A stretch of DNA of 47,243 nt, from assembly GCA_030145015.1 (NCBI GenBank), contig JAQYWI010000017.1, positions 1 through 47,243 on the forward strand. The letters run 5' to 3'. The notes beneath the pieces were generated by a model. It searched no databases. It had not been told where the DNA came from and saw only the letters and a list, made by a program, of their open reading frames with translations. Every line of letters begins with the position of its first letter. Positions within the stretch are counted from its first letter, which is position 1. The stretch comes from Desulfobacterales bacterium (GTDB lineage: Bacteria; Desulfobacterota; Desulfobacteria; Desulfobacterales; JAHEIW01). Of the stretch, positions 1-47,243 are shown one piece after another. Position numbers and translations under genes: made by a program.

Positions 1-21
1 GTATGCGGAAAGAGCGGGTTT

Positions 22-402
22 TCAGCCTTTATAGCGTTTCCCACACTCCTTACAACGCCCACCCGCACCTATGACACCGATGCAGCTTTCATCGCTGCAT
101 AAGGTGCGATTTTCCCAGTCGCTACCCACGGTATCTGTCTGGGTTGGCTCAGTCGCATCGAAATCATCGGCTCTCTCGGAGTTGGTTTGAGTTTCATTAC
201 TTTCTCCGGTCTGGGATCCTTCATCGGTCTGGGATCCTTCATCGGCCTGGAATCCTTCATTTGACTTGCCGCATTCTTTGCAACGTCCATCCGGGCCAAT
301 CACCCCAATGCAGCTTTCATCACTGCATAAGACGCGATTTTCCCAGTCAGCTTCACCCGGTGCCATTTCATCTTCGTTTGATTCTGTGGACTTATCCGAC
401 AT
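22..402 (-). CDS. tandem zinc-ribbon-like small protein
   Basis: A 126-residue acidic protein of unknown function. It carries two near-identical Cys modules, at about residues 19-46 and 95-122, each with spacing C-x4-C-x9-C-x2-C (Cys 26, 31, 41, 44 and 102, 107, 117, 120). This spacing suggests two zinc ribbons. The linker between them is Gln/Thr/Glu-rich and contains the repeated word DEGSQT. The DNA of the two modules is also very similar, so the duplication looks recent. The ATG has a good GGAGG site that lies inside the end of the upstream HAD gene, with a 2-base gap between the genes, so this is the last gene of a three-gene operon. No signal peptide is visible, so it is probably cytoplasmic. 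Zinc binding is inferred from the Cys spacing only. Confidence 0.75.
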   Translation of the reverse strand: MSDKSTESNEDEMAPGEADWENRVLCSDESCIGVIGPDGRCKECGKSNEGFQADEGSQTDEGSQTGESNETQTNSERADDFDATEPTQTDTVGSDWENRTLCSDESCIGVIGAGGRCKECGKRYKG

Positions 403-404
403 AT

Positions 405-1022
405 TTATACCTCCAGGATTTCTTCGAGCTCTTTTAAGTTTCCGATGTGATATTCCGCCGGCAGCGTTTCGTTGCGGAAAGCTACAAATGGAATTTTCGC
501 CGCACGCGCCGCTTCGGCGTCCACCTGCGAATCACCGACGTATAGAGCCTGGTGGGCCTCGATGCCAAAATGGTCCAAAATTTTTAATAGCGCGTCCGGA
601 TAAGGCTTCGGTCGCCGGATATCAAAAGAAGTGACCACCAGGTCAAAATATTCAGTTAAAGCAAATTCAGCCAGTAACCTGTTCATGGTATCGGACCGGT
701 TGGTGGCAATCGCAGTCTTTAACTTTGCTCTTATCTTCGTGAGCAGCGGAACCAAATCGGGCTCGACTTTCAACAGTTTAAGATACGCGCTGTAGTCCAT
801 TGTTTTGCGGTACGCGTATACGGCAGCAATAGCCTCTTGGTCCTCAAACAAATACGCAATGGATTCATTCAATGTGTGTTGGTGGGCATAGGCAAACTGC
901 TCCGGCGTCAGCGTGAGCCTTCCAAAATGTTTTAAGAGATGATCGTAATAAGCCCGATTGGCCTCTTCGGTATCAAAAAGCACGCCGTCGCAATCGAAAG
1001 CCACAACTTTAATGTCTTTCAT
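405..1022 (-). CDS. HAD-superfamily phosphatase (phosphoglycolate phosphatase-like)
   Basis: A 205-residue HAD hydrolase that probably dephosphorylates a small phosphorylated metabolite in the cytoplasm. All four HAD motifs can be read: motif I FDCDGVLFDT near the N-terminus (catalytic Asp pair), motif II in IATNRSD, the conserved Lys in RPKPYPD, and motif IV YVGDSQVDAEAA. The alpha-helical cap between motifs I and II has the size of the Gph/PGMB subfamily. The true substrate cannot be told from sequence. The gene starts 6 bases after the DUF1573 gene and has only a weak ribosome site, which suggests translational coupling to it. It ends 2 bases before the zinc-ribbon gene. Confidence 0.85.
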   Translation of the reverse strand: MKDIKVVAFDCDGVLFDTEEANRAYYDHLLKHFGRLTLTPEQFAYAHQHTLNESIAYLFEDQEAIAAVYAYRKTMDYSAYLKLLKVEPDLVPLLTKIRAKLKTAIATNRSDTMNRLLAEFALTEYFDLVVTSFDIRRPKPYPDALLKILDHFGIEAHQALYVGDSQVDAEAARAAKIPFVAFRNETLPAEYHIGNLKELEEILEV

Positions 1023-1028
1023 AAAAAT

Positions 1029-2105
1029 CTACTGGCTTTTCTTCTTTTCCTCTTCTGGACGAGGTTTGATGTCACCATAAACCCTAACGCTGAGCGTGGG
1101 GCTAATTTTACTGTCGGTTTCCAGAGTAATGATATCGAAATAGCGGCCCTTTTCAAGCCGCTGATTTTCAACCGTCAGTGCATATTGAAGTCCCTTTTCA
1201 CTTTTTTCTTCCTGCAGCTGGAAACGGATCTCTTTGCCATTTTTGGCACGAACATTTAGGATTTTGAAGGGATATTTTTCCAAGGGAATTATCGTCACTT
1301 TCCCCTTGAGATGATCTCCGGTAAAACCGCGCAATCGGATATGCTGGGGTTGAATGGTAACAAATTTATCTACATTTCCGAAAATGGTAAGTTTCAGCTT
1401 TGAGTTGCGCTTATCATTGGTGTAAACCGTGGCACCCTTATTGACTTTTTTCCCGCCGTAACCTTTGGTGTTAATCTTAAGTGTTATTTGGCCCTCGCCG
1501 CCGGGAGGGATCTGCCTCGTATAAGAGACAGCCGTGCACCCTCAGTCCGTTTTGACTCTTTGGACCTCAAGGGGCGCAGCCCCTTTATTCTGTATAACAA
1601 AATTGTGGGATACTTCCTGCCCTTCGACAATCGATGTAAATTCGTAACGGGCGGCCGGTATGTAAGCCACAGGCAATTTTAAGAAAATCTTGACTAGCTC
1701 AATCCGCCGGTTCAGGGAGCGGTCTTTAGATGTATCATTTTGGGCCGCTGACCGGGAATCACCAAAGCTCTTGATCATCAACCGGCTTTGATCGACATTG
1801 TTTTTTAAAAACCATTGCTGCACCGTTTGGGCACCCTTTTTCAATATCTCACGGTTGTTTTCAGCAGAACCCCGGCTATCGCCATATGCCTCAATTTGCA
1901 AACCGATCGTCGGGTCCGCTTTAAGCGCTGCCTGAACCTTTTTCAGCTCATTTTCATACTCCGGGCTAAGGTCCGCAGAACCGTTTTTAAAATAGATCGT
2001 TGCAAGAACAACACGCTCATCATCGCCTTCAGCACCAAACGAAAATGCTGCGATGCTAACAAGACAAAGGATAGATATCAGCGCAACTCTTATATTTTTT
2101 ACCAT
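1029..2105 (-). CDS. exported OmpA-DUF1573 protein with in-frame TGA (possible selenoprotein)
   Basis: Read through one TGA, this is a single 358-codon gene. It has a signal peptide (about residues 1-24, ending in FSFGA), then an OmpA/MotB peptidoglycan-binding domain (IYFKNGSADL, SRGSAENN, RSLNRRIELV), then a DUF1573 (ASH-like) domain. The TGA is codon 188 (1544-1542). It stands where DUF1573 proteins have the first Cys of CGCT: the text reads VKTD-TGA-GCTAVSYTRQIPPGGEG. The frame stays open for 171 more codons and keeps the family pattern (TKGYGGK, VYTNDKR) to a TAG at 1031-1029. The start at 2105 is fixed by AAGGAG 8 bases upstream and by a sigma70 promoter overlapping 2149-2177, so a longer N-terminus is excluded. 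Two readings remain: a UGA-encoded selenocysteine, or a single nonsense change from TGC/TGT. Both parts are intact, which favours a working gene. No selA, selB or selD lies in this window. Confidence 0.7.
1512..1531 (-). promoter_or_regulatory. hairpin just after the in-frame TGA (SECIS-like candidate)
   Basis: On the minus strand a 7-bp stem, CTGTCTC pairing with GAGGCAG (one G-U pair), closes a 6-base loop TTATAC. The apical loop begins 17 bases after the TGA, within the 16-37 base spacing described for bacterial SECIS elements. A G in the first two loop positions, expected from that consensus, is missing. It is therefore a partial match only, and it lies inside coding sequence that also fits the DUF1573 family. 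Confidence 0.4.
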
Positions 2106-2148
2106 AAACAATACTCCTTCGCAGGACTTTTCTAATCCACTTTTATGA

Positions 2149-2177
2149 ATTTTATGTTGCCGCGCTTTTGATGTCAA
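2149..2177 (-). promoter_or_regulatory. sigma70-type promoter for the OmpA-DUF1573 operon
   Basis: On the minus strand TTGACA (2177-2172), a 17-base spacer, and TAAAAT (2154-2149). A transcript would start near 2142, leaving a leader of about 37 bases before the ATG at 2105. It also shows that the open frame upstream of 2105 is not coding. Confidence 0.7.
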
Positions 2178-2391
2178 GTTCCGGAAGCTAATTTAAAAAT
2201 GACTTTCTACCATATTTTTTTCCTTAATCATACAGCTCTTTACAATTATCGGCAATCCGTTCCGTCCCAAAACCACAACCAATCCGTCTAAAGCAAAACC
2301 GATAGCGTTTACACTTTGTCCGAGGGTCCCCGCCAAGCGGCGGGATAACGCAGCCATCGGGCAAGAGATGAGGGTTTGATGGGCAGTTTTT

Positions 2392-4833
2392 TTACATGAT
2401 GTTGACGGGGTCTACGTCTATAACAACCCTGACCCCGTAATTATTAAATATCGTGGGGTTTTGGGATAGAAGCTGACCGATAAATTTATGCAACGCCTTA
2501 GCACTGATTCCTTTTAAAAGGATTTGCCATCGATACCGCTTGGCAATTTTAGTTAGAGACGCTTCAATGGGCCCCATAATCTCAACGCTGGCGTAAAGCG
2601 CTGGGTTGGCTGTTTTCACAGTCCGGCACAGGTCTCCTATATTTGTGGCCGCGTCTCTGGTTTTTAATTTGTCTTTTCCCGATATCTTAAGCTGGATCAT
2701 TCTTGAAAACGGTGGATAGTTTAAGGCTTTACGGAAACTCATTTCCTGAGTGTAAAAGGAATGAAAATCCTGATCTTTAGCAGCCATGATACTGAAATGC
2801 TCCGGATTATATGTTTGCAAAATAACCCGCCCCGGTGAAGCCCCTCTGCCCGCCCTGCCGGAAACTTGTGCTAAAAGCTGGAAGGTCCGTTCACCGGCTC
2901 GGAAATCGGGAAAATTCAATGACAAATCGGCACAGATGATCCCCACCAGAGTGATCCAAGGAAAATCGTGCCCTTTAGCGATCATCTGAGTGCCGATAAG
3001 GATATCAATCGTCCGGTCTCTGAGACCTTTAAGAATTTTCACGATTGAACCCTTGCGTGTGGTCGTATCCCGATCCATGCGCGCGGCTCTGGCATCCGGA
3101 AAAAGTTCATTTATCACAACTTCAATTTTTTCGGTACCCAGCCCTAATTTTTTTATATTGGACGATCCGCATATATCACAGCTTGACATTGCGGCACGGG
3201 AAAAACCGCAATAGTGACATTTGAATGCATTGGCCTTCTGATGAAAGGTAAGTGAAATATCACAATGTTTGCAGCGCAACGGATTTCCGCATGACCCGCA
3301 AAGCGCGAAATTTGCAAATCCGCGCCGGTTCAAAAAGAGAAGCACCTGTTCCTGGCGATGAAGCGTATCTTTTATGGCTTGATGCAGTTCCGGGGTAATG
3401 AAACGTCGTACGCCCCTGTATCCTCTGCTTTCACGAAGATCGACAATTTTAATTTCAGGCATGGGGCGGCTTTTTATGCGCTGCTCCAGCTTGACTTCAA
3501 TAAATTTCTTCGCGGAGGCATTATAATGCGATTGGAGCGAAGGCGTCGCCGACCCCAGCAATGCTAAGCAGTCATTGAGCTTTGCTCGAACCACGGCAAG
3601 ATCTCTGGCATTATAGCGCAGATTATTTTCCTGTTTATAAGAGGTATCATGCTCTTCATCTACGACAATGAGGCCGATATCGGTAAATGGCGCAAATATA
3701 GCCGATCGGGCGCCGATGGCAATATCCGCGTCTTGCTGCAAAATACGACTCCATTGATCATAACGCTCACCGGCAGACAGACCGCTATGGAGAACCGCGA
3801 TGCGCTCTCCGAACCGGGCCCGAAATCGTCTTTCCATTTGGGTAATCAGGGCGACCTCTGGAACTAACACCAATACGCATTTTCCTTTGTTGAGGGTCTC
3901 AGCAGCAACCTGCATATAGACTTCGGTTTTGCCGCTACCGGTAACCCCTTGCAAAAGAAATGTGGCAAACCCTTGATCCATACAGTCGCTAACCTGGGTC
4001 ACAACGCTTTGTTGCTCGACGTTCAAGGTGGGAGCGCTATCCGGATGGATGGGCTCGCCAAAGGGATCCCGAAAAATTCTTTTGTCTCGAACCTTTACGT
4101 AGCCGTCATTTTCAAGCGCGCGAATAAGGCGCGCTGCAGTCGGCACCCGTTTTTTGAGTTTCACTACCGGAATTTCGCCGTCGGATTTTAAGATTGCCAG
4201 GATCTTTTTTCTGGATTTTGAAAGCCGGTCAATTGACAGGGTTGCATCTGCAAGGCTTACAAAGCGCTCCATACGGGATTTTGTAGCAGCATCCCTGAGC
4301 TCTCTTATCTGTAAAATCCGGCCGGCCCGTTGAAGAGATTGGATAAGTGCAGCGGGAATGGTTTGATGAAGATTCTGGTTTAATTTTTTAAGCCGAACCG
4401 GCCCGGCTTCCAGAAGCATTAAGACATCTCTTTCTATAAGTGTTGCCCGATTCTCTTTAAGGGTGCGCTTGCCCTCATCTGTAAGGACAATGGAAGCATA
4501 ATCGTAAAGCGTCAGTCCCCCTGGAAGGCCATTTTTGATAACATTACCGATGGGATATTTATAATAGTCCGAAATCCATTGAAAAAAAGGGATCATGGAC
4601 TGTGGAAACAAGGGCTTTTCGTCCAGCACATCCAGGACATGCTTGATTTCACCCGGGTTGATGTCGGGACTCGTCCCTAAAATATAGCCCGTGACCCTGC
4701 GTCGACCGAAAGGTACGAGGACGCGTTTCCCAGCCGTTATAAACGGCCACAAGGCTTCCGGAACGCTGTAAGTAAAGGTCTTGTAGACAGGTAACGCAAC
4801 CGCAACCTCGATATATGTGTTTTCGGATTCCAT
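2392..4833 (-). CDS. priA: primosomal replication helicase PriA
   Basis: An 813-residue PriA (N'), the 3'-5' DNA helicase that restarts stalled replication forks. The N-terminal DNA-binding domain begins EVAVALPVYKTFTYSVP. The helicase core has Walker A GVTGSGKTEVY and the DEEHD box (motif II). The paired zinc-binding Cys clusters lie in CGSCGNPLRCKHCD and FKCHYCGF...CDICGSSN. The helicase C-terminal motifs GTQMIAKGHDFP and QVSGRAGRG are intact. The length is normal for the family (about 730-830). It is a single gene with no close operon partner. The ribosome site before the ATG is weak. Confidence 0.97.
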   Translation of the reverse strand: MESENTYIEVAVALPVYKTFTYSVPEALWPFITAGKRVLVPFGRRRVTGYILGTSPDINPGEIKHVLDVLDEKPLFPQSMIPFFQWISDYYKYPIGNVIKNGLPGGLTLYDYASIVLTDEGKRTLKENRATLIERDVLMLLEAGPVRLKKLNQNLHQTIPAALIQSLQRAGRILQIRELRDAATKSRMERFVSLADATLSIDRLSKSRKKILAILKSDGEIPVVKLKKRVPTAARLIRALENDGYVKVRDKRIFRDPFGEPIHPDSAPTLNVEQQSVVTQVSDCMDQGFATFLLQGVTGSGKTEVYMQVAAETLNKGKCVLVLVPEVALITQMERRFRARFGERIAVLHSGLSAGERYDQWSRILQQDADIAIGARSAIFAPFTDIGLIVVDEEHDTSYKQENNLRYNARDLAVVRAKLNDCLALLGSATPSLQSHYNASAKKFIEVKLEQRIKSRPMPEIKIVDLRESRGYRGVRRFITPELHQAIKDTLHRQEQVLLFLNRRGFANFALCGSCGNPLRCKHCDISLTFHQKANAFKCHYCGFSRAAMSSCDICGSSNIKKLGLGTEKIEVVINELFPDARAARMDRDTTTRKGSIVKILKGLRDRTIDILIGTQMIAKGHDFPWITLVGIICADLSLNFPDFRAGERTFQLLAQVSGRAGRGASPGRVILQTYNPEHFSIMAAKDQDFHSFYTQEMSFRKALNYPPFSRMIQLKISGKDKLKTRDAATNIGDLCRTVKTANPALYASVEIMGPIEASLTKIAKRYRWQILLKGISAKALHKFIGQLLSQNPTIFNNYGVRVVIDVDPVNIM

Positions 4834-4912
4834 TTCGCTGCATGGTGCTCTACGGCTCTCAGAAAAATCATTGCGGCCCGCCGGCCAGAAACACCGTAAA
4901 ACAGTCTAATAG

Positions 4913-4941
4913 TTGAAATTTTTTAAGAAAAGAAATATACT
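4913..4941 (+). promoter_or_regulatory. putative sigma70-type promoter
   Basis: TTGAAA (4913-4918), a 17-base A/T-rich spacer, and TATACT (4936-4941). It points at the small exported-protein gene about 100 bases downstream. Confidence 0.5.
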
Positions 4942-5048
4942 AATTTATAAAATAGTGATAATATAGCGTTAAGTTAGAACGGATTCAACCCATAGTGTTT
5001 CTTTACGCAAAATCCGAACCGGACGGTTTATTATTTTAGGAGGAAGTT

Positions 5049-5351
5049 ATGCGCAATGTTGTAAAATCAGGGATCGTTTTTGGAGTGATCGCAGCTTTGA
5101 TCTGTATTCCCTTTGCAAGTTCGGCCCTGGCCGAGGAGTACTTCGAGTCTAAAGAGCCCGGCGGCGGCGCCATGATATATGATATGGTGGTTGTTCGACC
5201 GATCGGGCTGGCTGCCACAGCCATTGGGGCCGTTTTTTGGGTCGTGTCTTCTCCATTTTCGTTATCGGGAGATAATTTTGACACTGCAACTGAAAGCCTT
5301 GTCAAAGCACCTGCCGCATATACCTTTAAACGGCCTTTAGGCGAATTTTAG
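5049..5351 (+). CDS. small exported membrane-associated protein, unknown function
   Basis: A 100-residue protein. A signal peptide is followed by the likely cleavage site SSALA-EEY (about residue 28). A second hydrophobic stretch runs from about residue 50 to 72 (VVVRPIGLAATAIGAVFWVVSSPF), and the end contains FKRPLGEF. Similar small proteins with the YDxVVVRPxG...PLGxF pattern are common in Deltaproteobacteria and are sometimes labelled multidrug transporter without support. The start is well supported by AGGAGG 5 bases before the ATG. It is probably anchored in the inner membrane or lies in the periplasm. No function is assigned. Confidence 0.8.
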   Translation: MRNVVKSGIVFGVIAALICIPFASSALAEEYFESKEPGGGAMIYDMVVVRPIGLAATAIGAVFWVVSSPFSLSGDNFDTATESLVKAPAAYTFKRPLGEF

Positions 5352-5375
5352 CACCCAAATAACTACGCCTGCTTC

Positions 5376-5404
5376 TTGACACGAGGGTATTAATTGAATA
5401 TACG
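5376..5404 (+). promoter_or_regulatory. sigma70-type promoter for the uracil salvage genes
   Basis: TTGACA (5376-5381), a 17-base spacer, and TATACG (5399-5404). The leader to the upp start at 5504 would be about 90 bases. No attenuator structure stood out in it. Confidence 0.6.
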
Positions 5405-5503
5405 AGGCTGCAATTAAATACTCCCAATACAGTTGTACCCTTTTTCGATCTTGTCCTGCCTGTCGTCACATACGCGTTTAACCTTTGACAAAAGGAGGCT
5501 GCC

Positions 5504-6130
5504 GTGCCGGTTCACGTCGTCGATCACCCCTTGATCAAACATAAGCTAGCGTTTTTACGAGAACATAATATCACCACGAAGGATTTTCGAGACCTTGCTT
5601 GTGAACTGGCCAATCTTCTGACCTACGAGGCCACCCAGCATTTAGAAACAGAAGCCGAAACCATCCAGGGCTGGGCCGGGCCGATTGAGGTTGAAAAAAT
5701 CAAGGGTAAAAAAATCACGGTGGTCCCAATTCTGCGGGCGGGGCTAGGCATGATGGATGGCGTTCTCAATCTCATACCGACTGCCAAAGTAAGCGTCGTT
5801 GGTTTGTATCGCAATGAGGAAACGCTTGAGCCGGTGAGGTATTACGTCAAAATGACCAGTCAGATGGAGGAAAGAATCGCGCTGATTCTTGACCCCATGC
5901 TAGCCACCGGCGGTACGGTGATCGCCACGATCGACCTCTTAAAAGAGTCCGGTTGTAAACAAATCAAAGGAATTTTTATGGTTGCGGCACCTGAAGGGAT
6001 TGATCGGCTGCAGGAAGCCCATCCCGATGTGGAAATATGGGTGGCCGCAATTGATGAAAAATTAAATGACGTCGGATACATATTACCTGGACTCGGGGAT
6101 GCGGGCGATAAGATATTTGGAACGAAGTAA
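5504..6130 (+). CDS. upp: uracil phosphoribosyltransferase
   Basis: A 208-residue cytoplasmic enzyme that makes UMP from uracil and PRPP. It shows the family N-terminus [15 protein letters not shown], the PPi loop region [13 protein letters not shown], the PRPP-binding loop [12 protein letters not shown], and the uracil-binding C-terminal region [17 protein letters not shown]. The length is standard. The start is a GTG preceded by AAAGGAGG. The next gene, 63 bases downstream on the same strand, is a uracil permease, so the two form an uptake-and-salvage pair. Confidence 0.97.
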
Positions 6131-6193
6131 AATTGCCCGAATCTCGCCCATTGTATAACCTCACCTCATCGCTATCAGGGGGCCGTTGGGTAT

Positions 6194-7444
6194 ATGGCCG
6201 TTAAGAACTGGATCACAAAGTACAAATTGACTTACACAGACAGTCTGTTCAGTGTCCAAATTCTTTTGGTCGCATTCGGCGCTCTAATTACGCTACCCAT
6301 TCTCACGGGCCTGGACCCAAACGTCGCTTTATTTACGGCCGGCGCCGGGACCCTGATCTTTCATTTCACCACCAAAAGAGCAATCCCTGTTTTTCTGGCT
6401 TCATCGTTTGCGTTTACGGCACCGATCATGGTTGCCACAAAAACATGGGGCATTCCGGCCGCTCTTGGCGGACTGGCTGTCGCGGGCCTGGTTTATATGG
6501 CTATCAGCGGCATTATCCAGTGGCGAGGCCGTAAAATCATCGAGACCCTTTTCCCGCCTGTCGTCGTGGGACCGGTTATCATGGTCATTGGCCTGATGTT
6601 GGCGCCGGTTGCCGTTTCGATGGCCCTGGGCAAGGCAAATCCCGGACATCTCATTCCAGAAAAAAGTGCCTTGCTGGTTGCGATGATATCTCTGGCAGCA
6701 ACCGTTTCCGTATTCCTCTTTGCTCGCGGAACACTGAAACTGATTCCGATTCTTTGCGGCCTGGGCAGCGGTTATTTAGTTTCTGCCGTTGTGGGAATCA
6801 TCGATTTTTCGATAGTTGGCGACGCACCGTGGTTCGCTTTCCCCGGGTTTGTGCTTCCTGAATTTAAATTTGATGCCATCGTGTTTCTGGTGCCGGCCGC
6901 CATTGTACCCATAATCGTGCATTTTGGCGATATCCTCGCTGTCGGCGAAGTCACGGAAAATAATTATCTGATAGATCCAGGTGCCCATCGCACATTGCTG
7001 GGCAACGGTATTGCAACCACATTTGCGGCCTGTGTCGGTGGGCCTCCGGTTCGCATTTATGCCGAAATCACAGGAACGGTGGCCGCTTTAAAACGGTTTG
7101 AGCCGGCCATAATGGTTTGGGCGGCGCTCTTTGCGATGCTGCTGGCTTTTTTCGGGAAACTCGGCGCTGTGCTTCAAACCATCCCGAGCCCGGTTAGCGG
7201 CGGTATCCTGATTATTTTTCTGGGCGCGCTTGTGGTGGTCGGAATCAACTGTCTAAAAAAGACCCGGACGGAGTTGATGGATCTTAGAAATCTTTTGATT
7301 GTAGCGCTAATTCTGGTGTTTGGAATCGGGGGCATCACCTTTTCAGCCGGCGCCTTCACTCTCAAAGGTGTGGGCTTGGCAACAATCGTGGGGGTAATTT
7401 TAAACCTGATCCTTCCGGATAAAATGACCACAAAAGAAAGCTGA
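6194..7444 (+). CDS. uraA: uracil/xanthine permease (NAT/NCS2 family)
   Basis: A 416-residue, very hydrophobic inner-membrane protein with about 12-14 predicted helices, typical of the nucleobase:cation symporter-2 family. Family features include the region GKANPGHLIPEKSAL and the QNxG-like/GEVTENN segment around residue 250 (FGDILAVGEVTENNYLID), followed by GGPPVRIYAEITGTVA and the late motif SPVSGGILIIFLGALVVVGI. Uracil is the likely substrate because upp lies directly upstream in the same orientation. Xanthine or another nucleobase cannot be excluded from sequence. The start ATG is preceded by a purine-rich AGGGGG stretch. Confidence 0.9.
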   Translation: MAVKNWITKYKLTYTDSLFSVQILLVAFGALITLPILTGLDPNVALFTAGAGTLIFHFTTKRAIPVFLASSFAFTAPIMVATKTWGIPAALGGLAVAGLVYMAISGIIQWRGRKIIETLFPPVVVGPVIMVIGLMLAPVAVSMALGKANPGHLIPEKSALLVAMISLAATVSVFLFARGTLKLIPILCGLGSGYLVSAVVGIIDFSIVGDAPWFAFPGFVLPEFKFDAIVFLVPAAIVPIIVHFGDILAVGEVTENNYLIDPGAHRTLLGNGIATTFAACVGGPPVRIYAEITGTVAALKRFEPAIMVWAALFAMLLAFFGKLGAVLQTIPSPVSGGILIIFLGALVVVGINCLKKTRTELMDLRNLLIVALILVFGIGGITFSAGAFTLKGVGLATIVGVILNLILPDKMTTKES

Positions 7445-7455
7445 TAGGGTATATT

Positions 7456-7926
7456 TTGGCAAAACTTTGCCGAGTCGGCAAACACATAACAGATGCAATA
7501 TTGACGGTGATGAAATATGTCAGGGATACCACCGGAATTGAACCCAGTCAGGAAGAAATCGCCACCGCCTTAAAAAGCTACTTTATATTAAATGAAATCG
7601 GCAATCAGATCAAATTTCAACGCAAAAAGCCGATCGCCCAAGACCAGCCGGAAACATCTTTAAAGGAGCCATTCTGGGCCTTAAATCTGATGGCGAGTTC
7701 GCCTAAAAACAATTTAGTCAGAGCGGGCTTATTCTACGAAGACATGCAAGCCGCCATCAAGACAACCCGGGACTTTGTGAAGAAATCGAGCGGAGATGAG
7801 CCCAGCGAAGCGGAAATCGCATTAAGCCTTAAATGTAGTTTTATACTCAGCGAAATAAAAAACCAAATCGACTGGCAGCGTCAAGGCGCCCAAAAAACCA
7901 ACGAAACCGAATTCAATCTTGAATAG
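7456..7926 (+). CDS. hypothetical protein with an internal duplication
   Basis: A 156-residue protein that I do not recognise. It contains two copies of a roughly 40-residue unit, at about residues 19-57 (YVRDTTGIEPSQEEIATALK...ILNEIGNQIKFQR) and 103-142 (TTRDFVKKSSGDEPSEAEIALSLK...ILSEIKNQIDWQR). Each unit looks like a helix-turn-helix-rich bundle of two to three helices. There is no signal peptide, so it is probably cytoplasmic. The first in-frame start is a TTG with AGGG upstream. An ATG at 7510 would give a shorter protein that keeps both repeats. It follows the permease by 11 bases and may be cotranscribed with it. Confidence 0.65.
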   Translation: MAKLCRVGKHITDAILTVMKYVRDTTGIEPSQEEIATALKSYFILNEIGNQIKFQRKKPIAQDQPETSLKEPFWALNLMASSPKNNLVRAGLFYEDMQAAIKTTRDFVKKSSGDEPSEAEIALSLKCSFILSEIKNQIDWQRQGAQKTNETEFNLE

Positions 7927-8091
7927 ATTGATTTCCACTCCAAAATATTCGGCCCCATCCAGCTTTTTTTTCTAAACATTTCGTCAAGTTAACCGATAAT
8001 CCCTATAGAGGCGCTAAATTCCGATCTTTTTCGGACCGGACCGGATTTACAAAAGTCGTGCGGTATATTTTAGGCCAACTGTGTTCTTTAT

Positions 8092-8181
8092 AGGTTTCTG
8101 GTCACTGGCTACTGGGTCCCGGCTGCTTGTCTGCGGGTCGGCCAGCAGCAAGAAGCAAGCAGCCAGTAGCCAGTCTAAACC
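8092..8181. repeat. inverted repeat, word GCCAGTAGCCAG
   Basis: The arm at about 8092-8129 (GGTTT...CACTGGCTACTGG...CTGCTTG) pairs with the arm at 8155-8181 (CAAGCAGCCAGTAGCCAG...AAACC) over about 26 bases. It sits in the 392-base gap 7927-8318, in which I see no gene, only this element and a short palindrome (ACACTAGTGT) near 8240. Confidence 0.75.
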
Positions 8182-8318
8182 TTTGGACTAGGAGGCTGAC
8201 ACCTGAAATCTAATTTTGCAAATTGATTCCGGGACACAACACTAGTGTCACCCGGTTCCAGAATGATCCCGGCACAAAATCTGACGCCAAGCAACCCTCA
8301 GCAATGAGAAGGAAAAAC

Positions 8319-8834
8319 ATGAAAGTTCCTGGATTTTTTTTAGCATTTTTAGTGCTGGTTTTGGTTAGCGGAACATCTTCAGCAGAAATATTCAGATGGG
8401 TAGATGAAAAAGGCGTCGTTCATTTTTCCGATGCGCCGACCGAAAGTATATCTGAAACCAGCGAGGAGGAAGAAGTCTCATCGCCTGACCCAAATCCTGA
8501 GGATAATTCCCGGCCCGCTACAGAAACACGTACGATCACGCTGGATCCCGATTTTTTTGATCTCCTGGACGAATCTGAAGAAGAACCTGCAGCCGTCAAT
8601 GCACCAGCCGTGGAGATATATGAAACCAGCTGGTGCGGTTATTGCAAAAAAGCCAAAAATTTCTTCCGTTCAAGGGGCATAAAATTTAAGACCTACGATA
8701 TCGAAAAAGATAATGCTGCTGCTCGCCGCATGATGGCCCTTACCAGGCGAAGAGCGGTTCCATTTGTTGTAATTAATGGTCAGCCAATCCAAGGCTACTC
8801 CGAACAAGCTTATGAACAGGCATTGCGAAAATAA
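8319..8834 (+). CDS. exported DUF4124-glutaredoxin fusion protein
   Basis: A 171-residue protein with a signal peptide (residues 1-22, TSSAE), then a DUF4124 module (IFRWVDEKGVVHFSDAP), an acidic Pro/Glu linker, and a C-terminal glutaredoxin domain from about residue 97. The redox site is SWCGYCKKAK (Cys 106 and Cys 109). The cis-Pro loop RAVPFVVINGQPIQGYS is present. It is probably a periplasmic or envelope thiol-disulfide protein. DUF4124-glutaredoxin fusions are known in Proteobacteria. The start was chosen at 8319 because AAGGA lies 5 bases upstream and the signal peptide begins there. The longer frame from 8223 runs through a repeat-rich leader and is not credible. Confidence 0.88.
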   Translation: MKVPGFFLAFLVLVLVSGTSSAEIFRWVDEKGVVHFSDAPTESISETSEEEEVSSPDPNPEDNSRPATETRTITLDPDFFDLLDESEEEPAAVNAPAVEIYETSWCGYCKKAKNFFRSRGIKFKTYDIEKDNAAARRMMALTRRRAVPFVVINGQPIQGYSEQAYEQALRK

Positions 8835-9016
8835 ATAAAAACGACCTAAACAATGCGTTTTATAAGCCTGAGTCTGATTGATCCGCTGCAGGCGGATTAG
8901 CGCCTCGATCGGAAGATCCTCATCCTAGAACCTATCCCAAAAATAGATTGCAACCCGTAACAATCGCGGGTACCCTATCCGAAGCCGATTCATGCGCGTG
9001 ATGGAGAATTAACATC

Positions 9017-9115
9017 ATGGTTTCAAAAATACTATTTTGGCTTTACTTGATGAATGCGATATTATTAATTACCCATGAAATCGACTCGGCTTTCTGGAAA
9101 GAATGGGAATGGCTA
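9017..9115 (+). pseudogene. remnant of a DUF6713-like small membrane protein
   Basis: The first ~33 codons (WLYLMNAILLITHEIDSAFWKEWEW) resemble the N-terminus of DUF6713 family membrane proteins, which continue with a further hydrophobic half that is missing here. The frame runs on to 9220 with unrelated residues because it overlaps another coding frame that starts at 9103. I read it as the 5' fragment of a gene fused by deletion to the next one. The family call comes from pattern memory and needs a profile search. Confidence 0.4.
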
Positions 9116-9300
9116 AAATATTATCCAAACTGCGCGGCGGAGATCGCCGTTCCATCGGAAAGGTGGGCGAAGTTGTATCCGCCGTTCGCAAAAAACCGGA
9201 TTTATTCAATGACCTGGTAACCGGACTGTTTGACGAAGATCCGGTGCAATTAAAAAATCCTTCGCAAAAAAACAATCGCGCAGAGACGGTACAAAAATGA
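9103..9300 (+). pseudogene. truncated HEAT-repeat-like protein
   Basis: A 65-residue frame. Its text LSKLRGGDRRSIGKVGEVV...FDEDPV resembles the start of small HEAT-repeat proteins, which normally continue with a second helix pair (RMRxADxxEK). Here it stops after the DEDPV turn and a short unrelated tail. It overlaps the preceding remnant at the junction GAATGGGAATGG. Its TGA overlaps the ATG of the next gene (ATGA), so it may still be translated and coupled to it. Confidence 0.45.
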
Positions 9301-9590
9301 AAAATGAAAAACAAGAAGATCGGTGGGTTTGGGTGGTCGTACAGAACCCCGGGGACCAGGAGCAATTCCTCGGCCAGTACGATAAACAGGAAGATATTTC
9401 ATTTATTCCAACTTTTAATTCCAAAGAAGATGCCCAGCAATGCTTCATGAATATGGCACGCCAGAAGGGCTCCAAGTATGAAGTCCAGGCAATTTTATAT
9501 GAAGAATTGGCAAAAGAGGCAGCGGCCGCCGGTTTTATGATTTTTTTGATGAATGAAAACGGAGAGGTGCTTGAAAAAATCAAGCCATAG
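9297..9590 (+). CDS. conserved hypothetical protein, 97 residues
   Basis: A small cytoplasmic-looking protein beginning with WVWVVVQNPGDQEQFLGQ and ending MNENGEVLEKIKP. Its mixed alpha/beta pattern and well-kept composition look like a real gene. I recall related unassigned proteins from Deltaproteobacteria but know no function. It starts with an ATGA overlap on the upstream truncated frame. The downstream gap is filled by the palindromic element at 9608-9864. Confidence 0.65.
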   Translation: MKNEKQEDRWVWVVVQNPGDQEQFLGQYDKQEDISFIPTFNSKEDAQQCFMNMARQKGSKYEVQAILYEELAKEAAAAGFMIFLMNENGEVLEKIKP

Positions 9591-9607
9591 CGGGGCTTTG
9601 AGCCCTG

Positions 9608-9864
9608 CAGCTCATCGCTGATAGCTCATAGCAGATTGATCCGCAGATGCAATAATATTCGCAGATTACGCAGATTAACGCAGATTATTTCTTTAGGTTA
9701 AATTCTTATCCTGTGATTTAGCAGATTATACAGATATTTATGCTGATAAATATCTCTTAATATTAATTTTTCAAATCTGCGGTAATCTGAGTAATCTGCG
9801 GATTATTAAATCACAAATTCAATAAAATCTGTGGATCGGCTATGAGCTGTCAGCTGTAAGCTAT
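9608..9864. repeat. large inverted repeat, word CAGATTACGCAGATT
   Basis: The outer arms (CAGCTCATCGCTGATAGCTCATAGC near 9608 and GCTATGAGCTGTCAGCTG near 9840) and the inner arms (GCAGATTACGCAGATTAACG near 9660 and AATCTGCGGTAATCTGAG near 9774) pair in nested fashion over about 250 bases. The whole gap between the flanking genes is occupied. The right edge touches the stop codon of the flavoenzyme gene. Confidence 0.75.
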
Positions 9865-11861
9865 ATGTTCAAGGCTGCCAGGAACCCGCCATGAATCGCT
9901 TCGTTTAGTTTTCCCGGTCGGACACAATCACCCACCGTTGCGAACGGAACTCCCAGTTTTTTTATTTCGGATGACAGGCCCGCTACGGATTGTATCCCTG
10001 ATGCCAGGACGACATTGTCAAATTGCATCTGTTTTTCCTGCCCGTCTTTTTGAAATTTCACCGTTCCCTCGCGAACGGAGGTCACCGCAGTCCCGGTCTT
10101 TACCGAAACTTTATAGCGCTTTAAATTGTCAAACAGGATCCACCTGGTTGACTTGCCGACATCTTTGCCGATTCTGGGCAGCATTTCAAAAACGGTTACC
10201 CGGGACGATCCCTGAAAGATCAATTCTCTTAAACGTTCAACACTTACCGCCTCATACGCAAATAGAAAATGCAGCGTTTCGGGCGTAATCGTGCCTTTGG
10301 CTGCAATGAACAAAGCCGTCTCCAGACCCACCGAACCGCCGCCAATGACTGCCACGGATTTACCGAGAACAGGATTGCCCTTCAGTACCTGCCAGGCAGA
10401 ATAGACACAAGGATCATCATATCCATCGATTTCCGGCGGTAAGGGTTGGGCCCCCTCGGCCAGAATGATGTAGTCCGGATTTTGTTTCTTAACGACATCG
10501 GTGTCCACGCTTGCGTTTAAATGCAGCGGGATTTGATATTTATGGATCAGACTACGATAATATCGAATAAATTCTAAAATCTCTTGTTTATGGGGCGGCG
10601 CACCGGCGAGCCACAGTTGCCCGCCGATATCCGAATCTTTTTCGTAAACTTCAACCTGGTGCCCGCACATGGCGGCCGTTACGGCTGCTTCGAGACCCCC
10701 GGCCCCTGCACCCACGACCATGACATTTTTGGGGTTATCCGTTTTTAAGAGTTGGCGTTCACCCTCAAATCCGGCCCGGGCATTGCCGACGCAAAAAACC
10801 GGACGCCCGTTGAAAACTTCATCGGTACAACCCTGGGAACAGCCCACACAGGGACGAATTTCATCAACCTTTCCCTCAAAAGCCTTTTGGGGCCACTGCG
10901 GGTCGGCAATCAAGACCCGGCCCAGATTGACCATATCGGCATAGCCGTCTTTGATAATCTGTTCGGCGCTGTCGGGATCTGAGATGCGATTGGATGCGAT
11001 GATCGGAAGCGAAACAACTTTTTTTATATTCAGGGCCAAAAACGCAAAGGCCGACCTCGGCAGGTGCATGGGCAGCTGCGGTACGCGCGATTCATGCCAG
11101 CCGCCGGTTACATTGATGCCATCCACACCGGCTTGCTCGTAAACCTTCGCAAATTCAGGGGTTTCGATATCCGTATTGCTGTCTTTCACAAAATCATTTC
11201 CCGCCATGCGGATCGTTAACGGATACTCCGGCCCCAGACGCTCGCGCATCAATTCAATCAATTCTCTCGGAAACCGCACCCGGTTTTCAAAACAACCACC
11301 ATAGTCATCCGTTCGTTGGTTGGTTCGCGGGGAGAGAAATTGGGTAATCAAATATCCGGCGGAAGCCAGGATTTCGATACCGTCAAAGCCCGCTGCCCTG
11401 GCCCTTTCTGCCGCGCGGACGAATGCAGCCTGTACCTGATGAATATCTTCCTGTGTCATTTCGCGTGGCGTTGTCTGGGAATAACGCGAATAGACCGCTG
11501 AAGGTGCGATGGGCTGCTGGCCCTCAACAAACATCGGATGCGAATACGCCCCGGCATGAAACAACTGAATCCAGGCCCGCGCTCCTCCGTCCTTGATGAT
11601 CCCGGTCAGTTTTTGAAAATCGACGATGGCATCATCGTTCGCTAAAGAAAGCGCAATAGCGCCGGAGCCGATAAAGTCAACGCCGACCGGTCCGACGGTT
11701 ACCAAACCAGCGCCGCCATTGGCCCTTTCCTGAAAATAGTTATAATAGCGGTCATTGAGTTTACCATCGGTTGAATACAGCAGGCCCAGAGACGGATAGG
11801 CGATTCGGTTTTTTATCTCCAGCGAATTAATCCGAATTGGGCTAAATAAATTTCGATACAT
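9861..11861 (-). CDS. OYE/2,4-dienoyl-CoA reductase-family [4Fe-4S] flavoenzyme
   Basis: A 666-residue NAD(P)H:flavin oxidoreductase. The N-terminal TIM barrel (FMN, Old Yellow Enzyme type) begins NLFSPIRINSLEIKNRIAYPS. An [4Fe-4S] motif CVGCSQGCTD plus a later Cys in FCVGNA follows at about residues 338-360. The C-terminal FAD/NAD domain starts with MVVGAGAGGLEAAVTAA and includes VAVIGGGSVGLETALF. This is the architecture of FadH, enoate reductases and trimethylamine dehydrogenase. Anaerobes use such enzymes to reduce enoates or other electron-poor double bonds, or to demethylate amines. The substrate is not clear. It lies just outside the hydroxyproline island, so a link to it is possible but unproven. 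It is a single gene and cytoplasmic. Confidence 0.9.
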   Translation of the reverse strand: MYRNLFSPIRINSLEIKNRIAYPSLGLLYSTDGKLNDRYYNYFQERANGGAGLVTVGPVGVDFIGSGAIALSLANDDAIVDFQKLTGIIKDGGARAWIQLFHAGAYSHPMFVEGQQPIAPSAVYSRYSQTTPREMTQEDIHQVQAAFVRAAERARAAGFDGIEILASAGYLITQFLSPRTNQRTDDYGGCFENRVRFPRELIELMRERLGPEYPLTIRMAGNDFVKDSNTDIETPEFAKVYEQAGVDGINVTGGWHESRVPQLPMHLPRSAFAFLALNIKKVVSLPIIASNRISDPDSAEQIIKDGYADMVNLGRVLIADPQWPQKAFEGKVDEIRPCVGCSQGCTDEVFNGRPVFCVGNARAGFEGERQLLKTDNPKNVMVVGAGAGGLEAAVTAAMCGHQVEVYEKDSDIGGQLWLAGAPPHKQEILEFIRYYRSLIHKYQIPLHLNASVDTDVVKKQNPDYIILAEGAQPLPPEIDGYDDPCVYSAWQVLKGNPVLGKSVAVIGGGSVGLETALFIAAKGTITPETLHFLFAYEAVSVERLRELIFQGSSRVTVFEMLPRIGKDVGKSTRWILFDNLKRYKVSVKTGTAVTSVREGTVKFQKDGQEKQMQFDNVVLASGIQSVAGLSSEIKKLGVPFATVGDCVRPGKLNEAIHGGFLAALNI

Positions 11862-12167
11862 GTAAATTTCCTCTTATATATTTTAAACGCACAAATCGTC
11901 GGATAGATTTTTCCTCGACGAGATAGTGAGCTAGCGGGCTTATATCATTCGTTGGCCGAAATTACAATCATCTGCTCATGAGATTATAAGATTCTAAGCT
12001 TTATGCGAGACGATGCTCAGAAGGATCGCCCTGTCTAAACCCAGCCGTTACAGAGTTTGAGATAGAATAGTATTGAGGTTTCAGCCTATTTATACTAACA
12101 TATTACCTGAACCTTGCCCCGCTTCGCGGGATGAAGCGTCTAATTTTATGACACCAAGGGGCTCCTC
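11862..12167. other. divergent intergenic region, no gene seen
   Basis: 306 bases between the flavoenzyme gene (minus) and fliN (plus). I see no credible frame or RNA. TATACT at 12091-12096 could be a -10 box for fliN, but no convincing -35 precedes it. Confidence 0.5.
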
Positions 12168-12701
12168 ATGAAAATTAATGGGACGTTGAGGTTAAAGATG
12201 ACTCAAGGTAACCAAGAAGACAAACCATCTGAAAATAATACCGGGGCTTCCGATGAAGTAAATGTACCGGAAGACGGTGAGCAGGAAAAGAACGTTGAAA
12301 ATGCAGAGCAGCGAAACGGTGATCATTTAGAAGCAACCGCAGCCGGTGAAGCTGCCGGTATGCATAACCCTCTGATGGAAGAAGCATCTAAGATCTCACC
12401 AGCTGAAGAAAAACCTCCCCAAGAAATGCAGGCCGTCGAGGACTTTGACCTCAATTTAATTCTGGACATTCCGTTAGAAATAACAGTTGAACTGGGGCGC
12501 ACCCGGATTCAAATCCAGGAATTGCTCAGTCTCGGACCCGGCTCAACGGTCTCACTTTCCAAGCTTGAAGGCGAACCCGTTGACATTCTGGCTAACGACA
12601 AATTAATCGCCAGAGGAGAGGTTGTTTTGCAGAATAAAAAATACGGCATTCGCATAACCGAAATTACCAGCCGCATGAATCGCATCAAGAGCATAAGCTA
12701 A
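12168..12701 (+). CDS. fliN: flagellar motor switch protein FliN-like (SpoA domain)
   Basis: A 177-residue protein. A long acidic low-complexity N-terminal half (rich in Glu, Asn and Pro, to about residue 90) leads into a SpoA/FliN domain at about residues 95-177: LNLILDIPLEITVELGRT, then SLGPGSTVSLSKLEGEPVDI and LIARGEVVLQNKKYGIRITEI. FliN is part of the C-ring that switches flagellar rotation. No other flagellar gene lies nearby, so it is an orphan and could instead serve a type III secretion or divergent switch complex. The start ATG has AAGGGG 6 bases upstream. The extended acidic N-terminus is seen in other Deltaproteobacterial and thermophile FliN proteins. Confidence 0.88.
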   Translation: MKINGTLRLKMTQGNQEDKPSENNTGASDEVNVPEDGEQEKNVENAEQRNGDHLEATAAGEAAGMHNPLMEEASKISPAEEKPPQEMQAVEDFDLNLILDIPLEITVELGRTRIQIQELLSLGPGSTVSLSKLEGEPVDILANDKLIARGEVVLQNKKYGIRITEITSRMNRIKSIS

Positions 12702-12924
12702 TAGTCCCGAAAGCAAACTGACCTAATTCCTGCCTTAATCTATTTCTTATTGTCATTTTTGCTCCGGAATTTGATACAGGTCAACCATTGGTTTTTCCTC
12801 CGTTTCATTTTGAAAACCATGTCCAAAAACGAATGTCAAGGGTTCAACTATTGCACGCATTGATAAAGGACAGCTCCCCCTATCTTCTGGCCTGCCTATA
12901 ATTCCTTGACACCGAAATCCATAA

Positions 12925-13064
12925 AAGGTTAGAAGTGCCTAAAATGCCTAAAATGAGCTAAAGTGCCTAAAGTTATGGTGTCGCTGCGCTCCATCTATTA
13001 TATAATTGACAGAATTCCTTAACTTTAGTCACTTTAGTTCACTTCTCACTTTAGCGCACTTATT
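12925..13064. repeat. TGCCTAAAAT palindromic element, copy 1
   Basis: The left arm (GAAGTGCCTAAAATGCC... from about 12932) and the right arm (to about 13064, ACTTTAGCGCACTT) pair imperfectly. The centre contains GGTGTCGCTGCGCTCCATC, shared with other copies. It ends 27 bases before the start of the ornithine-cyclodeaminase-like gene. The 390-base gap 12702-13091 has no gene. Confidence 0.8.
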
Positions 13065-13091
13065 GTAAACTCTCTTTTAACCGGAGGCGCT

Positions 13092-14069
13092 ATGCAGAAA
13101 AACCAATTGCTTTATTTATCAAAAACAGATGTTGTGGCCGTCGGGTTGACGATGGTAGAAATCATCGAGTCTCTGGAAATCACTTTCCGCGCCAAGGGTG
13201 ACGGCCGCACCGAGATGCCCCCCAAGCCGAGCATCCATCCCGGCGGCAAGGACAATTTCATGAATGCTATGTTAGCCTATATCCCGGACTTAAAATCCGC
13301 AGGTGTTAAATGGGTGAGCGGGTTTCCGGAAAACTCTAAGAGAGGGCTTCCCTATATTGCAGGTCTGCTTATCTTCAACGATGTCGAATCCGGTTTGCCC
13401 CTTGCAGTGATGGACTGTACCTGGATTACTGCCAAGCGTACCGGTGCCGCCACCGCCCTATCCGCCCGCCATCTGGCCCGTCCCGAATCATCTGTGATGG
13501 GAATGTTGGGTTGCGGTATTCAGGGGCGCAGCAATGTAGAGGCGCTCAATGCACTCTTCCCACTTCAAAAAGTCATGGCATACGATGTGGACGCTGAAGC
13601 CTTGCGGCGCTATTCAGAGGAAATCAGAAGCCGCTATGATCTGGAGGTGGTGCCGGTGAAAACGCCGCGTGATGCGGTCACTGGCTGCGATATCGTGGTC
13701 ACCGCCGGTCCGATTATGAAAACACCCCATGCCACTATCCAGGCCGGCTGGTTGGATGAAGGTGCCTTTGCATCCTTGATAGATTATGATTCATACTGGC
13801 ATCCCGACGCCATGCGGGAAACGGCTAAATTTTGCACGGATGATACCCCACAGCTTCGCCTGTACCAGCAAAATGGCTATTTACAAAATATTCCTGATAT
13901 TCATGCCGATTTGGGAGAGCTGGTTGCAGGGAAAAAGCCAGGCCGCGAGACTTCCGAAGAACGGACCATGACGGCTAACCTGGGAAATGCATTAGATGAT
14001 ATGGCCGTGGCACCGCTAATTTACCAGCGGGCAGTGGAGAAGGATATTGGAATATGGCTGGAATTGTAA
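13092..14069 (+). CDS. ornithine cyclodeaminase/mu-crystallin family; likely pyrroline-2-carboxylate reductase
   Basis: A 325-residue NAD(P)-dependent enzyme. It has the family's substrate-binding N-terminal half (MPPKPSIHPGG, AGVKWVSGFPEN) and a Rossmann fold with MLGCGIQGRSNVEAL. In hydroxyproline pathways, members of this family (LhpI type) reduce delta1-pyrroline-2-carboxylate to L-proline, the product of both 3-hydroxyproline dehydratases. The neighbours aconitase X (1 kb downstream, same strand) and the Cys/Thr racemase-family dehydratase (32038-33063) would supply that substrate, so I prefer this role over ornithine cyclodeaminase, alanine dehydrogenase or ketimine reductase. It starts at an ATG with CCGGAGG 4 bases upstream and begins a plus-strand gene set running to 17240. 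Confidence 0.85.
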   Translation: MQKNQLLYLSKTDVVAVGLTMVEIIESLEITFRAKGDGRTEMPPKPSIHPGGKDNFMNAMLAYIPDLKSAGVKWVSGFPENSKRGLPYIAGLLIFNDVESGLPLAVMDCTWITAKRTGAATALSARHLARPESSVMGMLGCGIQGRSNVEALNALFPLQKVMAYDVDAEALRRYSEEIRSRYDLEVVPVKTPRDAVTGCDIVVTAGPIMKTPHATIQAGWLDEGAFASLIDYDSYWHPDAMRETAKFCTDDTPQLRLYQQNGYLQNIPDIHADLGELVAGKKPGRETSEERTMTANLGNALDDMAVAPLIYQRAVEKDIGIWLEL

Positions 14070-14153
14070 CAATCATAATTACCCTAAAATGTTACTAATT
14101 TCTAAAGAAAATGTCCACGGTCAACGGACTACAAACAAGGGACACGTCGATCT

Positions 14154-14939
14154 ATGAAACTAAAAGACAAAGTAGCCATTGTAACCGGTTCCAGTCAGGG
14201 AATAGGAAGAGCCATAGCTCTGGGTTTGGCAGAAGCAGGTGCGGATCTTGTCGTAAATTATAATCAGAATATTGAGGCAGCTAAAGAAGTTGCTGAAAAG
14301 ATTGGAATGCAGGGGCGCCGTACCATCGTTTCACAAGGAGATGTTTCCAATAGTGAAGATGTTCGTCGAATCGTAAAGGAGGCGATTGAGGCTTTCGGTA
14401 AAATCGATATCCTCGTCAATAATGCCGGGATTTTTATTGCCGGCCCGATTGAAGAAATACGAGAACAGGATTGGGATCGGGTAATTGCCGTTAATCTAAA
14501 AGGCGCATTTCTATGCTGCCAGGCGGTTGGGCGGCATATGATCGAAAGAAAATCCGGTGGATCGATAATTAATGTGGCATCCATATCCGGTCATATCCCT
14601 GAGATCCATGGAGGTGCCTACACACCGAGTAAAGCAGGGGTAATAGGATTGACGCAGCTTTTGGCAATTGAATGGTCAAAATACAACATTCGGGTCAATG
14701 CAGTTAGTCCCGGTCCGGTGATGACGCCTTTACAACGAAAAGCTTACCCAAGTAAAAAGCTGTTGGAAACTCGCAGTAGCGCAATACCAATGGGAAGACA
14801 TGGAACTCCTGAAGAGATAGCCAAAACCGCCGTCTTTCTTGTATCCGACGATGCCGGCTACATTACCGGCGAGGAAATAACGGTTGATGGAGGATCACAG
14901 ATCAGTATGTTCCAATTGGTCCATCGATTGGCTGACTGA
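14154..14939 (+). CDS. short-chain dehydrogenase/reductase (FabG-like)
   Basis: A 261-residue classical SDR. It has the cofactor motif TGSSQGIGRA (residues 11-20), NNAG, the catalytic Ser in INVASISGH, the YxxxK pair in YTPSKAG, and a C-terminal DDAGYITGEEITVDGG. It oxidises or reduces a hydroxy or keto group with NAD(P). The family is too broad to fix the substrate. It sits between the pyrroline-carboxylate reductase-like gene and aconitase X, so a hydroxy-acid or hydroxyproline-derived ketone is likely. It ends 9 bases before the aconitase X gene, so the two are in one operon. Confidence 0.9.
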   Translation: MKLKDKVAIVTGSSQGIGRAIALGLAEAGADLVVNYNQNIEAAKEVAEKIGMQGRRTIVSQGDVSNSEDVRRIVKEAIEAFGKIDILVNNAGIFIAGPIEEIREQDWDRVIAVNLKGAFLCCQAVGRHMIERKSGGSIINVASISGHIPEIHGGAYTPSKAGVIGLTQLLAIEWSKYNIRVNAVSPGPVMTPLQRKAYPSKKLLETRSSAIPMGRHGTPEEIAKTAVFLVSDDAGYITGEEITVDGGSQISMFQLVHRLAD

Positions 14940-14948
14940 ACAAATGAA

Positions 14949-16220
14949 ATGAGTTTTATGCGTTTAACGAATGAGGAAAAGAGCATCCTTGATGGCAAAC
15001 AAGGAGGAGCAGCGCGAATCGCCTTAGCGGTGTTGGTCGACTTGGGAGAGCTTTTCGGTGCTGAGGAACTGATGAAGATCTCGCAGGTGCATATCGATGC
15101 AACCCTGTACATGGTAGATGCCGGATTGGAATTTGCTGAAAGAATAGCCGATTTGGGTGGGGAGGTAGCGGTTCCTACATCGCTCAACCCCTCTGCCATA
15201 GACCTTCTGCGATGGAAAGCCTACCGGGTCCCGGCTGAAATCCTAACAAAGCACAAGCGACTGGAAGAGGCCTATCTAAAAATGCGGGCCACTCCCACGT
15301 GGACCTGTGCACCCTATCAGAACGGAATCATACCACGATTTGGGGAACAGATTGCCTGGGGTGAATCAAATGCCATTGCTTTTGCCAACTCAATCATCGG
15401 CGCCAGAACCAACCGCTATGCAGACCTCATGGATGTCTGTGCAGCGATCATCGGAAAGGTTCCGAAATTCGGTCTTCATCTTACAGTAAATCGAAAGGCC
15501 AAGATCCTGATTCGGCTGAAAGATATCAGCGCTCAGATGTTTGAAAATGAGGCCATATATCCGCTTCTGGGATATCTTTTAGGGGAAATGGCCGGCGATC
15601 AGGTGGCAAGCATCACAGGAATCCCCCAGAATGTAAAAATTGACAGCCTCAAAGGGTTTTGTGCCGCAGCTGCTTCATCCGGAGCAATCGGCCTTTTCCA
15701 TATGGTGGGGATCACCCCTGAGGCGCAGACCCTGAAAATGTGCCTTCATGGAAATAAACCGGAAAAAGTAATCGATATAACCCCCAATTTGATCAAGAAC
15801 GCCGAAGATCGGCTCTGCACGGCGAAAAGTGATGCGGTTGACCTGATTGTCACCGGTTGCCCGCATTACTCGCCGGCTGAGTTTAATCGGTTAGTTCAAC
15901 TGATAAAGGGTAAAAAAGTCCACAGCTCTGTTATATTCTGGGCATTTACAAACAGAAGCGTTTATGCATGGATAAAAGATAATGGTATTCTAACAGATCT
16001 GGCCGGTGCGGGTGTTATGGTGTTTACCGATGGATGTCCATTGCAATATCCTAAAGAAACCTGGCACTTTAGTGCTGCTATGACCGATTCTGCCAAGTTT
16101 GCTAACTACTGCTTTTCCCAGAGGGGCCTTGATGCAGCCTATGGAAGTCTTGCAGACTGCGTTGAAACGGCTGTGCGGGGAAAAATCTGCAGGAGGGAAT
16201 CTCTGTGGAGAAAAAAATAA
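14949..16220 (+). CDS. aconitase X large (catalytic) subunit
   Basis: A 423-residue AcnX catalytic domain protein (formerly DUF521). Family landmarks include SQVHIDATLYM, the segment TCAPYQNGIIPRFGEQIAWGES, the motif TGCPHYSPAEF, and the late TDGCPLQYP. Characterised bacterial AcnX enzymes are cis-3-hydroxy-L-proline dehydratases, and archaeal two-subunit AcnX is phosphomevalonate dehydratase. Here the operon with a pyrroline-carboxylate reductase-like gene and the surrounding hydroxyproline genes favours the first role. The start at 14949 has a poor ribosome site. An ATG at 14958 is an alternative. The stop overlaps the small-subunit gene by 16 bases, as in translationally coupled heterodimers. 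Confidence 0.92.
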   Translation: MSFMRLTNEEKSILDGKQGGAARIALAVLVDLGELFGAEELMKISQVHIDATLYMVDAGLEFAERIADLGGEVAVPTSLNPSAIDLLRWKAYRVPAEILTKHKRLEEAYLKMRATPTWTCAPYQNGIIPRFGEQIAWGESNAIAFANSIIGARTNRYADLMDVCAAIIGKVPKFGLHLTVNRKAKILIRLKDISAQMFENEAIYPLLGYLLGEMAGDQVASITGIPQNVKIDSLKGFCAAAASSGAIGLFHMVGITPEAQTLKMCLHGNKPEKVIDITPNLIKNAEDRLCTAKSDAVDLIVTGCPHYSPAEFNRLVQLIKGKKVHSSVIFWAFTNRSVYAWIKDNGILTDLAGAGVMVFTDGCPLQYPKETWHFSAAMTDSAKFANYCFSQRGLDAAYGSLADCVETAVRGKICRRESLWRKK

Positions 16221-16627
16221 CGGGGTGTTGTGTGGTGCCGGGAGTTGCAAAAGGAGAGGTGCTCACGACCTCGCAACCCATCAGTTTCTGGGGCGGAGTA
16301 GACCCCGCAACCGGGCATATCAATGACCCTCGTCATGAACTCTTCGGCCAGAGCGTAGCGGGAAAAGTGCTTGTGTTTCCCTTCGGCAAAGGGTCGAGCA
16401 CCGGCTCGCTGATTATATTGGAATTGGCCAGAGTGGACAAGGCACCGGCGGCAATTGTTAATGTGAGAACCGAACCGATCCTTGCCACGGGACCGATCGT
16501 CTGCAAACATTTTTATGACAAGGAAATTCCAATTATCTCCCTTGATGAAAAGTCATTCCAGATGTTGCGAACAGGACAGCATGCAACCGTCAATGCCACG
16601 GAAAGAGTCGTCATCATCCACAGTTGA
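16205..16627 (+). CDS. aconitase X small (swivel) subunit
   Basis: A 140-residue AcnX swivelling domain (formerly DUF126). It shows VVPGVAKGEVLTTSQPISFWGG, GKVLVFPFGKGSSTGS (the conserved G-x-GSS loop) and an ending HATVNATERVVIIHS. It forms the active enzyme with the upstream large subunit. In many bacteria the two are fused in one chain, while here they are separate. It starts at a GTG with AGGAGG 8 bases upstream, inside the end of the large-subunit gene. Confidence 0.92.
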   Translation: MEKKITGCCVVPGVAKGEVLTTSQPISFWGGVDPATGHINDPRHELFGQSVAGKVLVFPFGKGSSTGSLIILELARVDKAPAAIVNVRTEPILATGPIVCKHFYDKEIPIISLDEKSFQMLRTGQHATVNATERVVIIHS

Positions 16628-16781
16628 TCCCGATTATAAATTATCATGCCCTTTCGATCGATTAGATAGTGCTTGTAATGGGGGGTTTTTAGCTATAGTT
16701 TTATTGGTTGAATTGGTTCTATACGCTATCGAAAAATAATTTTTTGGAAACTTAGATATTATTAACAAGAAAGAGGAAAAA

Positions 16782-17240
16782 ATGAAGATCACTCATCTCA
16801 AACGTAGAGAAGTACAAGCACCGATTGTTTCAGCACTCATCGGTGCATTTGCTAATGAAATCGGTTACGACAAAGCAGTAGACATAGCAAAAGAAGTTAT
16901 CAGAGAAAAGGCGATATCGTCGGGGAAAGCTTTAGCAGAAGAATATTCCGGAAATTCTATTGCTGAGCTTTCTAAAATTGCGAAAGAAGTCTGGGCCAAG
17001 GACGATGGGCTGGAAATAAAAATGATAAAGGAAACTGAAAAAAAATTATTTTTTGACGTTTCTTATTGTGGATACGCTCAGATATACGAAAAATTAGGTG
17101 TCAAAAAACTTGGATGCACTCTTTCCTGTATTAGAGATTTTTACTTTTTGGAAGGGTTTAATCCAAGAATAACATTAAAGCGAACAAAAACAATCATGGA
17201 AGGCGGTGACTATTGCGATTTTCGATATGTAGAGGAATGA
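16782..17240 (+). CDS. L-2-amino-thiazoline-4-carboxylate hydrolase family protein
   Basis: A 152-residue protein matching the ATC-hydrolase family in its C-terminal pattern: a Cys in YCGYAQIYEKLGVKKLG, a second Cys in SCIRDFYF, FNPRITLKRTKTIMEGGDYC, and a final CDFRY. The characterised member opens the ring of a cyclic amino acid (2-aminothiazoline-4-carboxylate to N-carbamoylcysteine). Many relatives have unknown substrates. It lies 154 bases after aconitase X and converges on the IlvD-like gene with a 6-base gap. Its base composition is more A/T- and Lys-rich than its neighbours, which hints at separate acquisition. AGAGGA precedes the ATG. A role on a five-membered-ring imino acid in this pathway is possible but inferred. 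Confidence 0.75.
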   Translation: MKITHLKRREVQAPIVSALIGAFANEIGYDKAVDIAKEVIREKAISSGKALAEEYSGNSIAELSKIAKEVWAKDDGLEIKMIKETEKKLFFDVSYCGYAQIYEKLGVKKLGCTLSCIRDFYFLEGFNPRITLKRTKTIMEGGDYCDFRYVEE

Positions 17241-17246
17241 ACCCTA

Positions 17247-18935
17247 TTATTCTGAATTTTTCAGCCTGTCATCAATCATAGCGCCCTCATGGGCCTGCAG
17301 GGCAGTTCTGGCGTAAATTGCGAGAATTCCTCGCTTCACCTTTGCTGGCGGTGGGGACCAAGCTTCCATTCTTCTAGAAATTTCTTTTTCAGAAATATCC
17401 AGATCCAGCTTTCTCGATGGTATGTCGATCATGACGGGGTCGCCCTCTTCTACGATAGCTATGGGACCGCCAACCGCCGCTTCAGGCGCTACATGACCGA
17501 TGGCGGACCCTTCGGTAAAGCCTGAAAACCTGCCGTCCGTAACCACAAAAACATCGTCCGACTTCCCCATACCCACCAATGCATCTGTGGTCATCATCAT
17601 CTCTCGCATGCCGGGCGCCCCTTTAGGTCCTTCGTAGCGAATAATGATCACATCTCCCGGCCCTATTTTTCCAGTCGTCACGGCGTGATAGGCATCCTCA
17701 TCCGAATGAAATATCCGCGCCGGCCCTTCGTGAGTCATACGGTTGCCCGGAATGGTTGTGATCCGGCATATGGCACCTAACGGCGCCAGGGTACCTTTCA
17801 GCACTGTAATACCGCCGCTCGGGAAAACCGGATCCTTGATCGTTGTGAGCACTGCAGTATCGGTCGATCCGGCATCTTTTATGATTTCCTCCACCGTCTC
17901 TCCTGAGACCGTCATGGCTCCAACATCCAGCATGGACGAAAGCTCACCCATTATTGCGGGAACCCCCCCGGCATTATTCAAATCAACCACCGTGGCACGT
18001 CCGGTTGGAATTACCCTGGAAATAACCGGTACTTTTCTGGAAAGTTGATCGAAGTCGTCAAGACTTACATCTATTCCCATCTCTCTGGCAAAGCTAATCA
18101 GATGCATAACCGCGTTGGTTGACCCTGCAATGGCAAGCTCTACCGTAATAGCGTTTAAGAGACTCGCCCGGGTAATGATTTCCGAAGGCCTCAAATCGTT
18201 TTTCACCATCTCCACGATTCTTCTGCCGGTCCTTTTGGCAAATCTCAATTTTTCGGCGTAGACGGCCGGAACAGTTGATGAGCCCGGCAGCGCCATGCCT
18301 AAGGCTTCGGCAATTATTTGCATCGTGTTGGCGGTTCCCATCAATGAACATGCTCCCGGCCCCGGACATACCTGATCTTCAAAAGCCCGCAGTCGCTCCT
18401 GCTTTTCTTTGCCCTTGAGCTGGCCGCCGAATACTTCCTGACCGAGTTCGGACATTACCACCTGCCGGTCCTCAAACCGGCCGGGAAGTTGCGGCCCGCC
18501 TGATAGAAAGATGCATGGAAGCCCGGTCCTCAGCGCCCCGATGATCACTCCCGGAATAATGCTGTCACAAGAGGCCAGCAGGACCAGTCCGTCAAATAAT
18601 TCAACATTGGCCATGATTTCTATCGAGGAAGCAATCACATCCCGAATAACCATCTCATAGCGCAAATGCGGTGTGCCGATGGCGATTTCTCCACAGGTGG
18701 AAATGGTACCAAATTCAAAGGGTGTTCCACCCGCCTGCCAGATCCCCGCCTTGACGTGTTCGGATAGTTTATCAAGATGCACATGTCCCAGGGCGGCATC
18801 GTTACACGTATTAACCACCCCGACCAGCGGACGCGAAAGATCAATATCATCATATCCGCAGCCCTTGTAAATGGCCCGCCGATGGGCGGCGCCATCACCC
18901 GAAAAAAGCTTTTGGTCTTTAGAACGGTAACCCAT
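17247..18935 (-). CDS. IlvD/Edd-family dehydratase with altered metal-site motif
   Basis: A 562-residue protein of the dihydroxyacid/sugar-acid dehydratase family. These cytoplasmic Fe-S enzymes remove water from 2,3-dihydroxy acids. It shows VVNTCNDAALGHVHL (Cys 44), FGTISTCGEIAIGTPH, CDSIIPG (Cys 123), PGPGACSLMGTANTM (Cys 196), and the catalytic-Ser region DGRFSGFTEG. The usual CDKxxPG is CDSIIPG here, so the Lys that becomes the carbamylated Mg ligand in structurally studied members is Ser 125. The start is at 18935, just after the stop of the upstream flavoprotein gene, with GGGGGAA upstream. It is the last gene of the dehydrogenase operon. True dihydroxyacid dehydratase (IlvD) activity is unlikely. 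A hydroxylated acid from the hydroxyproline route is one possibility. Confidence 0.88.
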   Translation of the reverse strand: MGYRSKDQKLFSGDGAAHRRAIYKGCGYDDIDLSRPLVGVVNTCNDAALGHVHLDKLSEHVKAGIWQAGGTPFEFGTISTCGEIAIGTPHLRYEMVIRDVIASSIEIMANVELFDGLVLLASCDSIIPGVIIGALRTGLPCIFLSGGPQLPGRFEDRQVVMSELGQEVFGGQLKGKEKQERLRAFEDQVCPGPGACSLMGTANTMQIIAEALGMALPGSSTVPAVYAEKLRFAKRTGRRIVEMVKNDLRPSEIITRASLLNAITVELAIAGSTNAVMHLISFAREMGIDVSLDDFDQLSRKVPVISRVIPTGRATVVDLNNAGGVPAIMGELSSMLDVGAMTVSGETVEEIIKDAGSTDTAVLTTIKDPVFPSGGITVLKGTLAPLGAICRITTIPGNRMTHEGPARIFHSDEDAYHAVTTGKIGPGDVIIIRYEGPKGAPGMREMMMTTDALVGMGKSDDVFVVTDGRFSGFTEGSAIGHVAPEAAVGGPIAIVEEGDPVMIDIPSRKLDLDISEKEISRRMEAWSPPPAKVKRGILAIYARTALQAHEGAMIDDRLKNSE

Positions 18936-18939
18936 TTTT

Positions 18940-20343
18940 CTATTCCCCCGTAAGACACGCAAAAGGTACCGGTTTGGCAGGGCTTCTAGGCGTGAAAATT
19001 TCGCGCTGCTTGCGAACGCCGGTCAATCGCCACACTAATTCGTTTATAACCTGACCGCAGAAACGTCCTTGACAGTGCCCCATTCCCAGTCTGGTTCTTC
19101 TTTTAATATCGTTCACATCTCTGGCGCCGTCCGCCACCGCAGCGATCACATCCTGCATCGTTACCTCTTCGCAGCGGCACACAACCGTATCATCAGTCAG
19201 GATATTGAATATTCCCGGCCTCGGCCTTGAGATGGCATCCATGATTTGACCCAATCGATTGAATCGTTTTAATTTTCTTAAAGCGGGTCGCAGTAATCTA
19301 TCGGCTTCGCTTCTGTCCACCCGGTCAAGCTGGGTGCAGGCCTCCAGAGCAGCAACTCTGCCCTCCTCAATAGCGGCAGAATAACCCTTGATGGTCAAAC
19401 CGTCGCCGGCGGCAAATACCCCAGGTACGTTGGTTTCCATTCTTGCGTTGAGCTCGACTCTCCAATAGCCGCGACGTTCATCGTAGATATGTCTGCAACC
19501 ACAGAGCCGGGTCAGCTCGGTACACGGAATCAGGCCGAACCCGCAAGCAACTGAATCGACGCAGATTTCCTTTTCTGTCCCCCTTATCGGATTCCAGGAT
19601 CTATCAACCTTTACAATCTCCGCCTTTTCTACCTCGCGGGAACCATCTACTTTGGAAATAATATGAGAGCGATAAATCGGTATGTTATGCCTTTTGATGT
19701 TCCGCAGGTAGTCAAATCCGGATCGTAATTTGAGGGAGTCAATACTTGCAAAAAGCGGGAAGGCATTTGCCGTGATGTCCCTCAGGGAGGCAGCATTAAC
19801 AATAGCGCTCAAGTTGGCCCCGGCATTGATTAAATGATTTGCCAGTACGAGCTGTAATGGACCTGCTCCGGCGAGTAAAAATCTTTCACCCGGCAGAATT
19901 TTCTTTTTAACCAGCGTGTTCAACCCACCGACCGAAAACACACCGGGAAGGGTCCACCCCGGGAAGGGAATTGCTTTTTCAAAGGCTCCGATGGAAATAA
20001 TCAATTTCGAACCCTTGATGCGATTTATTTGTTTGTCGGAACCGTCTCTCGGGTAAAGCGACACTATTCGTTGATCAACAATATCCCATACCTCCGTGTT
20101 CAAAAATACTGATATTTTATCCCTAACCCGATTAAAGTCTTTCAGTATTTGACTCCGAATGTCCTTCTCGATTTTATCCGAAGCACTGCCTTTGATAGCG
20201 TTGCCCGTCGGGCCAAATACTTTCCCGCCCAGGTTGTCGTTTTCATCAATGAGAGCGACAGAGGCCCCGATGCGGGCTGCCTCAGTTGCAGCTGTGATCC
20301 CCGCAGGGCCTCCTCCGATTATAATCAGCTCAACTTCTCTCAT
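18940..20343 (-). CDS. D-hydroxyproline dehydrogenase-like FAD/NAD subunit with BFD [2Fe-2S] domain
   Basis: A 467-residue pyridine-nucleotide-disulfide-type flavoprotein. The N-terminal dinucleotide fold is ELIIIGGGPAGITAATEA, and a second one follows at FLLAGAGPLQLVLANHL. GVFAAGDGLTIKGYSAAIEEG gives the FAD end. The C-terminal BFD-like cluster domain has CRCEEV and GMGHCQGRFCG. This is the HcnB/OoxA/LhpF-type alpha subunit of three-subunit amine or imino-acid dehydrogenases. It is followed upstream in the operon by a small ferredoxin subunit (8-base gap) and a DadA-like subunit, the full heterotrimer. It probably passes electrons from the substrate flavin to a quinone or other acceptor. The substrate D-hydroxyproline is inferred from the neighbourhood. 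Octopine, nopaline and glycine oxidases share this layout. Confidence 0.88.
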   Translation of the reverse strand: MREVELIIIGGGPAGITAATEAARIGASVALIDENDNLGGKVFGPTGNAIKGSASDKIEKDIRSQILKDFNRVRDKISVFLNTEVWDIVDQRIVSLYPRDGSDKQINRIKGSKLIISIGAFEKAIPFPGWTLPGVFSVGGLNTLVKKKILPGERFLLAGAGPLQLVLANHLINAGANLSAIVNAASLRDITANAFPLFASIDSLKLRSGFDYLRNIKRHNIPIYRSHIISKVDGSREVEKAEIVKVDRSWNPIRGTEKEICVDSVACGFGLIPCTELTRLCGCRHIYDERRGYWRVELNARMETNVPGVFAAGDGLTIKGYSAAIEEGRVAALEACTQLDRVDRSEADRLLRPALRKLKRFNRLGQIMDAISRPRPGIFNILTDDTVVCRCEEVTMQDVIAAVADGARDVNDIKRRTRLGMGHCQGRFCGQVINELVWRLTGVRKQREIFTPRSPAKPVPFACLTGE

Positions 20344-20351
20344 TTCCTGAC

Positions 20352-20642
20352 CTATTCGAGAACGGTTTTTGGAGATTTAATGTCTGAATCATCTTGTGTA
20401 ATTACTTTGCAACCTGGTGTTGCCAGGGTCACGCAAGTGCGAACATTGGGCATGCCATTGACCATCATCCTGCACTCATAACAAATACCCATTCCACAAT
20501 AGACGCCCCGGGGCGCATGTTTTCGGGTCAGCCGTAAAACCCTCAAGCCGCTGGCCAAAAGCGCCTCTGCGATGGTCTGCCCGCGATAAGCTAAAATGGT
20601 TTTTCCATCCACTTCAATTTCGAACTTCTCGCCGCCGTTCAT
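20352..20642 (-). CDS. [2Fe-2S] small subunit of the heterotrimeric dehydrogenase
   Basis: A 96-residue ferredoxin-like subunit (HcnA/OoxA small-subunit type). The N-terminal half EVDGKTILAYRGQTIAEALLASGLRVLR is the typical beta-grasp start. The cluster ligands are in YCGMGICYECRMMVNG and VRTCVT, giving C-x4-C-x2-C-x11-C. It carries electrons between the two flavin subunits. The gaps to the flanking genes are 8 and 15 bases, so the three are cotranscribed. Confidence 0.9.
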   Translation of the reverse strand: MNGGEKFEIEVDGKTILAYRGQTIAEALLASGLRVLRLTRKHAPRGVYCGMGICYECRMMVNGMPNVRTCVTLATPGCKVITQDDSDIKSPKTVLE

Positions 20643-20657
20643 TTAGCAATTCCTAAA

Positions 20658-21863
20658 TTAATGCGCTTGAGAAAAACCGGTTGTTTCATCCCTAAATCGG
20701 CTTAGCTTTAAGGGTTCGATTGGTATTGCCGGTGGTTCGTCGCAGATCATTTGGGATATTAATTTTCCGGTGATAAGCGATAGACCAATGCCATCGCCTT
20801 CATGACCCGCAGCCACGTAAAATCCCGGTATTTCGGTTTCTGATATGATGGGTAGATGATCCGGCGTAAAAGGCCTGAGTCCTGCATAACTTCGAATGAT
20901 TTTAATATCCTTAATCACGGGGAAAAACCGAATGGCTCTCTGGGCCATGGCACGTAAGACGCCGATGTGGCATGACGTGTCCATGCCCACGAACCGTCGA
21001 CTGCTGCCAATAAGAAAATTCGCTGCTCCGGTGGGTTCAAACACAAGTGCAACCCCGTATTTTTCCATTTCGGTTGTTACATTGCGCGTATAATCACTGC
21101 TTTCAAATTTGGCCATCATATACCCAAATTCCATTACTTTTCGTCTGGCAACGGGGAAAGTGCGCTCAGCCACCAGCATCTGGCCTTGTCTGGGCCTGAT
21201 AGGGATATCCAGCCCCACCCGTTTCCCAATTTCAGGTGCCCAGGCGCCGGCAGCATTGACTACCCGCTTGGTGACAATCTCCTCTTTTTCGGTAACGACC
21301 CTCTCAACGCAGCCATCGGCATCCAGCCGAATGTCGGTCACAGCACGATGCGTCAGGACTCTAGCGCCCATCTTTTTTGCGCCATGAACCAGTCCATAGG
21401 CCAGGGCCATCGGGTTCAGGGAACCGTCACAATCCGTTTCCATACCACCAACAACATCAGGGGCCAGATAGGGTTCATCCTCGTGGACCTCATACTGATC
21501 CAGAATTCTGACCGGCAGTCCTTCGGCCGCCAGCTGGGCGCAAAACGTTTTGGCCACCTCCATTTCTTTTTCGTTTTCAATAGCAAGCAGGCTGCCCTTC
21601 TGTGTCCAACTGATATCATAATCTAATTCATTGGCAATTTCCGGAAAAAGGTCCTGGCTCAGTTTGGTCAAGCGACTGTCGAACCCGGGCGCCTTATCAG
21701 AAACCAAAACATCGCCTTCACATTTGCCGGAAGTACCCGCAGTAATAGCCCCCTTGTCCACCAGAGTGACATCCATATTATTCCGGACGAGAAAGTACGC
21801 AATCGCTGTTCCGACGACGCCACCGCCGATGACGACGACATCAGCAGTTTTACCTGTCTTCAT
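20658..21863 (-). CDS. DadA/DAO-family catalytic subunit of the heterotrimeric dehydrogenase
   Basis: A 401-residue FAD amino-acid oxidase-fold protein with VVVIGGGVVGTAIAYFLV at the N-terminus, the region VVNAAGAWAPEIG, and the C-terminal FAD segment FYVAAGHEGDGIGLSLITG. In three-subunit D-hydroxyproline dehydrogenases this is the subunit that oxidises cis-4-hydroxy-D-proline to pyrroline-4-hydroxy-2-carboxylate. It is the first gene of an operon of at least four (this gene, the ferredoxin subunit, the FAD/NAD subunit and the IlvD-like gene). The ATG is preceded by GGAG at 5 bases. The sequence does not resolve D-proline from D-hydroxyproline or sarcosine. Confidence 0.9.
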   Translation of the reverse strand: MKTGKTADVVVIGGGVVGTAIAYFLVRNNMDVTLVDKGAITAGTSGKCEGDVLVSDKAPGFDSRLTKLSQDLFPEIANELDYDISWTQKGSLLAIENEKEMEVAKTFCAQLAAEGLPVRILDQYEVHEDEPYLAPDVVGGMETDCDGSLNPMALAYGLVHGAKKMGARVLTHRAVTDIRLDADGCVERVVTEKEEIVTKRVVNAAGAWAPEIGKRVGLDIPIRPRQGQMLVAERTFPVARRKVMEFGYMMAKFESSDYTRNVTTEMEKYGVALVFEPTGAANFLIGSSRRFVGMDTSCHIGVLRAMAQRAIRFFPVIKDIKIIRSYAGLRPFTPDHLPIISETEIPGFYVAAGHEGDGIGLSLITGKLISQMICDEPPAIPIEPLKLSRFRDETTGFSQAH

Positions 21864-21961
21864 CTTATCTCCAGAGTATAGAATCCAAGCCCGCAGAACC
21901 TGGCTTTGAGGGTTTAGGCACTTTTAATTTTAGATACTTAATCGTGTGATACCCCATGAAA

Positions 21962-22136
21962 ATGTTGCAAAAGTTCTCATCAATATGGTGTCAGGTTTCA
22001 GGGTATTATTGGACGGTAACCCAGTACGAGAACGAGGACGAGTATAATGGGGAGAATGAAATATCGTCCTCGTACTCGCACTCGTACTCGTCCTCGGGAA
22101 CCAACTGACACCTGACACCCGACACCTGTAATGTTG
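21962..22136. repeat. nested inverted repeat, words GGTGTCAG and GAACGAGGACGAG
   Basis: The outer arms (ATGTTGCAAAA...GGTGTCAGGTTTCAGG near 21962-22010 and CTGACACCTGACACC...ATGTTGAAAA near 22105-22136) enclose inner arms built of CGAG words (TACGAGAACGAGGACGAGTA at about 22024 and CGTCCTCGTACTCGCACTCG at about 22065). The 329-base gap 21864-22192 contains no gene. Confidence 0.75.
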
Positions 22137-22192
22137 AAAAAGAAGATTGATAGAGGCAATCCGTATTTTGTAGATTCCCAGCAGTACACAAT

Positions 22193-23074
22193 CTAGATTA
22201 ATCCGACCTCGCTTAACATTCTGCGTAATTCGTCCTTTTGTTCTTCAGTAATGGGGAGAAAGGGTTTTCGCGGCTTTCCGCCCGTTTTGCCTATCATGTT
22301 CATCGCCTCTTTTACTTTAGCTAATAGTTGACCCTCTTCCAGGTAACTCAACAATGGAAGCATCTTGAAAAAAAGTGCCTTGGCTTCTTCATACGCTTTC
22401 TTTTCAGCCAACGTGAAGAGCGCAGCTGCGGTCTTGGGCATAAAGTTTGCGATTGGGGCCACCCAACCCCGGCAGCCTAAAAGGAAAAATTCATAGGCCA
22501 GATCATCCCATCCACACCATATATCGATGCTGTCGCCACACCGTCGCAATAATTCATGAACCCTTTTTATATCCCCGGTACTTTCTTTAAGATACAGGAT
22601 GTTATCAAGCACCGCGAGTCTTTCAATGAGAGGGGGCAACATGTCGACACCTGAAAACCCGGGATTGTTATAGACCATAATCGGAATTGACACATTTTCC
22701 GATATGGACTTGTAATGTTCATATAGGTCTTCCTGAGTCGGCAAGCCATAAAAAGGCGCGACAATGAGGGCGGCATCAGCGCCGGCGCCTTGCGCATATT
22801 TTGTCATTTCAACGGTCTCACGCGTTGAGTTGGCAGCCGTGCCTGCGATTATCGGAACGCGGCCCTTGACCTGATCGACCGTGAGATCAATGACGCTTTT
22901 GCGCTCTTCGATTGTCAGGTTAGCAAACTCGCCGGTACTTCCCAGGCAAATAACACCATGGATCCCTTCCTCGATATACCAATCAATATTTGCACAAAAT
23001 CCCTTTTTGTCCAGCTTTTCATCCGGAGTGAAAGGGGTCACCATCACTGTAAAAGTGCCTCTCAATTTTTCCAT
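22193..23074 (-). CDS. DapA-family lyase 1 (pyrroline-4-hydroxy-2-carboxylate deaminase type)
   Basis: A 293-residue TIM-barrel class I aldolase/lyase of the dihydrodipicolinate synthase family. The signature GSTGEF (45-50), the active-site Tyr 135 in MVYNNPGFSG and the Schiff-base Lys 163 in YLKESTGD are all kept. In bacterial hydroxyproline pathways a DapA-family enzyme (LhpC/HypD type) converts pyrroline-4-hydroxy-2-carboxylate to alpha-ketoglutarate semialdehyde and ammonia. It lies 19 bases after a racemase-family gene on the same strand and has its own GGAGG site, so the two are an operon. True lysine-pathway DapA is unlikely in this setting. Confidence 0.85.
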   Translation of the reverse strand: MEKLRGTFTVMVTPFTPDEKLDKKGFCANIDWYIEEGIHGVICLGSTGEFANLTIEERKSVIDLTVDQVKGRVPIIAGTAANSTRETVEMTKYAQGAGADAALIVAPFYGLPTQEDLYEHYKSISENVSIPIMVYNNPGFSGVDMLPPLIERLAVLDNILYLKESTGDIKRVHELLRRCGDSIDIWCGWDDLAYEFFLLGCRGWVAPIANFMPKTAAALFTLAEKKAYEEAKALFFKMLPLLSYLEEGQLLAKVKEAMNMIGKTGGKPRKPFLPITEEQKDELRRMLSEVGLI

Positions 23075-23093
23075 TTAAATGTCCTCCATTTTT

Positions 23094-24101
23094 TTAACTC
23101 AAGAGAAAGCCCTTCCCATGGGGATCATCAGGGTCTATGAATAACTGATTGATTCCCATAATATGCGCACTTCCGGTTACCTCCGGGACAATCGCGCTAA
23201 ATGGACCGACACGGGTCTCCTCGACGATTCTGGCCTTAAATATGCTCCCGATGATACTCTCGTGGACGAACTCCTGATTGAGCTTTAACTCGCCCTTGGT
23301 ATGCATAACGGCAAGCTTGGCGGAAGTACCCGTCCCACATGGCGATCGGTCGATTCCGGATTCAGCAAAAAAAACCGTATTTTTCAGGTGGGCTTCCGCT
23401 GAAGTGGGTTGGCCGTAAAATTCCACATGCGTGCATTCATTAATAAAATTTTTTTCAGGATGCAGTATCTTCACCTGGGCATTTACCGCCGCTTTGATCC
23501 TTCTGCCGATGTCAATCACCTTGCGCGCATTTTCGGGTCGAATCTCAAGGCCGACGGCGCCCGCCGGCAGGATCGCATACACATTGCCGCCGTAAGCAAC
23601 ATCCATGATAAGCTTCCCAAAACCCGGCACATCGACCTCGGCATCTTCAGCCAAAACGAATGAGGGTATGTTTTTAAAGGTGACACTCTTGGCTTTGCCG
23701 TTTTCCACATCCACACGAATACGGGTCAATCCGGCCGGGGTGTCCAATACGATGCGGGTAACCGGCTCCTCCACCTTGACCATACCGGTTTCCACCAGGG
23801 CGGTACAGACACCGATGGTATCATGGCCGCACATGGGCAGGTAGCCGGTGGTTTCAATAAAAATGACCCCGATATCTGCTTCGGCGTGAGTCGGTTCGGT
23901 TAGAATAACACCGGACATGATGTCGTGACCCCGAGGTTCAAACATCAAAGACGTTCGTATCCAGTCCATGTTTTCCTTTAAATGGGTCATCTTCTCCACA
24001 ATGGTGGCTCCCGGGATGTATGGAATACCCCCGGTAATTGTCCGGGTGGGCTGCCCGCCGGTATGGGTGTCGATGGATGAGAATACATGCTTGATTTTCA
24101 T
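23094..24101 (-). CDS. proline racemase family, Cys/Cys type 1 (4-hydroxyproline 2-epimerase-like)
   Basis: A 335-residue protein of the proline racemase superfamily. It keeps both catalytic Cys residues: Cys 91 in YLPMCGHDTIG and Cys 255 in GIDRSPCGTGTSA. The Cys/Cys pair marks proline racemases and hydroxyproline 2-epimerases, which move the alpha proton by a two-base mechanism. Beside a DapA-type lyase and a D-hydroxyproline dehydrogenase operon, the likely reaction is trans-4-hydroxy-L-proline to cis-4-hydroxy-D-proline. Proline racemase remains possible. It is 45% or so like the second copy at 25411-26454 by eye, with the same spacing of key residues. A gap of 109 bases with a tandem word separates it from the upstream DapA gene. 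Confidence 0.9.
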   Translation of the reverse strand: MKIKHVFSSIDTHTGGQPTRTITGGIPYIPGATIVEKMTHLKENMDWIRTSLMFEPRGHDIMSGVILTEPTHAEADIGVIFIETTGYLPMCGHDTIGVCTALVETGMVKVEEPVTRIVLDTPAGLTRIRVDVENGKAKSVTFKNIPSFVLAEDAEVDVPGFGKLIMDVAYGGNVYAILPAGAVGLEIRPENARKVIDIGRRIKAAVNAQVKILHPEKNFINECTHVEFYGQPTSAEAHLKNTVFFAESGIDRSPCGTGTSAKLAVMHTKGELKLNQEFVHESIIGSIFKARIVEETRVGPFSAIVPEVTGSAHIMGINQLFIDPDDPHGKGFLLS

Positions 24102-24169
24102 TTTCGTTGCCTTTCGCTATCCTGGTTTCAGGTGGCTGTAAGCCTTAATTAAGGGATTTAGGGATTAAT

Positions 24170-24203
24170 GAACCTTGAACCCTGAACCTTAAACCTTTGA
24201 ACC
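24170..24203. repeat. short tandem word AACCTTGAACCCTG
   Basis: Degenerate direct repeats of AACCTT/GAACCCT fill part of the 109-base gap between a racemase gene and a DapA-like gene. Their nature is unclear. Confidence 0.5.
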
Positions 24204-24210
24204 TCTGTTC

Positions 24211-25083
24211 CTATATTCCCAACGGCTTTAAAGATTTCCGCAGTTCGCCCATTTCAGCATCCGTCAAGGGTTGAACGGGCTTACGACAGGGGCCCACTTT
24301 TCGGCCGGATAGATTCGTGGCTGCCTTGACCGATGCATTGTATACGTGGGTCCAGAAGAAGAGATTGGCAGGAAACATGCGATTCCACAGATCCGCGGCT
24401 TCGGACAGTTTTCCCGAAGAGACGCTGTTATAAAGATCAACAGCCTCCTTCGGCATCGCGTTGGGCCCCCCCCATACGCACCCCGGGCATCCGGCGACCA
24501 AACCAAAGAAAGCAATCGGATCAGCCCCATTGAATACCTTGGCGCCTATGGCAAGCAGTTCCTGGATTCGAACGAGATCTGCGGTGCTGTCCTTGATGTA
24601 CTGGACGTTATCGATCTCCATAAGACGTTTAAATAAAGGCGGGGTAAGATCAATACCCGAATGGACCGGAATATTGTAGGCCATGATCGGGATTCTAATG
24701 GCCTCAGCGATCTTCTCATAGTGATAATAGACCCCTTCATTGTCAGGCCCTTCAAAATAAGGCGGCAAAATCAGCAAACAATCCGCACCAACGCCCTCGG
24801 CATGCCGGGCGTACGCGATCGCGTCGGCCGTATTGATGGCCGATGTTTGAACCATAAATCCGGCTCTGCCATCGATATGTTTTGCGGCAATCTCGGCAAT
24901 TCTTTTTCTTTCCTCAGGCCTCAGATAAGCAAATTCACCGGTTCCGCCGCAAACCAGAATAATGTGAATCCCGGCCTCCAACATGGAATCGATGTGGTCT
25001 TTCATTGCGGTTTCATCAACTTTTTCACCATCATCCGTAAATGGAGTGCACAACGCGGCGCAGATGCCTTTAAGTTCTTTCAA
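24211..25083 (-). CDS. DapA-family lyase 2
   Basis: A 290-residue paralogue of the lyase at 22193-23074. The signature is GGTGEF instead of GSTGEF, the active-site Tyr is 136 (MAYNIPVHSG) and the Schiff-base Lys is 164 (YIKDSTAD). A second DapA/racemase pair in tandem suggests either duplication of the pathway module with divergence to another hydroxyproline isomer or to a related keto-acid, or subunit-like redundancy. AGGAGG stands just upstream of the ATG. A complete TGCCTAAAAT element ends 24 bases before the start codon. Confidence 0.85.
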   Translation of the reverse strand: MKELKGICAALCTPFTDDGEKVDETAMKDHIDSMLEAGIHIILVCGGTGEFAYLRPEERKRIAEIAAKHIDGRAGFMVQTSAINTADAIAYARHAEGVGADCLLILPPYFEGPDNEGVYYHYEKIAEAIRIPIMAYNIPVHSGIDLTPPLFKRLMEIDNVQYIKDSTADLVRIQELLAIGAKVFNGADPIAFFGLVAGCPGCVWGGPNAMPKEAVDLYNSVSSGKLSEAADLWNRMFPANLFFWTHVYNASVKAATNLSGRKVGPCRKPVQPLTDAEMGELRKSLKPLGI

Positions 25084-25107
25084 AGCAATCTCCTCCTTTC
25101 AAGTTTA

Positions 25108-25388
25108 TTAGAGCCTATCTTAAAAAAGCATTTAACACGCGATGGTACAGTTTTAAAACTATATAACGTGTTTACAACAAGAAATGAGCTAAAATTAAAA
25201 ATGATCTAAAATGCCTAAAATTATGGTTTCGCTGCCCTCCATCTTTTATTATAAATAGGATAGAATCCCTCAAATTTAGGCATTTTAGATCATTTTAGGC
25301 ATTTTAGGCACTTCTAACTTTAGAGCACCTTTGGAACTTTCTTTCAGCGTCTTCCAAGATGAACTGCTAATTTTGAGATAGCTTCTAA
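25108..25388. repeat. TGCCTAAAAT palindromic element, copy 2, MITE-like
   Basis: About 281 bases bounded by imperfect 18-bp terminal inverted repeats (TTAGAGCCTATCTTAAAA at the left; the right end matches it in 15 of 18 positions when reversed). Inner arms of TGCCTAAAAT and TGATCTAAAA words flank a centre GGTTTCGCTGCCCTCCATC. Sequence homology to the copy at 41653-42090 extends over both flanks. No open frame lies inside. It fills the 327-base gap 25084-25410. Confidence 0.85.
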
Positions 25389-25410
25389 TAAAATCTTTTT
25401 TAAACAGACT

Positions 25411-26454
25411 TTAGGTCCTAAATCCAAATCCATACAGCTTCTCTATTTTCCCGAGGTGAAAGCCTTCGGGAAACGGGTCTCGGGGGTCAACAACAAACTG
25501 CTGAATTCCCGTGATATATGCGCTGCCCCGAATGGTTGGAACAACAGCCTGATATTCCCCCACTTTCGTTTCCTCTATGAGTTCACCGTAGAACAGAGTT
25601 CCGATGATACTTTCGTGAACAAATTCCTCCTTCAGGCTGAGTTTCCCTTTTGAATAGAGGGTTGCCATCTTGGCACAGGTCCCCGTACCGCAGGGAGACC
25701 GGTCCATGCCTGCCGGGGGTACTACCACGGCATTCTTCATGGTGGCCTTTGGATGAGTCGCTGGAGCACAAAACTCCACATAGTTGATACAATCTATCTG
25801 TGGTTCTTGAGGGTGACAGATCTCAACCTGTTGGTTAACTGCCTGCCATATCTTTGCACCCAATGATATGAGTTTATTCGCATTCTCGGTTCTTACCTCC
25901 AGCCCCACCCTTTCAGCCTCCACAATAGCGTAAAAGTTGCCCCCATACGCAATATCCAGCTTCACGCGTCCCACATCGGCAACATCCAGTTCTACACCCG
26001 CCTTGTAGAGGAAGGATGGTACGTTGCGGATGGTAACGGATTCGGCCCTTCCATCCTTTAGGGCCACCTTGGCCCGCACGAGTCCGGCAGGCGTATCCAG
26101 CGCAATATCGGTTTCAGGCTCCCGAGCTTTAATGATGCCTGTTTCTATCAAAACGGTACAGATCGCTATTGTTCCATGGCCGCACATAGTCACATACCCA
26201 CCCGGCTCTAAATACAGCACCCCGATATCGGCTTCTTCTACAGCAGGCGGAACAAGGAGAGCGGCGTACATATTGCTGTGGCCCCGAGGTTCATGTACCA
26301 GCATGGTGCGAAGATAATCCAAATTATCGCGTGCATACTTTGATTTCTCAAGCATGGTTTTGCCGGGAATAGATGGTATCCCACCCGTAACCACCCGCTC
26401 CGGATTCCCCTCTGTATGGGTATCGATTGCGGTTATGATTTTTGTGAAATTCAT
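25411..26454 (-). CDS. proline racemase family, Cys/Cys type 2
   Basis: A 347-residue member with both catalytic Cys: Cys 91 in YVTMCGHGTIAI and Cys 255 in GMDRSPCGTGTCA. It is therefore an epimerase or racemase by the residue rule, not a dehydratase. Residue positions coincide with those of the paralogue at 23094-24101, while the substrate-facing positions differ: CGHGT against CGHDT after Cys 91, and PPAGMDRSP against AESGIDRSP before the second Cys. That points to a different preferred substrate, for example proline or another hydroxyproline isomer. It is transcribed away from the livF gene and towards the DapA paralogue, with a MITE-like element between. Confidence 0.9.
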   Translation of the reverse strand: MNFTKIITAIDTHTEGNPERVVTGGIPSIPGKTMLEKSKYARDNLDYLRTMLVHEPRGHSNMYAALLVPPAVEEADIGVLYLEPGGYVTMCGHGTIAICTVLIETGIIKAREPETDIALDTPAGLVRAKVALKDGRAESVTIRNVPSFLYKAGVELDVADVGRVKLDIAYGGNFYAIVEAERVGLEVRTENANKLISLGAKIWQAVNQQVEICHPQEPQIDCINYVEFCAPATHPKATMKNAVVVPPAGMDRSPCGTGTCAKMATLYSKGKLSLKEEFVHESIIGTLFYGELIEETKVGEYQAVVPTIRGSAYITGIQQFVVDPRDPFPEGFHLGKIEKLYGFGFRT

Positions 26455-26571
26455 AATATCTCCACGGCTGAATTACTAAGAACTTCAAAACGTATCCAAC
26501 ATGATTTTGAGGTTAGTTGGCTCTGTTTGGAGATCTGAGCAAGTCTTATTTATGAGGTTTTGCAACCGGAA

Positions 26572-27279
26572 TTAGCCACCTAAAAAAGCTTCTTTTATCT
26601 GGGGATCATTCAGGATCGTATCCGCTGACCCGTCAAAATGGTTCTGCCCCAAGGCCAGCACATATCCTCTATCGGATATATTCAACGATCTGTATGCATC
26701 CTGCTCGATGATGAGCACACCGATTCCCTTCTGGTGAAGATTCATAATTTGATTAAAAACCTCATCGGAAATTTTCGGCGAAAGACCCGCCGAGGGTTCA
26801 TCTAATAATAAAAGATCAGGCTCGGTCATCAGTGCCATGCTCATGGCTAACATTTGCCGCTGCCCACCGCTGAGAGTGCGGGCCCGCTGGTTTCTGCGGT
26901 CACCCAGGATGGGAAAGGTAGCGTATGCAGTTTCAATTCCTTGCTTTCGCGCTTCACTGTCCTTCGAGAAGCCTCCCATTTCCAAATTTTCCCGAATGGT
27001 TAGCGAAAGAAACGTATTATCAAGTTGGGGGACGTAGGCGATGCCTTTTTCCACCTTGTGATTGGGTTTTAATTGGGTCAAATCTTCTTCTGAAAATATA
27101 ACCTTCCCGGATCTGGGTATCAGGTATCCCATGATGGTTTTGAACAGGGTGGATTTTCCGGCACCATTGGGTCCGATTATGGTTACGATCTCATCGCGTT
27201 CAACGCATATCGAAACGCCATGCAAAACATCGGTACGTCCATAGCCGGAAATGACATCATGTACTTCTAATAGAGGCAT
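26572..27279 (-). CDS. livF: LivF-type ABC transporter ATPase (system 1)
   Basis: A 235-residue ATPase of a branched-chain/polar amino-acid importer. Walker A is GPNGAGKSTLFK, the signature is LSGGQRQMLAM, Walker B with the catalytic Glu is LLLLDEPSAGLSP, and the H-loop region is LIIEQDAY (the usual His is replaced by Asp/Ala in this LivF-type pattern). It acts on the cytoplasmic face with LivG. It is the last gene of the livKHMGF set and is separated from livG by 232 bases carrying an inverted repeat. Confidence 0.93.
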   Translation of the reverse strand: MPLLEVHDVISGYGRTDVLHGVSICVERDEIVTIIGPNGAGKSTLFKTIMGYLIPRSGKVIFSEEDLTQLKPNHKVEKGIAYVPQLDNTFLSLTIRENLEMGGFSKDSEARKQGIETAYATFPILGDRRNQRARTLSGGQRQMLAMSMALMTEPDLLLLDEPSAGLSPKISDEVFNQIMNLHQKGIGVLIIEQDAYRSLNISDRGYVLALGQNHFDGSADTILNDPQIKEAFLGG

Positions 27280-27373
27280 GCCTATCGGTCTCCCCGCAAT
27301 TTAAAATCCTGCTCCTCAATTGAACTTTGAGTCAATTAGTTAAAAAAATATTATCATGTTATTTTTGGTAAGA

Positions 27374-27505
27374 CTAAATTCGAATTTCGAAATCCGAAAC
27401 AAATCCGAATATTAAATGACCAAAAAATTCAAACATTTGAAAATTAGATCATTCGTATTTCGATATTGTTTCGAGTTTCGAATTTTCTGATTCGAAATTC
27501 CGGTT
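27374..27505. repeat. inverted repeat, word CGAATTTCGAA, inside the liv operon
   Basis: The left arm (ATTCGAATTTCGAAATCCGAAACAA) and the right arm (TTGTTTCGAGTTTCGAATTTTC) pair imperfectly. The element accounts for most of the 232-base space between livG and livF, an unusual length for these two genes. Confidence 0.75.
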
Positions 27506-27511
27506 TATCGG

Positions 27512-28267
27512 CTATGCGCCACTCAAATAGGCGTCCAAAACCTGTTCGTTCTGTTGGATTTCTTCCGGGGTTCCTTCAGCTATTTTTTGTCCGAAGTTCA
27601 ATACATATACCCTGTCACAAATACTGCTGATGACCTTCATGCTGTGCTCGATGATGAAAAAAGCCTTTTTTTCCATTTCTTGCAGTCGTTTTATAGCCTC
27701 CATCAGCTGCACCCGCAACGTCGGATTGACACCGGCGGTGGGTTCATCCAGCAAGATCATGTCGGGTTTCAACATGAATACCCGGCCCAGGGACAAAAGC
27801 TTTTTCTGACCCCCTGATAGATCACCGGCATAATCGTTCTTCAACTGTGAAAGCTGCAACATATCCAGCAGTTCCAGAGCCCTATCTAAATTTGCCTTTT
27901 CTGACTTTTGCACCCGCGAACGCATGAACAGGGCGCTGAAGGGATCCTCGCCGATCTGATGTTCGGCGGCCAGCAGCATATTTTCCAACACCGTCATTTT
28001 TTCCGGTGCTTTGCTGACTTGAAATGTACGGCACAATCCCTTTTTAGCGATCTTATTGGGGGGCAGCCCGTCTATGCGCGCTCCTTTAAAAAAAATTTCC
28101 CCGCCATCTTTTTCATAAAAACCCGATACCACATTGAATAGCGTTGTTTTACCCGAACCGTTCGGCCCTATTAATCCCACGATACAATCATCTTCAACTT
28201 CAACCGACACGCCATCCAGGGCCCTTAAGCTGCCAAAGCGCTTTTCCAGGTTTTTAATCGTTAACAT
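27512..28267 (-). CDS. livG: LivG-type ABC transporter ATPase (system 1)
   Basis: A 251-residue ATPase with Walker A GPNGSGKTTLFN, signature DLSGGQKKLLSLG, Walker B MILLDEPTAGVNP and switch His in FIIEHSMKVI. It pairs with LivF to power LivHM. It starts 28 bases after livM. The LivG-type C-terminal tail IAEGTPEEIQQNEQVLDAYL is present. Confidence 0.94.
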   Translation of the reverse strand: MLTIKNLEKRFGSLRALDGVSVEVEDDCIVGLIGPNGSGKTTLFNVVSGFYEKDGGEIFFKGARIDGLPPNKIAKKGLCRTFQVSKAPEKMTVLENMLLAAEHQIGEDPFSALFMRSRVQKSEKANLDRALELLDMLQLSQLKNDYAGDLSGGQKKLLSLGRVFMLKPDMILLDEPTAGVNPTLRVQLMEAIKRLQEMEKKAFFIIEHSMKVISSICDRVYVLNFGQKIAEGTPEEIQQNEQVLDAYLSGA

Positions 28268-28295
28268 AAAATTGATACTCCGTTCATTTTGCCAT

Positions 28296-29195
28296 TTAGT
28301 CGTAGATTTTTTTCTTTTCCTTTATCAAACCTTCCGGTCGATACAAGAGAAACAATATAATCAAAATACCGATGATCATCATTCTCAGCGCTGCCATAGA
28401 ATCAGAACCCAACGGCACATAATTGCCAAGAAATCGCGTTGACACATTAAACAGCTGGATAACGACGGCCCCTATTATTGCTCCCTTGAAGTTGCCCCGG
28501 CCTCCCACGATGATCATGGCCCACATCAGAAACGTTTCGATGGGCTTGAAGTTCTCCGGAGAAATAAATTGGATATAAAAAGCAAAGAGGGATCCGGCCA
28601 GACCGCCTACCATTCCGGCAACAATCATCGCCTGCAATTTCAATTTTTGGGTGTCTTTACCCAGACTCAAACACAGTTCTTCTTCATCTCTGATGGCCTT
28701 AAGATTCCGGCCGAAGGGAGAGTTTGTTAGCATACCTAAAAAACAATAAACGATAATGATGCAAGCAATAACGAAAAGAAGATAAAATACCGGATAGGCA
28801 TCTTTGGGAATCAAATCCTTTAAAATCTGAGGAATGCCCATCACACCGAAAGGACCGGCGGTCAACCAGGCTTCATTCAGCGCTACCAACCGCACGATCT
28901 CTCCGCTGGCCAGGGTGGCGATGGCCCAGTAGTCAGACTTCAATGACTTGGTCGGGATGCTCATGATATATCCAAATATCCCGCTGAGCGCCATGGCGGC
29001 CAAAAAAGCCACCACCACCGGCACGCCCGCATTGACCACCAGAAGCGAGGACGTATAGGCCCCGATGCAAAAAAAGGCGACCTGACCAAAATTAATTAAT
29101 CCCGTAAACCCCACCTGAAAGTTCAGGCTCATGGCCAGCAGGCTGTATATCCCAATCATGGTCAAAAGATAGATAATAAAATTAATGATGGGCAT
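28296..29195 (-). CDS. livM: LivM-type permease (system 1)
   Basis: A 299-residue inner-membrane permease with about nine hydrophobic segments. LivM features include NFQVGFTGLINFGQVAFFCIGAYTS at the N-terminal third and the EAA-like cytoplasmic loop PFGRNLKAIRDEEELCLSLG. It forms the channel with LivH. The livH stop is one base upstream of the start, so the two are translationally coupled. The C-terminus ends in a short charged tail (LIKEKKKIYD). Confidence 0.93.
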   Translation of the reverse strand: MPIINFIIYLLTMIGIYSLLAMSLNFQVGFTGLINFGQVAFFCIGAYTSSLLVVNAGVPVVVAFLAAMALSGIFGYIMSIPTKSLKSDYWAIATLASGEIVRLVALNEAWLTAGPFGVMGIPQILKDLIPKDAYPVFYLLFVIACIIIVYCFLGMLTNSPFGRNLKAIRDEEELCLSLGKDTQKLKLQAMIVAGMVGGLAGSLFAFYIQFISPENFKPIETFLMWAMIIVGGRGNFKGAIIGAVVIQLFNVSTRFLGNYVPLGSDSMAALRMMIIGILIILFLLYRPEGLIKEKKKIYD

Positions 29196-29196
29196 G

Positions 29197-30111
29197 CTAT
29201 TTCTTCCTTAAAATTCCGGTCGGTTTGAAGAGTAACACAATGATCAAAATCATAAAGCTAATGGCCGGCTTATAACCGGTGCTGATTTGAATCGACCCAA
29301 CCTCGAACAATCCGCCTAAATTAATGAGCGGCGCCAAATCAAGCGCCAGCACAGTGTTTTCCGCAAATGCCAGGGTTAGGGCCCCCAACATAGCGCCGTA
29401 TGGATTGCCGATTCCCCCCAAGATGGTTGCGCAAAAGACCGGGATGATGACATCAAAGCCCAAGCGGGGATAAAGCAGATGTTCCATGGCGATCATGGAC
29501 CCTCCGATCACACCATAGGCGCTGGCTAAAAACCACATCCACTTGATCATCTTTTCAGAATCAATGGCACAGGCATTGGCCAAATCACTGTTGTCGGATA
29601 TGGCGCGCAGCGCTTTACCGAACGTGGTGCGATGCAACAAAAGGTGAAAGGAGATCATTGACAGCAAACCGACCACAATGATCCCTATCTGAAGCGGCGT
29701 AATCCGGGCCCCCAGTATCTCAAGAGGTTTTTGAAGCGGTATGGCGTAAGTCTTCGCGTGGCTGGACCATATCAATCGCATCAGGTTTCTTAGGGCAATG
29801 GCAGTACCCATGGATGCTATCATTAACGTTACCGGTTTGGCCCCCATCTTTCTCAAGCGCTTAAATATAGCCTGGTCGATCAATATACCCACCCATCCGG
29901 TAACAAACGCCGCTAAGATTATCGCTAAGAATAAATTTAAACCTAAAATGCGATTAAATACATACGCAAAAAGCGCTCCTAAGACGGCATAATCGGTATG
30001 CGCAAAATTGGCGAATTTCAAAATATCAAAGACCATCGTAAGGCCAATCGCCAACAGACTCAATTCTGCCGCCCTTACCATCGTATTTAAGAGAATTTGT
30101 GCAATCTCCAT
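29197..30111 (-). CDS. livH: LivH-type permease (system 1)
   Basis: A 304-residue inner-membrane permease. LivH features are LSLLAIGLTMVFDILKFANFAHTDYAVLGA at the start and the coupling loop TTFGKALRAISDNSDLANACAID. The end KPTGILRKK is typical. Upstream, between it and the binding-protein gene, lie a strong hairpin terminator and a TGCCTAAAAT element, which should lower its expression relative to the binding protein. Confidence 0.93.
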   Translation of the reverse strand: MEIAQILLNTMVRAAELSLLAIGLTMVFDILKFANFAHTDYAVLGALFAYVFNRILGLNLFLAIILAAFVTGWVGILIDQAIFKRLRKMGAKPVTLMIASMGTAIALRNLMRLIWSSHAKTYAIPLQKPLEILGARITPLQIGIIVVGLLSMISFHLLLHRTTFGKALRAISDNSDLANACAIDSEKMIKWMWFLASAYGVIGGSMIAMEHLLYPRLGFDVIIPVFCATILGGIGNPYGAMLGALTLAFAENTVLALDLAPLINLGGLFEVGSIQISTGYKPAISFMILIIVLLFKPTGILRKK

Positions 30112-30254
30112 ATATTAATCCTACAAGTTGCAAATCATCATAAAGGCGCACTCTTGGTCTGAAAAACAACAAACAACATGAGTCAAGCATTAAAAAGGTT
30201 CTTCACATAAAAGAGCGCACGTTATTTACCACAGGAGTCGAATTTTATCGGCAA

Positions 30255-30420
30255 CCTTTTAAATGCCTAAAATGCACTAAAATGCCTAAAATTAAGGAAT
30301 TCTGTCTATTTTAGCTAAATTCCCCCGCTATTATAAACGTTTAAGATTGAATCGATCGTGCTGAAAGCACGTACCATAACTTTAGGCACTTTAGGCATTT
30401 TGAATTTTAGGCACTTGTTG
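30255..30420. repeat. TGCCTAAAAT palindromic element, copy 3
   Basis: The left arm (AAATGCCTAAAATGCACTAAAATGCC from about 30261) and the right arm (TTTAGGCACTTTAGGCATTTT at about 30381-30402) pair. An inner hairpin CGTGCT-GAA-AGCACG lies at about 30357-30371. Terminal repeats are not clear in this copy. It is in the 476-base gap 30112-30587, which has no gene. Confidence 0.8.
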
Positions 30421-30484
30421 AGCGAAACTTTACACTGGATAAACTGCATGGTAAATTTCATGCACACGTTTCTGAGAGTAACCC

Positions 30485-30529
30485 GTTAAAACATGACCCC
30501 ACCGACTATAAAACCGCCGGTGGGGTCAT
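30485..30529 (-). terminator. intrinsic terminator/attenuator after the binding-protein gene
   Basis: A perfect 12-bp stem (ATGACCCCACCG at 30493-30504 and its complement at 30518-30529) with a 13-base loop, followed on the minus strand by GTTTTAA. It stands about 60 bases after the livK stop and before livH. Partial termination there would give an excess of binding protein over permease. Confidence 0.85.
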
Positions 30530-30587
30530 CTATTCTACTTTTGAATAGTATCCACATTGAGATGGGTTGCCTTAATTCAGAGAAACC

Positions 30588-31718
30588 CTAATATTTATAG
30601 GGGACAATTTTTCCGCCTTTGATAATCGTCTCTTCATATTTTCCAAATCCCTGAACGCCGCCTCCCACAAAGCGTTTATCCCCTCCGGTAGATTGCCCTC
30701 TGTAAAAGTCATCAATTTTCCACAAGGCATCTCGAATCTTTGCCGGATCGGTAGAATTGGCAAAATTGGCGGCCATGGCAATCATAATTACGGCATCATA
30801 GTTCATGGCCGCATAGGCGGTTATCGGATCACGTCCCATCTTCTTTTTAAACTTTTCCACATAAAGAAGCCCCGGTGGCAGCGGCGTAAGCCCTTTGATA
30901 CCTTCAAGGGCATCGGGGATTTCCTTGACAGCCGTTGCAAAACTTGACACCATCTCGGGACAATACCAGGGCACTTTATTCACGTTCAGCAGTCCCATTT
31001 CATACGCCTGCTTAGCCGTTACCATTCCTTCTTTGGCATACCACGTGCCGATGATCGCTTCAGGTTTTTTGGCAAACAGTCTCTGCAGCTCGGCTTTGTA
31101 GTCTACCTTGTTCAGCTCATAAACCACATCTGTAGTAATTTCAGCGCCCTGGGCTTTTAAATTTTTAATTGTTTCTTCTCTCAGGGCCATACCAAAAGCA
31201 TTGTTCATGAACATTAAACCAAATTTCTTTTTGCCCGAATCCCCAATGGCCAGGTCTACAATGTCCTTGCCTTTGAATTTATCCAGGACGTCAATCATGA
31301 ACACGTAGTCGCCGACTTCTTCGAAGAGCGGAGAAGTAGGAGCGCCAGCAACAAAAACAAGCCCTTTGCTTTGGCAATACTTAGCGATGGGTAAGGATAC
31401 ACCACTGGAGAAACCGCCGGCGATAACGCCGACCTTATCCACATCTATCAATTTTCGCGCCGCATCCATCCCGGGCGCCGGCCGGGTTTCAGTATCTTCG
31501 ATAATCACTTTAATGGGCATTCCCAGGACGCCACCGGCAGCATTGACCTCTTCCTCTGCCAGTTTAAGACCGGTGGCCAGATCTTCAGCCATCACCGCTT
31601 GCGTTCCGGTGATGGGAACCAAGCCGCCGATTTTAAATGTATCTGCGGCACTTGCCATGCCAAATCCGACAAATAAACACAAAATCGTCATTACTGTTGT
31701 AAATGCGTATTTTCTCAT
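30588..31718 (-). CDS. livK: periplasmic amino-acid-binding protein (LivJ/K family, system 1)
   Basis: A 376-residue binding protein with a signal peptide (cleavage after GMASA, residue 24) and type I periplasmic-binding fold: FKIGGLVPITGTQAVMAEDLATG, DTETRPAPGMDAARKLID, GGFSSGVSLPIAKYC, VFVAGAPTSPLF. It captures an amino acid in the periplasm for LivHMGF. The ligand cannot be read from sequence. The location between racemase and dehydratase genes of the hydroxyproline set suggests hydroxyproline or proline. GGAGG precedes the ATG. It is the first gene of the transporter set. Confidence 0.93.
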   Translation of the reverse strand: MRKYAFTTVMTILCLFVGFGMASAADTFKIGGLVPITGTQAVMAEDLATGLKLAEEEVNAAGGVLGMPIKVIIEDTETRPAPGMDAARKLIDVDKVGVIAGGFSSGVSLPIAKYCQSKGLVFVAGAPTSPLFEEVGDYVFMIDVLDKFKGKDIVDLAIGDSGKKKFGLMFMNNAFGMALREETIKNLKAQGAEITTDVVYELNKVDYKAELQRLFAKKPEAIIGTWYAKEGMVTAKQAYEMGLLNVNKVPWYCPEMVSSFATAVKEIPDALEGIKGLTPLPPGLLYVEKFKKKMGRDPITAYAAMNYDAVIMIAMAANFANSTDPAKIRDALWKIDDFYRGQSTGGDKRFVGGGVQGFGKYEETIIKGGKIVPYKY

Positions 31719-32037
31719 CTTGGGCCCCCTCCTTTTCTTTTTATTGAAAACCGCAGGGTTTTATTTACCTTGCGCCAACACCAACAGGCACTTTTAAATA
31801 TTTCCTTAACACCTCCTTTCTGTTGCTGATTATTAGGGATGATTAAAACCCAGATTTCGGATATCCAGCTCGCTTGCGCGCAAAGGTCCTCGTGCATCCA
31901 TTTACAATTTACAATCAGAACCCTATTATGGCAGCCAGTTTTATGGATACGATTTAATAGATGAAGCTTCTGTAGGAATTCAAATTTTCCTCATCATATA
32001 TATGAAAAACTGAAGCGTGGCAAGTCCGATCTGCTAT
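31719..32037. other. intergenic leader upstream of livK, no gene seen
   Basis: 319 bases. On the minus strand it contains AGGAGGTG (about 31810) with no credible frame after it, and a short stem AAAACC-CTGC-GGTTTT near 31755. I see no clear promoter or riboswitch. Confidence 0.5.
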
Positions 32038-33063
32038 TTAGCCCAGCAAAAACCCGTTTCTGAGCGGGTCATTGGGATCAATTAAAAATTCGTGGCGACC
32101 GGTGATATAGGCTGTGCCCTCCACTTCCGGAATAATGGCAGGGTGAGGACCGAAACTGGAGGTCTGGACAACACGCCCGCTGAAGCGGCTGCCAATAATA
32201 CTTTCAATAATGATAGATTCGTTAAGGTCAATTTCACTCCGTACGTGATGGATTGCTAAACGAGCACTGACCCCTGTACCGGTCGGACTGCGATCCAATT
32301 CCCCTTCAGCAAAGATGCAAACGTTGCGGCTATGCGCACCTTCTGCTTGTGGCGGGCCAATGAAAATGGTGCCGTAAAGAAAACTCAGATCCTCTTCAAA
32401 AGGGTGAGGAATTGGCCGACTGGCCATGATGGAGCGCTTGATGGCCATCCCCTTTTCGATGAGCGCCCGAAAGTCTTCGGGACGGCAGCGCACACCGACC
32501 TCTTCAGCCTGTACAAATGCATAAAATGCTCCCCCAAAAGCAATGTCGCAGCTGACTTTGCCGAGGCCCGGTACGTCGACCGTTTCATTCATAGTCAGTA
32601 CAAAAGACGGTACATTGTGAAAATAGACGCTTTGCACACGCCCCTCGCTGACGCGTGCGTGGGCGGTTACCAAACCGGCCGGCGTGTCGATTTTTACCTG
32701 GGTTTCGGGAGAAGACATGGGCACCAGACCGGCCTCAAGAGCCACGGTGGTGATACCGATTATACCGTGGCCGCACATGGTGCTGTATCCTTCGTTGTGC
32801 ATGAACAATACGCCGAAATCGGCTTCCGGCGTAACCGGCGGGACAACAATACAGCCATACATATCGGCATGACCGCGTGGTTCCCACATAAGAGCCGTGC
32901 GCAGATGATCCAGGTTTTCCAAAGCGTATCGGCGCCGCGCCAGGATGCTATCACCCGGCAATTCAGGATAACCACCGGTGATCACTCGAAAAGGTTCACC
33001 TTCGGTATGGGCATCAATGCTGGTGATTTTTAGCCAATGTTTCGGCGGTGTCCAATTTTTCAT
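32038..33063 (-). CDS. trans-3-hydroxy-L-proline dehydratase (proline racemase family, Cys/Thr)
   Basis: A 341-residue member of the proline racemase superfamily. Its first catalytic residue is Cys 97 (YSTMCGHGIIGI), but the second position is Thr 261 (ELDRSPTGTGVSARL) instead of Cys. The Cys/Thr pair is the mark of trans-3-hydroxy-L-proline dehydratases, known from human L3HYPDH and from bacteria and archaea. The product pyrroline-2-carboxylate would be reduced by the enzyme at 13092-14069. It is 42 bases downstream of an FAD oxidase gene on the same strand, so probably cotranscribed. I am confident of the family and residue pair. The substrate is family knowledge. Confidence 0.92.
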   Translation of the reverse strand: MKNWTPPKHWLKITSIDAHTEGEPFRVITGGYPELPGDSILARRRYALENLDHLRTALMWEPRGHADMYGCIVVPPVTPEADFGVLFMHNEGYSTMCGHGIIGITTVALEAGLVPMSSPETQVKIDTPAGLVTAHARVSEGRVQSVYFHNVPSFVLTMNETVDVPGLGKVSCDIAFGGAFYAFVQAEEVGVRCRPEDFRALIEKGMAIKRSIMASRPIPHPFEEDLSFLYGTIFIGPPQAEGAHSRNVCIFAEGELDRSPTGTGVSARLAIHHVRSEIDLNESIIIESIIGSRFSGRVVQTSSFGPHPAIIPEVEGTAYITGRHEFLIDPNDPLRNGFLLG

Positions 33064-33105
33064 TTACAAATTCTCACTTTTCCCATTGTCGCCACACGAA
33101 AAAAC

Positions 33106-34278
33106 TTAAAACACGGCTTCCTCCAAGACGCGTCGCTCTGTGAATATACGATCCAAGCCCAAAGGACTCAGATCAATCGTTTCATATCGACCCGTCCGGA
33201 TCAACTCGGACATGCCTTTACCGACTGCTGGAGATTGCATCAATCCGTGCCCGCTAAATCCGCCAGCGACATAAAGTCCATCCAAACCCGGATACGCTCC
33301 CAAGAGCGCATTGTGGTCCAATTTATTCACGGCATAAAGCCCACCCCAGCCCCGCATCAACTTCAGGCGTTCAAAGGATGGAACCAGGTGGGCAAGCCGT
33401 GGCCAGAGTTCTTCCTCAAAGTATTGCCGGTCCCAGTCGAACCGGAAGCCCGGGGTTTCATTACGATCCTTTCCCGTTAAAACCTGCTTGCCGGACTCGT
33501 GCCGAAACCACTGCCCGTGGGGGTGAAAGGTGAAAGGAAGCTCATAGTCGAATTTTTCAGCCGGATCGAAACAAAAAACCATTTGAGGCGTAGGCGCCAC
33601 TGGAAGTTCTATCCCGGCCATAGCACCCACCTCAGCCGCCCAGGGGCCAGCGGCAATCACCACGGATACGCCTTCCAGCACATCTCCCTTTAAAGTCCGA
33701 ACCCCATGCACGCGGTTCTTTTGACGGAGGATTTCCACCACTTCCGCGTGGATATAATTCGCCCCCAGGGATTTGGCCTTGCGTTGGTATCCCCGCAGAA
33801 GGCCATATGCATCCAGATACCCAGCCCGTCGGCCATAAGACCCCCCCTGCAATCCCTCCACATTCATGTGGGGAAGCATATCCTTGACTTCCGCCGGGGT
33901 CAGGAGATCAACTTCCACTCCAAGTGAACGCTGAAGGCGGTATTGCTTCTGGATCGTCTCCCAGTTGTTTTCATCCGCTAAAAAAAGGTACCCCCGGGGG
34001 TGATATTCTGCATGCGCGGGTTCTCCGTCCACGGCCATTTCATCATCGAAGTGTTCGATAACCTCAATACCGTAAAGACCAATGCGAATATTGATCTCCG
34101 TGCTGAATTGCTGACGGATTCCTCCCATACTTCGAGGCGTAGATGCAAATTCGTAAGAGGGATCCTTCTCCAGGACAGCGACCGTGCCGTCCAACCCATC
34201 ATTCAAAAGATGATAGGCGATACTGCTGCCGATCACACCGCCACCCACAATAAGGATATCATATGCCTTTTGTCCCAT
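33106..34278 (-). CDS. single-subunit FAD amino-acid oxidase/dehydrogenase (DAO family)
   Basis: A 390-residue flavoprotein with ILIVGGGVIGSSIAYHLL, the STPRSMGGIRQQFSTEINI segment typical of sarcosine/dimethylglycine/D-hydroxyproline dehydrogenases, VVIAAGPWAAEVG, and GLYVAGGFSGHGLMQSPAVG. It likely oxidises a D-imino or N-methyl amino acid. The island thus has two unrelated D-imino acid oxidising systems. The start at 34278 is supported by GGAG 9 bases before the ATG. The frame from 34311 lacks this. It leads a two-gene operon with the Cys/Thr dehydratase and is divergent from the AOR gene. Confidence 0.88.
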   Translation of the reverse strand: MGQKAYDILIVGGGVIGSSIAYHLLNDGLDGTVAVLEKDPSYEFASTPRSMGGIRQQFSTEINIRIGLYGIEVIEHFDDEMAVDGEPAHAEYHPRGYLFLADENNWETIQKQYRLQRSLGVEVDLLTPAEVKDMLPHMNVEGLQGGSYGRRAGYLDAYGLLRGYQRKAKSLGANYIHAEVVEILRQKNRVHGVRTLKGDVLEGVSVVIAAGPWAAEVGAMAGIELPVAPTPQMVFCFDPAEKFDYELPFTFHPHGQWFRHESGKQVLTGKDRNETPGFRFDWDRQYFEEELWPRLAHLVPSFERLKLMRGWGGLYAVNKLDHNALLGAYPGLDGLYVAGGFSGHGLMQSPAVGKGMSELIRTGRYETIDLSPLGLDRIFTERRVLEEAVF

Positions 34279-34457
34279 TATTGACGATCTCCATTTGGGT
34301 CGTACGGCCACTTTTCGTTCGGCCTTGATCCTGGCAAAGCCTTTAAGTCAAATGGGTTCCCATTGATAAATGCGCTAAAGCGCTCATCCTGATCAGTTTG
34401 AAACGAAGCTTTGCTGGAAGTCAATAAATATGAAGCAAGACTGCCGCATGTATCGTC

Positions 34458-34505
34458 TTTTTGTCAATAAAATATTATCTATCACTGAAGCTATATTGAC
34501 AAAAA
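34458..34505. promoter_or_regulatory. 12-bp perfect inverted repeat in the divergent promoter region (operator candidate)
   Basis: TTTTTGTCAATA at 34458-34469 is the exact complement of TATTGACAAAAA at 34494-34505, with 24 bases between. The right arm covers the -35 box of the AOR promoter. It lies between the divergent FAD oxidase and AOR genes, so a shared regulator could bind. The binding itself is inferred. Confidence 0.55.
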
Positions 34506-34523
34506 AAAGTTTAAATGTATAAA
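34496..34523 (+). promoter_or_regulatory. sigma70-type promoter for the AOR operon
   Basis: TTGACA (34496-34501), a 16-base spacer, and TATAAA (34518-34523). The leader to the start at 34572 is about 40 bases. It shows that the upstream in-frame start at 34515 is not used. Confidence 0.75.
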
Positions 34524-34571
34524 TTAATTTTTTATGTGGTTTTAAATTTACAGGATATGGAGGGCTGTAAG

Positions 34572-36389
34572 ATGGCAGGATATGCCGGCAAGATGTTGAG
34601 AGTCAATCTATCCCATGGGAAAATTAACAAAGAGGATATCTCAGACCAGATGAAAAACAAGTTTTTGGGAGGCAGAGGCTTTGCCGTCAAGATTCTCTGG
34701 GACGAGGTCAAAGGTGTCGATCCCTTAGCCGAAGGCAATAAAATCGTCTTTGCAACAGGTCCGCTCACCGGCCTGCCGGTGCCCAGTTCCGGGAAAATGG
34801 TAATCGCTACCAAGAGTCCTCTCACGGGTGGATACGGCGATAGTAATATTGGCAGTCGGGCATCAGTCCATTTAAAGAAGGCCGGATATGACATTTTAGT
34901 TGTTGAAGGATGTTCGGCGCATCCCTGCTATCTTTTTATCGAAGATGATAAGGTTCAAATCCTGGACGCTGGAGATCTTTGGGGTAAAGATACGTTTAAT
35001 ACCCAAGACATCTTGGAGGAAAGGCATGGCAAAAACACAGGGATATTAATCATAGGGCCCGGCGGAGAAAATGGCGTGCGGTATGCTAATGTGATGTCTC
35101 AAAAAGGACGCGCTGCCGGAAGAGTGGGAATTGGGGCGGTAATGGGCTCCAAAAGCCTCAAGGCTATAGTGCTGAAAGGAAGCAATGAAATTCCGATTTT
35201 TGATGAGAAAAAATTAAGGGCTTTGGGAAAAGACGCCTGGGCTGACATCAAAACCAAGGAAAACTACGATATTTGGACCCGACAAGGGACCATGATGATG
35301 ATCGAGTGGGCCGATTCCATCAGCGCCATGCCGACCTATAATTTTCGGGAGGGGACTTTCAAGTTTGCAAAACAAATAGATGGTCACACGGCAGAGAAAA
35401 TCAAGGTCGGACGGCAAGGCTGTCCGCATTGCAACGCCCGGTGCGGTATTGTGGTCAGGGACGCGGAAGGCGGGAATGCTGAATTAGACTATGAAAACGT
35501 AACGATGCTGGGATCCAATATCGGAATTACTGATCTTGGTGAAGCCGCGGCCTTGAATCGATTGGCGGATGAATACGGTTTAGACACCATATCACTGGGC
35601 AGCAATCTGGCCTTTTTGATGGAAGCCTCTGAAAAAGGCCTTATAGATGAAAAACTCGAATGGGGCGATTTTGATGGCTGCAAAAGAATTATCGCAGACA
35701 TTGTGAACAATAGAGGACTTGGGGAAATTGTCTACGCGGGAGTCAAAAAGGCCTCCGATCGTTTGGGATCCAATTCGAAGGATTGGGCCATGCAGGTCAA
35801 AGGAATGGAGATTTCAGCCTATACATGCCAGGCTTTGCCGGCAATGGCACTGGCTTACGGCACATCGCCCATCGGCGCCCATCACAAAGATGCCTTCCTG
35901 CCTGCCTGGGAAATTGGAAATAGATCATCTAATTATAAAGAGAAGGTCCGCAAAGTGATTGAACTTCAGCGTTACCGTGGAGGCTGGTTCGAGGCCTTAA
36001 CGGTTTGTCGCCTGCTTTGGGTAGAGCTCGGCTTCGGGCTCGATTGGTATCCGAAATTCCTGAAAGCTGCCAGCGGATTGGACTTCTCACCGGAGAACAT
36101 TGACGAGCTAGGCGACAGGTTTTATGCCTTGATGCGAGCGTATTGGGTTCGGGAAAAAGACGACTGGACAAGAGAAATGGATATACCTCCTGCAAGGTGG
36201 TTTATAGAACCTTTCAGCCAAGGGGAACTCAAAGGCGCCGTACTCGACAAACCCCAGTACGAGCAGATGCTATCCTGGTATTATGGACTAAGAGGATGGG
36301 ATGAAAACGGCATCCCTAAAATGGAAACATTAGAAAAACTGGGATTGGAAGACGTCGCTGAGGAATTAAAGCAAAATGGTAGAAGTTAA
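34572..36389 (+). CDS. aldehyde:ferredoxin oxidoreductase (tungsten pterin enzyme)
   Basis: A 605-residue AOR-family protein. It oxidises aldehydes to acids while reducing ferredoxin, using a tungsten bis-pterin cofactor and a [4Fe-4S] cluster. The N-terminal domain begins YAGKMLRVNLSHGKI and has GGRGFAVKILWDEV and GPLTGLPVPSSGKM. The cluster ligands are CPHCNARC (C-x2-C-x3-C), with a likely fourth Cys in ALTVCRLLW. The pterin-binding stretch EYGLDTISLGSN is present. The start was placed at 34572, after GGAGGG, downstream of the promoter. The gene overlaps the MoaD-like gene by 14 bases. Its setting in the hydroxyproline island suggests alpha-ketoglutarate semialdehyde as substrate, but this is inferred. 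General aldehyde detoxification is the alternative. Confidence 0.93.
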   Translation: MAGYAGKMLRVNLSHGKINKEDISDQMKNKFLGGRGFAVKILWDEVKGVDPLAEGNKIVFATGPLTGLPVPSSGKMVIATKSPLTGGYGDSNIGSRASVHLKKAGYDILVVEGCSAHPCYLFIEDDKVQILDAGDLWGKDTFNTQDILEERHGKNTGILIIGPGGENGVRYANVMSQKGRAAGRVGIGAVMGSKSLKAIVLKGSNEIPIFDEKKLRALGKDAWADIKTKENYDIWTRQGTMMMIEWADSISAMPTYNFREGTFKFAKQIDGHTAEKIKVGRQGCPHCNARCGIVVRDAEGGNAELDYENVTMLGSNIGITDLGEAAALNRLADEYGLDTISLGSNLAFLMEASEKGLIDEKLEWGDFDGCKRIIADIVNNRGLGEIVYAGVKKASDRLGSNSKDWAMQVKGMEISAYTCQALPAMALAYGTSPIGAHHKDAFLPAWEIGNRSSNYKEKVRKVIELQRYRGGWFEALTVCRLLWVELGFGLDWYPKFLKAASGLDFSPENIDELGDRFYALMRAYWVREKDDWTREMDIPPARWFIEPFSQGELKGAVLDKPQYEQMLSWYYGLRGWDENGIPKMETLEKLGLEDVAEELKQNGRS

Positions 36390-36594
36390 ATTCATCGGTT
36401 TTATAGCGGAAAAAATGGGTACCCAGGGAGTGAAGGTTTCTTTAAAGCAGCCGATGAAATTAAAAGATATGCTTGAGGTCGAATTATCCGAAGACCGCTG
36501 CATTGTGCTCATTAACCATAAGCGCGGCACTTTAGATAGCCTCATAAAAAACGGCGACAAGGTGATGATCATGCCCGTTGTTTCAGGCGGATGA
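36376..36594 (+). CDS. MoaD/ThiS-family sulfur carrier
   Basis: A 72-residue ubiquitin-like sulfur carrier ending in the Gly-Gly tail (VVSGG) needed for thiocarboxylation. The N-terminal strand is VEVKFIGFIAEKMG. MoaD-type proteins donate sulfur for the pterin dithiolene. The gene overlaps the end of the AOR gene by 14 bases, which fits supply of cofactor for that enzyme. AOR-linked MoaD genes are common in anaerobes. The short length is normal. Confidence 0.88.
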   Translation: MVEVKFIGFIAEKMGTQGVKVSLKQPMKLKDMLEVELSEDRCIVLINHKRGTLDSLIKNGDKVMIMPVVSGG

Positions 36595-36658
36595 TTTCAG
36601 CTTGCATGGGATTAAGAAGGCTGCTGGCTTATGGCTTCTTATCACCATCTCTATTTTG

Positions 36659-36737
36659 AACATCGAATATCGAACAAGGAATTTCGAATGATGAAGTTTT
36701 TTATCCTTCGATTTTCAACATTCTAGATTCGATATTC
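36659..36737. repeat. inverted repeat, word ATCGAATATCGAA
   Basis: The arm at 36659-36693 (AACATCGAATATCGAAC...) and the arm at 36703-36737 (...TAGATTCGATATTC) pair imperfectly. It is followed by a pyrimidine-rich CTTCTGACCTCTG word repeat up to 36800. It lies between the MoaD-like gene and the convergent livF gene. Confidence 0.7.
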
Positions 36738-36801
36738 TGCGGTTCTCTGTTTTCTGACCTCTGCCTTCTGTGTTTTATCTTCTGACTTCTGTCCCTCTAT
36801 C

Positions 36802-37500
36802 CTACAGCGCACAGTACTTCTCATATACTTCCTGCGAGAGGTCATCGATGGCGCTTTGGTAACGAATACTGCCCTGATAAACAATGCAGGCGCGGTCACA
36901 GATCGATCTGGCAAAATTCAGATTCTGTTCCGCCATCAAAACAGAAATTCCTTCAGATTTTATTTTCCGAATGGTTTGCGCCAGTTGCTTTACGATAACA
37001 GGTGCCAAACCCTCCGATGGTTCGTCCAGGATTATCAGCTCAGGATTGCCCATCAGCGTCCGCGCAATGCTCAGCATTTGCTGCTCGCCACCGCTGAGCG
37101 TGCCGCCCGTGTGGTAACGTCTTTCTGCTAAATTTGGAAAGAGTTGAAATAAGCGTTCAGGTGTCCACGGTTTGAATCCCTTGCGCGACGGCTGTCGCCC
37201 GACTTCCAGGTTTTCAATGACGGTAAGTCGCTTAAAGATCCGGCGGTCCTGGGGGACATACCCCAAGCCGAGGGCGCAGATTTTAAATGCTGCCAAACTT
37301 TGGATGGCCTGATCTTTGAAATAAATCGCACCTCTTCTTAAGGCAACGATTCCCATAATACTTTTGAAGGTTGTCGTCTTGCCGGCCCCATTACGCCCGA
37401 GTAAAGCAACGACTTCTCCACTTTTGACTGCCAGTGTCAAATCAAACAATATTTGGGCTCTACCGTAAAACGTGTTGATGGACTCAACTCGAAGCATCAT
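36802..37500 (-). CDS. livF: LivF-type ABC transporter ATPase (system 2)
   Basis: A 232-residue ATPase: Walker A GRNGAGKTTTFK, signature TLSGGEQQMLSIA, Walker B LIILDEPSEGLAP, with VLMAEQNLNFA at the usual H-loop position. The start was taken at 37500 (double ATG), 8 bases after the livG stop. The track-long frame from 37551 would overlap livG. It is the last gene of the second transporter set. Confidence 0.93.
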   Translation of the reverse strand: MMLRVESINTFYGRAQILFDLTLAVKSGEVVALLGRNGAGKTTTFKSIMGIVALRRGAIYFKDQAIQSLAAFKICALGLGYVPQDRRIFKRLTVIENLEVGRQPSRKGFKPWTPERLFQLFPNLAERRYHTGGTLSGGEQQMLSIARTLMGNPELIILDEPSEGLAPVIVKQLAQTIRKIKSEGISVLMAEQNLNFARSICDRACIVYQGSIRYQSAIDDLSQEVYEKYCAL

Positions 37501-37507
37501 GTTCCGA

Positions 37508-38257
37508 TTATGTGATTTCAGTCCCGAGATAAATTTCTTTGACCTTAGCATTTTCTTGAACCTCTGCCGGGGTGCCCTCAGCCATCAATTCTCCGCGACT
37601 GAGGACAATGATACGGTCGGCGTGATTGAACACCACATCCATGTCATGCTCGGTAAACAAGACCCCTATGTTCCGGGTCCGGACAATATTGCGCGTCAGT
37701 TCCATCAGCGTCTTTCTCTGGGCCGGCCCCATGCCGGCAGTCGGTTCGTCCATGAGCAGCAGCCTGGGTTTATTGGCCAGGGCGACGGCCAGCTCCACGC
37801 GCTTTAGATCGCCATACGCCAGGACGCCGCAGGTGCGACCGGCCTGATCCTCGATACCGACCCGCTTGAGCAAGTCCAAGGATTCATCTACATAGAGCTG
37901 ACTTACCTTTCTTAAAAGAGAATTGGTCCGCCTGTGATAGGACAGCCGGGCCATTTGAACATTTTCCAATACGGTCATGGATGCAAAAGTTGATGTAATC
38001 TGAAAGGTGCGACCCACCCCTAACTTCCAGACATCCCTGGGTTTGCTGCCGTTGATCTCTTTACCCATGATGATGATGCGACCGTGATCGGGGCGCAATT
38101 GCCCATTAATCAAGTTAAAGCAGGTCGACTTCCCGGCGCCGTTGGGCCCGATCATGGCCAGCAACTGCCCCTTTTCCAGTTCAAAACTCACATCCTTCAC
38201 AGCTTCAAGGCCGCCAAAGGACTTATATAGGTTTTTAACCGCTAATATCGACGCCAT
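37508..38257 (-). CDS. livG: LivG-type ABC transporter ATPase (system 2)
   Basis: A 249-residue ATPase with Walker A GPNGAGKSTCFN, a LivG-type variant signature LAYGDLKRVELA (for LSGGQ), Walker B LLLMDEPTAGMGP and switch His in LFTEHDMDVV. The variant signature occurs in many LivG proteins. It sits 71 bases downstream of the fused permease gene and 7 bases before livF. Confidence 0.93.
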   Translation of the reverse strand: MASILAVKNLYKSFGGLEAVKDVSFELEKGQLLAMIGPNGAGKSTCFNLINGQLRPDHGRIIIMGKEINGSKPRDVWKLGVGRTFQITSTFASMTVLENVQMARLSYHRRTNSLLRKVSQLYVDESLDLLKRVGIEDQAGRTCGVLAYGDLKRVELAVALANKPRLLLMDEPTAGMGPAQRKTLMELTRNIVRTRNIGVLFTEHDMDVVFNHADRIIVLSRGELMAEGTPAEVQENAKVKEIYLGTEIT

Positions 38258-38328
38258 AATTTTCTCTGTATTTAATCTCTGTGTTCTCTGTGGTAAATTA
38301 AAAAATCCTATCTGCCGGGGTGATCCGG

Positions 38329-40170
38329 TTAATCTTCAAAATATCTCCCCCATCGATTATAGATTGAGCCGGCAATTCCCCGGGGGAAGGCCACCACCAG
38401 CAGGATAAAAATGCCGCCTAAAATCAGCTGCCAAAAATCAATCCGAGCAACTTTGTCATGCAGCCAGGTAAATGCCGCTGCTCCGGCGATCGGTCCAAAT
38501 AGGCGCTCAACACCTCCGAGCAGAACCATAAACAGAAAATCGAAAGACCGCGGGATGGCCATCTCATCCGGGAAAACACTGCCTTTTGAAAAAACATAGA
38601 TTCCGCCGGCAAGCCCGGCAAACATACCGGCCAGTGCAAAAGCAAACCATTGATGCCGATGCAAATCGATCCCGATAGAATCCACGCGCAGCGCCGAATC
38701 CCGGCAGGCGCGCATCGTATAGCCAAACGGCGTAAATATAAAATAGCGCAGCATCTGTATACCACCGATACACAGAACCATGGTCAGATAATAAAACACA
38801 ATTTTTCCGCCGGCCCAGTCTGAGGGCCAAATACTTAAAATGCCGTCATCGCCACCGGTAAACGCCCCCCATTGGAATACGATCGACCAGCAGATCTGCG
38901 CAAAGGCCAGCGTCAGCATCGCCATATAAACACCGGACAGCCGCACGCAAAACCATCCAATGATCAGTGCGAGCAACCCCACCAAAACCGGTGCTAAAAA
39001 AATGGCCAACTCCATCGGGGTGTGCATATAGCTTACCATCAATGCCGCCGCGTAAGCGCCACCTCCGAAAAATGCGGCATGCCCGAAGGACACCATGCCG
39101 CCCGGGCCCATCATAAAATACAGGCTCATACTGGCCAAAGCAAACAACGCTATTTCCGTCATTAAAACCAGACTAAAGGAGCCGACAAATACCGGCAGCA
39201 CGAACACTAAGACGAGCAGGGCCAGACCCAGCAGTCTTATTTTCTTTGATGCCGGCTTTAGGGCGGACTCTGCAACCAGCGCTGAACCGTGCTCTTGAAG
39301 CTCGGCTTGGCCCAATATCCCGCGAGGCCGAATGATCAGCACCGCTGCCATTACCAGAAACATCAAAACCAGAGTGCTTTGCGGGAAAACCAGGACGCCA
39401 AATGCGCTGAGTTCGCCGATAATAACCGCCGCCAGGTAGGCTCCGAGGATACTACCCATTCCGCCGACCACGACCACGACAAAAGCGGCCGCAATAATAT
39501 TAAAATCCATCAGGAGATTGGCGCCGCCTTTGGGAAGCTGAATGGCACCTCCCAGACCGGCGAGAAAGGACCCCAGAAAGAAAATACTGGTAAATAACCA
39601 GGCCTGATTCACACCCAGGGCATCCGACATTTCTCGATCTTCGGTGGCGGCACGTACTAAAATTCCCCAGCGGGTGCGGTTCAGCAACAGCCACAACCCA
39701 ATCAGAATCATTGCTGCCAGAACAATCAGTGCAACATCATACTGGGGCAGCAGGGTCCCCATGATATCAATGCTGCGGTCCAGTCCAGGTGCTTGTGGGC
39801 CGAGTATATCTTCAGCTCCGAACAGCCACCTGGACAGATCCTGGATCATTAAAACGATGCCGAAGGTTGCAAACAGGATAAATAGCTCTGGGGCATGATA
39901 TAATCGCCTAAGCAGCAATATTTCAATAATAAGCCCGAGCAGCCCCACAACCAAAGCTGCCAGCAGGATACTGGCCCAGAAGGGAAAAACACCATTCGGC
40001 AGGTAGCGAATCAGATAGTAGGCAACATACGCACCGACCATATAAAAGGAGCCATGGGCTAAATTAACAATGCGCGAAACACCAAATATCAGAGATAAGC
40101 CGCAGGCCACCAGAAATAAGGCGGATGCATCCGACAGTCCGGTGAGAAACTGTACAATATAAAAACCCAA
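38329..40170 (-). CDS. fused LivH-LivM permease (system 2)
   Basis: A 613-residue inner-membrane protein in which a LivH half (about residues 1-290, starting LSDASALFLVACGLSLIFGVSRIVNLAHGSFY, with WGILVRAATEDREMSDALG as coupling loop) is joined to a LivM half (about 305-605, MMGPGGMVSFGHAAFFGGGAY, then PFGYTMRACRDSALRVDSIG). Each half normally is a separate gene, as in system 1 of this window. The single chain would give a pseudo-dimeric channel served by the livG and livF products downstream. The frame runs without interruption, so it is a true fusion and not an assembly break. Confidence 0.93.
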   Translation of the reverse strand: MGFYIVQFLTGLSDASALFLVACGLSLIFGVSRIVNLAHGSFYMVGAYVAYYLIRYLPNGVFPFWASILLAALVVGLLGLIIEILLLRRLYHAPELFILFATFGIVLMIQDLSRWLFGAEDILGPQAPGLDRSIDIMGTLLPQYDVALIVLAAMILIGLWLLLNRTRWGILVRAATEDREMSDALGVNQAWLFTSIFFLGSFLAGLGGAIQLPKGGANLLMDFNIIAAAFVVVVVGGMGSILGAYLAAVIIGELSAFGVLVFPQSTLVLMFLVMAAVLIIRPRGILGQAELQEHGSALVAESALKPASKKIRLLGLALLVLVFVLPVFVGSFSLVLMTEIALFALASMSLYFMMGPGGMVSFGHAAFFGGGAYAAALMVSYMHTPMELAIFLAPVLVGLLALIIGWFCVRLSGVYMAMLTLAFAQICWSIVFQWGAFTGGDDGILSIWPSDWAGGKIVFYYLTMVLCIGGIQMLRYFIFTPFGYTMRACRDSALRVDSIGIDLHRHQWFAFALAGMFAGLAGGIYVFSKGSVFPDEMAIPRSFDFLFMVLLGGVERLFGPIAGAAAFTWLHDKVARIDFWQLILGGIFILLVVAFPRGIAGSIYNRWGRYFED

Positions 40171-40250
40171 TTTTTCTGTCCTCAGATGTATTGCCGAATG
40201 TTTGGGGGATGAGTTTTCTAAGCGCTAAGCTGGTAATAGAGCTGTAAATC

Positions 40251-40329
40251 CGTTGTGTGTGGTTAGTTGTCCGTTGTAAAGGCCGAAGTTTCATTTGAAA
40301 CTCAACGGACGACAGACAACAAACAACTG
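40251..40329. repeat. inverted repeat, word ACAACAAACAACTGACA
   Basis: The arm at 40251-40276 (...GGTTAGTTGTCCGTTG) pairs with the arm at 40302-40329 (CAACGGACGACAGACAACAAACAA). The loop holds a small palindrome GTTTCATTTGAAAC. It lies between the binding-protein gene and the fused permease gene. Confidence 0.75.
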
Positions 40330-40409
40330 ACACCCCGGGCTTTGGTTATTTTTCAGTTTAAATTAATATCAAAATCATACTTCAGAAAGCTATCGCAACA
40401 GTACCTTAG

Positions 40410-41648
40410 TTATTGCGCTCGCATTTTCATCACTTCGGCGTCAGCGGGCAGATAGTCTTTTCCATCCGCGTATTTCCAGTTGACCATAATTCCCTGGCCG
40501 CCTTTGAGCGCAGTGTAGCCGACATAGGCACCCATGGTTGATTGGTGGTCAATTTTGCGAAAGGTAATCGGTCCGATAATCGAATTAAACTTCAACCCTT
40601 CCATGGCGGCGACCATCTTTTCCGTATCCGTTGTCCCGGCTTTTTTTAACAAATGGTAAACGGCATACATGACATTATAGCCGACGACCGAACCGTTGCG
40701 CGGATATGTATTAAATTTTTCCTGATACGCTTTAACAAATTTATGATGCTCCGGCGTATCAATGTCATACCAGGGATACCCGGTGACGAGCCAGCCTTCC
40801 GGTGCTTCGTCTTTTAAAGGGTCGATATACTCGGGTTCGCCGGTCAACAAACTGACCACCAGGAGGTCTTGAAAAAATCCTCTTAATTTGCCTTCACGAA
40901 CAAACTTGGCCAGATCACTGGCAAAGGTAACATTATAAATCGCCTCGGGTTTGGCATCGGCCAGCGCCTGGATTTCAGCGCCGGCGCTGATTTTAAACAA
41001 GGCCGGCCATTGCTCAGCCACAAATTCAACGTCAGGGCGCTTTGCTTTCAAGGCCTTTTTAAAAGATGCCACGGCATCTTTACCATAGGCATAATTTGGC
41101 GCAATGGTTGCCCAGCGTTTAGCAGGCTTTTTGGCAGCCTCTTCAGCCAGCATGGCTGCCTGCATATAGGTAGAGGGCCGCAGGCGGAAGGTATAGCGAT
41201 TGCCTTGTGCCCACACCAGCGCATCAGACAACGGTTCGGCAGCAATATAAAGCACCTTGTTGCGTTTGGCAAAATCGGTAACAGCCAGCCCCACATTGGA
41301 TAAATACGAGCCCATGAGCAAAACGACTTTATCTTTGCTGACCAACTCTTCAGCAATCTTTACGGCTTCCCCCGGTTTGCCCTGATCATCGCGGGAAATA
41401 ACTTCAATCTTACTGCCCATGACACCGCCGGCTTTGTTTATCTCTTCCAGGGCCAGCTGCCAACCATTGCGATACGGAAAGGTAAAGCTGGTTAATTGAC
41501 TGTAGGTTTGGATTTCACCGATTTTAATCGTGTTGTTTGGCGATTTTTCAAAAACAAATAAATATACCGCGGCCACTATTATGAAAAACAACACGACGGC
41601 GATCACAGAATAGAATAATTTCGAAGTCTTCAACTTCTTATCCTCCAT
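40410..41648 (-). CDS. amino-acid-binding protein with uncleaved N-terminal anchor (system 2)
   Basis: A 412-residue LivJ/K-type binding protein: IKIGEIQTYSQLTSFTFPYRNGW, DDQGKPGEAVKIAEELVSKD, GSYLSNVGLAVTDFAKR, the region WATIAPNYAYGKDAVASFKK. Residues 12-33 form a hydrophobic segment (YSVIAVVLFFIIVAAVYLFVF) preceded by a basic start and not followed by an AxA site or a lipobox Cys. I therefore read it as membrane-anchored on the outer face. It is the first gene of the second transporter set. A TGCCTAAAAT element starts within 5 bases of its ATG, and no strong ribosome site is visible. Confidence 0.88.
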   Translation of the reverse strand: MEDKKLKTSKLFYSVIAVVLFFIIVAAVYLFVFEKSPNNTIKIGEIQTYSQLTSFTFPYRNGWQLALEEINKAGGVMGSKIEVISRDDQGKPGEAVKIAEELVSKDKVVLLMGSYLSNVGLAVTDFAKRNKVLYIAAEPLSDALVWAQGNRYTFRLRPSTYMQAAMLAEEAAKKPAKRWATIAPNYAYGKDAVASFKKALKAKRPDVEFVAEQWPALFKISAGAEIQALADAKPEAIYNVTFASDLAKFVREGKLRGFFQDLLVVSLLTGEPEYIDPLKDEAPEGWLVTGYPWYDIDTPEHHKFVKAYQEKFNTYPRNGSVVGYNVMYAVYHLLKKAGTTDTEKMVAAMEGLKFNSIIGPITFRKIDHQSTMGAYVGYTALKGGQGIMVNWKYADGKDYLPADAEVMKMRAQ

Positions 41649-41652
41649 TCGT

Positions 41653-42090
41653 TTCTCAAAAATGCATTTAATACCCGACGGAACAGTTTTAAACCGATAA
41701 AAGTGCTTACAACAACAAATGAGCTAAAATTTAAAATGATCTAAAATGCCTAAAATTATGATCTCGCTCGCGCTCCGTCTTTTTTAAATGGTGCAAATCC
41801 TATTTTTGGTTATCGAGGACGAGTAGGATTTACGATTCCATATGCATCGTTCTCGTCGTCGTCCTCGTACTCGTTCTCGACACAAAATCGCGCAGCTTTT
41901 TCATTATCCTCTGTTAGATGATCGTTCGACCCAGTCGTTCGACCCGGAGGCTCTCGACGGGTAGAATTCCTCAACTTTAGGCATTTTAGATCATTTTAGG
42001 CATTTTAGGCAATTCTTACCTTAGAGCACCTTTAAAACTTGTTTGCTCTGTCTTCCAAGATGAACTCCCAATTTTGAGATCGGTTCTAAC
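41653..42090. repeat. TGCCTAAAAT palindromic element, copy 4, with a nested GACGAG palindrome
   Basis: Arms ATGAGCTAAAATTTAAAATGATC near 41718 and TTTAGGCATTTTAGATC near 41976 match copy 2, as do the outer parts (GTGCTTACAACAA near 41703; GTCTTCCAAGATGAACT at 42051). The centre holds about 160 extra bases with a second palindrome (CGAGGACGAGTAGG near 41813 and CGTCGTCCTCGTACTCGTTCTCG near 41857). The latter is related to the element at 22024-22096. The 636-base gap 41649-42284 has no gene. Confidence 0.85.
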
Positions 42091-42284
42091 AGCCCTATCT
42101 ATGCGATAGTGGTTTTTGGTCTGTCAAGAAAAATAAGGATGGAAGGGAAGATGTAAATGAATTATCTGCCGGTCTGATAAGATTTTCAGTTTTCCCCCAA
42201 CTAAAAATATCTTGCTGTTTTCGTAAGATATTTGTATGAATAGCGGATTCATATTCTGAAAATAGAAGGAGAATATCTGCTGTT

Positions 42285-43139
42285 TTGAAAAAAATCGGAC
42301 TGGTCGTAAAATCAGATACCAGAGCTAAACGCAAGGCCGATGAGCTTGAAAAATGGTTACGCTCCAATAAAATTGAGGTTGTTCGGAAAAAAACCACCGC
42401 TCCAGGACAAAAAAATGCCGATCGTAACCTGCCTCCGGCGCCATCCAATCTGTTTTGTATTTTTGTATTGGGAGGAGATGGCACCTTCTTAAGCGCGGTT
42501 CGATGGATCGGAGATCAGAATATTCCCATCCTGGGCGTTAAATTTGGAGAGGTCGGGTTCCTGGCGGAAATTGCGGAGGAAAGCCTGTATGCAGCCGCTG
42601 AAAAGGTCTTAAAAGGTGATTTCATCCTCAGACCCCGGATGCAACTCTCTGTGACCGTCACGCGCCAAAACGAAATGCGGACCCGGGAAACCGTTCTGAA
42701 TGACATTGTCATCAACAGAGGCGCGTTAGCAAGGCTGGCCCATATTGAAACTTATATCGACGACCATTACCTAACCACTTATAGTGCTGACGGGTTGATT
42801 GTGGCAACCCCCACAGGATCGACGGCCTATTCATTAGCCGCCGGCGGTCCTGTCATTCATCCTGCCGTACCGGGGATCATTTTAACCCCGATCTGTCCAT
42901 TCACCCTGACAAACCGTCCCTTGATCGTGCCGGAATCAGCCAACATCAAAATCCGGCTGGCTAAAGGATCTTCGGATATCATCTCGACCTTCGACGGGCA
43001 GAAAGGGTTTGAGATAGATGATCGGGATGAAATTTTTATTCAAAAAGGCGCCTATCCGATTCATTTGATTACACTGCAGGATCGGCAATATTTTGATATT
43101 CTTAAGAATAAGCTTAAGTGGAGTGGCGGCCGCGCCTAG
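42285..43139 (+). CDS. nadK: NAD kinase
   Basis: A 284-residue ATP-NAD kinase, which makes NADP. It shows the GGDGTF motif in [21 protein letters not shown], the NE/D motif in [14 protein letters not shown], and [20 protein letters not shown]. The C-terminal beta-sandwich region [20 protein letters not shown] is typical. The start is a TTG, with AAGGAG 13 bases upstream, a rather long spacing. It runs directly into the next gene on the same strand. Confidence 0.96.
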
Positions 43140-43186
43140 TTTTTGAATTGCTCAAATTTATTTCGATTTCATCTTTCATCGAACAT

Positions 43187-44077
43187 ATGAACAAACACAA
43201 AGCCATATTCGCCTTTGCCATTGCCCTGCTGAGCCTGGTTTATACGGCTGGATTCTGTGCTGAATCAATTGGGCTGGTGGAAGAAAAGGAAACAGGCGTC
43301 ATTGATTGGGCAAATGGGACCGTACAGGCGAAAGGGATAAGTGCGCCCATCAAAAAAGATGCCGGGAAATCACCAACCAACAGCCCGAAGGCATTATCTG
43401 AAGCAAAAAATGACGCCAGGCGCAAGCTTTTGGAAACTGTAAAACGAATTCAGATCACTTCAAAACTGAGTGTCGGCGATATTGCCGATCGCAATAAAAC
43501 CATTATGACCCAAATTAAGGAAATGGTCTATAATGCGGGGGAAATTGAAAAATCGCGGAAATATATGTCTGATGGATCCATCGAAGCCTCTCTGCAGATG
43601 AACTTGCAGGGCGGTTTCGCTCAGCTGATTTTACCCAAGGAAATTCGGCAAATAGAAACGATTAAACAACTCAAGCCTGGACAAAAGTCATCCGCGGGTA
43701 AACCAAACGCATCATCAGAAAGAGCATCGGATATTTACACCGGCCTGCTGGTGGATGCCAGGAGCATTGAAGCAGTCCCGGCCTTAGTCCCAAAACTGTT
43801 AGATGAAAATTTAGCGGAAGTTTTCGGGCCGGCCTTTGTCAGTCGAGAATTCGTGGTGCAGCAAGGGATGGCCGCATATTACACGGATATTCAGGCCGCC
43901 AAAGCAGATCCCAGGGTTTCGGATAATCCCTTAATCGTCAAAGCCCTCCGAACCGACTTTCCAAGTCGCTGCAACCTTGTTATCAGCAATGCCGATGCTT
44001 CAAAATTAAAAAGCGCTTCGGACCACCTGGTGTTCCTTAAAGAAGCCCGAGTCGTGATCGTCTTTTCTCCCCCATAG
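43187..44077 (+). CDS. exported LPP20-like protein, unknown function
   Basis: A 296-residue protein with a signal peptide (KHKAIFAFAIALLSLVYTAGFCA-E). The middle shows a pattern of LPP20-type envelope proteins: VQAKGISAP, ALSEAKNDARRKLLETVKRIQI, MVYNAGEIEKSRKYMSDGSIEASLQM. A second part after about residue 175 is of unknown type. It is probably periplasmic or outer-membrane linked. The start at 43187 was chosen because the signal peptide begins there. It follows nadK by 47 bases and meets ahcY tail to tail. Confidence 0.75.
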   Translation: MNKHKAIFAFAIALLSLVYTAGFCAESIGLVEEKETGVIDWANGTVQAKGISAPIKKDAGKSPTNSPKALSEAKNDARRKLLETVKRIQITSKLSVGDIADRNKTIMTQIKEMVYNAGEIEKSRKYMSDGSIEASLQMNLQGGFAQLILPKEIRQIETIKQLKPGQKSSAGKPNASSERASDIYTGLLVDARSIEAVPALVPKLLDENLAEVFGPAFVSREFVVQQGMAAYYTDIQAAKADPRVSDNPLIVKALRTDFPSRCNLVISNADASKLKSASDHLVFLKEARVVIVFSPP

Positions 44078-44078
44078 T

Positions 44079-44096
44079 TTCCATTTATAAATGGAA
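44079..44096. terminator. palindrome between convergent genes
   Basis: TTCCATTTATAAATGGAA is a perfect 18-base palindrome filling the 20-base gap between the LPP20-like gene and ahcY. It could act as a small bidirectional stop signal. It is A/T-rich and weak, with no real T-run. Confidence 0.45.
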
Positions 44097-44097
44097 C

Positions 44098-45372
<1,275 letters not shown>

Positions 45373-46536
45373 CTAAAGACCTGCTTTTTCTTTCAGAACC
45401 TTGGCGATCTCGGTTTTCTCCCATGAGAATTCCGGTTCGTTGCGGCCAAAATGTCCATAGGCGGAAGTCATGCGATATATGGGACGCAACAGATCCAGAT
45501 GTTCGATAATTGCCGCCGGTCTAAGATCAAACACTTCGGTGACAATTTCCTGCACTCTTGTTTTGGGTATCGCACCGGTGCCCATCAAATCAACCATCAC
45601 CGATACGGGTTCAGCCACCCCGATGGCGTAAGCGACCTGGATTTCACATTTTTTTGCCAGACCTGCAGCAACAATATTTTTGGCAATATAGCGTCCCATA
45701 TAAGAAGCGCTGCGATCGACCTTGGATGGATCTTTGCCTGAAAAGCACCCTCCGCCGTGGCTGCCCTGCCCGCCATAGGTGTCCACAATAATTTTACGAC
45801 CGGTCAAGCCGCAGTCTCCCATGGGGCCGCCGATCACAAACCGACCCGTCGGATTGATGAAATAGCGCGTATCACCATCGGTCATTTCCTGCGGAATGAC
45901 TTTCTTTATCACTTCTTCGATAATCGCCTCTTTCAGATCATCATGGGATACATCCGGTTTATGCTGGGCGGATATTACCACGGTATCCACCCGTTTGGGA
46001 GTCCCGTTTTCATATTCGATGGTGACCTGGGATTTGCCGTCGGGTCTTAAAAAATCCAGAGCACCATTTTTGCGAACCATGGCCAGCCGCTTACACAGTT
46101 TATGCGCGTAAGAAATCGGCATAGGCATCAGCTCCGGGGTTTCATCGGTGGCAAATCCGAACATCAGGCCCTGATCTCCGGCGCCCTGTTCTTTGTATAA
46201 GCCTTCGCCTGTATTGACCCCCTGGGCAATGTCCGGAGATTGACGGTCAATGCTGGTAATCACCGAGCAGGTCTGACAGTCAAACCCCATCTGCGAGGAA
46301 CAATACCCGATCTCACGTATGGTATCGCGAACGATCTGGGGTATATCCACATAACATTCGGTGGTGATTTCCCCGGATATAAATGCGAGCCCCGTCGTAA
46401 CAAGTGTTTCGCAGGCCACCCGGCAGTTTTTATCCTGACCAATGATCGCATCCAGAACCGAATCTGATATGGCATCGGCGACTTTATCCGGATGTCCTTC
46501 GGTCACGGATTCGGACGTAAATAAATACTTATCCAT
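45373..46536 (-). CDS. metK: S-adenosylmethionine synthetase
   Basis: A 387-residue enzyme making S-adenosylmethionine from methionine and ATP. Landmarks: [41 protein letters not shown], the Mg/K and phosphate loop [19 protein letters not shown], and [20 protein letters not shown]. The start is at 46536, where GGAG lies 7 bases upstream. The longer frame from 46593 is not supported. It leads the methyl-cycle operon with ahcY. I looked for SAM or SAH riboswitch folds upstream and saw none. Confidence 0.97.
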
Positions 46537-47243
46537 ATTTATCTCCTTAATTTGATTTTCAAAGGATATTTCAGCATTAAGCAAAAATCCCAAATAAATA
46601 ACAAAGTTTTTATTTTAACTGAAATCGCATAGATAAGCAAAGTAAAAATATTTGTTGAATTTAACGAATAACAGATAACTCCCAATTGGGGTTGTGTCTA
46701 ATTGGTTCTTGACACGCTATTTGTCATTAGATATGTAGATCATGGGAAGAGAAATCTTTGAATTTCCTTCGAAGGATTGGATCTGTGGGGGAGCAATCGT
46801 TCGGCATAATTCGAAGACACCTGAACCTATTCTAATTGCAGCGTTCTCAGGCACACGCATCACGGTTCATTCTCGCTACGATACCGTAACGGAAAGGTTG
46901 CAAGTTGCCTGGACCGACAGCTCCCCGCTCTATTGAACTACATCTTCAAAGACATCAAAAAGTACCTTTACCGTCAGGCCGTATGGGATAATTTTACCTT
47001 CTAAATTTAGTACTCAAATAAAAACTTACAAATTGAAGTGTTGTTTGATCTCTTTTAGGTTTCCAAAGCTAATTTACAACCCAGTAATCGAGATGAGCGA
47101 ACATTAATTAGAAACCAAAAGGCTTCTGCAAAATAGGGTTTTAGGGAGCATCGACTGCCCTTTGTAGCAGGGCTAAAGGAGGAAAAAGGAAATACAAAGA
47201 AAAAGTAAGTTTTAGACCGGCAACTAATGCGCAGCTATGCCCG
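46537..47243. other. right-end region without a clear gene
   Basis: 707 bases. The metK leader is A/T-rich, with a weak TTGCTT-17-TAAAAT promoter at about 46640 on the minus strand. A 64-codon frame at 46742-46936 (plus) has no ribosome site and resembles nothing I know. A weak plus-strand promoter pair (TTGACA at 46709, TATGTA at 46732) precedes it. CTAAAGGAGG near 47175 may belong to a gene outside the window. Confidence 0.5.

Follow-up and report, generated by a model that had tools for sequence, protein, structure and literature searches.

Selenoproteins with a DUF1573 domain are already on record. A published table lists 'OS_HP2, pfam07610, UxC' (PMC2398784), and the selenoprotein tables excerpted from two reviews, with reference to Zhang and Gladyshev 2007, show UGC as the motif of DUF1573 (PMC9312934, PMC13188914). 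For the RNA signal that directs selenocysteine (Sec) insertion, the bacterial SECIS model as printed in the consulted part of PMC13188914 comprises an apical loop of 3-9 nt on an upper stem of 4-16 bp, at least one G in loop positions 1-2 (a rule that some genes fail), a distance of 16-37 nt from the UGA to the apical loop, and a minimum free energy of -7.5 kcal/mol or lower. The literature passages on the DUF1573 family show no RNA signal for these selenoproteins and make no mention of a fusion to OmpA.

The locus compared with these systems here lies in a stretch of 47,243 nucleotides from a Desulfobacterales bacterium (assembly GCA_030145015.1, contig JAQYWI010000017.1, from position 1), which we call the window. 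Judged from its sequence and its relatives, the gene at 1029-2105 is very probably a selenoprotein gene, with the following features:

1029-2105, minus strand: putative OmpA-DUF1573 selenoprotein gene, 358 aa from ATG to TAG if the TGA is read through
1542-1544, minus strand: in-frame TGA, the proposed Sec codon, residue 188
2034-2105, minus strand: probable signal peptide, roughly residues 1-24, judged by eye from its basic start, a hydrophobic stretch and AFSFGA
1707-1994, minus strand: OmpA domain, residues 38-133 (PF00691; OmpA_C fold in the structural model)
1371-1649, minus strand: DUF1573 domain, residues 153-245 (PF07610), with U188-G-C190
1065-1361, minus strand: further beta domain at about residues 249-347, modelled by AlphaFold with pLDDT above 90 for the most part
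2149-2177, minus strand: promoter-like site TTGACA-17-TAAAAT, a pattern match only
2114-2119, minus strand: ribosome-binding site AAGGAG, read from the sequence
405-1022, minus strand: HAD-like hydrolase gene that follows in the operon (PF13419, 116 bits)
2392-4833, minus strand: upstream gene, which we take to be a PriA-like helicase gene; a relative is present in 22 of the best 80 of 105 loci, many of these loci being cut short

The minus-strand frame opens with an ATG at 2105, closes with a TAG at 1031-1029 and is interrupted only once, by the TGA at 1544-1542. This codon occupies the first residue of the conserved C/U-x-C (the C-G-C-T motif) of the DUF1573 domain, as the earlier note on this DNA had proposed: the coordinates are as claimed, and the DUF1573 match (74 bits, gathering cut-off 26.1) covers residue 188. 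The note was also right that the OmpA and DUF1573 parts share one frame with the TGA as the sole split, the OmpA match reaching 57.2 bits against a gathering cut-off of 27.2, and the 171 codons it described as intact after the TGA are 170 sense codons and the stop. The window has 18 TGA codons flanked on each side by open frame for 60 codons or more, and among these a U-x-C arises at 1544-1542 only. Two plus-strand TGA codons, at 25864 and 30945, would give C-x-x-U but are antisense to long ORFs.

Concerning the promoter and ribosome-binding site ascribed to the gene, AAGGAG is in place and the promoter pattern matches at 11/12, but a scan of the region with this pattern returned four sites versus 2.1 expected from shuffled sequences, so that the site at 2177-2149 is no proof of a promoter. 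The following HAD gene starts with an ATG at 1022, 6 nt past the stop of the putative selenoprotein gene, and by eye there is no clear Shine-Dalgarno sequence near this ATG, in agreement with the weak ribosome-binding site noted before. A HAD-like relative occurs in 56 of the best 80 of 105 loci, in 43 of these 56 at -20 to +60 nt from the gene end; because of this closeness, good access of ribosomes to the HAD gene may depend on their passing the UGA. Besides, a 126-aa protein encoded at 22-402 (minus strand) carries the motif CSDESCIGVIGxxGRCKECGK twice and has no Pfam match; its relatives stand after the HAD gene in 4 of the best 80 of 105 loci. Elsewhere in the window, three similar proline racemase or hydroxyproline epimerase-like ORFs (23094-24101, 25411-26454 and 32038-33063, minus strand; assigned by eye) sit among dehydrogenase, aldolase-like and ABC transporter genes.

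With respect to family membership, residues 150-245 match the NCBIfam model NF041425 (OS_HP2 family (seleno)protein) with 144.5 bits at a cut-off of 100, and U188-G-C190 has Sec in the first position of the U/C-x-C, where the OS_HP2 family carries Sec or Cys. The idea of a new selenoprotein family is thus lost, since the protein passes the cut-off of an existing family model and the excerpted tables already list DUF1573 with UGC (PMC9312934, PMC13188914); the same entries, together with OS_HP2 UxC (PMC2398784), do describe Sec-containing DUF1573 proteins, of which the earlier note knew none, and place the UxC pair itself among known motifs. NF041425 exceeded its cut-off in all 20 genomes of relatives, and likewise in 169 out of 192 genomes sampled from the class to which genome G003 belongs. 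Among the matches listed for the 192-genome sample, at least 19 were free of stops by hand count, and the other matches listed had one TGA each. One genome (G167) holds 13 OS_HP2-family matches, an expansion.

The AlphaFold model (mean pLDDT 84.8) consists of an OmpA_C-like domain and two beta domains, and places residue 188 between the strands 179-186 and 191-195. Its DUF1573 part resembles PapD/ASH-like Ig domains and its OmpA part resembles peptidoglycan-binding domains. At the positions that we take to be the diaminopimelate-binding Asp and Arg of OmpA, inspection by eye found the Asp present (GDSRG) and the Arg replaced by Gly (KKGAQ), which sets the window copy apart from OmpA C-terminal peptidoglycan-binding domains such as 3td3. 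The Arg is present in the homologues P0007 and P0008, and the Asp is missing in two of the related loci (L001, L002). Owing to the replaced Arg in the window and the missing Asp in these relatives, it is doubtful from the sequences that the OmpA module of the window protein binds peptidoglycan. Apart from the window, an OmpA fusion was found in 3 of the best 80 of 105 loci, and both domains also occur in the database homologues P0002 to P0004. Since the OmpA part is N-terminal in the window, L001 and L002 and C-terminal in L030, the fusion probably arose twice.

To compare the codon at the Sec site, we scanned one genome per species from 84,980 species with the peptide pattern [RK][QL]IPPGGEG and with another pattern having W or C at the site; 130 pattern matches gave 105 confirmed loci, of which the best 80 were kept. 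In these best 80 of 105 loci the site codon is TGA in 77, TGT in 3 and TGG in none, and the U/C-x-C motif is present in 80/80, in a sample that favours loci with the peptide [RK][QL]IPPGGEG because TGA loci could be obtained only through this pattern. The TGA loci include isolates of Desulfatitalea alkaliphila, Desulfospira joergensenii, Desulfobacter latus and D. vibrioformis as well as an Olavius algarvensis symbiont. Where the codon is not TGA it always encodes Cys, never Trp, both in the 3 loci among the best 80 of 105 and in 22 further copies (6 among the family matches of the 20 relatives' genomes and 16 taken from the stop-free matches of the 192-genome sample); these 25 Cys copies include some without the full IPPGGEG peptide. 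The earlier note had named a TGA-versus-Cys comparison in relatives as a check and decay of the downstream half as a refutation: the comparison came out for TGA, and the decay is absent, all 77 TGA copies remaining open for 157-367 codons after the TGA. Where computable, among the 25 of 63 pairs listed, dN/dS is 0.09-0.46 downstream of the TGA and 0.12-0.48 upstream, which points to purifying selection on the part behind the TGA. One of the 77 TGA copies (L070) has an in-frame TAG three codons before the site (position 884), where the close relative L066 has Lys; this is either a sequencing error or another recoding.

These comparisons bear directly on the possibility that the TGA is a true stop, be it in a pseudogene, as a sequencing error for Cys, or at the end of an OmpA-like protein followed by a dead or separately started DUF1573 tail. 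The standard code does end the frame at this codon, and the window DNA by itself is compatible with an error. However, such a stop would cut the DUF1573 domain mid-way, and it would have to recur at the same site in 77 of the best 80 of 105 loci, with TGG in none, in front of tails that are intact in 77/77 and apparently under purifying selection, so that we regard a true stop as very improbable. Another explanation, reading of UGA as Trp in an organism using code 4, draws on the protein databases. A search returned 46 homologues, and among the 39 that were aligned, 26 have W at the site (P0002-P0004, P0006, P0009, P0012-P0029, P0031, P0032 and P0034), 7 have C, 5 end exactly before the site and in 1 the region is missing. 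Yet no contig behind the 26 W proteins is longer than 2332 bases, and three of these proteins share 94.7-98.3% identity with genome loci in which the site codon is TGA. In addition, the alternative codons described above are those of Cys, and many ORFs in the same genomes terminate in TGA. Comparison of these sequences suggests that the W is very likely the product of gene calling with code 4 (TGA = Trp) on short contigs, and that the homologues ending before the site would be copies of this gene truncated at the stop; a genuine Trp is hardly conceivable. In the databases searched, the family is often split at the stop or given Trp in place of Sec.

The preferred reading as a selenoprotein gene also requires a Sec machinery, and the genomes of relatives have it. 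Among 20 such genomes, matches over the cut-off were obtained for SelA in 20 and for SelB, SelD and tRNA-Sec in 19 each, the gaps falling in draft genomes (G006 without SelB over the cut-off, G016 without SelD and tRNA-Sec); each SelD of these genomes carries its own in-frame TGA. In 14 control genomes, tRNA-Sec exceeded the cut-off in 5, SelB in 2, SelD in 2 and SelA in 1. Because control genomes also pass single models, a tRNA-Sec match alone is weak and the combination counts more. As a separate observation, four genomes (G010, G011, G012 and G020) contain a second SelB over the cut-off (at loci L115, L116, L117 and L118, respectively) that adjoins another tRNA-Sec, which scores lower (52-61 bits) and has the anticodon UCA in 4/4. 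In G010, G011 and G012, a Cys copy of the DUF1573 gene lies 1.5 to 11 kb away, beside HdrA- and MvhD-like genes (named by eye).

Downstream of the UGA, two RNA hairpins were found (nucleotides counted from the U of the UGA):

1512-1531, minus strand: hairpin 1, nucleotides 14-20 paired with 27-33, loop UUAUAC, resembling a SECIS but lacking the G of the consensus loop
1492-1509, minus strand: hairpin 2, nucleotides 36-40 paired with 49-53, loop CCGGCGGC

The window sequence alone folds modestly better than shuffled sequences (z of -1.32 for 45 nt and -2.23 for 40 nt). Conservation was assessed on the 78 TGA sequences (77 distinct), divided by eye from the alignment, before the stems were counted by group, into a main clade of 65 and 13 Desulfobacter-like sequences; left undivided, hairpin 1 is found in 58/78. 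In the main clade, the inner 5-bp stem of hairpin 1 is complete in 58/65 (at most 4 in 200 synonymous resamplings), hairpin 2 in 62/65 (at most 10 in 200 resamplings), and a lower stem of nucleotides 2-6 with 36-40 in 40/65 (resamplings with a mean of 5.0 and at most 13). As the sequences are related, they were also thinned to below 50% identity, after which 16/18 of the main clade retain hairpin 1 and 18/18 hairpin 2. RNAalifold on the main-clade alignment predicts both, with small differences in the inner part of the second. Among the Desulfobacter-like sequences, hairpin 1 occurs in this register in 0/13, although the segment still folds better than its resampled versions; in second place these sequences form a hairpin in another register in 13/13 (at most 4 when resampled; 2/2 after thinning).

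For hairpin 1 there is also covariation, as 53 cells are changed on both sides versus 11.7 in shuffles (0/500 shuffles as high), and 77.2% of its cells are paired versus 31-41% in slid controls. Of five measures of covariation, two were unremarkable against 500 shuffles, namely pairs with both sides changed (6 versus 4.3; 32/500 as high) and further pair types (12 versus 10.9; 143/500 as high). In one pair, U17-A30 alternates with C17-G30, a Val/Ala difference tied to the choice between AGA and AGG. Separately from both hairpins, a strong hairpin AAGGGGCGCAGCCCCTT (plus strand) lies at 1569-1585 of the window, inside the gene and about 25 nt before the TGA.

The Cys copies form hairpin 1 in 2/25 and hairpin 2 in 3/25. 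Expressed as mean z against synonymous resampling for nucleotides 12-35 and 34-57, the main clade has -2.90 and -1.64, the Desulfobacter-like sequences -1.59 and -0.93, the Cys copies -0.53 and +0.13, and 20 SelD genes from the relatives' genomes -2.50 and +0.03, the last value giving no second hairpin in these SelD genes (n=20). From the values of the Cys copies and of SelD, both hairpins go with the TGA, and the second is, within this comparison, particular to the OS_HP2/DUF1573 family.

Whether hairpin 2 belongs to the signal can be argued both ways. The signal could be complete with hairpin 1 and the lower stem 2-6/36-40, hairpin 2 being dispensable and kept for another reason: hairpin 1 sits in the same place as the hairpins of SelD, which does without a second one; the lower stem, which shares a strand with hairpin 2, is itself above chance; and hairpin 2 shows no pairs changed on both sides, because the protein constrains most of its positions. 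Against this, a Glu codon in the region is GAG in 65/65 main-clade sequences, compared with 266/843 Glu codons in other parts of these genes, a choice that agrees with pairing in hairpin 2 but not in the lower stem; the Desulfobacter-like sequences keep their hairpin of the other register in 13/13, with GAA in 12; and hairpin 2 is rare in the Cys copies. We consider a signal of hairpin 1 alone a serious possibility, if below even. The other candidate, a bipartite signal outside the printed SECIS model, would combine a G-less hairpin at normal distance with a G-rich-loop hairpin lying some 20 nt beyond it, and the SelB that also reads the G-loop SECIS of SelD would require the two for efficient decoding; this we hold tentatively, as slightly less likely than not.

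Taken together, the conservation of the TGA, its alternation with Cys, the intact and selected tail, the conserved stems and the Sec machinery of relatives argue for a selenoprotein, and with high confidence we read the locus as a gene for one whole OS_HP2/DUF1573 selenoprotein in which the UGA is read as Sec by means of the downstream RNA; export, a periplasmic redox pair and read-through to the HAD gene are probable further parts of this reading. In this scheme, SelB with Sec-tRNA-Sec would read the UGA at 1544-1542 as selenocysteine, a capacity that we attribute to the organism of the window from its relatives, hairpin 1 at the SECIS position would direct decoding and hairpin 2 would probably assist. 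The finished protein would be exported and reside in the periplasm, with two Ig-like beta domains behind an OmpA-like module and with U188-G-C190 on an inter-strand loop of the first Ig-like domain. There, U188 and C190 would most likely form a reversible selenenylsulfide acting in envelope thiol redox; among possible functions such a periplasmic UxC redox role appears the most likely one, and we consider it rather probable. Ribosomes passing the UGA may also continue to the closely spaced HAD gene, coupling its translation to Sec decoding.

Compared with the OS_HP2/DUF1573 selenoproteins, the window protein is alike in its domain, in a U-G-C with Sec first and in the bacterial group, and differs from them, as far as the passages describe them, by its N-terminal OmpA domain. 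Apparently new, within the searches made, are the joining of OmpA to DUF1573, how widespread the Sec form is among these relatives, and a signal of two hairpins that lacks the loop G. Hairpin 1 resembles a bacterial SECIS in that it directly follows the UGA and has a 7-bp stem with a 6-nt loop, both within the printed ranges (PMC13188914, consulted in part). The same applies to the distance between UGA and loop, with 17 nt for hairpin 1 and 37 nt for hairpin 2 with its 8-nt loop, and to the energy, with -16.6 kcal/mol for nucleotides 1-45 and -8.7 kcal/mol for hairpin 1 alone. In contrast to the model, the loop UUAUAC has no G in its first positions, and a second conserved hairpin follows, which by eye has the loop G only if two inner C-G pairs are formed. 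G-loop hairpins with an energy of -3 kcal/mol or lower occur in 19/78 sequences of the family; for SelD, the G is present in the best hairpin of 20/20 genes, and 18/20 reach -3 kcal/mol. It may be that SelB tolerates a loop lacking G, that the G-rich hairpin 2 plays a part, or that both apply. The two-hairpin signal offers a natural test of what SelB requires, with the SelD of the same cell as the canonical control. Should it truly direct insertion, such genes would be overlooked by SECIS finders in which the loop G is demanded.
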